Origin: Anas platyrhynchos
Taxonomy: Eukaryota > Chordata > Aves > Anseriformes > Anatidae
Assembly: GCF_047663525.1 (NCBI RefSeq)
Contig: NC_092589.1
Location: forward strand, 29,695,001 to 29,759,000
Direction of reading: 5' to 3'
Length of the DNA stretch: 64,000 bases
A model generated the notes under the pieces. That model did not search any database. It worked only from the letters and a program-made list of their open reading frames with translations, and was not told the DNA's origin. This document shows, in pieces, positions 1-64,000 of this stretch (positions within the stretch are counted from its first letter, which is position 1; each line of letters starts with the position of its first letter). The position numbers were made by a program, and so were the translations under genes.

Positions 1-1641
1 TCATGAGGCTTACTGGACTTTCTACACAGTAGGCAAGCTACTGTAGCAACAAGGCTGCTTTTAGCTGTGGGTAAATTAAGTAGGTTCTCAGGAATAAAAA
101 TGCAAGAATCTGCACCCAACATGCAGATAAGTTTGGATTTGTAACTACCTTTACCGTAATGTTTTTCACCATATAGCAGATTCTGGAAAGAATCAAGAAA
201 TGGATGCACATTACAATCCCTTAAGATTTTTCCTAGGATTTTTTTTTTTCAACATTATCAGATCTCCAAAATTATTGCTCTTTTAGAGAAATAGCACTCC
301 AGCCCCAGTCATGGCTCTCTGGTTGCTTCTTGTTTACTGGCCAAGGCTATGAAGTTAAAAGTTGAGTGATTGCATCAAGATCATCTAAGGAAACCCATAG
401 AGATCTCTACTGAGTTTCAAGGCTAAGAATAAGGAACAGCCGAGAGAAGAAAATATCCAAGGATTGTAGTCCAGGAAGCTGAATTATTCGTGTGATATTT
501 CTTTCTGCCTGAGATGCAGTTTAGTTATCAAATTCAGCTGAATATTTCATGGGTTTGTGCTTGTGTGTTTTACGGGCTAACATTCTATGGAGCATTTCAT
601 CCAAAGATTCAAAGACCTTTGTCAAAGTCCGCAACACTCCAAGTATTGATGGGAACATTTGTGTTAAAAACCCCAATTTGAAATGCAACACTACCTTTTA
701 ATAACACATGAATATAAATACCTTGCACAAATGCCTACATAAAACTACAGTTTTGTCAGCTGAATGAGAATTACATGCAGAGGTGGTGACAAAATAACTT
801 TTGATAACGTGGTAAGTCTACCTTGCTGGGAAATACACTACACTAAAAACCATGGGGTCTGAGAACCTACATCGTGATTTCTTGCAGAATTAATAGCAGT
901 TTGCATGGGATAGCAACAAGTACAACATGGGTTTGATCAGGCAGGATGAATGAATGTTGCCAACATATTACTAACTAGTAATTCTAGAGTCTAAAGCAAA
1001 TGCCGTGTTGTCTGTTAAAACTGAAAGAACTATATACGGGTATAAGAAAGAACTATATCTTGTATATCTACCGTTCCTTAGAGGTTGGTAATGTGATTGT
1101 GGGCAGTCGCAGTTGCGTATACAGAGTACAAGAATTGTATGTGCATAAAAATCCATCTACAGGATGTCCTGATCCTGATTTCCTTCCAACATCTGCTGTC
1201 AGTCAAAGATTTCAGGAATTCCTGATGTGGAACCCTCTGAAATTTATCTTTGTATTATTTGACAAAATTTGTTAGTCCAGTCCAGAATACAAGCTTTTAA
1301 ACTATCGGCATTTGTCTGTACTTGACTGAAAAGCATGACACAATGGAGTCATTTTGTTATTAAGGAGTAGAATTGATTCTCAGGAGATCTGGTTCTCCTG
1401 TGGACTTCTCAGGTCAATATTTCAAGACTCAGCCTTTCTATGCCGTTTAATTAAAATGACAATAAAAATGTCTTCAGTGTTTGTCTTGCTTATTTGAGGA
1501 TGTAACAATTAACAACATGATTTGCGTTAGAGGGTATATTATTTTTGTCATGCAAAAAGAGTAGTTGAAAATCCAATCATGATACAGTATTAGGTTTTCT
1601 CCCCCACTCCTCTCTAGCTTTTTTGCGTGTGGAATATACAG
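1..1641. other. AT-rich non-coding stretch, no gene recognised
   Basis: No open frame bounded by convincing splice sites and no repeat family was recognised here. If the WD40 gene downstream is WDR64, its 5' exons would lie here or left of the window. A GT-rich donor-like site follows position 812, but the open frame before it is only about ten codons, so it is not called as an exon. Confidence 0.5.
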
Positions 1642-1744
1642 ACCCTTTCAATGCTTCAGGTCTTTCATGATAATCAAGGGATTCCTGCAGAGTTGGAGAC
1701 TCTTATCATAGTATTTAACAATGATAGTGGCACACTGATTGCAG
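1642..1744 (+). pseudogene. WDR64: WDR64-like exon a
   Basis: A block of 103 bases lies between acceptor TATACAG and donor GTATGC. It is open in phase 0 and reads 34 codons plus one base, ending NNDSGTLIAG. The last G is completed by the first two bases of the block at 3619, giving [11 protein letters not shown], a typical WD40 strand. This block itself carries no lesion. Confidence 0.6.
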
Positions 1745-3791
<2,047 letters not shown>

Positions 3792-5136
3792 TAGTCTTGG
3801 CTACCAACTGAAATAGTCTCAGGTTGTTGTTTATTTTGTTTGTTTGTTTATTAAAAATAATTGATCGGGCACTTAGATGAGTGATTAGTGTTTATTATTC
3901 AAAGTGTTTGTTTTGTGACTATTCTTATGCTCAGATTCTTTTGGGAAGTGGTAGCCATGATAAACAGGATATATTTAGTTCAACAGCATTCTTTTGTCAG
4001 AAAACTACTTTGCTGACCGCACTACAATTGCTAGGCAGATTGATCAAGGTTTCAGAGGCTCTGGATTTAGTTAGAATTTATTTCCTTTGGCCACATTTTG
4101 ATTCACCTGTTCTGTGATGGACAGTGTCAAGAGTAGTGAAAGTCCATTGGCCACTTAATATCTCTAAAGGAAAATTTAAAATGCCACGATGTCAAAATGT
4201 GCATCCAGTTCATAATTCATGCAAACATAATTACACGTTATTCAGAAGGCATATCTGATGAGCATCTCCTCAAATTTAGGAAGTGTTTGAGTCCCAGACA
4301 GCTTAGTGGGATGTAAAAGTACTTTAGACATTCTATGGATTGGTATAAAACATAAAAGAGACTTTGTAAAAACAGTACTGGGTAAAAGATACCACTCTCG
4401 GATAAAAAGATTCTTTAATTCTAAAATTGAAAAGTTCCTCTGGTACATACAATGTGGCTAAACTACAGAACCTCATTTTTTATCCTTTCATTCTCCTGTT
4501 GTTCTTGTTCTTTTTTTTTTTCTGGATCTGATTCTTTTTGACTAGCAGTTCTGGAGACAATTTTCTGACTTCCATGGATCCTTTTTTAAAAAATTTCCTA
4601 GAACATCTTGTTCTGAGCATTCAGGATATCGAGTCATACAGTGAGGGAAAAGCATTGAATATAATAGCCAGTTAACAAGAAAAATAAAGTGAAAGAGATG
4701 TCTCTCGTTTGTTTCTTTTTATCACAGCATTATTTGTTTTGAAGCTGTAATGAAAAGATTAAATTTGTTTATTAATTTTACCATTTACGTTTGAACCTCT
4801 AAAAATAGTCACCATGGAAGTGTAAGAAAATCCATAGGCAAATATAATGAATTGTTACAGGTATGCTGAGGATCTGCAGTTTTTGTTCATTGCTGATGGG
4901 GTTAAGTGGCAAGATTTATAGGGTAAAGTAGCTTCTCTTATTGGGCCAGTTGGTGATGCATGCCATTCCTTTGCTTGTTCGTGTAAAGGTTTGTCTATAT
5001 TGTACACTCAATAAAGATGTTATTTCTCATTTTAAATCCCCACCTTCTTTAGGTCATGATGGCTACAACACCAAGAACAAATTGTGTGAGGAGTTTTAAA
5101 GGGTGTACTGAAAATATATATATATTTTTTTTTAAG

Positions 5137-5259
5137 TCTGGGACCTAGAAACAGGATATCAAATATATCAGATTGAAGATGCACATGGGCTTAATATTGA
5201 AGTGACCTGTGCAGCCATTGAAATAAATGCTTTTTATCTTGCTACTTGGGCATGGGATG
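5137..5259 (+). pseudogene. WDR64: WDR64-like exon c
   Basis: A block of 123 bases lies after acceptor TTTTTTTTTAAG and before donor GTAAAG. Read with two leading bases it gives (V)WDLETGYQIYQ, then NIEVTCAAIEINAF and LATWAWDG, which is one full WD40 blade. The leading V needs a G that the preceding block, ending in phase 0 at 3767, does not supply. The join is therefore one base out of phase unless a non-canonical donor is used. Confidence 0.65.
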
Positions 5260-6421
5260 GTAAAGCAATTAAATAATTATTACCTTTTTATTATGTTTAT
5301 GTAAAATGACAAATGGCATGAGTGATCAGAACTTGGCTGCTGGGGCTCTGTTACTTTGCTTGCCTATTGGTCTATGGAAGGCTATCTGCAAAGCTGTTGG
5401 TCTGAAAAGGTGTTTCCTCATAGGTCTTAGTGCCTAGATCTTCATAGCACTGTAAGTAAATGGCTCCAAATGCATGGTAGGTTTTATTTTTATTTTATTA
5501 TTATTATTATTATTTTGTAGTGTCTAAGCTCAATTTTGTGGTAAACACCAGAATATATCTCTCTCTGTTTTTCCATTTTTTTTTAACCTTGTGTTATTTA
5601 GCATACATCAGTTATAGATGATGTGAAAAGAGCTCTCCAATATATTCACAAGTGCTACACTGAATTCTGCAACAAACCTTAATATTTTTGTGAGCTGTTC
5701 ACATAACAGAATAATACTTCTCACATTCAAATATTCGTGAGTGCACACCTGAAGTATTAAAACATTAAAAATATGAAAGCTTTCTTTTCTTTCCAAAGAA
5801 AAATATGAAAGAGGAAATGCCCTTTTTCCATTCAGAATACTGACTAATGTTTATTACTTGTACTTGGCTACAGAGACTAAACCCCATTATGGATTTTAAG
5901 AGCATGACAAAAGGTGAATGCTATCAAGTCCCACACAACTGGAGCCATGTAACAGCTGCTTCACTTAAGCTAATACTCTAGCTCCTTTTTCCCACTAGTT
6001 GTGTGAGACAAGTCCAGCAACCAGCAATAGCATTTTGAAATATCTGTTCTTCCATATAGACTATTTACAGAAAGATAGGCAATTTGAGGAGAAAGATGAA
6101 AAAAACAAAAATCCCTAAGGCTGTACAGCTCCAAGAAATGTTTTCCATACTTTCTCTTCTCCTACTCATTAGGGAGTAGCAGCATTTTGTTGAAATGCCT
6201 TTGTGATTCCAGCTGCCTGGCTGCCCAGATAAGAAGCCGTATCAAGTATTTTTGAGTGTCACTAATCAATTTTGCCTAGTTCTAGCAAACACTTTAAACA
6301 GATCAGTAGTAATAATTCAAAAATACTTTTTGCTTTTTTTTTTTTTTTTGACATTAAAATGAGGGGGGGAAAGGTGTGTTTTGAAGTGGCATGAATTGAA
6401 AATTTGTTTAATTTTCTTCAG

Positions 6422-6535
6422 TTCAAAGAGTACAAAGATTGATCTGGGGAAAATGCTCATTTCAACTTGAAATGTTTAGCTCTCAGATACTTGGAAGAAA
6501 GCGGAAATGAAAAGCTTAGTTTCACAGAAAAAAAA
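6422..6535 (+). pseudogene. Possible decayed WDR64-like exon
   Basis: After acceptor TTTTCTTCAG the frame reads FKEYKD, stop (TGA at 6440-6442), then SGENAHFNLKCLALRYLEES. If the TGA was once TGG, this resembles the linker that follows a WD blade in WDR49/WDR64-type proteins. No donor is obvious, so the right end is arbitrary. This call rests on a weak resemblance and may be chance. Confidence 0.25.
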
Positions 6536-8995
6536 ATAAAATCCTCTGTTGATAGTCCTCTTCACTCAATAAGCCCATGGTACACCTCAGTACATTGGAG
6601 ACATGGACTCAATTCCTATTTCTGTCTACATGGTTTTGAACCAACAGGTCCCACAAGGGTTTTTCAAATATTATGCTACAGGATATAACACAGCACAAAA
6701 GGCAAAGGGGAATCTTTCTTGTTTCTCTTAGAGCAATTCTAGTTTGCATTGTATTCTTAACTGTGCAGGATAAGAATGATCTGTGCACCCAGGTCAAAGC
6801 TGAAATCTCTTTGTACCATAGGTAGTAAAAACAACTTCTGTTCTGGCTTTATCTCTTCCTTTTCTTTTCTTTTTTTTTTTTTTTTAACCACCTCATGTAT
6901 GAGGGGATGAGGGGGAAATCATTGTTCTGTAAATACAGTATTTTACTCACAGTTCATACATGACTGGCTTGAATGCGAGAAACAATGTACTTTTCTAACA
7001 TTAATGTAGCTGGTTAACTTTGACATAAGTTATTTCACTTTTCTTTTAAACACTAATTCTCAAGAAAATAGTTGGCTGAATGAAATGTACACCATTGCAC
7101 TGGGTTTCTGTTTTTCCTGTCACAGGCACATTCTTTACCTACTCTTCACTGTCATTAATGCATCATAACTGATTAACTAATTTTGAAAAACTATGTCTAA
7201 AACTTTTAGGTTACATACATTTGGGGAAATAAAATATTTAAATTTTTAGATTTTGAATAAAGTCTACAACCTTTTCTGGGAACAATACACAACCTATCTG
7301 ATATATCTGGTACAAACATCTTCATTTTCAGGTGTAAAATTAATGAGAATAGCCAAGCTTCAATTCCTCAAGCATCTGGTAAATGCCGTGTTGTTCCTTG
7401 TACGTAGTGCTTCCTCTTCCAGGTAACTGCGTGCCTTGTATCTTCCACCATGACAGGTGTGCTCATTTGGAATTTTGTTGTATTAAACTGATGTAATTTT
7501 TTATCCAAGACAGTATATTTAAACTGGGTTGCTGCTCTTATGCTGTCAGAATTTGGATGGATCAAGGTTTGGTTTTTGTTTTTGCTGTTGTTGTTGGTTT
7601 TTTTTGTTGTTGTTGTTTCAAAACCAAGCAAGAGTTTGAAGCTGGTGCTGAAAATGAAGAGGATTTTCCATTCCCCATTGATTCAAATCTGTACATGAGT
7701 TCAGGAAGGCAGCATGCACTGAAAATGATTTTTTTTATTTATGGAAAAGTAACCACCCTATTACCTATTCGTCTGATACTCTCCCTTTGTCCTTTTGTGG
7801 TCGTGCCTCTGAGCATATATACTTCTCATGACTTTTGCACCCTTCTCTTTTATCTGTAGTGCTACTACTAAATTCTTGTTCCCATTATAGATTTTCCTTT
7901 TTAGAAGGTCAACTACTCTATCAGTCTCCTTGCTTGCTTGCAGATGTACAGTCCTAGAAACCAAATGTGATCAGTATGAAGGCTGGAATTACACAAAAGA
8001 TTCCTGTCTAGTAGTAGAAACAAGGGAGATAACAAGCAACCACATCAGGAAACAGGGAGCTTTCTCAGGAAACTAAGCAGTAATGGGTCATAAGGAAAAT
8101 GGTTCTTTGATTCTAGTTTCACATGGGTGTACTGGGAGGTTGTAAAAGATTAAGCTTTCATTATGTATGTATACCATCAAACACTATCCATTTTACCAGC
8201 ATTGAAATATAGTTCAATCCCTAAAAAACTCCCTAGAAAACTGTCTGGACAAGATTAATCTTATTTTTTACTCTTGTCATTCAAGGAAAAAAACAACTTT
8301 ACATTCTTTCCATTTCAAATCTATTCAAAGATACATTACTCACAAATAGTATTTGTATTTTTTTGCATATTAATAAATAGTACATTGTTTTCTACTTTGT
8401 GTGCTTGACAATGATCTGAAATCTTTTCATCATTCTGCTCAGCATTTATCAAGAGCATATGGTAGCAACAAGCCAATGTGTGGCAATAATGAAATGTATT
8501 GATGTTTTCTTTTTTTCTTTTTTAATCAGAGGGATGTATTATGTGCTGGAGCATTGTGTCATTCTTAGAAGATCCACAAAATAGTAAAAGAGTAAGGAAA
8601 AATCTGACATATTTTCTAAACCTGAACAGTATAAGAGGGTAAGACAAATAGAGAAAAATGGATTCAGACCTCTACAGGGATTAAAACTGTTTCCTGAACA
8701 TAAAGGTCATGACTTTTGCTTTCCATAATAATTTGATGCTGTGAAAAACAAGAGAAAACATCACTAAAATGCTGCCAGCATTATTCTAGTGTGTTCAAAG
8801 AGGTTACATTAAGAATTTATTTATCCCTGTCCCCTGAGCAGTTTCTACCATGTGTCATTTGCAGCCTGTTTGTTGGAGGGAATAATATTTCACCTCTTAA
8901 TTTTCAGACAGCCATACTGATGAACCCAGTAAGCCAGTAACCATGGTGGCATACAGAACTGCCTGAAATGTGGTTATGTTGCTTTTTTCCCTCAG

Positions 8996-9118
<123 letters not shown>

Positions 9119-9777
9119 TAATACTTCTTAATGCTATGGCCAGACAGTTTAACAGTCTCCAAAGGTCCTCTTCTTGCTAGACTTTCATATAGGCTAATAG
9201 GTGCGTTTTCTGTTCTGCACCTGCAAGAACGATTTTTTTAATGTAACACTTCCATTTTTCCCATGAAGTCATACCTTTTACAGACTGTCATTTTCTATCA
9301 ACAAGGTGACCTTGAATGCATGGGTAACAGTCCCATATGACCTCCTGTTTTCAATCCATTTTAGCTTTCAGTACTTTCTAAGTTAACATGGGTCCTTAAC
9401 GTTACAACATATCAAATTAAACCATTTCACTCTCAAGCCTTTTTATAGACAACTGCGTAATTCTTTCTTGGCTAGTAAGTACATTTGAAGTTTTTGTCTG
9501 TTTGTTTTGTTTTGTTTTTTAATTTTATGTCTATTGTTGGGGAGAGATCACTAAGGAATTTTTGTGTAGATCCTACTGTGGTGGCAGTACCTTACAATTA
9601 GAGCAGTTCAGGATATTGGTGCCTTTACTCCTCAATTTCTGATAAAAATGAACTGTGATTGTTTTCTGATTTTTCCAACATCCTTCTGAGATTGTTTTTT
9701 CTCTCAAGTTACTTAAATGATAAACTGATCTTTAATATCCTGTGTTTTTTTTTAATGACTTACACACTGAACACTAG

Positions 9778-12237
<2,460 letters not shown>

Positions 12238-12329
12238 GTGGAAATCATTGACCAGATCACCTTCAATTTCCTAAACATGTCAACATAATTCAAGACTTGA
12301 AGTTTTTCAAAGCTTTGGCTTTTCCAAAG
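12238..12329 (+). pseudogene. WDR64: WDR64-like exon f, one-base frameshift
   Basis: The block lies between acceptor TATGTGCACAG and donor GTATGC. One leading base completes Lys from the previous block, then WKSLTRSPSIS is followed by TAA. One base later the frame KHVNIIQDLKFFKALAFPK is open to the donor. Ignoring a single T at about 12272 makes the 92-base block phase-consistent at both ends. Using an alternative acceptor inside the block does not fit the phase of the upstream donor, so this is the clearest lesion in the gene. Confidence 0.6.
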
Positions 12330-13528
12330 GTATGCAATGTATATGACAGATTTGTTTCAGTTCTGTGCAATATATTATGAATTGCAACTGCATTTCTCAT
12401 TTATAAAACAGCCATAAATAACCCTATATATTCTTATTCAGTGGACAAGCTAGAACAAAAAATGCAGTAACAGATCAAAAAAATTGAAAATTCTGTGGTT
12501 TTCATTCTCATTGTTTCACGCTTCCAAGTCCCGTTTATATGAAAGAACACAATGATTCACTTGCTTGGCTTAACAGCATAAAAAACAAACACAAAACAAC
12601 AACAATGAAATCTAGGATTCTCACACACTCCAACAGAAATCCTAAACATCCCAGTTCTACCTGAAGGGTGTGTGAAAATGCTAGAACGACAGTGAATCAC
12701 TGGTTATGTATAATTGTTCTTTCAAGGTTCCCATGAAATCAGATTCCAAGAGAATCCTGAGTCAGTTTGGATATCATTATGAACAATTTCTACGCCTGTA
12801 ACTGAATAATGGTTCATCTCTACTTGGCTTAGCCCTTAAAACTTCTTTTGTTGGAGTTGTACTAGAAAAGTGAAAAGATACAAATTCTATGGCCACTTGC
12901 AAAATAAAGAAACAAACAAAAAAATGGCTTCCATTAACACCTTTCTGACCATTTTCTCCCCCCACTAAACAGCTAGTGAGGGGTATGAACTCTTAACATC
13001 CTCTCCTAAAATCTGTGGTACTGTGTCTCCTATGTACCACAATCTGTTATCCTAATGTGGTCAGCTAAGATTCAAACAGTAGTCAGTGAAAGACATTATT
13101 CCATGTGACCATTTCTCTCAGTGTATCTTGGGTGAAATGATGACAAGGTGAGTGGAAGATACTTCTCTGTTGCTTATTGCCCTGTCTTACCACCTCCATT
13201 CTCTTGTTTCCTGGGACACCAAGGATCAGTTCTCATCTCATATGGATGATTGACTAGTTGGAGCTAGTGGATTACTTGCTGTTAGGTAAAGGTAGCCAAG
13301 CACACAGTTTTGAGACATTCTGTCATTTCACCCGAAGGAAGCAACAAGTTGACAAGCTCCCTTAAGTAACAGTTATACCAGTCATGGATGCTGCACAGTC
13401 TCTGAAGTGGCCTGTGTTTAAATCACAGGGAAACTACTGGAACTGGTTGTGCTGTAGGAGCATACATTGTTGTTCAACAGCTCTAGACAACAATGTATAA
13501 TAAGAGAGAACAGTGTCAGTGGGGAGAA

Positions 13529-13549
13529 AAAAAAAAAAAAAAAAAAAAA
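13529..13549. repeat. Poly-A tract
   Basis: A run of about 21 A residues in the intron between the blocks at 12329 and 14616. No retroelement body was recognised next to it. Confidence 0.8.
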
Positions 13550-14615
13550 GGTTGATGTAAAAAGGTTGATGTTGGGTATAAAACATGAATTTTAATGTAG
13601 CAGAGTCAGTGGTTGAGAACATGGTGGGACAAGTCAGTAGTTTCATGTTCAAAAACATTAGCACTGGAGCACCCTTGTGATTGGGATTTTGATGAGAAAA
13701 AAGGTATGATTTCCTTTTATTAGCCTTAGAGATGAACAAAAGAGTGGACTTCAGTTTTTACTTCATACTAGAAAAAAAATGTAAGTAGAAAATCTCTGTA
13801 CATTGTACCAGTTTGAATTAAACTCATGTTTTCAACTATTTCAACGTTTAGGTATACTTTTTTTCCTCGTTGGAGGACCATAAGTTGTTCTACTAGGGTG
13901 AAATCACTGCTATATTGTGTAAGAACAGTTAAATTTCCTGCCCTGTCTTTAAGTATAATACCTAGGTAAGTATCAGGATTCAGGTGAGCATGGATGAACT
14001 TGATGTATTTTCAGTAATTCAGAGCTTCCTACAGTTTACAGCACTAATGCCCTTGTGTTCATCTGCATCTTTCCTAACAGTTTGCTGAGGTGTTTGGGAT
14101 TTGCACAGCCCAACAAAGATAGCCAGAGTAATAGTCCTGCGATGAAGCTATCATTTGGGAGAGAGTTCTTACTGTATTAATTACCCTTTGGCTAGACTTC
14201 CATTGTCCTCTAATAACATGCATCCAACAAACCTGACAAGTAACCTGAAAACGATTCCTGTATTGACCTTAGCCAAGATGTTAATAGGTGATGTAACTAC
14301 ATAAGTATTTAAAACTAGCTTTAGTTTAGGTGATAAAAAAACATTTTGCTATTAACTGTCTTTATTTGTTGTCCCAGGGGAAGATGGAATCTTGCTAGTT
14401 GTGCCTTTTCTATAGCAGAAAGATCTCTTTCTAATTTAGAAATGTTCAAAACTTGTGCATAAAACACAATCTCTCTATGTAGTAATTGCATTCCTTTCTT
14501 CAGATAACATGAATGTTACTATGCTGTTCAATAACAAAAGTAATATGCAACAACATTTCTTTATTACCTTTTGTCTTGAGCTAGTAATGCACTGACTTTG
14601 GTTTCCCTTGATCAG

Positions 14616-14696
14616 ATCCACAGGCAACCTTTGGAAATTTTTGAGTCAGGAAACAGAGTATGTGGTGCAGTATTTGGGTCACTTCCCATATATGAG
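14616..14696 (+). pseudogene. WDR64: WDR64-like exon g
   Basis: A block of 81 bases (27 codons, phase 0 at both ends) follows acceptor CCTTGATCAG and precedes donor GTAAGC. It reads RQPLEIFESGNR then VCGAVFGSLPIYE. A second acceptor after CCACAG at 14623 is possible. It fits directly after the phase 0 end of the block at 12329, although further blocks between them cannot be excluded. No later exon was found. The retroviral insertion starts about 120 bases downstream. Confidence 0.55.
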
Positions 14697-14819
14697 GTAA
14701 GCACAAGTGTTTTCCACCTTTTGCAGTAACATTAATGCAGCAGAAGCCATTAGAACTAGTAAATGGTTACAATCACACACTTGGACATTTTATTTTTAAA
14801 TGCTTCTCAATTTAATTTT

Positions 14820-15048
14820 CTCACATGGTTTGCATCACTACCAATTATATCCAACTTCTTATGTGTGCGCTCAACAATGGCTTGATCTGTGGGGGACTGA
14901 GGAATTCCTGTGATGCGTCGGTTACCCCAAGTTCGAAAAAAAGTTTGAAGGGAGTGACTACCATAGGCAGGGACATTGTTGGGTTTTATTTCCTTTGGGA
15001 TGCCTAGCACTATGAAGGCAACATGGAAGTGAGCCTGGACATGGCGAC
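14820..15048 (-). pseudogene. pol: ERV integrase fragment, catalytic Asp lost
   Basis: The minus strand reads VLGIPKEIKPNNVPAYGSHS, then TWGNRRITGIPQSP and QAIVERTHK. This is the catalytic core around the second Asp and the Glu of the D,D-35-E triad. At the position of the conserved D-N-G-P this copy has N-N-V-P, so the catalytic Asp is replaced, while the Glu in VERTH is kept. The segment abuts the purine-rich tract where the rest of RT, RNase H and the integrase N-terminus should be. Confidence 0.7.
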
Positions 15049-15050
15049 TA

Positions 15051-15154
15051 GTTTTTTCTTTTTTTTTTCCCCTCTTTTTCTTTTTTTTTTCTCTCTCTCT
15101 TTTCTTTCTTTTTTTTTTTTTTTTTTTTGTTTTGTTTTGTTTTGTTTTGTTTTA
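15051..15154. repeat. Polypyrimidine tract with (TTTTG)n end inside the ERV
   Basis: About 100 bases of T-rich, C-interrupted sequence end in five TTTTG units. On the coding strand of the ERV it is a purine run, with (CAAAA)n joined to the RT fragment. It occupies the place of about 2 kb of missing pol. Confidence 0.85.
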
Positions 15155-15159
15155 TATTC

Positions 15160-15460
15160 AGGCTGCAATGTCCTCGATCACTGCATTGATTCATTGCAAA
15201 TCATGCAGCAATCTCCATTTCCCATCCTTCTTCTCGATGACAAACACTGGTGAATTCCATGGGCTGTCTGTTGGATGTATGTCCTTGTTGGAGTTGTTCT
15301 TGAACCAACTCCTGCAGACTACTGCTTGGAAAAGAATCAGCTGAGCAATTCTAGTTCCCTTTGGTATGAGCACTGGAGGAGAGGGAGTCCATGCCATTGC
15401 TTGTATTATCCCTTCAAAATCCACATCAATTACTCTGGGCAGTACAAAAAGACCCATGGT
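15160..15460 (-). pseudogene. pol: ERV dUTPase-like segment and start of reverse transcriptase
   Basis: The first part (about 15457-15300) contains RVIDVDFEG and, further on, [13 protein letters not shown]. These are the third and last conserved motifs of trimeric dUTPases. About 20 residues later follows [20 protein letters not shown], the conserved entry of retroviral RT. TGA stops interrupt RT soon after, and the sequence breaks off at the polypyrimidine tract. The polymerase active site is not present. Confidence 0.7.
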
Positions 15461-15767
15461 CCCTTTACACTAAGAGGTATTTTACAGACCCAAGTGTCCC
15501 AAAGGGTGCATGCAGTCCGTTACTGTGGAGACATCCAATCCGGCGCTTCCTCGGGTTTGGGCAGTGGGGGAATCCACCGTGACGCAGTTGGTGGAACCAC
15601 TGGTGCAGCGGGCGATGACGGCTGCGGCCTGGCAGTCACCATCCCCCAGGGTGGTGACTGCCCACGACGGAGGGCCGGGGCACTGGAGGTGTCGCACGCC
15701 CCGCGCTCCCCTTCCTGTTTCGCCACCACAGCTGTGAAGGCTGACCCTCTGCGTTATTCTTCGAGTG

Positions 15768-15906
15768 GCAGCGGTTGGCCCAGTGCCAGCCCTTGCCGCA
15801 CGGTGGGCAAGCAGCGGGAGGAGCAGGGTTACCGCGTGTCCCCCCTCCCCGCTCCTCGCTGTGGGCATTCAGCAGCAAAATGTCCCGTGGCTTGGCAGCG
15901 GAAACA
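15768..15906 (-). pseudogene. gag: ERV nucleocapsid, two CCHC zinc knuckles
   Basis: Knuckle 1 (15906-15864) reads CFRCQATGHFAAEC and knuckle 2 (15809-15768) reads CPPCGKGWHWANRC. Both fit C-X2-C-X4-H-X4-C, the RNA-binding element of retroviral nucleocapsid. Two knuckles are usual for orthoretroviruses of this group. The two lie in different frames, so a shift has occurred between them. Confidence 0.8.
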
Positions 15907-15968
15907 CCGCCTGCCTCCCATTTGAAGTGCCACAGCAAAGGCTACGGCCAAAGCGACAGTGTGATGTT

Positions 15969-16520
15969 CTATGGACCCAACTCGATCACATGCCTCTGTG
16001 TTTGTGCTAATGTAGTATTAACAGGCAGGGCTTGGAGTATTTTCTTACAGTCTGTGTTTGCATTTTCCGCTGCCATAAGGGCCTCCTTCGCCTCGCGGTT
16101 GTCAATATCAATGAATTGCGTATAAGGCTCGCTAACTTGTTGCCTACTGCTAGTAAACGATGACTCGACTTTTCCCGCTTCAGGTAACTTCAGCACAGCC
16201 TGGAGGGCCAGAGACGCGGACTGCCGCAGGATGGCATCGTTGAGCCGAGCCTGCAATCTCGGATTAAGGAACGGCTCGGTCCCCATCAACTCTGGGATCC
16301 CGGCCCCCCGGAGGGGGTCGCCAGGCCCTCTTATATGCTTTACATATACTTTCCCCGTAGCCCCATGCGCTGTCCACACGCCCAAATCTGTCATACAATT
16401 GGTTAGAGACCCTCAGACACACACCTCGAGCCAGCCAGCAATTGGCCACTGCCAAGCTCATCTTTAACACCGTAGCCAAGTTACTTTATCTCGACCTTGC
16501 TCAAGTTTTTGTTTCTACCG
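15969..16520 (-). pseudogene. gag: ERV gag, capsid region
   Basis: Two overlapping minus-strand frames (16479-16264 and 16394-15969) carry capsid-like sequence. The second contains a major-homology-type segment around EPYTQFIDIDNREAKEAL followed by ENANTDCKKILQ, as in the capsid of beta- and alpharetroviruses. The need to change frame between the two pieces shows at least one frameshift. The gag start and matrix region are not recognisable. Confidence 0.65.
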
Positions 16521-16559
16521 CTTGTTTCCTCATTATCTCTAATTCAGGGACACATGAAA

Positions 16560-17308
16560 CAGCACAAAGCCACCTGCAAATTCCTTTCCCACAGGAACCA
16601 TGCAGTAAAGAAAACTGTCTAAAATGCATGATGTGTAGATGTTGTGTTTAGCAGCCTTCCATCCAATTGCTACCTTATTGCTGTGCTATTTGAATTGCGA
16701 CAAAACTACAGCACTATATAGTAATGCTCTCTTTTTTCTCATAATTTATTACATAAAACCTGAAGTAGTTCAGGCTGTATGTCACTGCACAGCATTAATT
16801 TACTTGTTGAGTTCCAACTCCTAATACTTTAAAGACACCAAATGGAAATTAGTCCTAGCCCCAAACATTCTAAACAATGGTATTACTCGTTGTTTTTTTT
16901 AAGTGTTGCAAGAAAAGAAAAGACACTCCATTTCTTTGAACAGACAATCTACTAAGACACTGTACTACAAAGAATTATTTTGAAGAATAGTTGTTTATTG
17001 TATCCTAGAGGAGAGAGGACACTGCTGGGAAGAAGCTAAGAACAAAAGAGCATGTCAGACAAGTAGTACTTCCAAAGATACCCTTCAGGCAGTCTTTTCA
17101 GTGCTGGATCTAGTACAAAGTTGTTTGTTAACTGATTTGTTGGGTACTATCTGTGAATTTTATCTTGATGATGTCTGTCTTTAGAGGTTAGTGTCTCTCC
17201 TCCAGCATCCAGAATTATATTGCAGGTTTAAGAGTTACAGGTATATCAGTTGTTTTGTTGTTCGAGATCATTACTGTAGTATGGAAAGGTATCTTAAGAC
17301 AGTCTCTT
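16560..17308. other. Non-coding stretch with possible 3' UTR of the minus-strand gene
   Basis: Between the ERV edge and the stop codon of the FGase-like gene. On the minus strand an AATAAA (plus strand TTTATT at 16994-16999) stands about 310 bases after the stop codon and could serve polyadenylation. Nothing else was recognised. Confidence 0.4.
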
Positions 17309-18259
17309 TCAGCATGGCAGAAATTCATGGTTGGATTGGCTACAGTAATTAGTTTGCCAGAATTTCATTACAGCTCTTGCTAATGCTTTACAGAATCTGA
17401 GACGCTCTTCAGGTGCCCTAACCCACTGGGGTAGCTCCAACTGAATGGCATCAACGGCACCAGAATCACGGGAGCCAAAAGTCTTTGTTATGTATCCACC
17501 ACTATAATAGTTCCCATTATTGGGGCTAGGATTGGATGGAGAAGGCACACAAACATAACTGTTATTTTGTTCTTCAATATATTTACCCAAACTTCTGTTC
17601 CCTGCAAGCAGAGTCTCAAAAGACACACTAACTAGCTGATTGGCCAGATATCTAATGGAGGAACATGACGCAGAAAAGACACCAGAATTAAGGGAAGTTT
17701 TTGAAACTGTGTAGCCTAGTTCTATCCACTGTTCAGGATGTGCTTGTCCATGGATATCCAGAATCAGGCCCCTTGTCATCTGTGATTTTGCAGTGGTCAA
17801 AAATCCCATATAATCCTCCCAGGCCTGTTCTGCTTGGGGAATTCCAAAGGCGGCTTCTTCCTTTTCCCTGTTAGCATCCATCTTGAACCTCTGTAGGTGA
17901 TTTATAATGATATGTGGGAAGAAGCCATCAGTAATCTTGTTGATTTCTTCAGCAAGAACCTGAGCCACTTCTATGGTATACCTGTCTTGGTTGGTAGACA
18001 CTTTGCAGTTCTTATAGTCTTGAATGCTTCCAGGAGGACAATCATGAGAGAAAATACAAGAAGATGTCTCTGCATCCCAACAGCCAGCCTTTCGATCAGG
18101 GATGTCTTCAGGTTCCATTGACCCACCATGTGGGACAGAGAGGATCAGGTTCATGTTGCCCACTTGATATTCTGTGAAATTATTATGACCAAATAAAACT
18201 TCTCTGCTGCCAGTGTGTTTCAATAGCAAAGATAAAATGGAAAGGAAGAACGGATGCAT
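17309..18259 (-). CDS. Secreted N-formylglutamate amidohydrolase-like protein (FGase/HutG fold)
   Basis: An uninterrupted reading frame of 316 codons. Residues 4-13 are hydrophobic after a short start, which suits a signal peptide. Conserved FGase-type motifs stand in the expected order: SVPHGG at 41-46, RFKMDANR at 124-131 (compare the R...D.NR of HutG), LILDIHGQAH at 165-174 and QLELPQW at 273-279. His44 and His170 are likely metal ligands. A cysteine cluster (residues 60, 68, 74, 85) and N-glycosylation sequons at N27, N221 and N232 fit an extracellular, disulfide-bonded protein. Known: bacterial members release glutamate from N-formylglutamate in histidine breakdown. The substrate of animal members is not known to me, so only the fold and a hydrolase role are inferred. 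The upstream Met at 18367 lies before a good acceptor and is not preferred. Confidence 0.7.
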   Translation of the reverse strand: MHPFFLSILSLLLKHTGSREVLFGHNNFTEYQVGNMNLILSVPHGGSMEPEDIPDRKAGCWDAETSSCIFSHDCPPGSIQDYKNCKVSTNQDRYTIEVAQVLAEEINKITDGFFPHIIINHLQRFKMDANREKEEAAFGIPQAEQAWEDYMGFLTTAKSQMTRGLILDIHGQAHPEQWIELGYTVSKTSLNSGVFSASCSSIRYLANQLVSVSFETLLAGNRSLGKYIEEQNNSYVCVPSPSNPSPNNGNYYSGGYITKTFGSRDSGAVDAIQLELPQWVRAPEERLRFCKALARAVMKFWQTNYCSQSNHEFLPC

Positions 18260-18308
18260 GATTTTTATTTGCTGCTGGAAGACTTGGCAATAAGGAATAT
18301 GGCAGTAC
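18260..18308 (-). other. 5' UTR part of the FGase-like exon, after a splice acceptor
   Basis: On the minus strand CTGTCTTTTGCTTTTATGTAG ends at 18309 and is a strong acceptor. It implies an exon beginning at 18308 with 49 untranslated bases before the ATG at 18259, and at least one upstream non-coding exon at higher coordinates that was not identified. Confidence 0.5.
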
Positions 18309-18367
18309 CTACATAAAAGCAAAAGACAGATTTTAGATTTTTTACAGCTGGAAACATGAGTGTTCAA

Positions 18368-20907
18368 ATGCTGCTGGAATAATTAGTTACTGGTTAACCT
18401 ATTTTAATTTAACTCCAACTAGCACAAAGAAGAAAAGCACTTACAAGAGAAACAAGGGACTTAGTGTGGCTAGACATAACTAAGAGAATTCTCACAGAAC
18501 AACAGGACAAGGGAAATGGTAGGTTACTGGGCTGCCTTCATTCCCCAAGAACACAGAAGGATTGATTATTTGATCATCTTACCTAATCCCAGTGAATTGC
18601 CAGATCTCAGCAAAATATTTAAAATAAACATTTTCCCACCTAACCTCTGAAACTTGAAGAAAATTCTACCAAGATTTGATAAAACATCTGTATCTCATTG
18701 ACCTGAGTGACATGTCTTTCCATTATCCACATGCTTACAAAATCTAGAGGTTATTTCAACTCAGATCACCACTGGGTTTATCTAAAATAAACAGACTGAT
18801 AAAAATTGAGTGCTACCAAGCCCTATCTCTGTCTGCTCTTCAGGCTGAGTTAATTTCATAGCATCATAGACAGATACCAGTGAGTGCATTATGGAGTGAC
18901 TCTCTCCTCTTTGGTTTTCAAGTTCTTTCTCTTCGACACAGCTAAGGTATTTTTAAGCTCTCACTGACTGACGTTTTTTTGGAAAGCTGCAATTCAGCAA
19001 GGTGCTAAAAGTACTTACTGGTTTGGAGGTATTACATCCCTAAGAAAATCAATTGAGTGTAACCATGTTCGACAGCTGTAAAATGAATGAGTAAAGTCAG
19101 TGAAGAGCAGAATAAGAAAGGATACTTTTACTTCCATGAATTAAAAAAAAAAGCTTCACATAACACAGTCCAGGTGAAGAGTATGTGTGTATTAAATGGG
19201 TGCACTAACAGATGAGGCAGGCTGTGCTGTTGTCTGTATTGCCTTTACCATTAACTCGCCTGTAGAATAGCAGGGGCACAGAGGGACAGCTAAGTAAGAG
19301 AGCTGAATATCTGAAATAATCTGTCCACCACCACGCCTGGCCTGAGCGCATATATTACAGCGGTCAGTAATACTGAGAAGGGAAGCACTAAGGTTCCCAT
19401 CACCTTCATTTCCCCAAGCAGTCTGCACCCACTGACCTGTCTGGGGCTCCCTTCCACTACTGTGTGATGCATTTGTCTTCAAATCTGAAGGAGCAGTAAC
19501 CAGCAAAGGAGGCATCCTACACCCTACCCTTTTAATGCTGCCATAAAGACAGCACAGAGTATCTCTGCTCCCTGCTGTAACTTCTGCAGAGTCTCCTACA
19601 ACCCATGCAGCTCCCATTGGTATGGATGCATCCTCCCACCAGTTTTTCACACTTAAGAAAAGCAGAGAGCAATTTCACCCAGGTGACACAGCAAAATATT
19701 CTTTCCCTACTGTGAAGTCAGCTGTCAGCATCCTTGCTGGCTTTTTAGAAACAACCTCCTCTGCCTACTGGTCTGGTACACATTGGGGTGCCTGTGCACA
19801 AAGAGTGATTATCTTCTTTCTCAGATGAAAGTCATGAGCTAGAATCTGATCCCTGGAAATCTAATCTTGAGTTTTCCTTCAGAGCATAATCAAAAGCTCT
19901 TTTTTTTTTCCTCTCTCCTCTCTCTTATAAAGGATTTTCAGTCCTTTAACATGAGCTTTCAGCTTAAAAAGCTTATCCTCCATTGTTTATGGTTACCTAG
20001 GTTTCCCTGAGGCACAGGCTTATACCAGTTAGTTCACTGTTTGCATTACCAGAAACACAGAGAAAATATTTTCAAGCATTACTCAAAATCCTTTTTATCC
20101 AAGGGACAGACTACAGATAAAAATATAGCACAAGTCACTTATATAAGTCTAGGAATAGCTTACCTCAGGTACAGCGGGCCCCAGCAACAAGTTAAATAAA
20201 TCAACAGCAACAACTCACAGGTGCTGCTCACCTGCCTTAGGATTCAGGTTTCCTTTGCCTCAGGCTCTCAGCTTAAATACAATGACACAGCTGTTCATTT
20301 CCCACTATCGGCCCAGAAATTTGTTGTCACCTGCAGCAGTTCACTTGTCTTTTTACATTTTCTTGTTAATGATTGAATCAGACTTAACACCACTAGATTC
20401 CATTTTAAAAATACCTGCAGACACAGCTTTGTATGGTTCCCAAATGGGAAGAAAGCCACCCAGGCACAGTTCATGCTCTGGGCAAGCTTGGAGAGTGAGA
20501 AGGAAGTTACAAAATTTAGGAGGAAGCTAGAAAATTTACCTGTTTGCCATCTTCTCCATAAGGGGGAGGTTCATGTGAATAAGAAATAATTAAACTCTGA
20601 AGTAGGCTTCAAGATACCTGTTTATCATAGGTAAACTAACATTATTGCAAGTTTTAAAAAATCCTCAATATTTTAAACTGGCAGTAATCACTGTAGGATT
20701 ACTTTGAAGATTTACCTAAAAAGAAAGGGAGAGAGAGCTGTTCCTGACTCCGTGCCTTCAAAAGCGAAACTGAACTGACCATTGCACTCTGTCCAAGCAG
20801 GTCCCTAGAGGCCAGGCTGAGTCATGCAGCTGTGTGGCACAGAGATTTCATCTGCACCTGTATTTATCATTTCACAACTCAGAACTACAAAAAGCTAATA
20901 TATGTAT

Positions 20908-20938
<31 letters not shown>

Positions 20939-20950
20939 CGCTACAAGCTT
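18368..20950. other. Non-coding stretch, one unassigned minus-strand open frame
   Basis: Upstream of the FGase-like gene, so its first exon and promoter may lie here. A minus-strand frame of 152 codons (19650-19192) is open but matches no family known to me and has no clear coding signature. No repeat was recognised apart from the CA run at the right edge. Confidence 0.4.
20908..20933. repeat. (CA)n microsatellite
   Basis: About 13 CA units immediately upstream of the CR1 copy. Confidence 0.95.
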
Positions 20951-20954
20951 AGCA

Positions 20955-21592
20955 TTTAGAGCCAGCAGTGTGCCCTGGCTGCCAGGAGGGCCAACCATAC
21001 CCTGGGGTGCATCAAGCACAGCATTGCTAGTCAGTCGAGGGAGCTGATTGTCCCGCTCTACTCTGCGCTGGTGCAGCCTTACCTCAAGTACTGTGTGCAG
21101 TTCTGGGCACCACAGTACAAGAACATTAAATTGTAGAGTGTCCAGAGGAGGGCGACAAAGGTGGTGAAGGGTCTAGAGGTGAAGACATACAAGGAGTGGC
21201 TAAGGTCACTGGGCCTGTTCAGCCTGGAGAAGAGGAGGCTTAGGGGGGACCTCATCACAGTCTACAGCTTCTTCACGAGGGGGAGTGGAGAGGCAGGTGA
21301 CCTATTCTCTGTAATCACCAGTGATAGGATTCGCAGGAATGGTGTCAAGCTGAGGCAGGGGAAGTTTAGGCTGGACATCAGGAGGGGGTTCTTCACTGAG
21401 AGGGTGGTTGCACGCTGGAACAGGCTCCCCAGTGAAGTAGTCACTGCACCAAGCGTGTCTGAATTTAACAGGTGTTTGGACTGTGCACTTAGTCACATGG
21501 TCTAAACTTTTGGGTAGACCTGTGTGGTGCCAGGAGTTGCATTTGATGATCCTTACGGTTCCCTTCCAACTCAGGATATTCTATGATTCTTT
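20955..21592 (+). mobile_element. CR1 LINE, 5'-truncated 3' end
   Basis: The sequence encodes the C-terminal end of CR1 ORF2: [20 protein letters not shown], then [26 protein letters not shown] and a final segment ending LDCALSHMV. A short 3' UTR ends in GATATTCTATGATTCT, the usual avian CR1 terminus. Apart from a stop near 21135 the frame stays open over 115 codons, so this is one of the younger copies in the window. 5' truncation is normal for target-primed LINE insertion. Confidence 0.9.
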
Positions 21593-21839
21593 TGTTCCCT
21601 ATAATGACATGCCTTTTTAGAGATCGACAGAAACTTGCCACAAGCACCACAGCCACACCAATGGTAAGCTCAGAAAAATTAATGTGATTAATAAAGATAG
21701 ATGTGATTCTTTCATGAACTCTTTTTTGCCACCACTTATATCTTTACTTGCTCCCTAAAAGAAGACCAGAAGGTAAAGCGTAACTAGTCACACTGCCATT
21801 ATTCCACCTGGAAACCATTCAGGCCAATGCTTCCGTCAT

Positions 21840-21865
21840 AAAAATAAATAAATAAATAAATAAAT
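21840..21865. repeat. (AAAT)n microsatellite
   Basis: About six AAAT units. Confidence 0.95.
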
Positions 21866-22864
21866 CTGGTATCTGGATATGAGAATGACACTCTCTTAAT
21901 TCAGGTTATGTATCAGTTGATTAGTAAGCAGGCAAAAAGGCTGCTGCTTATGGAATCATTCATGCTGCATCTAAGAGCACCTGAGTTTCCATTAGAGGTC
22001 TACAAGGCTGTTCTTTACTGGGCACGGTTTGATTTAATCACAGGTTGCAGCTGCAGATAGAAAGTACCACCCAAGGGAAAAATGCACTGATGTAACAGCC
22101 AAATTGGGGCAGGAGGAAAGTAGTTCTGTTACCAACACAGTTAAAGAAGCCTCACTTCCTGGCTCCCTCCCTCAATTTTTCTGATTTCCAAATGAGGGAG
22201 ACCATTAGCTTTTTCTTCAGTGCGGGAAAGACAGACAAATCTACTTCCAAAAAGATTTTCACGGTCTAGGTATATCCCTTGCCTGCATGTCAACCTCATG
22301 CATAGAGGAGACCACAGAGTGCCCCAAGCTCACCCCCCTTCTGTAGCTTTCATGCAAAGGAAACCCTGTACTGAGTGGTATTTGTAAATGATGAACCATA
22401 CATGTCTGTGTGATCAGGCAGCAAGACCCTCATGAAATGGATATTTCTACTTCTAGCTCTTTGTCAAATTACATGAAAATAAATCCATAGGCTCAACGAT
22501 TATTGCAAGTATACATTCAGACAAGTGGCATGAGCATGTTCTTTGTTTAGTAGATCAGGCTAAAAACCAAGTCCCAAATGCATTAACTTTTAAGAAACAA
22601 GTGGAGACTAAATTAGAAAAGAGTGTGTTCACCTCAATGCCTATACACCCTTGGGTGCAGTGACTTTTCATTTTGCATCACACTATGTTAGAAGCTGTTG
22701 TAAAGTCACTGGGATGGCTGGACACCTTGTATTTTATGGTAGGAAGCACAGGTAGAGAAGCCAAGAGAAAAGCCTCCTACCTGCTCCCTCCCTTTGGCCA
22801 TTATTCATTTGGAAAGAGGGATTGTAAGTAAAATTCCAGAAAGAGGGTGATCAGTCCTGAGGGG

Positions 22865-22895
<31 letters not shown>

Positions 22896-22911
22896 AAGAA
22901 AAAAAAAAAAA
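22865..22911. repeat. Poly-A tract, interrupted
   Basis: 29 A residues, CC, then a second A-rich run. No retroelement body was recognised upstream on the plus strand. Confidence 0.9.
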
Positions 22912-23081
22912 GAGTAAAATATGAGTTGGGCAAGAATTTTGTGGTCCTGGCCTTCTTCAGCAAAAGTTCCTTGGCTCCAGTGTTTCTGACTCTGAGACTC
23001 ACCTTATGACTATTTTTAATGTAATCTACAGAAAATAGACAAAAATAGATTAAATCAAATTACACATATAGCATTTAAAAA

Positions 23082-23124
23082 GATGTGGATATATTGTATT
23101 AAAATGATGTGGATATATTGTATT
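23082..23124. repeat. Tandem duplication with 24-base period
   Basis: GATGTGGATATATTGTATT occurs twice, starting at 23082 and 23106, separated by AAAAT. Confidence 0.95.
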
Positions 23125-25333
23125 GCCTACCCTGATTATTGTTCTTCTCAGGAGCAGAATAGTTTAAGGAAAAAAAAAAAGACATGTCAAAACTGATATA
23201 AGAACATATTTTTAAGAGAAGTAATCAAGAATCCAAAATGCAATTGAATTTAAGAGTCCTGGAGTGTGCTAGACATAGACAGAAACATGGGTTGAAAAAA
23301 AATAAAAATAAAAAGATAGTAAAGAGGAATTCAATCGGTATTTTCAGCTTTAAAACATCTTATGGTGTCATCATGGCCAACATATTTCTATGCATTCTTT
23401 ATGCATGCACAATATACTTGAGTTTTAATTCAGTATTGAATTTAAAATTCAGTACTGAATTTAAGCCTTACTGTCCACTGCCTGGAAACATTGCTTTTCT
23501 GCCCTGGTGACTAAGTCACATTCAATATTCCAAATGAGCTCTACAGACTTCAAAATGGCAAGCAGTAAAGCAAATTTACCTGGTAGGTATCAGCTTAGAC
23601 ACATTTCTCACTGCAAATTTTATTTTAATTTAAGTAAGCATACTTTTGGTTAAACTAACAAAAAAAATAGAAAAAGAGGGAAAGGAAAAGGAGTGGGAAA
23701 AGAACTATTACATATTTCGGACTTAAAACTGGTCAATTGTCAATCACTTTACTCCAGACATTGTATTTCTCACTTCTACCTTGAAATTACTGTATTGGAA
23801 CTGCAGCACTAACATCTCAGGATGACTTGTGGTGTGCTTTACGTGACTGGCTTTGGCCCTGATGTGGGAAATGTAATGGCATGCTCTGGCCAGCCCACCG
23901 GAGTGAAAGCAGGACCTCATCAGGACACTTCAGACACATTGCACAAGGATGAGTCCATCTGATAGTTCGCACCTGTAAGGGAAACAGATTAAAACAAGAA
24001 TGCCCTTCCAGGTACTTTAAAATGACCTTATGCTACTGTGCTTATACTATTTACTGTATTTATGCAATATTTATTTATGCTATTTATGGTACTTATGCTA
24101 TCCCATGAGGCCTGGGGAACAGAAATATAGACATATTTAATTTCCTGTTTGTAACTACAAGTGGACCAAACAGTCAAATTCTGTGAAATTTCAGGCAAAG
24201 TACTGCATTTAATTCCTCTTGCTATTTTCCTTTGTACCAAGACAATATCATGATTTTTCAAACGCTTTCCATATGCAGATGTCCTCTAACCAGGATTTAA
24301 TCACCAGCTCCAGAGACCAATACTAAGAGCAGCTTAATAAAGTAGTTAAACATAATGCCAAAAATACATATATAATATCAGAAAATCAATTAAAAAAAAA
24401 AAAAAGACTATTTCAATGCAGTGCTACTTTCTAGAGTGTTGGCAAGTCTTGCGGCTGAGTGATCTCATTGCATGCAGCTGGCAACATGCACACATTCCTG
24501 TATTTGTTTCCATTTTATGAGTACTAACTCAATACATGAAGGTTTTCTTAAGAGTGCAGATAAAATTTGCATAATTCATTATTGTGTGCATAGTCTTTCT
24601 TCGGTTCTAATCCTCTCCCCATTCTTTACTGTTTCTAGACTGCACTTGCTCTCATTAGAAAACATATGAAGACGTATTTCCTGAAGATAGGAAAAATCAT
24701 GAATAAAATCAGTCTGAGACTTTTAGGTTCCAGCACGTGTGTTGCCAATAGGGAGAATTTAAGGCTGGCACTGTAGAGTGCCTTGTAGTCCTAGTCTGTG
24801 GCATGTACAGACCACACATTGGTTATCAAACTACAGTTGACTGCGTTTAATATGTCAAATAGGCAGAATGAGATACTGCAGGTGAATTGTAGCAGATGTT
24901 TAAACAGGAAGTCAATCCCATGCCTGAGATGTCCCTAAACATTAACTAGATCTCTGAAATAAAAATGTTGCTTTCTTGCCTTTTCTATTTGCATAGTTTG
25001 ACTCTTCTTGTAAAATTCCACTTCAAATTTCAGTATGGGATACGGATGTTCCAGGCTTTGTTTTTAATTAAAGCAGTTATAGTAGCATGCATAGACAGAT
25101 TAAAATTTCTAACTTTAAGCACTGATTCTTACAGTTACCCCAGGGTTTTGCTGCAGCAAGGTCTGTCCCTAGCCTCTCCCCTTGTAGTCAGTGACCTACT
25201 TCCACTCTCTCCCCCCTTTCACTGGGTTAGCTGCAGGGCTAAGTCCTCGTTGCACCCTGCAAACTCCGTGCCACCTTTCAGCTCCAGTATACTTGGTGTT
25301 TGCAATTTTCACGTTTGCTGCCTTCAACTGCAG

Positions 25334-25502
25334 GTCACGGTTCCTCTGCTATAATTGAGCTGATCTGCAGTAGTCGCTGTGAGGAGCAGTGGCAGAAGCA
25401 TGACCGGCATCTCGTGGCTCCCGTAGAAAACCGCTTACAGCAAGAGCACAGGCCTGGCTGTTACCACACCTCAGTGCCTGATTCAGCTCTGTTCAGATCT
25501 CC
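25334..25502 (+). other. Candidate exon of unknown gene upstream of EXO1
   Basis: A block of 169 bases lies between a good acceptor (GCTGCCTTCAACTGCAG) and a good donor (GTAAGT). One frame is open across it and includes CEEQWQKHDRHLVAPVENRL. The protein is not recognised. The block could be a late exon of the upstream plus-strand gene, an exon of an unannotated transcript, or chance. It starts about 790 bases before the EXO1 ATG and could also be an alternative 5' exon of EXO1. Confidence 0.35.
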
Positions 25503-25779
25503 GTAAGTTTTTAGCATTTTTAGTGTTTAGATTCTTTACGTCTAGGCATTTTGATGAGGCAACGGACACAAATACATTACACTTAAGTTGTTTTTTCTGT
25601 ATTTTTTTTTTTTTTTTAACTTCTTACTGCCTGAAAATAATTTCTACATCTCAGGGTAAACCCGTGACCAGACAGCCGGGATAAAAAGAACAAAACACAC
25701 ATGCTGAGCGCTGCAATGGCCCAACGTTTGCAGGACGTTGCCCGTACTTTTCTCCAGGCGCAGACAAGCAGCGTTACGG

Positions 25780-26340
25780 AGCGCTGCAGCCACCGCACCC
25801 CATAACCCCATAACAAGGTCCGCTCCCGCCCCCCGCCTCCAAATGGCGGCCACCCCGACGCCTCGCGGGGCATGCCGGGGGCTGTAGTCCGCCGCGGGGA
25901 GGGCGGGGCGAAGGCTGAGCGCGCGCTGCTTGAAAGCCCCGTACGGCCGCCGCGCGGGCAGCGCCTTGGCCTCCCCTTTCCCCCCGCAGCGAGGCCGCGG
26001 CGCGCGGGACCGGCGGCGGTTGGGGCCGTTTCGTCCCCCCTCAGGGAGCCGGGACCGCCGCCCGGGTCTTCGGGGGGCCCCGCGAACGCTTCGGGCTTCC
26101 CCGGCCCGGCGTGGGCAGCGCCATGGGGATCCAGGGCTTGCTGCAGTTCCTGAAGGAGGCCGCCGAGCCCGCGCACGTGAAGAAGTACCGGGGGCAGGCG
26201 GTGGCCGTGGACACCTACTGCTGGCTGCACAAAGGCGCCTATGCCTGCGCCGAGAAGCTGGCCAAGGGGGAGCCGACGGATCAGTAAGTGGCTGTTAGCG
26301 CCTCGCGCGTGGCCGTTATGCAGGCGAGAGGCGCGTTAGC
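25780..26340 (+). promoter_or_regulatory. CpG island and presumed promoter of EXO1
   Basis: Against an AT-rich background this stretch is strongly G+C rich and dense in CG dinucleotides, covering about 340 bases before and 220 bases after the EXO1 start codon. Such islands mark housekeeping promoters. No TATA box stands at a suitable place. The exact transcription start cannot be read from the sequence. Long open frames here on both strands are composition artefacts. Confidence 0.8.
26123..26283 (+). CDS. EXO1: EXO1 coding exon 1
   Basis: 161 bases, residues 1-53 plus two bases. It contains the N-terminal motif with Gly2, which becomes the free N-terminus in Rad2-family nucleases, and D30 in VAVDTYCW. 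The donor is GTAAGT. The exon is very GC-rich, unlike the rest of the gene, because it lies in the CpG island. Confidence 0.95.
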
Positions 26341-29300
26341 TTGAGGTGAAGCTACTGTGGCTGCTGAGCTCCCGCTCCCAGTAGCGATTTTTGGAAGTGG
26401 GAATGCTGGCTGTGAGTACGTAGCTTTTCAGCTTTAGCTGGGCGGAATAAATATCCCAGTAAATACTGGGTGGGGGGATGTAAGCTAAAATATTTTAAGA
26501 TATAAACGCAAATCAGCTAAGTTTTTGGGTCGTATCCCCCCCCCAAGCACGTCCCAAAAGCCTAATCGCTCTGAGGTTCCGTAGATGTAAATCATGTCTC
26601 ACATACAGTGCTATTTCCAGGAACCTTATTTGAACAAAGTGACTATAAATGCTGCTGTGTGATGAAACCTTGTAACAATACCAAGGCGTTCAGATAGGCG
26701 TGTTGTGCTCCAAATAAAGTATCCTGCACTGATTTTTAGTTTTTTTCCTTAACATATAATATTTTCAGTATCAGTAGCTCTTCTACCGTAATGTGAATTT
26801 CACATTTTTACTTATAATTTTCACTTATATTACCATACCTTTTAAGAAAGGAAATGAATAAAAATGGTGGCCGTGATTCAAGTCCAGCTTTGGAGCCTGG
26901 GTCACACTTGCATGTGTTTTTGCCATCTCTTTGGAAAACTGAGTTTTAGATGGGAAAAAAAAAAAATATGAATCTTTATCTATTCAGAAATAAAACAACA
27001 CTAGTTAGTCTGGACTAGGCTTTATCTATGAGATTTTTATTAAATGTCTGGCTGGAGATGAGAGAGTTGATAGTTCACAAATTGATTCAAATCTTTAATT
27101 CTTACATCTGTTGATTAGAAGAATTGTAGATTTTCATACACCTCTGCTACCTGCCTTTAAAGATAGTGGAAATCCCTTGGAGTTCTGAGAGTAATATAGT
27201 TCAGTTAAAATAAATTGGCAGGCAGGAAAAAAAAGTTATAATTGTAGAAAGTCATGGAATGATTGAACATAACTAAATGTATTTAATTAAAAATACATAT
27301 TTTTCCATGTGCTGTGATCACTGATCTTGGATTGGCACTTTAACAGTAGTGTGAAAATCCCTTTCGTGCTTTAAATTTCATCTGAATTGAGTTATTATAT
27401 AGCTACAAGCCTATTCACCTTTGTTTTTTAAAAAATCATTATTATTTTTGGGTTTGTTTTGTAGCTCTAAATCCAGCTTTTTCCATGCTTGTATTCTCAG
27501 AATAAATGCTCCTGTGTCCCATTTCTTCCCCTCCCTTCCCCCTTAGTGATAGAAAGGCTGCTGTTGCTGTTTTAAACTCTGTCCTTGAAAGAAACGTGAA
27601 AAACCTTTTCACTGATCTTCGTAGTTTGTAATGCACTTACTGCTTATAGCTGCTATTGACTTTAGTTACTGATGAAATGATCTTGTACAGATTTTTTCTG
27701 TCCATAGCACGTATCCACCATCTGAGCAAGAAGCAGATAGTTCCATGAAGAGAGGTTTCATACCTTGTCGCTTCTCCACTCCACAAAAGTTCATTTACTG
27801 TGCCTTTCAAAAGACTTCAGGGAAAGACAACGTGCTGTGTTCATCTGCTGACTATTTCCCTGCCCATTGCTAAAACTGAAAAGATGATCCATGTTGAAAC
27901 TTGCAAACTTTGGTAGTGTGCATCCTACTGTAGCAAAATTGAATTGAATGCTGCTTGAGTTCTTATGGTATTTTCCACAATAGCAGCAGTCTGTCCGGTT
28001 TTGAGCTGGGAGATGAAGCATGAATTTCTTAAAGCATTTGCGTGTTCTTATCCTTCATGCGGTGCTAGGGAAATATGTTTCCAATTAAAATCTTTGAAAA
28101 ATAAAGTTTATTTTTCTTCTCTTACTCTTGTTGTTGATACAGTTATGTAGCTTTCTGTATGAAACTTGTTGATATGCTGCTCTCATTTGGAATTAAACCA
28201 ATTTTGGTATTTGATGGATGCACCATACCTTCTAAAAAGGAAGTGGAAAAGGCGCGACGAGAGTAAGTATTGATTTGCGAGTAAAGTAGCATGTTTAACA
28301 TTACCGTTCATTTTCATAGATGGAGAAACTTCAGACTTGTTAGGTAGTAATCTTTGGTAAACTTTTCTGCAATATAGCGTTACTTCACTTAATTTACATT
28401 TAAAATCATACAAGCCTCTTCTTAGAGGTTTTATTCCAAAAATAGAAATGCACTTCATAAATGAAAGCACTTTTATAGAGGAAGGAAGCAAATCTCTGAG
28501 CATTACTTCCTGTAATGTGTTAAAAGCTTTCAGTTGAATCCACTCTTATGATCTCTCTGGTCAAAAATATTTATTCCTGATACAATTTTACCTAAAATCG
28601 ATACCATCTTCCTCATTGTCTACAAATCATCAGATAAACTGGTTTCCAATTTGGATTCAGGATTGTCCGTATATATCTGGACATCTCACTGAAGCTGTGA
28701 GAATTTTACTTATCAGTTCTTCTGGGCATATGTTTCCTTCAGTGTGGAGCAAACAATTTCCAGTGTTTGAAACAAAATAAACAATGCCTTCCCTCCTCCA
28801 AACCAGTGAGTATCTGACATACTCCCAAGATTTTTTTATTGCATCCCAAGTATGGGTGCAACTCTTCCTATTCATTGCTGGTCTGAGTTGTCACTGTTTT
28901 CTCACTATGTATTTCAACGTGCCAATCTAAGCATTTTTTGTGATACAGTGACTTGCAGTTACTCTTCAAATGTTACACAGTAGAATAGACTAGGGAAGTG
29001 CTCAGCTGTGAAACAATTTTTCCCCATTTCCCAACAGTAACTCTTTAGTCCTCTATAATAACTGTTCTTCTAAGTGAAAATAATCAGATGTTGGTGGATA
29101 TTTTTATTTATCTTTCAGGAAGCGTCAAGCTGGTCTTCTGAAGGGGAAGCAGTTGTTGCGGGAAGGGAAACTTTCAGAAGCTAGGGAATGTTTTGCACGC
29201 AGTGTAAATGTTACTCATGCTATGGCTCATGAAGTCATTAAAGTAAGTTGCTGATGCTGCTGCAATCAACAGTTGAAAAAAAATCCAATTAGTAGGATGT

Positions 29301-32300
29301 CTTACTCTGCTATGTATGGCTACACCACTACTTCATCTCCATAGGCAAGAAAGATATTCCCCACACCTCCTGTCTCTTGGTCTGTAACTGTACTGCATAC
29401 ACTGAGTTATGCTAGGTGTAGTTAAATTTAACTTTGCTTTAGGTTTATCATGCCCAGTTTTGTAAATAGTAGTGACTTGTCAATTAAAATACAACTCTTC
29501 TTAAAGCCATAAACCGACTTTAATAGCATCTAGAATTTTCTTTCTGCCATGAAAGATATGAGACTCCTTAAACACCCACCTCAGGATAGTTCCTGAAACT
29601 AGGCTATGGATAAGTTTTTGGCTGCTTAAAAGCCTTTTCAGTCACTCTTTGTTACACTTCTACTGCAGTCATCGAATCTTTATCAAAATATTACGCTTGT
29701 TTACTGCTGTTCTCTTTGTCCAAACTATAATGTGTATGAGTTTGAAGCTTGCAGCTGTGGTCAGTATGGGCAGTGTTACAGACAAATGCAGGAAAGGCTG
29801 TTTTTGTAGATCAGTCTGTATAGGTCTGAACTCCTTGAAACTTGAATTTTAAATGTGGAAAATTGGGCTTTAATTGGTGAAGGACATAAGGAGTGATTAG
29901 AAAATAAAAATCAGTGTTTCAGTTCTTTTGTTTCCAGGTATATAAGGTGATTGCTGAAAATTGCTGTTAAATGCTTGTATGTTTCCTATTTATGTACAGG
30001 CTGCACGAACCCATGGAGTTGATTGTATTGTGGCTCCTTATGAAGCTGATGCTCAGTTGGCTTATCTTAATAAGGCTGGCTTGGTTCAAGCCATAATTAC
30101 AGAAGATTCTGATCTTTTAGCTTTTGGATGTAAAAAGGTAAGGAAGAAAACTTTAAGAGCCCTTATCTCTCACTGATATGTTAAAAGCAGAGTTCAAAGT
30201 TACTAAATATGTTTGACTTTACTCCGTTACAATATTTCAGGGAAACTGAAGAGATAAGAATAGCACCCACCTCTGTTATTTCCATCAAGTGCGACAAACT
30301 AGCATATGTACAAATGGAACAATGATCTTATACAGGTGAAAATCATTGTTTTCCACTTCCTCTTAATTTCCAGGTGTTCTTGAAAATTGACAAGTTTGGA
30401 AATGGACTAGAGATAGATCAAGCTCGATTAGGAAACTGCAAGCAGCTTGGAAACGTTTTCACAGAAGAGAAATTCCGCTACATGTGTATTCTTTCTGGTT
30501 GTGACTACCTGCCATCAATCCATGGAATTGGTTTAGTTAAAGCATGCAAGTTGCTAAAACTTGCTAACAATCCAGATATTATAAAGGTAATCTTGCTTTA
30601 GCACTCTGTGTTGGGTATTGTGTTTAGCATTCTGTGTTGGGGAGTTTGTATCCGTGTTTCTGGTGTTAACACGGAATTGAAAACGTGCGGTTCTTGGCAT
30701 TCTCTGTTTTGAGAAGAACATGGCCTTCCAGTACCTAAAGTACCCTCTTATTTCTCTGGAGGAGGGATAGGACAGTGAATTTTATTTTATTGACTTCTTG
30801 TGTTTACTTATCTGTATCTTGACACAGACATTTTTTCCATAATGTCTTTCTATTATATCAAAAATAGTATAGTGCAAAATAAGATTTTTTTTTTTCCTTC
30901 AATGTATGTAATGAAAGCAATTCTAATATTAAGAATCACAGATGCTAAGAGTGGGAATAACTCCTGTGTAGACAGTAATGGAGAATAGTTTGAGCTATTA
31001 AGAAAAGTACTTTACATGCCTGTCCTGGAGGCAGGTAAATCTAATCCAAAAATTACTTACTATGCAGTCTAACTTTCTGCATTATCATCTTAAGTTACAT
31101 GTATGCTTCAGTGTTTTTTCTCTTGCATGTTTTTATGTTCTAAAATGTTTTGTAATGTAGAACATACATCCAAGTAACTGTGGAAGTAGAAAAGAAACTG
31201 AAATCTTCCCATTCCAATAATTTTGTTTAAGCTAATGTACTTTTGCTTTTTTGTGAGCACAATGGCAGTATTTCACTTGAAAAGCTTTTCACCTAGTACA
31301 TTGTTACATGACTCCTTACTGCTATTTCCCAGCAGTGTTTCTGGAAAGTCAAAAGATGCAAGGTAGTCCAACAGTGCCCATCAGAACTGGTATCTCTTAC
31401 TAAGATTAGTAAATGGCCTGTATTTAGAATACATGACCCAATACAACTGTTTCTTTCATCTGGGGAGAATAAAAGATTCTTGTCTCTGGCAGTATGACAG
31501 AATTGATCTTCAAAACAATATAATCTGCCTTTTATGGAATAGAAAAATGCAGTAGTCAGTGAATTATTAGGAACTTACTGTAGGTGTGGTTCAGTAACAA
31601 TGTATAGGAGGGACTACTGAATAAATCTGTATTTTTATGGCCAGTAACAGGAAAAATGTGACTAATTCATCTTTTTCGTACGCTAAAAGCATCCACATAC
31701 TGCTTTCAGTTTCTGGTAATATAAATTACAAAATTGGTTATCCATTAATTTTAACAAATATACCTTAAGGAGACACTTTGCATTCTTATTCAGATTTCAT
31801 ATTTATTTCTTGGACCAGAGGACTTTATTACTTGGGTTGTGTTATTTCTGTGACTGTTTTGCCACTTTAAGTTGTTTATATTGTACAAGACTTCCCCCTT
31901 ACCCCTCTTCTCATCCCCTATCTAGTTTAAGTTTTTTTTTTTTTGGCTACAGAACACATCATACATTTAAGGGCAAGCAAAGATATCTAGTAATTACCTT
32001 TTTGTGGATGTTGAGTTTCTCGAGGACTGTATTTGTCTTCATATAATGCTTCTATTATGTGCTAAAACTGAAATTCTCTTTAAGACTCTGAAGGTCTTGG
32101 AATAATGTTTTTAAAGATACGTTTGGAATTGTATTTGTTTAAATGCAGCAGTTAAGCAGATTTGTTTTTTGTTTTTTGGACAGGTTATTAAGAAAATGGG
32201 GCATTACTTGAAGATGAATATAACCGTATCAGAAGAATACATACAGGGCTTTACACGTGCCAATAATACATTCCTTTATCAGTTAGTTTTTGATCCTGTC

Positions 32301-35300
32301 AACAGAAAATTAGTTCCTCTGAATGCGTATGCTGATGATATTGATCCAGAAACACTAATTTATGCAGGACGGTATCCTTTCTGTAATGAAATAGTGGGGG
32401 CAAAATAGGTGGGAACGGTTGTGGTGTCTTACATTTTCTTCCATTGTGCCTCTGCTATTGGGTAAAGCCTGCATGCAGTCTTATAAAGGTTGTTTTTCTT
32501 TCTCTTTTGCTCCGGTCTATTTTTTTTTTTTAAACATAGTAATTAATTGAATATTAAGAAATGACCTATCATTTCAAGTTGAAGCTGTCTCTCTTAAGAT
32601 GTAGACCACAATTTCTTAAACACAGGTTATGTTTCAGTGGTTTAAATTCTTCATGACTGTTTTTAGTTTGTGCCTGTGTTGTATGTTACCTCTGCCACTC
32701 TAATTCTTGCTGTAAGCGCCTAATCTATGCGTTCACTGTTCGACTAGATAGTGAAATGCTACTTGCTTTGTAGGAAGACTACTTGTGTCAGAAATGTCCT
32801 CATGGAAAATGAAGAAAGAAGACCATTTAAGTAACTACTAGTTTTGTATGTTTTTCAAGCTGATTAATCTCTGGTGTTTCCAGAGGCTAAGAAGAAAGAT
32901 GGCAACTTTTCAGTTAATGATTGAAGGCTTTCCTTTCAACTTTACAGGTTTGCCAAGCACTACAGATCTATTATGATTGCTGTTGCATCAGATTAAGTAG
33001 GCTAGTAGTAATAACGCTATCAAAATTGAAAGCAGCTGTTCTGACTTTAATGCTACACTTCTTGAAATTTATTGTGATGCTCAGATATTTTCCTTTAATG
33101 CAATGGGGACAGACACTTTGGTGATACTACTGCTTTTCAAATTGCCATCGGCAATATTGATATTGATACAATGGAACGCATCAATAACTATAACCCTGAT
33201 ACTGCACAGGTAAAACCTTTGTTCTAAAGCTATATACTAAGATAATGACATGAGTTTGAAAGTAAACGTTCATGGAAAAATACATCTGAATGTTACCTGC
33301 AACTGACTTGGCAGCTACAGATATTCTGTTATGACAGAAATTGTATTTTTCAACAAACGTACTAAGTATGATTCAAAGAACAATCCAACATAAAAGTTTC
33401 ACTCTTTTAATTTCAGATTATTAGTAGCATACTCATATTTGCAGATGCAGAAGTCTTTGAAGTGACACCTAGCCTACAAACCTTTTCAGCATCTTCAAAA
33501 ACCTCTTAATAGTAATTACTGAAAACAGTTAACAACAGCAGTTACTGTTGACTTTACAACAAGTTGTAAAATAGACATCTGAAGAGACCACAAGGTAATG
33601 CCAGATGCTGATGCATTCTGGCAGTTTTGCAATCTCTCGAAAAATGAACTGTTCGTATGCCACCTGAAAACTGAAATTTATATTTTTAATAGTTATAACC
33701 AGTAAAATCTCTTAGTATATCATCTAAAAGATGCTGAAAAATGTAAATAAAAGGGCGTGGCCTTAACAGCCATTGTTTTTCGAGTGATTGCTGTTCTGAT
33801 AACACATGCTTTTTAATTATTTTCTGACTCTATTCCTTTGTTTTAATTGTTAGTTCTTGGGTCACTCTGCTTATTTTGACAATGGCAAATTTTGCCATCA
33901 TGTTCTTATCCTAGTTTTGTGTAGTTCTTCATTTTGCTTTAAAGTCTCTGCAGTTTGTGAAAAAAGTAGGCAGATAAATATTTCTGACCTAAATGGCACT
34001 TGAACACCTTAAATATCTAGGAAAGTAAGTGGTCAAGAGAAATGATTTGGTTACGTGCAGAATAATCCTGAATGGATTCTTGTCATGTAATACTTTATTC
34101 TCATCTAAGATGAGAAAGTTTAAGTAAATAATTGTGCAGCCTAGACTGCACCTTTGCACAATTAAGTGATTTCTAAACCTCCTTAATGTACATATTAGTA
34201 AACAAAGTTAGTAAACAACAGTTTACTAACTAAACTACTAACTACTAAAGTAGTTAGTAAACAACAATAGGAACAATAAAATACCTTGAGATCTTCTTTG
34301 AATAACTGCCTACATCTTTCTATTCTTACCTTAAAAATAATAGTAATAAAAAAATCCAGGGCATGGGAAACTGTTAATGGAGAACTTTGAAGTATGTGAG
34401 ACTTGGGATTTTTGTTTAATCTTCTGTCTTGACTGTGTTCATTTACAGTAGAAGACTTAATCTCGATTAAATTAGCTAAATGTTTGTATTGGGGCATCCA
34501 GAGAAGATGACCATAAATCAGGTGACCAGTGGCTTACAAAATTCTTAGATCTCATTCTCTGTAAGAGTAAATTCATACTCTTTAAGGCATTTGACTTTGT
34601 TTTACTTTCAGACAGTTTCAGTAAATCCTTAATCCTGTTTATAGAAGTAACTAATTGAAAAAGAAAAATCTCAAAGTGATTAGGGGTGCATATTTCTTTT
34701 AAGTATATATTATCACGAGGATAGTATTTTCCCAAATTATTCTTTTAGAATAGAGGTAAACCTCTAACTTTGAGAAGAACAGTAAGTCACTTGTGCCATA
34801 TAGGAATAAAGAATTCATGGCAGCACAGATGGGAAAAAAATGTAAGAAATGTGGGAACAAAGAGAAAATGTTTGTGTAGAGTAGCCATGTCAGCAATGGT
34901 TGTACAAATGTCAAAATGCCCTTAAACGCCAAATCAGGAAGTCTTACTTAGAAGGCAAATTTATAAGCCTATTTCTGACTTACAATTTTTTTTGTAGCCT
35001 ATGCAGCAGAGAAGTCGTGACTGGAATGACAGACATGCTAATCATATAAATAGCATTTGGAGCAGAGACTACAAGCTTGACCCTAGTACAGATACTGTTC
35101 TTCATACAACTCATTTACCTGAGAAATCAACAACCAAAGGCACTGAGAAGAAAATCAGTATCAAAGGGTTAAAATTTCCAAGCAAAGAGCTCTTAACGAA
35201 AAGACGAAGAAGTGGTATGTTTTTATTTAATAAATAATAGAATGTAGTAGAGAAGAAAGGATTCTATAGGTATATTCTATATCTCCTATAGAATAGGAGG

Positions 35301-38300
35301 TATAAAACTTTTAACTTCTGTTGTTTGTGTTCTGTTTTTAACGATCTGCAAGACTGAAAAAAATAATATAAAAGCCTAAGTAACAATCCAGTTTGGCAGC
35401 AAACTTTCTGTAGCAGTTTATTTTTGCACTGACTTGTTATACAATTTTGTCCTTAACTGCAATTATTTTTAATACAATTTGCTCAATTTTTTTAGCTATT
35501 TTGGGTTTAATTTATATCTTTTAATAGTATGCAAAGAAATGAAAATGGTTATCTTTCATAGAGATGAGATTTAGCTGCATAGAAAACTTAGTTTTCTGTA
35601 CTCTTCTAACACTGTGCTGCCTAGTTCCTTTGCCTTGGTACCCTTTGCTCCAGTTTTCTGAAGTTGTAGATCTGTGCTATCTTGTCTTTTGTATACAAAA
35701 GACAAGTTATATGGACACCTAAATTATGGGCTGAAATACTCTGTTGGCTATTTATAGAAAGAGCTCTCTGCTTCCATTGTACTTCACTTGATAGGTTAAC
35801 TATTTTCTTTTTCTTTTTTCTTTTCTTCTTTCTCTTAAGTATTTTCTCGTCTGCATCCTTCTTTCTGATGTTACTAGGGTTTCTTCTTTTCCTTTGTTAC
35901 TCCTGGTACTTTTCTATTCCATTGTTTATCAAAATTAACTGGTTCAATAGCCACATACTTTTAGCTCAGTATTCTTAAAGGAAACTTAAAGTTGAATTAT
36001 AATGTGCACTCTTCTTAATCTCAGCTGTTATGCCTTTGCTCCATCTACCTTTTTAAAAGTTACTTTAAGCCTAAAAAGTTACTTTAAGCCTATATACTAG
36101 AAAACAACTGTGTTTAAAGATTTCTGAACTGTATTGTCAAGAATAGGGCTGTGAGGTTAAATAATGTGATGTTCAGTCTTTTCATAACTATTTAATTCTA
36201 GAACAAGCTTCTACAGTGATTCTTAAATTGTCTTTAGATTTGGAAGAACTCTCAGATGGAGATCTGTTGAACCAGTATTCATTTTCAAAAGCAAAAAAAT
36301 TCAAGGGAAATGATGAAAATGCTCAGCCACAAAATAATGTCTCTGCAATACAAAGCAGTGATTCTTCAGGGAATTCCGCCACAAAAGAAAACTCTAACTC
36401 ACTGCCCAGAGTTAGAAATACATTTGCTTCCTTTCTGCAAAGGAAAAACAAGCAGAGGGATGCTGTAGTTGTTCCAGGAACAAGAAGCAGGTATGCTTGC
36501 ATCATGTATTTCAATAAGTATCAAGATACTATTTGATATCCTGGTTGTTGAAATAACTTGAGTACTGAAAAAGAGAAAAACAGTACTTCATTTGTTTTTT
36601 GCACCTGTAGCCTTGAGCTGAGATGGAGAACTCCTTGTGCTAGACATGAAGTATGTGAGATATATAAGTAAAGATATCATAAATAGTTACATAATGTCAA
36701 CTTTTTTACTGTAGTAATGAAGGCTATGAAGCGATTCAATACAGTCTAATTTCTGGATATCAGTTAGCTAGGAATTGGCAGTACTATTACGGGTCATGTG
36801 ATAACTATATTTTTTTTAATAAGAAGAAATGCTGCCTCTTTGTGCCACATAATCAAGCAGCTACTTGTGTATTGACATATTTACATTGGTTTTTTGTTTG
36901 TTTCAAAGCCATACCTGGTCATACTGTCTGACAACTCTTTTTACCCATTCCCATTCAGATAATGCTCCTTATTTCTGCACCAGCACTTTGAGAAGAGGAA
37001 CTTTGTGTTTCTCTGGTTTTTGGTTGGTTGTGTTTGACTACAACTACTTGAATCGTTTTTACAAATGATTATCACAATTCTGTCTTACTGTGATTTGTAC
37101 CATAAATAATCTAAAGATTTCAATGTTTCAAAGATGTCTAACTTGGTAAAATAATCTTATATTGACATTTTCTAACTTGCACCCTCCTGAGCTCAGAAAC
37201 TTGTTACATTGCATCAAAGATTAAGAATTGTCAGTGGTGGTAGCTTTTTCTCCAAATAAATGCTCAGGTTTTTTTATTGTTTGTTTTTTTTTTAAAAAAA
37301 AAAAAAAGCCCTTCAAAGCTGCTGCCATAGAATGAGAACAAATTCGGGATTCCTCAATAAGAAGCAGTGTAGCTTCATCACTACTTAGCTTTATAACGAC
37401 TAATAAATATACCCTTAAATTTGTAGGATTCCTAAGTCTTTCAGGTGAAGGACTTACTAGTTGGTATCTTTAGTCAATGAACGATGCATTTACAGATGTT
37501 TTTTCTAGTGAAACATAAATTGACAGAATGACTTTACTGTTGTCTTTTAAGTGTTGTCAGGAAGGACTAGAAGATTAAGACCATAGTTACTTGCCCATGG
37601 TCAAAACAATCTTGTCTGCAAGTGCAATTCAAAAATCCAATGGATGTATAGAAGTAACTGTTGGATTTTTAGAGACGAAATACTCCTTTTGCAGTGACTT
37701 CCTTCTTTGTTGCCTTCACCTGTATTATATTTAACTTTTTTTTTTCCTCCTTAGGTTTTTCTGCAATGAAGCAGATGAGCTTGATTGTAGAGCAAAGGAT
37801 GACAGTGATCAAATTCAAGATGTTGAGGGGGATTGCAAGAAACTGGAGGCAAAACCCGTAGCTGAAGATGCTTCTCTGCTTTTAGGAATTGAAAAAACAA
37901 GGACTACCTCATTGCTTCCTGGGGAAACACAGAGAAGTTGCTTCCGGTGGTTCAGTAGCCTTGGAAATAATTCAGGAAATCCTGTTGTATCTCATATTGT
38001 ATCTTCACAGCATTTTGACCAACAGAAAAGCAACTGTGTGGCATCTCAGGCAGATGACATTAATGGAGTACAAGCAGAGAGTGGGGTGGTGTGTGAATCT
38101 GATGAAGAATCCTCCCCCTTAACAGAACTGAACTGTTCCTTGCAGTCTCAAGGGTCTTGTGAGCCATCAGAATGTAACTTGGAGTCTCCAAAGACGCCAC
38201 AATCATGTAACAACAATTCAGAAACAGAAGTAAGAAAACACAACTTCTTAGCATTTGCTTTTACTTTTCATTAAGAAAGAAATTAGGCTGTGAAGTTCTC

Positions 38301-41300
38301 TTTAATTGATACTCTGCAGATTATGTAACTCCTGGTCACACAACTCTTCAGCGTTTTATTATACTCGCATAGTATAGATTGACTTACTAGCTTAAATCAA
38401 GTCTGTTCTTCACATTTGTATTTAGTCTCTCCATTGTGTAACATTGCAGTGGTTGGCATGCTTGTATTCTGTTTTTGTAATTGTTGAAGTCCTCTCAGCT
38501 TGTGTGTCAGCATAGTGTTTCTTACTAAAAATATGCTCAGGGTTTTGTATAAGTTCTTAGAATTGCTGAAAACATGCATTATAGTTTATAGATGTGTGGA
38601 TATAAAAACATACACAATGTAAAAAGGTGTTTTAAAGTCAAATGACTCTCTTTTTTGAAGGAATTTGGCTCTACTTCAAAATTGGCTGATAATCGAGGTA
38701 CTCAGAGGCCTCCAGTAACTTCTGCTGTTCAAACTGACAGAAAGAATATGGTAGCAAAGATCAAGGTAAGAATTCCTTTAATTTTACCATTTATTTTCAA
38801 TGTTCAGTAGAAGTAGTCTCTTTCTAGATCTTTCACTAAAAATTCTAGAATGAATATTTAACAATGTTTGCCTGTTAGCAGAAGAAAATTGCTTTTTTAC
38901 TCATCTGTATCAGAGCTGAGATGAAATATAACCAGGCCCCCTGTGACTAATGTGGTTGCAACTTTGGGGGGTTTTAAACACTTCAGCATAAATTAAGTAG
39001 CCAAGATAAAGAGAAAGTCTTAATAGTTTTCCTCTGATATGCTAAATATTTAAGTTTTATGATGCAAATTGCAGTCATGTTCAGATAGACATAAGATAAT
39101 CCTATCTGACTATATGGATGAATCTACTGGTTCAGCAGTCTCCTGTTCTTTGGCTAAAAAAAGCATGCTTAAATTTAAAAAACTAGAAAGGTTTTAAGGA
39201 AGCATCCTTGTTTAGTTGTTTTAGTTATAGCCATTGTTTAACACTTGACTTTCCTTTCACATTGAGTCTATACTTTCCTTCACAGTCAATACTTTAGTTA
39301 CATTTCCTGTTGGGCACCCTTAACGTTATTTCTCTGGGGTTGCTTAAATGCCTAACAATGAATTTGTGTTCCGTCTTCACGGCATTTGTAAGAGCTTTAC
39401 CTATCTATCTAGATTACAAAACGTCTAAAACCTTAATATGTGAGAGTGTTCTAGTTCCTTAGACGTTGTCTTAGAATTGGCCAAAAGATTCTTAAATCAA
39501 AAGAAGACACATCTTTTTAAATATACCCCTACTAGCTTCTTTGTCATAGATTAAAAATCACAAGCTTTTTGCAAAAGTACTGTTTTATGCAATAGTGGCA
39601 CCTTGTGGTTACTTTATTAATTGGTGTTAAGTTGTGACTTATATGTTTATATTCTCCATTCTGAAACACCTATTTATAAAACTGATGCTTTTTCATTAGA
39701 ATAACATTTTGCCTGCTTCTCTTCAGCAAGACTAAGCAATGAAATAAAATCATCCTGAGACTGGAAGTTGTATGACTTTGCTTTTAATGTGTTTAATCTG
39801 TTTTGCTTAAATAGTCATTTCTTGCATTAAAGGTATATTAAGAGAAGGAACATATTAAATATTGGGCGATACATGGTATGAAGGTACCTAAGTAATGTAC
39901 ATATAATCTAAGCATATTTTCAGGATGCTTGGAGCTCTTCAGGCAATATAAATCAGCTGAAAATCCATCATGACAGTAAGGTTATTTTAAACCAGGCCTC
40001 TTGGCCATGCATTCTCTCTGCTACCTTTATATGCTAGCAATAATACTTAATCAGCTGGATTGGAAAAGTTACCTGACTGAAATGTCATTTGATAACAACA
40101 ACCAAACGGTTAATTGTGGAACTTCGGCTCGCCCGTACTCACAAGCTCTTGTGAGTTGTAGCACCACTGAGACCACTGGAACAAGTAGTCAGAATTGAAG
40201 GCATGGGATGGAGATGAGGAGCACCACTTCTGCCTCACTTTCGCTTTTGTTTTAGTAGTGTAAAACAAGGAAAATCTTCACTGGTACTACGTACACAAGA
40301 AAGTAATGAAGGAAATAGTGAGTTCTGGATTTAGCAAAGAAGTGGATGATCACTTAAAACATAGATCACCAAAATCAGAATTATTTAAATAACATAGCTG
40401 ACCTGTAGTGAAATCTAATAATTGAAGGAGGTGATATGGGGAAGCTGTCAGCTTTTGCTCTGTTCCAATCTAGAATGTGAAATGCCAAGCCTCTCAATTC
40501 TAACGTTAAAGCTAACAAACTTTTCTCTAATCAATGCCTATAAAATAATGAGTTCTCTAGGACCTTGTAGTCATTTCTGTGAAACATTCCAGCCATGTTT
40601 TTTACTGCTCATTATTGCCCCATAAGTTATTGTGACCTCAACAAAGAGGCTAATATTGACAAAAAGAAAACAATCTAATATGTTTTAAAGTTTTTTAATG
40701 GGTACTGAACATGCAGCTCTGCCTCCTTTGGGTTTGATTAATTTAACTTACAGGCCTGTGCTTCAGAACCATAGAAAGAAATTAAGTATTATGGGAGAGT
40801 GTACACATTTTGTGAAATAGCTGGGGTGATAAACAGCAAAAAATTGTTAAGCATGGTTCTTAGGATCTATTTCTATTCTTTCCAGTACTCTCCTAACTTC
40901 TTAGTATGCATTTTAAATATATTTCAAATTCTGTTTGGAATTCCAAGATCTGTATAGTTTATTCAGGTAAAAATAATGTCACTTCAATTAACAGACAACT
41001 GTATAGAAAGTGTGTGGTGAGAGGATGGGACAAAATGCAATGTGATTTTGGAAAGAACTGACATATGGGATCTTTGAAGATTTCTAACGTCTGTATTAAA
41101 AATAAAATAAAAGTTGGTTAATAGCTTCCCCTCATACAAGCATTTACATTTTCTGACAGAAGCACCTGAGGTAGGCAGAGCTGTGCTTATCTTCTTTAGA
41201 TGGTCCAGCAAAAGAGATATTGATTAATTTAGAGCAAAATGTTTCATTCTTAATGTCCAAATGGGAAAATTATTGGTGTTAGTTAAAATGTATGTGTCCT

Positions 41301-44136
41301 AAATGCTAATATTATGTAGCCAACTTTATGTATGATAAGAAATTTTTAAAACTATGGACTAGGAAACTATTCAGTTCCCTCTGCAGCTGTTTTATTATAT
41401 TTTAATAATTAATTTGATCATCACAAACACAAAATAACAGGCTGGAAGTGAGTGATTGCTTTGAAGCTAGTACTTTTGAGGAGTAGGTATTTTACAATTA
41501 GGTAGTAGAATGGATCAGACAGTAAAATGTTGTTCTAGTGCTTCAAATTAGATACTTCCCCCAAAACTGAGGAAAACTACAAGAATATTTAAGACACAAA
41601 ATGATAAATAATATTAAATGGACATTTATGAACTTGTTTGGCAAAGGAAGCTTTAACTTTTTCTAGGAGCGCATTACATTCATTGAATTATTGTTATATA
41701 TACATGTATTTATAGCACAAATAGGAAGAAGTGAAATACCATCTTTGTTATCTTTATCTTATTAAATGTCGTACACAAAAGTAGGAGAAAGTCCAGCTGA
41801 TCACACTGAAGTGTATTTCTTTTATTGTTAAAATAAACTCATTACTCTTTGTGAATGAAACTGCAGAAGGGGAGAAAAAGTAACTTATTAGTATGGGAAA
41901 GAGTGAGAGTAGCATTTGACAGGGCTACAAGTAAATGTGGTTAGGGATGGGAGCACTAGATGTAAAAAATTAAACTAACATATGCAGGAATTAGGTCTTG
42001 TCAAAATCAGTTATGTGCTTATAAATAGCAAGAAACAGATTTGGTGCTTTGGAAACTGATATGAGAATTGAAAACTAGGTATGCATTTCTAATAAAAAGG
42101 ATATATAATCTCTAGAATAAATTATCTACTGAAGCAATGCATTTTGCTTTAGTTGAGGTCTTCAAACTTCTGACTGGTTTCCTTTGAGATGCGTGTTCTA
42201 GCCAAGCACAACTGCTTTGAATTCCAGGTACAGAAAAATGTCCGACTGGAGGTATAATAACCCTTGGGGTACTGATACTTTTCAGAGTAATACCAGAGGA
42301 TGGCTTCTCTTAAAATTCTGAAGGTGGACTTGAAAAGTTTTTTGTTGTGTTCTCGTGGAAAAAATATTCAGTAGACCTTAAAAACAGCATTTCAAATAAA
42401 TGTGCTTTTGCAACTCCTTAGAATTCACAGACCTACAGATGCTGTTTTGCCAGTTCTTAGAGCTGTATTATCTCTGTGGCACAAATCATTTTCAATTAGA
42501 GAAGCTATGTAAATATGTTGTTGGGGCTAATCAGATTGCATCATCTCAACGCAATGTAAAACTCTTCTATTTTTCTGATTGTAAGTATCTATTTTTCTGA
42601 TACAGAAATAATAGGTTTTCATTTTAACCATTTATAACTTAATATTAAAAATCTCACAGGTTCCTGGTTTACACAAATCCAGTTCAGTAGGGTCACGTAT
42701 TGTGACAAAGCTCAAGCCATTGATACCAGCTAAAGTAAGTGGATTAAGAAAAAAACTGTCCCCTGTGCAGAAGAGAAATCACTGTGATGCTGAAAATAAG
42801 CTGGGACTGCAAGCCACCATTAGTGAACTATGGAAAAACTTCCAGTTTAAAAGGTAAGTTGCTTTAACCCTTTAGTTAGCAGCCTGTGAACTTCTTAGAA
42901 TTTTTTCCAAAGAAAAAATTTTCTAAGCAGACTTTATACATGTTTGCTCCAAACGATTCAGTAAAGTTAACAGCTTAAGATAGATATCTTCTACATATAG
43001 TTCTTAATTGCCTGAGCCAATTCACTTATTATTCAATATAACCATGAAGTATGATTTCTGGTAAATATGCTCTTTACTTCTAATTAATTTTTTCTAACCA
43101 GCAAGAACTCCTGACTAAAATCCATTTATTGAGGTAGTGCAGATAGTGTAGCATAACTTAAATGAAAGATATTGCTATTAGGTTTGACTTCAAACGCTGA
43201 AAGACTTAGCCTAGATGCAAAAGCTGCATTAAAAACTGTCAGACTTGATTGAAAGCAAGGTTGTTATTATTTAACTTTGTATGCCTCTTACATTTTGGGA
43301 TGGTTGATTGTCAGTTCTGTTCTGCCTTCAACATGATAGTGAATTGATGGAGTTCTTCTGGATAAAATTAAGATACGTGTATTTTTTACTTATTACTTAA
43401 TTTTATGTAATTAAAATAGCTGTTTATTAGCTTTTAGGAGATTCTTTTTGTTTCTCAAAATATTTTCCCTCCTGCCAGGACTTACTTAGATCTGATTTTT
43501 TGGGGGGACTTTTTTGCTTTTGTTTTTTTGCTTTTTTTTTTTGTTGTTTTGAAATTAGCCTTATGTCTCAGGACAAATATATTTTTTGACGGCAAATATC
43601 ATGTGGGACACTAAAATGTTTTGTTCTTACCTCAAGATTCACAGGATACATAAGATACTACAGTTCTTCAGAAGACTAGTTGTTAATGAAGCATGTACCA
43701 TGTTCTACTCTGTGTTATGCATACTGTACTTCAAATGCAAAGCTAGTAATTATAATTTTATTTATAGGATATCTGAAACCATTTAAATAACTTTCAGTGA
43801 AGTTGTTCAGCAGCAGTGAAATTGGACCTAAAACTTTCTATCATAGACTTTTGTTCTGGTCTTACTTGTGGATCAGTGGGTAGTTGGGTGAGGGGTCTTG
43901 TTTTGAATCAACCCAAATGTTCTCATAGGTGTATAGTTAAACATATAATGTCCTAACATTACTGGGTTTTGTTTTGTCTTTTTTTTTTGCACAGAGATTA
44001 TGAAAAACTTCCTTCTTGTAAAAAGTCAGATCCATTGTCTCCAATCAAAGATAATATCCAGCTCACTCCAGAAGCAGAAGAAGAAATCTTTAATCATCCT
44101 GAATATAGTCATGTTCAGAGAGCTATATTCGAATGA
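26123..44136 (+). CDS. EXO1: Exonuclease 1 (EXO1), complete, 13 coding exons
   Basis: EXO1 is a 5'-3' exonuclease and flap endonuclease of the Rad2/FEN1/XPG family. It excises the error-containing strand in mismatch repair and resects ends in recombination, acting in the nucleus with MutS/MutL homologues and PCNA. The 13 exons all have GT-AG introns with matching phases and sum to 2427 bases, 808 residues plus stop (human about 846). The N domain starts [16 protein letters not shown]. Metal-binding residues are all present with human numbering: D30, D78, E150, D152, D171, D173, D225. GIHGIG-type DNA-binding sequence follows D225. The Ser-rich C-terminal half carries SRFF at 503-506 (MLH1-interacting box) and QATISELW at 748-755 (PCNA-type box). 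The start is the first ATG inside the CpG island. Confidence 0.95.
28143..28262 (+). CDS. EXO1: EXO1 coding exon 2
   Basis: 120 bases, residues 54-93 plus two bases. It reads [20 protein letters not shown] and then [16 protein letters not shown], with catalytic D78 in VFDG. The acceptor follows TTGTTGTTGATACAG. Confidence 0.95.
29119..29242 (+). CDS. EXO1: EXO1 coding exon 3
   Basis: 124 bases, residues 94-135. It encodes the basic helical arch segment ([20 protein letters not shown]) and ends AMAHEVIK. In this family the arch threads single-stranded 5' ends. Confidence 0.95.
30000..30137 (+). CDS. EXO1: EXO1 coding exon 4, main active site
   Basis: 138 bases, residues 136-181. It carries four of the metal ligands: E150 and D152 in [12 protein letters not shown], and D171 and D173 in [11 protein letters not shown]. 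Both splice junctions are in phase 0. Confidence 0.97.
30374..30586 (+). CDS. EXO1: EXO1 coding exon 5
   Basis: 213 bases, residues 182-252. It contains [11 protein letters not shown] with D225, followed by [14 protein letters not shown], the helix-two-turn-helix that binds the duplex downstream of the nick. Confidence 0.97.
32184..32371 (+). CDS. EXO1: EXO1 coding exon 6
   Basis: 188 bases, residues 253-314 plus two bases. It begins [20 protein letters not shown] and ends [12 protein letters not shown], the last part of the conserved nuclease core. The donor is CGGTATCC. Reading through it gives a stop 10 codons later. Confidence 0.95.
33113..33209 (+). CDS. EXO1: EXO1 coding exon 7
   Basis: 97 bases, residues 315-347. 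It reads [20 protein letters not shown] and ends NNYNPDTAQ, closely matching the end of the human nuclease domain. The acceptor ATGGGGACAG has a weak pyrimidine tract, but the phase and protein match leave little doubt. Confidence 0.92.
34998..35214 (+). CDS. EXO1: EXO1 coding exon 8
   Basis: 217 bases, residues 348-419 plus one base. It is the start of the poorly conserved C-terminal region. [16 protein letters not shown] aligns with the human SHSWDDK...SSIW stretch. A basic cluster near its end (KRRRS) matches the region of the nuclear localisation signal in human EXO1. Confidence 0.93.
36055..36092. repeat. Perfect 19-base tandem duplication in EXO1 intron 8
   Basis: AAAAGTTACTTTAAGCCTA is repeated without change at 36055-36073 and 36074-36092, which points to a recent slippage or repair event. 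Confidence 0.97.
36238..36490 (+). CDS. EXO1: EXO1 coding exon 9
   Basis: 253 bases, residues 420-503 plus two bases. It begins [15 protein letters not shown], a well conserved island in the C-terminal half, and ends FASFLQRKN...VVVPGTRSR. The MLH1-binding SRFF box is split across this exon and the next. Confidence 0.95.
37755..38229 (+). CDS. EXO1: EXO1 coding exon 10
   Basis: 475 bases, residues 504-662, the largest exon. After [11 protein letters not shown] it encodes low-complexity Ser/Glu/Asp-rich sequence with several Ser/Thr-Pro and Ser-Gln sites, a plausible target of checkpoint kinases. [16 protein letters not shown] corresponds to the human LRSCFSWSGGLGD segment. It carries the main length difference from human. 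Confidence 0.93.
38661..38765 (+). CDS. EXO1: EXO1 coding exon 11
   Basis: 105 bases, residues 663-697, phase 0 at both ends. It encodes a weakly conserved Ser/Thr-rich stretch ending NMVAKIK. The acceptor CTCTTTTTTGAAG and donor GTAAGA are both good. Skipping this exon would keep the frame. Confidence 0.85.
42660..42853 (+). CDS. EXO1: EXO1 coding exon 12
   Basis: 194 bases, residues 698-761 plus two bases. It contains [15 protein letters not shown] (human ASGLSKKPASIQKRK) and [14 protein letters not shown] at 747-760, the PCNA-type interaction box. It follows the longest intron of the gene (3.9 kb). Confidence 0.95.
43995..44136 (+). CDS. EXO1: EXO1 coding exon 13, C-terminus
   Basis: 142 bases, residues 762-808 and TGA. 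It ends [13 protein letters not shown] then VQRAIFE, nearly the same as human (...AEEDIFN...VQRAIFQ). This conserved tail contributes to MSH2 and MLH1 binding in mammals. Confidence 0.96.
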
Positions 44137-44330
44137 ATTGTATGCTATGCACAGTAGAATTCATTTTTAATCATTGTCAAAATTTATCTTCTGGATCTTG
44201 TCAATATCAATAAGATAGTTTGAAAATCAACTGTATATTTTAGTCTGACTTGATTTATCATCTCTTTTTATAAAAGCAAGTTGAAACGTACAGTTTTATA
44301 CAGACTGGAATAAAGCCTTCAGTATCTCTG
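44137..44330 (+). terminator. EXO1 3' UTR start and candidate polyadenylation signal
   Basis: AATAAA at 44309-44314 is the first canonical signal after the stop codon, about 175 bases downstream. Longer 3' UTR forms cannot be excluded. Confidence 0.5.
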
Positions 44331-47300
44331 TTCTCGTGTTCAAAGCTTAATGCTAAACTTTTGTCCAAATTATTTTCAGCCACTTCTGAGCATTTGATGT
44401 AAATCACATAGATATGATACAACTTCCTACAACAGTTATGGCTTTGCCTTTGCAGAAAACAGCAGAAAATGTTTGTCTTAATTTTTAAGATCATTTTAGG
44501 ATGATCATTTTCTTGCCCCCTCCTTCTCTCTTGAACCTACTTTGTCTCCAAGACAGGAGTAAAACTACAGTTCGGTATTCACTGTCATCACTATGCTTCT
44601 GGTACTCAGATAATGTTTCTTTCGCTGTAAGGTAAGATTTGTTCTCTTAATGATTAGCTTTCTGTACTTACCTTATGATACAGACAGACATGTTTTGGGT
44701 GGGAATAGCTTGAACTGCAGAAAAGTTTTGTACCCAAATATTACCATCAATGGAATGATTTCTGAAAAAAGTTAGTGTTCCTCTGTTTCACCTACTCTTT
44801 CCATGTTTTCTTGTCCAAGAACACAGGAAAATATTAGTCCTCAAGGGATGAGGCTTACAAATGAATATTGTCCTCAAAACAAACTCAGCTTCAGTCATCT
44901 GAGTAGCTGAAGGGAAAGAAACCAGGAGGGTTCTTGTTTTGGATGACTAACTACTCGTGAAAGCGTGTGATGGCTTATCAGTTTTTTACCTTTTAACAAT
45001 CAGGATATGAGTCTGTTCAAAGATATATCTAAAAGTTTTCTTGTTTGTTTCTGTTATCCTTTCAGGAAATAGGAATATCTTTCTCTGCAGCAGGTGAAGG
45101 TACAGAAGAATATGAAATGTATGATGTCCATTCCTGACATAAATACTTTATTCTCCATCTTTGAGCCTTTTTTTTATTTTTTGCAAAAAGACAGTTTGAG
45201 TTTGGCCTATGAAAGACAGTTATTGAGGTTTTTTTATACTGCCTACTTTTTTTTTTACTGTTTAAGAAAACTTGCATCCATAAAATTAAAGGGACTAAAG
45301 AAGCTGCTTACGTAAGTAGGTTTTGTGTACCTTTGTGCAAATGGGTCCTTCTATTTCTACATATGTGTAGAAGGCATGGTCTACAAGGAATTGAAACAAT
45401 GATGCTGTAAAGCAGCTTCTCACATGTACCACTAAAAAATCCCTGCTCCTGAAGGACAGTTTTTTAACATTGCGTTTACATCTCAGATGATTTGATGAAT
45501 AGAGGCTAACGATAAATATTTCTGTTCCCAGCCATTAGAACTGTTGGCAAGAATTAATTTTTGTGTTGCTACAAATACGTTCATAATGATAAATACTTCT
45601 TTTGAAGGGAAAATGTAAAAATAATTGGTTGTTCTCCATTGCTTATTTATCAGTGTGGGAATAGTAAGGTTACTTCACATGGTTTATTCTTGCCTGTTTA
45701 CTATAACCTTCACTCAGAGCCACACGTTACTGTGTTAGTGGATCATCAGAAGAAACAAACTACCAGTGTCAAGGACAGGTACTTCTAAGGGAATATAGGA
45801 TATCTGCCATGAAATCTACATGTGAGAACAATGCTGTTTTAAACTTATCTGCTAGTACAGCCCTACCTGTTTTTGCAGTTCAGTTATTGAAAGTGCCTCA
45901 ATTGTTCTGCTCTAGCTTCTTTGAAGAGAAAATAAGAGGAAATAAAACAAGTGTTATGTTGACACTTCTTTGTCATACACAGGTGCGCCATTGTTGTCTG
46001 GACAGGAGAGTAAAAAACATAACCAATGCCTTAAAAGCCACGGGACATGTAAAAACTTTCTGGAATGTTATTTCAATGGTAGGTATTAAGGAAATTATTC
46101 ATGCAAGAACGCTTCTTGGCTATATTTTATGTTCTTAAAGTAGACGTGTTAAGATTATCTATGTTCAACTCTTGTGTTTTGTGCTTTGGACGTCTTGGGT
46201 TCTGACTTCATTTCCCATCATATGGGGTTCTTTTTCAGAAGACATCTGTCTAATATAGTAGAAGCCTCTTACGTCATATGTAATCATATATTACATGTGT
46301 AATATAATAATGTATATAATGTGTAAGATTTATAGTTAAATGTGGAGTTCTCTTTCTGCTTTGTGAAAGATGCATGATAACATACATGTAAAGTAATTTG
46401 TGCAAGACTATTCATAAGTTCAAACTGACTCTAGGTAAGGTAATATTCCACAGGTTTAAAAAAAAATTCAACTTGAAAATGGGAGAAATTATTAGAAGTG
46501 ATGAGGGGAGAGGAGGAAATAAAATGTACTGATGAAAAGAAAAATAATTGGAAAGAAAGGGAGATTTTGGTTTTATAAAATAGGCATTGGAAAGTTGGAG
46601 GATATGAGGGTGGCTGGAAAATGATTCAGGTGTGGAGGAGGAACTGAGAGCAGATAGCACCCACCAAATGTGTGTGTTGGCAGGGTTTTTTGTTTGCTTT
46701 TAACATACTTTTTACTTAGTTCTATGTAATTTATCTAGTTTTATCTGCAGGGTTTCAAAGAATTCTAATGAAGTGGATAACATTTCTATGTCCTATGAAA
46801 AGAGTGAATTTGGACTATAAAGGCTAAATGAACTAATGGTAGTCTAATCAAGCATTGCTTCTGAAAGTGCTTACTACCTGTTTCTTCGTCAGAAAGGTGA
46901 TATGAAGTGCAAATATTAAGTATTATTGTGAATGAATATGACAGAGCATCCAAAATCAAGTCAAGTAATGTTCTTGAAAGTATAGGTAAGTGACTCTTCC
47001 AAATTAAACTGAGTCTGTTTAAATCTTTGTTCTAGCTACAGCAGTTATTCTCATGTTCTCTCTTTCGTGAATTGATGTAACAGAATTGTTTTTACAGGAT
47101 GAAGGAATGTTTAAAGACTAGGTCTTTACAACCTTTGTAAAAATTGAGTTATAGTATTTTAATGGAATTTGCAATATTGCGGCATTGTCCATTTATTATT
47201 GACAGATACTGTTACTGCATAAAGTATTAGATGTCCACAGCATTCCTGTTTTTACATAGCAATTCATGTTTAACTTTTTCAAAATTGTGATTTTATCTAA

Positions 47301-47644
47301 GTGTTGTTGAGACTTTTCTTTGCTCTTACTATTTGCTTTAAAGAATAACTACCAGGTTGCGAGGCGTAATTGGTATGTTTTATCTAGTTCTATTTCTCTG
47401 GATTTGTCTTTTTATGTGTGGATGAGAATAGTTCCAACAATGCCTTGGAATGGGAATAATATAGTACCAAATTAAAATTATTGACATAGGGAAGAAAAGA
47501 AGGGAAATCCCTTTCTGAACAGTAGAGGTCACTTCACACTGGTAAGAGACATGAATCTGGCTGCAATAACCTAAGATTTGGCTGTAATAGTCTATAAATG
47601 AGCCTATTTGCTGCTATCCTGTGGCTCTCTTCTGTTGTGTACCT
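44331..47644. other. Intergenic stretch, no gene recognised
   Basis: AT-rich sequence. Short open frames (for example 45809-46138) show no family resemblance. No exon of MAP1LC3C or other known EXO1 neighbours was found on either strand. Confidence 0.45.
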
Positions 47645-48009
47645 TCAGCATGGGTTTATGAAAGGCAGGTCCTGCTTGATGAACCTGATCTCCTTCTGTG
47701 ACAAAGTGACACGCTTGGTGGATGAGGGAAAGGCTGTGGATGTGGTCTACCTTGACTTCAGCAAGGCTTTTGACACCGTCTCCCACAGCATTCTCCTCAA
47801 GAAACTGGCTGCTCTTGGCTTGGACTGGCGCATGCTTTGTTGGGTTAGAAACTGGTTGGATAGCCGGGCCCAAAGAGTCGTGGTGAATGGAGTCAAGTCC
47901 AGTTGGAGGCCAGTTGCTAGTGGCGTTCCCCAGGGCTCGGTGCTGGGGCCGGTCCTCTTTAATATCTTCATCGATGATCTGGATGAGGGCATTGAGTGCA
48001 CCCTCAGTA
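47645..48009 (+). pseudogene. CR1 reverse transcriptase fragment
   Basis: Open plus-strand frame with [55 protein letters not shown] and ECTLSKF. These are RT motifs of CR1 ORF2, including the metal-binding Asp of LDFSKAFD. It stops just before the (A/F)ADD box, so it lacks the second catalytic site. Confidence 0.9.
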
Positions 48010-48820
48010 AGTTCTCTGTTGAGCCAGGCCCATCTTCTATGCTGGCTTGTCTTTGGGCACATGGGGACAGACCACTCCTGCGCCATTAAGATTTCCCTCT
48101 TGAAGAGCGCCCAGCCTTCCTGGACCCCTCTGCCCTTCAGAACCGCCTCCAAAGGGACTCTACCAACCAGTGTCCTGAGCAGCTCAAAGTCAGCCCTCTG
48201 GAAGCCCAATAGAGTGGGCTTTTACTGGTCCCCTTCCTGGCTTCTCCAAGAATAGAGAACTCCACCATTTCATGGTCACTCTGCCCAAGACAGCTCCTGA
48301 CAATCACATCCTCCACCAGTCCTTTTCTGTTTGTGAAGAGAAGGTCTAGGTTTGTGAAGAGAAGGTCTAGCGGGGCGCCACCCCTGGTAGGCTCACTAAC
48401 CAGCTGCATCAGGAAGCTATCTTCCATGCTCTCCAGAAACCTCCTTCTCTGGGCTGTGTTGTGCTTCCAGAATATATCTGGGAAGTTGAAATCCCCCACA
48501 AGAACAAGCACCGACGATTTCACAACTTCTGTCAGCTGCCCATAGAAATTGTCCGTCTCCTCATCCTGGTTCAGTGGTCTGTAACAGACCCCCACCAGGA
48601 TGCTTCCCTTGTTGGCCTTCCTACTGATCCTAACCCGTAGGGACTCAACCTTATCATTCCCAGCTCTAGTTCCACAACATCAAAACTCTCTCTGATACAG
48701 AGAGCCACACCACCACCCCTTCTGAAGAGCTTATAGCCAGGCATTGCAGCACTCCAGTCATAAGGGTGGTCCCACCATGTTTCCGTGATGGCACCCAAGT
48801 CATAGCTTAATAGCTGCATG
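48010..48820 (-). pseudogene. CR1 endonuclease domain and linker
   Basis: Minus-strand frames encode ITETWWDHPYDWS and GGGVALCIRES (48819-48571), then GVCYRPLNQDEETDNFYGQL, LVLVGDFNFPDI and LGQSDHEMVEF (48595-48137), then the linker with RGVQEGWALFKREIL. These are the APE-type endonuclease motifs (VGDFN, SDH). A frame change near 48580 separates the two parts. The motif LDLLFTN is present twice because of a 21-base duplication at 48329-48370. Confidence 0.88.
48329..48370. repeat. 21-base tandem duplication inside CR1 endonuclease
   Basis: GTTTGTGAAGAGAAGGTCTA plus G is repeated exactly at 48329-48349 and 48350-48370, adding seven in-frame codons. Confidence 0.97.
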
Positions 48821-49580
48821 ATGGCTTCCAGCTCCTCCTGGGCAGGGTGTCCACCCCCATTGGGGGTATCTCAGCCCGGGTACCTGTCCTTCAGGCCACA
48901 CAGGGAGTTGCTCCACCAGTCTGTCGCACACAACACTCCTCAACCTCTCGACCTCCTCCTTGAGTTCTGCCACGAGGCAGACCAGGTCATCCACCTGCTC
49001 GCACCTCACGCACAGTCTCTCCGCCCCCCGCAGGTGGTCGCAACAGGCTCAGGCACTCCCTGCACCCGGAGACCTGAACTGCCGCAGTTTTGAGCGGGCA
49101 GTCGGCCTGGGTGTGAACAGACTTCCTAGAGAGCACACTGTGCCTGGTGTACGCCACTGCAGCTGAGCTAGCGGCAGACTGCCGTTAGAGGTGTTCGTAT
49201 GGGCGGGGGGGAGCGCTCTGCCCTGCCTGCTCGCCCTGTCTGCGCCAACTGCCGCACCGCTCCCTTCTGACACGCCGCGCCCGGTTTGCCCGTCCTGGTC
49301 GCCGCGCTCCCTAGGGGCAGCTTTTGAACGGCCGGGGAGGGGGCGCTGCTGGCTCCGCCTACGCCTCCTCGCCTCGTTCAGCTCCCTCGCGAGGGCTGCC
49401 GCGTTCTGGCGGCTCCCTCGAGTGGACTCGGTGCCGGAAAAATTAGCCCTGCCTGTCCGATCCCCCGCTCCGCTGCAGAACGCGTCTGCCCCGGAGCCGA
49501 TCGCCTCGACAAGGCGATCTCAGAGTACTGGTGACCTCCTGTCCTCTGTAGAAAAGTGGGAAACAAACTTCCTTCATGTA
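48821..49580 (-). mobile_element. CR1 5' UTR and ORF1-like remnant
   Basis: A GC-rich stretch follows the endonuclease in the CR1 5' direction. One minus-strand frame (49009-48800) has LRCEQ-type sequence then AELKEEVERLRSVVCDRL, the coiled-coil part of CR1 ORF1. The most GC- and CG-rich part (49180-49560) matches the place of the CR1 internal promoter. Copies with 5' ends preserved are rare, because most CR1 copies are 5'-truncated. Confidence 0.6.
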
Positions 49581-52500
49581 GGAGGCTTGAGGAAATACTA
49601 GGTCAGCAGATGAAAATGCTTGTCATGGAGACGTACCTTTTGTGAAGGATTCCAGCAGGACTTATTCTTTCCAGGCTCCCATGATTCATGTTTTAACATA
49701 TAAAACTTTGGAAGTGGAATGTGGTACGTACCTGTGTGAGGTCCTGTTCTGGGGAGAAATCTTTAATAGCTTCTATGTTACTGTTTGGTGTTACAAATGC
49801 GCCTATGTCCTGGAGCAAGGGCATGCAAAATGGTTTGAGATACAGTGTGTGTCTATAAGACAAAAAAAACTGAGTTGCGCTACTCTACATTCCTGTTTGA
49901 TATAGACTGTAGGATTTCTTTTAGTTTATTTCTAGTGCAGTATCTCAAGGAGAACCAGAGGTTCCCTTTTAGAAAATGTTACTTGCAGTGAAGGAAAAAT
50001 CATTGCAACACTTGGCAACAGCAGAAGTGCTCAAATGATGAATTTGCTCTTTAGGTTTTTAAGTCTAGCTTGTCTTTCATCCATTGGCTTGAGTTATATT
50101 TGTCTGCTGTATTAAAGGAGGTCAGTTCTGCAACATTTGTTATCTCATTTAAAAGGAAAAAAAAAAACAACTAGATGTATTTCTTCTATTTCAATAAATA
50201 ATTGAATTTAATATAATTGACTCTTCTGAAATGAGATTAGTTTTCCTCATTAATAATTTCTGTTACTCCTCAGCAGAACTCAATATTACTCTGAGTGAGA
50301 GAGATTCCAGAAATACACTAGAATTTACCACTCTGAAGCCAAATGAATTCTAGTTTTGGCAGTCCTTTACAGGTAGATGGAAGTGGACCAGAGACTCTTG
50401 TTTGGCCACCTCAGTTACTGCCAGAAGGTGTCAGTACTTCAGTAGTATCAAGAAGAAGAAACAAGGCTTGGATCTTAAAGTTTGTGGTTTTAGTTGGTTG
50501 ATTTTTGTTTCTTTAAAGCAGACAACTACTGTGCTTGGTAGTAACAAAATAAACTTGTGTATTCTGCCTCCACTGTAAACATATTTATTCTAATTCAGAG
50601 CTGTGTAAACATGAGATTAATAAATCAATTTTACATAGGCCACAAAACTTCTTAGCTGTTATCACCAAAAAAGTTCTTACTTTCTCCTTTTTTTTTTAAA
50701 AAAAAAAAAAAAAAGATTTAGCTTAATTTTTATCGTGTTCTTATTAGCACTCTCTAAACAATTCTGAAATATTTTCAACTGAAAGGAAATTAAGGAGTTG
50801 GGTTGTACTTGAATATGTACGTTATGTGATAAATCAAAAATCTCTGGTTTAAAAAAAAAAAGGCTAATTAGAATGTTTGCTTAGAAACCTAAAAATCCAG
50901 GTGATATGTTTTTCTTTCCTTTAGTCCTTACAGATAACTGTTACAGCATTATGGTAGTGTTCTTTACTTTTATTTTTTCAATAATCAATTACTCTGCATC
51001 TTGTGCTTAAAAAGCCTTTTGTCAGATCCTCTTGTTAGACAATGAGTTCTTTTGTCCTAAACTGAGCGAATTGCAGGTAGAAAACAGTAAATAAATACCT
51101 CTTAATGGTATTACATAATTGGTTAACCAAGTTGTCATTTACTGGATTACTTAGGCCTTTTTTTCAACTGCGTTTATGCAGATGTTTACTGCTCCTCTTC
51201 AAGCTGGATAAATTGGAATGTTTTTTTCTACCAGCATATTTAATTTGCTCACACGTCTGTAGAATGTGGGAAGCATTTGACTTCCTGCTTTGTTGCAGTC
51301 ACATAAATGACTTGGGCAAACTAGTTGATTTCCCACACTTTAGTTTGCGGACTGTAACAAGAAAAAGAAATCTTCCAATCCTGCTGCTTAAGGATGTCTG
51401 CAGAGATTTGAAAGGTCTTTAGAGAAAGAGAAAAAGACTTTCAGGCATATTTCTTAGCCTGATTGCTTAGGCAGTTACTTGTTTGAAACTGTTTATAATA
51501 TGGAGCCCAAATGTGTTACCCAAAAGTGAGCTGGATTTGAACTGCAATGAAAAGTTATCCTGGTAGGAAAGTTATTATTTGTTTTTGCTAGAAGTAATTG
51601 AGTTGAAAGGATGCAAATACAGAAGTGGAATTGTCATTGTACACAGGATTATCCTGATTAATCTAGCTCAAATAGAAGCTGTAAGGATTAGGATAAATAT
51701 TAAATGTACAAAATGCTCTATCATGCAACTAAGAGTTCAAGACTGATGCAAAGGAAAATGTAAAGTAATACATTTGGTTGTATGGTTATATGCTGCTATG
51801 AGTTCTTTTATAGTATACAGAGAACTAATACATATATCATCTACAATGCAGTGAGTGGAACGCAAGGCAGCTCATTGTGATCCTTTAATGGGAAGGCCCA
51901 TATTTCAAGAGGTCCTATTATTTACCAGAAATCTTGGGACAAGAATGACTCCCCTTTCCTCTTACTTCTTCCTTCTCATCAGGTTTTGAGTTGAGCACCC
52001 TCTTGTTTGGGGCTGCCACTTTTTCATTAAACAAAGTATTAATCTTTTAGTAAAGTAATAATCAGATTTTTATTTTTAATAAAAACTGAAATACAGAACC
52101 TTTTGTCAGCATGGCATTTATACAGTTGTTAAGGAATTGCTGAAATGCTTGTTTTGGTCAGTGACAATATTTCCTACGTAACCAGTATTACGTTGGTGTA
52201 AATTCAAGTGATACACTTGTGCTATGGTATTTGGATTGACCTGGTTAATTCTCCTAATTGCTTCCACCTGCAAGTGCTCAAACATAAGTAATTTGGGATA
52301 GTGCTGCTCTGAGAGAACCAAGAACCAACATCTCAGGGAGGTTGAATACCTTCTAACATCAATTCTTTGCAATTAATTCAGTTGGAGATTGCACACTCAC
52401 TTATGTAGTAATCAATTATTGTATTTATTTTTATTATAGAGATACTTCTACCATATGTTAGATAGAGATGGAACTTCACTGAACCTGAGTAAATACACTT

Positions 52501-55500
52501 GCTACAGGTAGAGTTATAATGCTTTGATTTTGAAAGATTCTAGGAATCAAGAATGCCCTAAAAACTTCTTAATTTAGTTAACCGGTATTGTTATCATATG
52601 AGGAAATGACGAAAAAGTTGTTATATATGGGGTAGAAATAGCAGCTAAAAATAACGTTGAATCTTAAGACAAAAGGTAAGGTTAGTGAAAATCCAGACCA
52701 TAGCTGTCCTGTTTATTCTTCTCATTTAAAATTTAAGAACCAGGCCTGTCACAGAAACCATTCATGTGACATGTGATTTAAGTAGAATAGTTGGCAAATC
52801 AGCTCTCAGCTGATAATCGTTCACTTGTGGTCACTGTGTCTTAAATGAATGCAGAGATTGAGGTCAATTACCATCGAAGTTTATACCATGAACATACTTT
52901 TTAGCAAACCTTTCTTAGAAAAAATAAGTCATTGTAATAAATGAATGCCATTGTCTGATAGAGAAACAAAAAAAACTTTGGTTAGTTCCCATCTCACCTT
53001 TTTTCTCCAATCAAGACTATTTCATATCAGTTGATGTTAATTTTAGTATATTAGTAGTTTTATTAGCAAATGCAATCATTTTCAATGTTTACTTGGATTG
53101 AAGTGGACACTTCTAACAACTGTCTAGTTACAATTAAACATCAGCATTGATTTCTAAATTATTTCTAGAGTTAATATAGACAACACTAACTTCTGAGATT
53201 GATTGCTATCTGCAGGAAACATTTTTGTTTAGTAGCGCTTTTTGTTTGGTTGGTTTAAAAATAAAAAACAAATACTGTTCTCCTGATCTAGAGTTGCGAA
53301 GTAAAGTAGGGACTAGTTACTGGTCTAAAAAGCTAATCAAAACTAAGCTGGATTGCCTTGTCTAATATTATATGAAAGTTCAGGGACTTCAAAAAATAAG
53401 CTAATATTTGTTTTGGCTTAAAAGCCTAGTTCTTGGAGGTCAGTCACAGTGAGAACATCCATCTTCTTGCTAAACTATAAAAGTGATATAATTTTGGAGG
53501 TTTCTGTGGTTGGCCTAATTTTCTCTTGGTTTCCTGTGTCTGGCATGCACATTTTGCCAATGCCGGAGTTGTGAAGTGGTATCACCCGTAAATGGCCATT
53601 GGAAGGTCTGTGCTCATGTGAAGCTGAGTCTGCTCTTTTACCACTTTCTGACAGGCTCACAGATCTGAGTGTGGAACTTGGTCATGGTGGAATGATTATA
53701 ACTTCAATTTTTAATACAGAGAGAGGTTTGTATTAAACTGGAATGTAAAGGGCATTTTCAGTCTTTTTCAGAAATGTCCTGGTAAGTGGTTTGTGTTAAT
53801 GGATTCTTGGATTGCAGTTAGGTATGCATACATCTAGTACGTTGGAAATAAGCCATATGAATTTCATGAAAGTAGCAGATAAACAAGGGTATTGTTGGTG
53901 GGGAGTGTGGGGAGGAAGAAGAATTAGAATCGAGTATTTTACCTTTTAGGGACTATCAGCAGCCCAGCACTGTTGAAAGGATAGGTACAGCCTGACTTGT
54001 TTTCCTCTACCTAGTCCATTGCAAAATGACTACATTCAAGAAAAAGAGCTTTTTAAAAAATATTTTTTATTCTAAACCTCCAAGATAGCAGATAGCAACG
54101 TGGATCTGACTCCTCCATTAAGCTGACCATCATCTTAAGTCTTTCTGATCGGGCTACCTCATTACTCAGTAGATGCCTGTCTTCTGACTTCTTAAGCATT
54201 GTTAAGATGCAGGAAGGAAGAATAAGCCAGGAGTAGCTTCAGCGGGTAAAAGCAAATGATCCCTACAATGACAACACAACCCTTTTTCTTTTGGGCTGCT
54301 ATTCAGATGATCTCTGCAGTGGTCCAGTTGGATAGGTAGGAAATCAGATGTGAAAGAAAGCAACGAACACCACCATTGTGAAGAGACTAGTCTATGGTAG
54401 AAAAATGCAGATTTTCTTGTAGTTTTAGAAAACCATATGTCTGTGGATCTGAAGCAAATTTTTCCCCCAAATGAATAGGATTCTTCACAAAGATTGTATC
54501 AGACCTTCATAGCACTCCAACCTTCTCATATTATCTAATATTAAATTGATTTTCATGGGTTTTAGCTCCATTTTTGGAGCATACTTCAATATGCTACATA
54601 ATATCAGTTCACTTTAATCTACATTATTTTTCACAGCAGCGTAACACTACCTTGTGGATTAATTTCTATTTATTTCCTAAACCCTAATCCTCTTTCTTTA
54701 GGAAATCTGCTGTTACAACCAAGGAGCATCCCTTGTCAATGTCAGTAAGGGTTAAACAATATGAAGCCATAAATGGAACAACCATAATTTCTGTTTCTGT
54801 GAGAGATATTTTGGCACTGGGAGGGGGGGGGGCAAGAACTGTTTCTGATTCAAAATACAATACTCCTATTTCAAAAAGCACTTGAATTGTGTTTCAGAAT
54901 ACGCTATTGGATTTTGTTTGCTTATTTGATTTACCCATTGTAATAGCTGAGTATTTTTTCTTTATTTTCTGTATTACAGGGTAAATGAGCTACATTCCCT
55001 GCATTTTTCACCAATCTAAAGTCAACATAGGGCCATATCACAATGAGAAAAGAATTGAATGTAACAGGGCTCTTGTGACCACTTTTCCCAGGGGGAAGGC
55101 TTGTAGCCAGGAGACTGAATTATGCATTGCAGACAGGTACTGCTGCTGGAATTACGGAGGAGATGAATGTTACGACTCTAATAAGGAATTTTAACTTATG
55201 GATCATGTGGTCAGAGCTGCATGACTAGACTGGAGATTCTACTGTGTGTCTTCGCTAACATGTTCTACCACAACCAGCTGTCTTCTAGGAAGATTCAAAC
55301 TAGGGAATTTACTGTTTCATATAACTTGTGTAATTCAGTGGCTAGAAGTACTTAATTTATTATGTAGGTAAACTGCTGTTAAAAATTAATAAAAATTATG
55401 CTTTGGTATTGGGAGAGTGCAACAATGCTTGGCTTAGAGAGGCAGGCTGCAAACCCAGGAGTAACTAGCTAAGTTGATGTAATTTCTCTCATTTATTTAC

Positions 55501-57240
55501 TATTTTGGTCTTAATTAGCTGATGCTGCATTATTGAAAACACGCTATAATACACATAACTTTAAATGTATGTAACTTTAGATGACAAAAGAAAAGTGGGA
55601 CTGCAAGTGAAATCTTTCTTCACTACAGCAGAGGAAAGCTGGAATAAGTATTCTTAAAATGATTGTTTCACTCTATACTAATAATGCTAAAGAAATTTAC
55701 ATCTTGAAAGAGAAGTAATGGAAGTTAATATAAGTTCAATAGTAGTGGTTTTTTTGCATAGACTATAAATAACGCAGTCAGCAGACTAACTTCAATTCTG
55801 GATCAGTAAGATTAGAATAAAAATCTGTACCCTGGGGAATTACAGAAATCTTCTGTCGACTGTATCAAAGGAATACCGAACAACTATTCACTTCAGGGAA
55901 ATTGCTATTAAGATTACAGACATACATGACTCTTCAAGACAATTTTGTGAATTGTTTTTCACCACTTGTCACTGCTGGTTTAAAAGGTAGATAGAAGCAA
56001 AAGAAATTTTGATGTTTTAATTTATAAATAAATGAAAATGGGGGCTAGGGCAAAGAAAGGAAACCTATACAGCAGCTTTCTGTTTTTCCTGCTGAGGAAA
56101 TACTGGATGGCAGCCAAATTGTAAAGTATTTTATCTATAGTTGTTGTAAAACTTCGGCCACCACAACTTATCTATGTTACCTAAAGCTTTTGTGTGTGTT
56201 AAACAGTTGTTTAACAAAAATTGCTTTTCTGAGAGTACGTGAAGGTCGAACTGTTATAAATATGGTGGGGGGTTCTCTGCATTTTGATTCAGCTAAGCAC
56301 TGACGCTAGGTGTGCTTCTAAATTTAATTCTTTTCCTTAAAACCAATTGAAACTTGACTTGAGAAAACTGAGCAGAACAGAGGAAGATAATTTTATTGCA
56401 TCCCTGAAGCCAGTGTCTCAAAATCAATGGTGTAATCCACTTTAACATGAAGCTAACTGACTCTTGGTCTTTTTCTATTGTCAAACAGAAATTCATCCAA
56501 CAACAAACAGGAAGAAAGAAGTTTGGTTTGGAAGCAAAACAAGAACATTTTTCTGAAATAGCTGCTGAAAGACAAGGAAATACAAGATAGTTAAGTCATT
56601 TGCTCAGGGCATGCAAGAAATCTGTGGAAGAATAAGCAGTAAGTCATCGAAGATTAGGACACTACCTTCTCTCACACCAGGCAAAAATTGTATGCTTTCA
56701 GTTTTTCTATAAAGTGAAACAAAAAAAATTGGTAGCAAAAACTATTGAAGTTTTCCAAAAATCCTCTTGGTAAAATATAATACAATGTAAGGCAACACAA
56801 TGAAGTAAGTTTGTCAATTATTAAAATAAATATTTACAGTGCTTCAAGATCATTCTGCCAGACCTATCAATAGTTTAAAAAAAAAATTGCTTCCTATATA
56901 ATCTTAGAGTTAATGGTGACATCCAGGTTGATGATAACTTAAAGTACTTTAACAAAACCAGTGTTTCAACTTAAAGGTGGATAAAGGTAACTGAACACTT
57001 TGTAGCAGTGTGCATATCTTAGAAGGCATCAGAGCTCTCATGTTCTTTGTAGGCAAAAATCTCAAATCTATTTCACTACCTGTGTCTAGAAATCCTATTA
57101 TGTTTTAACAAAACACAAAATGCCACCATACATCCCTGGAAAACATGTGTGACTACTTACTGAGTATTACCATGTTTAAACAAAACTAAGTGATCCTGGA
57201 GCACAAATGTTCTACACAGCATGTGTAAAGTAATTCTTCC
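49581..57240. other. Long AT-rich intergenic stretch, no gene recognised
   Basis: No exon with a recognisable product and no clear repeat family was seen on either strand. It contains an A-rich run near 50700 and a G run near 54822. An acceptor-like site before 54980 is followed by a 69-codon open frame with no family resemblance. Confidence 0.4.
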
Positions 57241-57460
57241 ACTGCCCTTGACACTGGTAAGCCTTGGAGTACTGTTTTGGGCACCATAATTCAAGAAAAA
57301 ATGTAGACTTACTGGAGACAATCCAGAATGGAGTAAGAAGAATGAGCAACAGTCTGGAGGGAGCAGAAGGGAGGATGGAAGGAATTGGCATTGTTTAGTC
57401 TAGAGAGGAGAAAACTGAAGAAAGATGGGACGACAGTCTATAACTGTGAAGTGTGTTACT
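57241..57460 (+). mobile_element. Old CR1 fragment
   Basis: Plus-strand sequence resembles the CR1 ORF2 C-terminal region at DNA level (TTGGGCACCATAATTC, then GGAGACAATCCAGAATGGAG and TAGTCTAGAGAGGAGAAAACT). It matches the order seen in the younger copy at 21100-21260 but is heavily diverged and has no open frame. Confidence 0.7.
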
Positions 57461-58224
57461 GCAAAGCAGAAAATATAAACCATAGATAGCAAAAAGAAAA
57501 GATGGAAAAAAAAAGGTAGCAGAGGAAATTGAATGGTATCACTAGAAGTAACTATCCTTTGATAGATTAGTTAAGGGTATTCTGTGTAAAAATTTTCTGG
57601 CTAAACTTGGTTTTAAGTTTGGCAGATATTTGCATTTAGTATTTAAAGTTGTGAAGCACAAGTAAGCTCTGTACATAAATTCTAAGTCCATTCTAAAAAC
57701 TTATCAATAAACTCACTAGGATCTCTTGATTTTATATTAAACAAGCTTCTGCAATAGATCATGCCCACTTGAGTTGATGGGATTCTAATTCCTGAATGCA
57801 ACTGAGTTGAAACTGAATATAATCTGTACCACTATTATAACTTTTTATGTGGATTTTAATTTAATTTGTCATACCAACAGAAAAATTTCAGGGTTATAAT
57901 GGTTCAATCTCAACTTCACATTGAGTTCTGCCTTTGTGTGGGCTACTGAGTAGAAGCATGGATTTTGCTCACAGCTAAAGTTAATTCTGTGTACAATCTG
58001 GGCCTTTTTCTAGTCTTACTCTGATAATATTTTTAGAATATTAATGGGTTTAGAGACTTTCAAGCCATAGCTTTTAAGTTGTTCTGAATCTTTCTGTGCT
58101 TAATGAGGAAATTTGTTTCCTTTTTATATCCATCTTAAGCAATTCTGACTGTTTTGAAGAAAAGTTTTCAGTCTTATCTTCTTGCTCCTTTATATAGAAT
58201 AAATGGGCAATCTGTGCAATCCCT

Positions 58225-58697
58225 AAACATGAGTGCAGACTGGGTGAAAAACTCATTGAGAGCATCCTGGCAGAGAAGGGCTTGGAGGTTCTGGTAGACG
58301 AAAAGATCAACATGAGCTGGCAGTGCATGCTTGCAGCCCAGAAGGCCAACTGCATCCTGGGCTGCATTAGAAAAGGAGTGGCCAGCAGGTCAAGGGAGGT
58401 GATTGTCCCCCTCTGTTCTGCTGTTGTGAGATCCCACATGGAGTTCTGCATCCAGGTCTGGGGTGCCCAGCACAAGAAGGATGTTGATTCTCCTTTTTAG
58501 CTGAGGCAGGTAATTTTTGGGTGGTGAGGCACTGGAACAGGTTGTCCATAGAGGCTGTGGATGCCCCATCCCTGGAGGTGTTCAAGACCAGGTTAGCTGA
58601 GGCCCTGAGCAACCTGATTTAGTGGGTGGCATCCCTGCCTGTGGCAGGTGGGTTGGAACTAGGTAAACTTTGAGGTCCCTTCCAGCATGAGCCATTC
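58225..58697 (+). mobile_element. CR1 3' end with internal deletion
   Basis: Plus-strand CR1 begins near ORF2 codons for [18 protein letters not shown], then [16 protein letters not shown]. At about 58490 it jumps to the last part of ORF2 (RHWNRLS-type sequence as DNA: GGTGAGGCACTGGAACAGG). The 3' UTR has GGTGGGTTGGAACTAGG and GAGGTCCCTTCCAGCATGAG. The middle segment present in other copies (EKRRLRGDL region) is missing. Confidence 0.88.
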
Positions 58698-60303
58698 AAA
58701 ATATCTGTTGTAACTATAAGCAACCTATCAGCAATCCAAGAGATACGTGTAGGTACATTATTATCAAGCAAAATCTGATAAACTGTATATACCAGGAAAG
58801 AAGAGACTAAAGGATGCTTTAGACTTCTTAACTGAAACAGTAGAACTTTCTTCTTCCTATGTGGAGAGGAATTCTTAGTATTTATATTACTCACATTTAT
58901 TTTATTTATGCTTTTAGAGACCCACTATCTATGAAGAAATGATTTACCTGTGATTCACAAATACATCCTTCTCAGAGAAGATGAACAAGCTGAGCTTTCC
59001 TTTTCACAGTGCTCCTAGACACCTTGGCAATTATATCAGCAATGAAACCTGGCTATAGCACAATTATGGGTCTCTGCAATGGGTTACAGAGTCAGAAAGG
59101 AATCATATAAACATAAATGTCCAAAAACATTTCTTCATAAGGATAACTATAAACTTACCCTTACTCACCTTTTAGTAGACTTAGGAAAGCCATTGCCTCT
59201 CTTAACGTATTTTAGGTTGTACACCAGAAAAGCTAGAATGAGGGGAATCAAATAATAGTATGTGTAAAAGGAAGCAAAGAGGGTGTCCAACCAATTAGAA
59301 TAACTCACCACAAACCCATTTCTAAGTCCAGGAGTAAACAGTCATCCCATTATCCTTCTCTCCTGGCCTTGACAGTTTTGCCTGTATATAACTTTGGGTG
59401 ATAAAACAATATTCTTGGGAAACCGATGCATTTCTGCAAGAAAGTGAAGATGCACTTGTATTCTGCACAACGCTAAATGAATGGATGATGCACGAGAATG
59501 CATCAGTCCCGTGAGTTATATGTCTTAGCCTACATCATCCGCAGTATAACTTACAAAACTGGTTCTACACATGAGATGCATACCTATTACTATCCTAATA
59601 TAGCTTTGGTTGAAAATATCTCAACATTCCTCAGCTATGCCTGCAGGAGAATGAACACAAAAAATGTTAATTCTCCCACATTTATATCTGTTGTGAAATG
59701 CTGGCACACTCTAGCAGTCAGCATTAATACTTTATTTGGCTTTGTGGGTGTCTTTTCTAAATGCCAGCAAATGAAAAGTGGAAAATTTCCATCTCCCATA
59801 CTTGATATGGATTTCAGATGTAAATGTGTATATATCTGTCACTGTGTTGGAGATGGAGAGGTTGAAATAACCTTAGACTATAATTCATAAATACCTGTAG
59901 ATCAACCTCTAGATATGCATATGTATAACTTATTTTGCCTGTATTCCATTCTTGGACAACTACATAGATATGCATGCACAAGACAAGTTGATTTCCAGTG
60001 GTTTCTATAATGCCACCTAAGTCATATGTAATGAATTTTAAGCATCAAGAAAAACACTGTAATGTAATTATAAAGAAAACAAAGATGACTTCTGAAGGGA
60101 TGTAATGCAGTGTATTTTCATGTACATGATAAACTATTTCAAAGAAATGACTAGCCAGTGAGATCACTCAGTTGGCTCCACTTTCTGCTTTTCCAAAAAT
60201 AATGTGACATTGTGCATTGAGAGGACTATTCCAGTTGTGCTGCAGGAGAATCCATTACTTATCATAGATTTCTTATGAAAAATATTTTATTTTTTTTTTT
60301 TAG
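58698..60303. other. Intergenic stretch, no gene recognised
   Basis: A 130-codon plus-strand open frame at 59498-59890 shows no family resemblance or splice context and is probably chance. No repeat was recognised. Confidence 0.4.
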
Positions 60304-60528
60304 TACAGACAAAATGTTTGGACTTAGGACTGTGGGAAGCCAGGCATCAGAGTGGCCAGCTGTTCCCCCTTTAATCCTAGGATTGGCCTGTATCCTGAGC
60401 AGCTGCAGGAACTGGAGACTTTTAATGTTGTTCAAAGCTACCTTAGCTTTTCCTATCAGCCTTGTCTTGAACCTGGCTGGACTGGACCAGAGATCCTGTC
60501 TCAAAAAGTCTCTCACTGCTATTGTCAG
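60304..60528 (+). other. Exon-like block of unknown gene
   Basis: 225 bases lie between a very strong acceptor (T-rich run then TAG) and a donor (CAG, GTAAAA). G+C content is higher than in the surroundings. One plus-strand frame is open across it and is hydrophobic (PLILGLACILSSCRNWRLLM), and a second plus frame and a minus frame are also mostly open, so coding sense is uncertain. It could be an exon of a non-coding RNA. Confidence 0.25.
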
Positions 60529-60944
60529 GTAAAACAACCTCTGGAAAGTATAGTAAGAATATTTGATTATTTGCTGGTCTTTCTTATTTGTATTCATGTG
60601 GTTTGCAAGTGGATCCATTTTACTGCAAAACAGTTAAATCTGGCAAATTTCAGTCAGAAACATTTTATTTTTTTTTCCCTAGTGATTACTCTTCTCAAAC
60701 AAAAGCTCATTTTTAATTGTTCCATGCTTGAAATTCACAAGAAATTTTGATTTGAACAAATAATATTAAGGCTAGGAATTTCAGAAATGTTTAGGGAAGA
60801 GTTGCTGTATTCAACTCTTGAATAAAGCTGGTAATATCTGGCCTCATTAATTCAGAATTCTAAGTTAGTCTTTGTTATGTGGTCACTTTAATCAAGGAGA
60901 TGCCTGTGCTGCTGCCAGAAAAGATTGATCTTTTTTCTTCTTTT

Positions 60945-61500
60945 TCAGTAATCACAGAACCACTGAGTGGTTTGAGTTGGAAGAGACTTTGGAAAATCAC
61001 CCAGTTCCAACTGCCCTGCCACGGGCAGGGCCACCTCCCACCAGACCAGGTTGCCCAAAGCCCCATCCAGCCTGGCCTTGAGCGTTTCCATGGATGGAGC
61101 ATCCACAGCTTCTCTGGGCAACGTGTTCCAGTGCCTCACCACACTCAGAGTAAAAAAATCTCCTAACATCTAATCTAGCCCCCCTCCCTCCCCCAGTTTA
61201 AAGTCATTATCCCTTGTCCTGTCACTACACTCCCTGACAAAGAGTCCCTCCCCAGTTTTTCTGTAGGCTCCCTTCAGGTACTGGAAGACTCCAATAAGGT
61301 CTCCCCGGAGCCTTCTCTTCTTCAGGCTGAACAACCCCAACTCCATCAGCCTGTCTTCAAAGGAGTGATGCTACAGCCCTCTGATCATCACCAGGTACAG
61401 AGGTGAGACCTAGTGGCCTGTAGTTCACTGGGTCTTCCTTTTTTTCCTTTTAAAAAATTAGGGTAATGATTGCCTGTTTCCCTTCTTGTAGTCATTAGGA
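60945..61500 (-). mobile_element. CR1 LINE (minus strand), internally deleted
   Basis: Read on the minus strand, the right part (about 61500-61410) encodes the beginning of CR1 RT (KKGNRQ..., KRKKEDPVNYRPLGLTS). It is joined directly to the end of ORF2 (61387-60990), with [13 protein letters not shown]-type DNA and VVRHWNTLPREAVDAPSMET. The 3' end GTGGTTCTGTGATTACTG lies at about 60945. Most of RT is missing between the two parts. Confidence 0.85.
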
Positions 61501-64000
61501 ACTTTAGACTGCCACAACTTCTACCCCTTTCTCTTTTCCAGTGATCTTTTTTCCTGCTGCTTTTTATGTACTACCCGTAGTTGTAGATACAGGAATCCTT
61601 TGAATCAGGCCAGAGAACATCATCTGTCTGAAAACTAGTATCAAGGAAAGAAGAAAAAAAAAAAAAATGAACAAATGAAAAAGGTTAGTGCTCATAATAT
61701 GCAGCAGGAATGATTTACCAAGGACGGGTAGGTCTGCCCCTGTAGAAAGAGCATTACAGATTTATACTGAACTAAAGTAATGCTGTAACCAAGCTTTTTG
61801 GGATTCAGTGCAAATAGCACGTGGAGGTGAAGAGAGACAACCTAATCAGGGAATGGGAGGAACTATAATAAATCCCAAGCTCAGCAGGAAGATTGCATGC
61901 GATCTCTTTGAAAATTTCATAGTTAAAGATGGAAATGGATACCTGCTATACATGGTACATCAGTAATCAGAGCACCCACAAAAGATATTGGTCATGATAC
62001 ACATCTGCCACTGTTGTTGGAAGTTCTTTTGCTACCAGACCATACACCATCCTGAAGCTGATATAGGGAAGTCCTTCCGTTGTGGCTGAAGGTGCAATAA
62101 CTCTAAAGGAATTGTGTAAAAAGGAAAAATGTAAATTCCAAATAGCCTGGGACAGAGAGCTGGGTGTGAGAAGGAGCACGATGCTATTGTCAGCTTGCTT
62201 GGGTGCTTACCTGGAAAGAGAGACTGCAGTTCTGCTCCATTATGAAGTTTACGTGTTTTACATTAAATAAGATGTAAAGAGAGCAAGAATGAACAGTAGA
62301 TATGAAGAAAATTGAAACCTATTTAGGCTCATACTACCAAAGGCCAAGTATGCATAAATGCTTCCTTACTGCATTTACTTACTGTACCTGGGACATCTTA
62401 AAATTCTAGTTAGATAACATTTAAACTCCATAAGACATATGAAGGAAAACCAGATGGCTATTTTGGGTGAGGGACTGAGATAAAGTTTTAATGATTATTC
62501 CCCTCTGCACCAGCAAAATTGGTATTCAGGCAGGAAGAGAAACAAAAATAGGTCAAAGAAAGGTCAGCAGTTAAATTGGGATGTGTTTGATACTAACTCT
62601 GTAATTAACACACACAAAACCATCCTAATTCTCCCTATTAGAGTTTGTAACCTAGTCTGGGAAAGTTCATTCTGCATCAGTTTGGATATGTATTTTTTAA
62701 TTTGAGTCACTTTTTCTATCACATTAATGCACTCCTGACATGTGTGATTTTATTTATGCTATGTAACCAAGTCAGTGTTCTTATTACCCTGTTGTATATC
62801 CCATGTCACCTTTGCAGGAGGGATGATTCATCTCAACAGGCTTATCTAGTGAAAGTCTTTAAATAACTGTGTGTGAAACATATGGTTCAAGACCAAAAAC
62901 ATTTTGAGAGTGGAATAAAGCCAGGAATAGCAGCTGTTGCTAATTCAGTATAGTGAGATTTGATAGAGGGCAAACCAAAGCAAACTTTAATCTCCAAGAA
63001 TCTTCGAGCTTACAGACTCAAGTTAAAAATACAGGACTACAATCCAATTTACTACATTTAGGTTAAAATTGACTCGTCTTTTCTACCATAGCTCTGTTAA
63101 AACACTTTGCTTTATAAGTAGGACAAAGTTTCTGCATGTAGGCAGAGACAGCTGGGAGTTATCTAGAAGATTCAGAAAAGAGGAAAGATGTCAGGGAGGA
63201 GCTGCTGATTTATTTCAATCTATTCTGATGATTTATTTCTGGGGGCTTAAGCTGCAAGTCAGAGCAGGTGAGACAAGGGTTTGTTCCACTATAACAAGTC
63301 CAAGCTCTTGTGCATTTTGTCCATTTGGGGGAATCTGATGCCATGAGAGAAAGATATGTGTTTAAAAGTAGCAAGAATATTATAGCAAGAAATTTGTAGG
63401 TGGGAATGGAACAGATGTTCAGGTGAACATATCAGGAACTGCGATTGTAGTTAAGAAGAACTTACAGCTATGAGAGTGGTGGACCAGAACTTCATGGGGA
63501 AAGCTGTTTCAGAGACAAATTGTTTTCTGGTTCTACTTGTTAAGGGTGAAAATCCTCCTTACTGTACTCTGTCTTGTGCTTCTTCTCTACAGCAGTACCT
63601 GTGAGTAGTTTAGTAGTAAAGCCAGATTAGTTTGAATGGTCTAGGGATGCAAGAAACACTCTTGCATAATGAATATCGAAGCATAGTACTTGTCTTCTAA
63701 TCTCTTCATTAGTTTTCCTCCAGTGCCACGATGATCTTAATGCTTCTTTGCTTTAGCTGATGGTGCTACAACTCGTGAGGAGTTCAGACAATGTGACTGT
63801 AAGATCTGTAAACCATGCTGAAACTGACGGGCAGAGAAAAGACAACTGAGCATAGGGCGGTGACTCTGTGGACTTGTATGTCTAAAAAGTTCCGAGGAGC
63901 ATGGCAGTGAGAAGACTATAAAGCCAGGATTGTCATGAATGGGCAAAGACTACATTTTCCCTTGGACAGGTTATATTTGCTATTTTTTTGTCCAAAAGAG
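61501..64000. other. Intergenic stretch, no gene recognised
   Basis: No coding exon or repeat family was recognised on either strand. A short minus-strand segment near 62000 recalls ATG8/LC3 proteins over about ten residues only and was not accepted. Confidence 0.4.

Follow-up and report, generated by a model that had tools for sequence, protein, structure and literature searches.

The window analysed here, a stretch of 64,000 nucleotides from the duck Anas platyrhynchos, holds on its minus strand a stop-free run of 316 codons that opens with an ATG at 18259 and closes with a stop codon at 17309-17311, within a stop-to-stop frame of 357 amino acids (17309-18382). The window protein shares 98% identity with an Anas acuta entry, and a protein search with it returned 64 proteins at E <= 1 (best 1.2e-214), a similarity that is far beyond chance. 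Both a chance frame and a pseudogene were rejected. The 316-codon frame is almost certainly a real vertebrate gene, and this gene is genuine and conserved, catalogued in databases as uncharacterized. The initial annotation of this DNA had described an intact frame with the motifs SVPHGG, RFKMDANR, DIHGQAH and LELPQW in that order (residues 41-46, 124-131, 168-174 and 274-279), together with an N-terminal hydrophobic segment, a cysteine cluster and N-glycosylation sequons, all of which were borne out on inspection of the sequence; the right end that it gave to the locus, 18308, is plausibly the edge of a splice acceptor (AG at 18309-18310). A PF05013 profile search of the window's own genome gave no match, and missed even the window gene itself, so that it carries no information on paralogues.

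To the right of the gene, exons of EXO1, already named as a neighbour in the initial annotation, lie on the plus strand between 26123 and 33206, where they were located with what we take to be the human EXO1 sequence. A simple WD40-type pattern scan of the window for WDR64, a weak test, found nothing convincing. The counterpart of the Anas acuta isoform X2 leader (Table 1) is supplied by what is presumably a CR1-like element (21030-21260, minus strand); from the sequence it is probably an alternative isoform lying outside the conserved protein, and it is treated as a side isoform because the proteins of Grus, Dromaius, Crocodylus, Bufo and lungfish begin close to the internal methionine. A broken endogenous retrovirus remnant was recognised by eye on the minus strand about 1 kb past the 3' end of the gene (15194-16485); its stop-to-stop pieces look like Gag zinc knuckles, part of a Gag capsid and dUTPase or RT sequence. 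Two gene models from Zosterops and Hirundo (P0015 and P0031) fuse part of a window-type protein to reverse transcriptase, probably a prediction artefact arising from a nearby retroelement.

Table 1. Features of the gene and its surroundings, in positions of the window; residue numbers are those of the window protein
Feature	Position	Strand	Basis
Coding sequence including stop codon, 316 codons, single coding exon	17309..18259	-	Frame and full-length relatives
LELPQW; E275, probable catalytic base (from the fold)	17423..17440	-	E275 invariant in 86/86 rows
DIHGQAH; H170, probable zinc ligand	17738..17758	-	D168 and H170 invariant in 86/86 rows
RFKMDANR, R124-R131	17867..17890	-	R124, D128 and N130 invariant in 86/86 rows
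Cysteine cluster C60, C68, C74, C85	18005..18082	-	Kept in 16, 17, 17 and 18 of 20 rows of alignment A4
SVPHGG; H44, probable zinc ligand	18128..18130 (H44)	-	H44 invariant in 86/86 rows
Putative signal peptide, residues 1-18, cleavage point approximate	18206..18259	-	Hydrophobic stretch and similar N-termini of relatives
Exon part upstream of the ATG, after the likely splice acceptor (AG 18309-18310)	18260..18308	-	Anas acuta isoform X2 protein continues through
Leader exon counterpart of Anas acuta isoform X2	21083..21126	-	13/14 alignment columns match; donor-like GT 21081-21082

The search for orthologues proposed in the initial annotation turned up relatives in birds, crocodilians, amphibians and lungfish: three protein searches matched birds, Crocodylus and, as a fragment, Alligator, along with numerous frogs, the salamander Pleurodeles and the lungfish Protopterus. 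Among the rows listed (64 of 64, the best 120 of 396 and the best 120 of 223), the minority that bear a name include neither mammals nor ray-finned fish, squamates or turtles, and P0014, at 70% identity to the window protein, could be a reptile. Other eukaryotic relatives belong to the annelids Dimorphilus and Lamellibrachia, a copepod which from the gene names in its record we take to be Tigriopus, the rotifer Brachionus and the fungus Lichtheimia, and the bacterial relatives to many Bacteroidota as well as other bacteria. One relative of 676 amino acids (P0066) appears by eye to carry the enzyme domain twice in tandem, and the Brachionus relative (P0043) is named pglyrp1 in NCBI and has no Pfam domain listed. 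A maximum-likelihood tree built from 75 rows unites the 22 vertebrate-grouped rows in one clade (99/99), which is consistent with a gene passed down vertically from the common ancestor of lungfish and tetrapods, or from an earlier one; the lungfish is outermost, with the other vertebrates joined at 90/73, and in a smaller, quicker tree it stands beside the amphibians. Annelid, copepod, rotifer, fungal and further rows lie on the vertebrate side of the 75-row tree, and 22 bacterial rows plus two more lie on the opposite side (99/87). P0058, a long branch from the eukaryote collection, falls on the bacterial side, and P0118 is a Verrucomicrobiaceae protein.

It is very probable from the sequence that the window protein is a zinc hydrolase of the FGase fold. 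The initial annotation had read it as an FGase/HutG-type hydrolase, and this is supported by the invariant motif residues, the predicted fold and the relatives that match PF05013. Invariance was scored in an alignment (A2) of 86 rows picked from the window protein and 139 matches after setting aside fragments, fusions and a large share of the bacterial rows, and the listed catalytic-type residues are unchanged in all 36 rows grouped as vertebrate. In the suggested Pfam search the window protein itself scores 19 bits against PF05013 (E 0.0017), below the gathering cut-off of 28.9; among the 86 alignment members, 54 reach E <= 0.001 (best 6.2e-13). In structure comparison, the window protein is predicted to take the FGase fold and its closest folds are FGase-type structures, including 2q7s (Ralstonia) and 2odf (Agrobacterium), each 14% identical; Foldseek ranks 6-17 include N-acetylmuramyl-L-alanine amidases. 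Against TIGR02017 (HutG) the window protein reaches 25.2 bits (E 9.9e-6, best stretch residues 246-280) and 40 of the 86 members match at E <= 0.001; HutG identity was rejected, the score being far under the equivalog cut-off of 278.75. The window protein has no Pfam match to metallocarboxypeptidase M14, nor to the poly-gamma-glutamate hydrolase family at E <= 1, and the latter is not one of the five families that the 86 members match at E <= 0.001. A sequence search of solved structures returned nothing with the single window protein and four weak rows with the A2 profile, the best two of which fall in the bacterial C-terminal sorting tail. From the invariant residues we infer zinc binding and amidohydrolase activity: zinc would be held by H44, H170 and an acidic residue, with D92 as the best guess, E275 would activate water, and the invariant arginines together with N130 would grip a carboxylate-rich substrate.

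We also have good confidence, from features of the protein sequence, that the window protein is exported or secreted. Its N-terminus averages 2.35 on the Kyte-Doolittle scale across 11 residues starting at residue 3, and since no 19-residue window over the whole protein exceeds 1.4, this stretch is apparently a short leader rather than a membrane anchor. Similar leaders are found in relatives from frogs, lungfish and a tubeworm, 11 of the 86 alignment members match a sorting tail of bacterial secretion, and the clustered cysteines are conserved among the 20 vertebrate and nearby sequences of alignment A4; export is considered likely on these grounds taken together. With nine cysteines (60, 68, 74, 85, 199, 237, 290, 306 and 316) and sequons at N27, N221 and N232, the protein is probably braced by disulfides and glycosylated.

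The lead to a substrate comes from the bacterial relatives. Among 71 bacterial loci, 18 have GGT, an Asp/Glu racemase, a PRK09061-like deacylase or a DgcA-like racemase among the neighbouring frames (overlapping counts: GGT 4, racemases 10, deacylase 7, DgcA-like 2), one of them, L014, solely via a weak match (E 2e-10), and a SusD-like protein lies near the family member in 16. Whole-genome searches covered 40 genomes drawn from these loci, with near-duplicates and short contigs left out; the family members in them are the 47 matches above 200 bits among the matches listed, rows under about 52 bits, which match the sorting tail alone, having been dropped, and GGT matches that came in pieces were joined by hand. 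In at least 11 of the 40 genomes a GGT gene is no more than 15 kb from a family member, against 0.72 expected, and an Asp/Glu racemase in at least 6, against 0.66, where the expected numbers assume random placement of genes and take no account of contig ends or of kinship (G011/G012/G013, G036/G037 and G006/G038 are kin). These counts are lower bounds, as a racemase annotated in L002 was missed by the search of that genome. Some GGT match is present in 32 of the 40 genomes. Two control families, an amidase family and the M17 peptidases, are within 15 kb in none of the 40 genomes among the matches listed (0.63 and 0.19 expected). PgsB exceeds its cut-off in 5 of the 40 genomes and, measured by hand, lies 5.4, 5.4, 5.4 and 15.0 kb from the family member on the same contig in four of them, the fifth having it on another contig.

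Poly-gamma-glutamate gene context surrounds a minority of bacterial members, above expectation. One Bacteroidales genome (L007, L072) has, between two family members, PgsB (TIGR04012, 262.9 bits, cut-off 222.7), a system protein for poly-gamma-glutamate (TIGR04332, 279 bits against a cut-off of 100), a DUF6305 protein and GGT, along with AstE/AspA-like and DctM-like proteins that narrowly miss their Pfam cut-offs. A copy of the family occupies 12491-13429 of L072. A Verrucomicrobia genome has a pair of GGT genes and a sodium/glutamate symporter at a distance of 8-14 kb from the family member. Linked copies, a label that covers links by racemase or deacylase as well as by GGT or PgsB, occur on several branches of the bacterial tree, requiring 9 label changes, at least 7 of them forced by well-supported branches; shuffled labels require a mean of 14.5, so linked copies are clustered more than shuffled ones. 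The GGT, PgsB and system-protein neighbours point to a polymer-type gamma-glutamyl substrate for some bacterial members, and suggest that at least some of them cut poly-gamma-glutamate or related gamma-glutamyl chains.

A DctM-like membrane protein, an AstE/AspA-like protein and GGT recur as a set in L072 (4546-12055), L045 (914-5928) and L074 (13618-18752), with the DUF6305 protein in the first two. PgsB is present in L072, and in the L074 genome it lies immediately beyond GGT; this set may be a poly-gamma-glutamate operon that includes parts without an assigned role. Elsewhere the family member lies directly downstream of hisD, in L028 (3723-8237) and the related Bacteroidota loci L029, L030 and L068, with an aminotransferase gene on its other side in three of the four (both genes were identified in L028 and assigned in the others by clustering). 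No clear histidine-degradation gene was found among the annotated neighbours, which are a minority of the neighbour frames, and a weak hutI cross-match of one amidohydrolase neighbour scored 39.8 bits against a cut-off of 298.15.

Carried over to vertebrates, these data make it the likeliest of the readings considered, at slightly under even confidence, that the window protein is a secreted zinc amidohydrolase acting on a gamma-glutamyl substrate. Such an enzyme would cut gamma-glutamyl amide bonds outside the cell, with poly-gamma-glutamate from bacteria or food as a candidate substrate; the step from bacteria to bird would rest on the unchanged catalytic-type residues and the shared fold. 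The polymer is described as having D, L and mixed forms and as a constituent of cnidarian nematocysts too (PMC3815933), so both bacteria and prey may bring animals into contact with it. The most specific version, which we regard as tentative and on the unlikely side, is of a poly-gamma-glutamate depolymerase which lungfish, amphibians, crocodilians and birds themselves encode and export, from a family present in several other animal groups and lost in mammals, and which would strip or digest bacterial gamma-glutamate polymers of capsule, slime or food. We know of no host-encoded capsule-cutting or digestive poly-gamma-glutamate activity in any vertebrate. Several observations weigh against a gamma-glutamyl substrate. 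The context evidence is bacterial and animal-side members separate from bacterial-side ones at 99/87, which leaves room for a change of substrate on the way to animals. GGT is not within 15 kb in 29 of the 40 genomes among the matches listed, 53 of the 71 loci lack glutamate-type neighbours in the fetched flanks, and some members adjoin other genes, such as those of histidine biosynthesis. The linked genomes are partly kin, which inflates the count, the linked copies cluster on the tree, and the families PF01019 and PF01177 are broad. The bird protein itself lacks the Pfam poly-gamma-glutamate hydrolase match, position 49, the PghL-type zinc glutamate site, is E in 13 of the 36 vertebrate rows and so is not conserved, and fold scores do not tell gamma-glutamate hydrolases from carboxypeptidases.

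An extracellular amidohydrolase of N-acyl amino acids (glutamate or aspartate carrying an N-formyl or other N-acyl group), HutG-like in its chemistry, would agree with the FGase-type closest folds, the TIGR02017 matches and the DgcA-like and AstE/AspA-like neighbours of some bacterial loci. It is nevertheless unlikely, as the window protein is far under the HutG cut-off and the PgsB, GGT and SusC/SusD neighbours suggest a polymer; moreover, histidine breakdown in vertebrates runs via formiminoglutamate, so no supply of formylglutamate would be expected. The amidases in the Foldseek list and the racemase and L-Ala-D/L-Glu-epimerase-like neighbours could reflect an amidase directed at peptidoglycan stem peptides, which also contain gamma-linked D-glutamate, serving host defence or the digestion of bacteria; the pglyrp1 name of the rotifer relative, probably an annotation quirk, adds to this reading, which we consider quite unlikely. 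That the protein has kept the fold as a catalytically dead or repurposed secreted protein is improbable: the searches made of the literature on formylglutamate amidohydrolase in animals yielded no activity of an animal member, but the catalytic-type residues are unchanged throughout the vertebrate-grouped rows. Bacterial contamination or recent transfer into one bird lineage might be imagined for a family so rich in bacterial members, but is contradicted by the position of the gene, which is some 8 kb away from EXO1 within an assembly that spans 1.26 Gb in 42 contigs, and by the single clade of bird, crocodilian, amphibian and lungfish relatives, and is practically untenable.

Within a family that owes its name to histidine breakdown in bacteria, vertebrates have a branch that is conserved and probably secreted, and bacterial gene context provides a concrete substrate lead for an uncharacterized vertebrate protein. 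A literature search on N-formylglutamate amidohydrolase in vertebrates, animals and horizontal transfer found no paper on this branch, and the FGase-type family is not mentioned in the available part of PMC13082233. If the gamma-glutamyl reading is true, a bacterial subfamily would be recast as gamma-glutamyl hydrolases, vertebrates would turn out to have a way of dealing with gamma-glutamate polymers from bacteria, and the candidate gene losses of mammals would grow by one.

Among named systems, LOC112984591 (Dromaius) and LOC122792476 (Protopterus) belong to the same clade as the window protein, under database names that give no function. The poly-gamma-glutamate hydrolases PghP and PghL (YndL) differ from it in their Pfam family and in the zinc glutamate, the position of which is not conserved here. 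HutG (TIGR02017) resembles it weakly over residues 246-280, but the score is 25.2 against 278.75 bits. The FGase (PF05013) structures 2q7s and 2odf are nearest in fold; the window protein differs from them in scoring under the Pfam cut-off, in its 14% identity, in being probably secreted and in carrying a cysteine cluster that is kept in vertebrate and several invertebrate rows.
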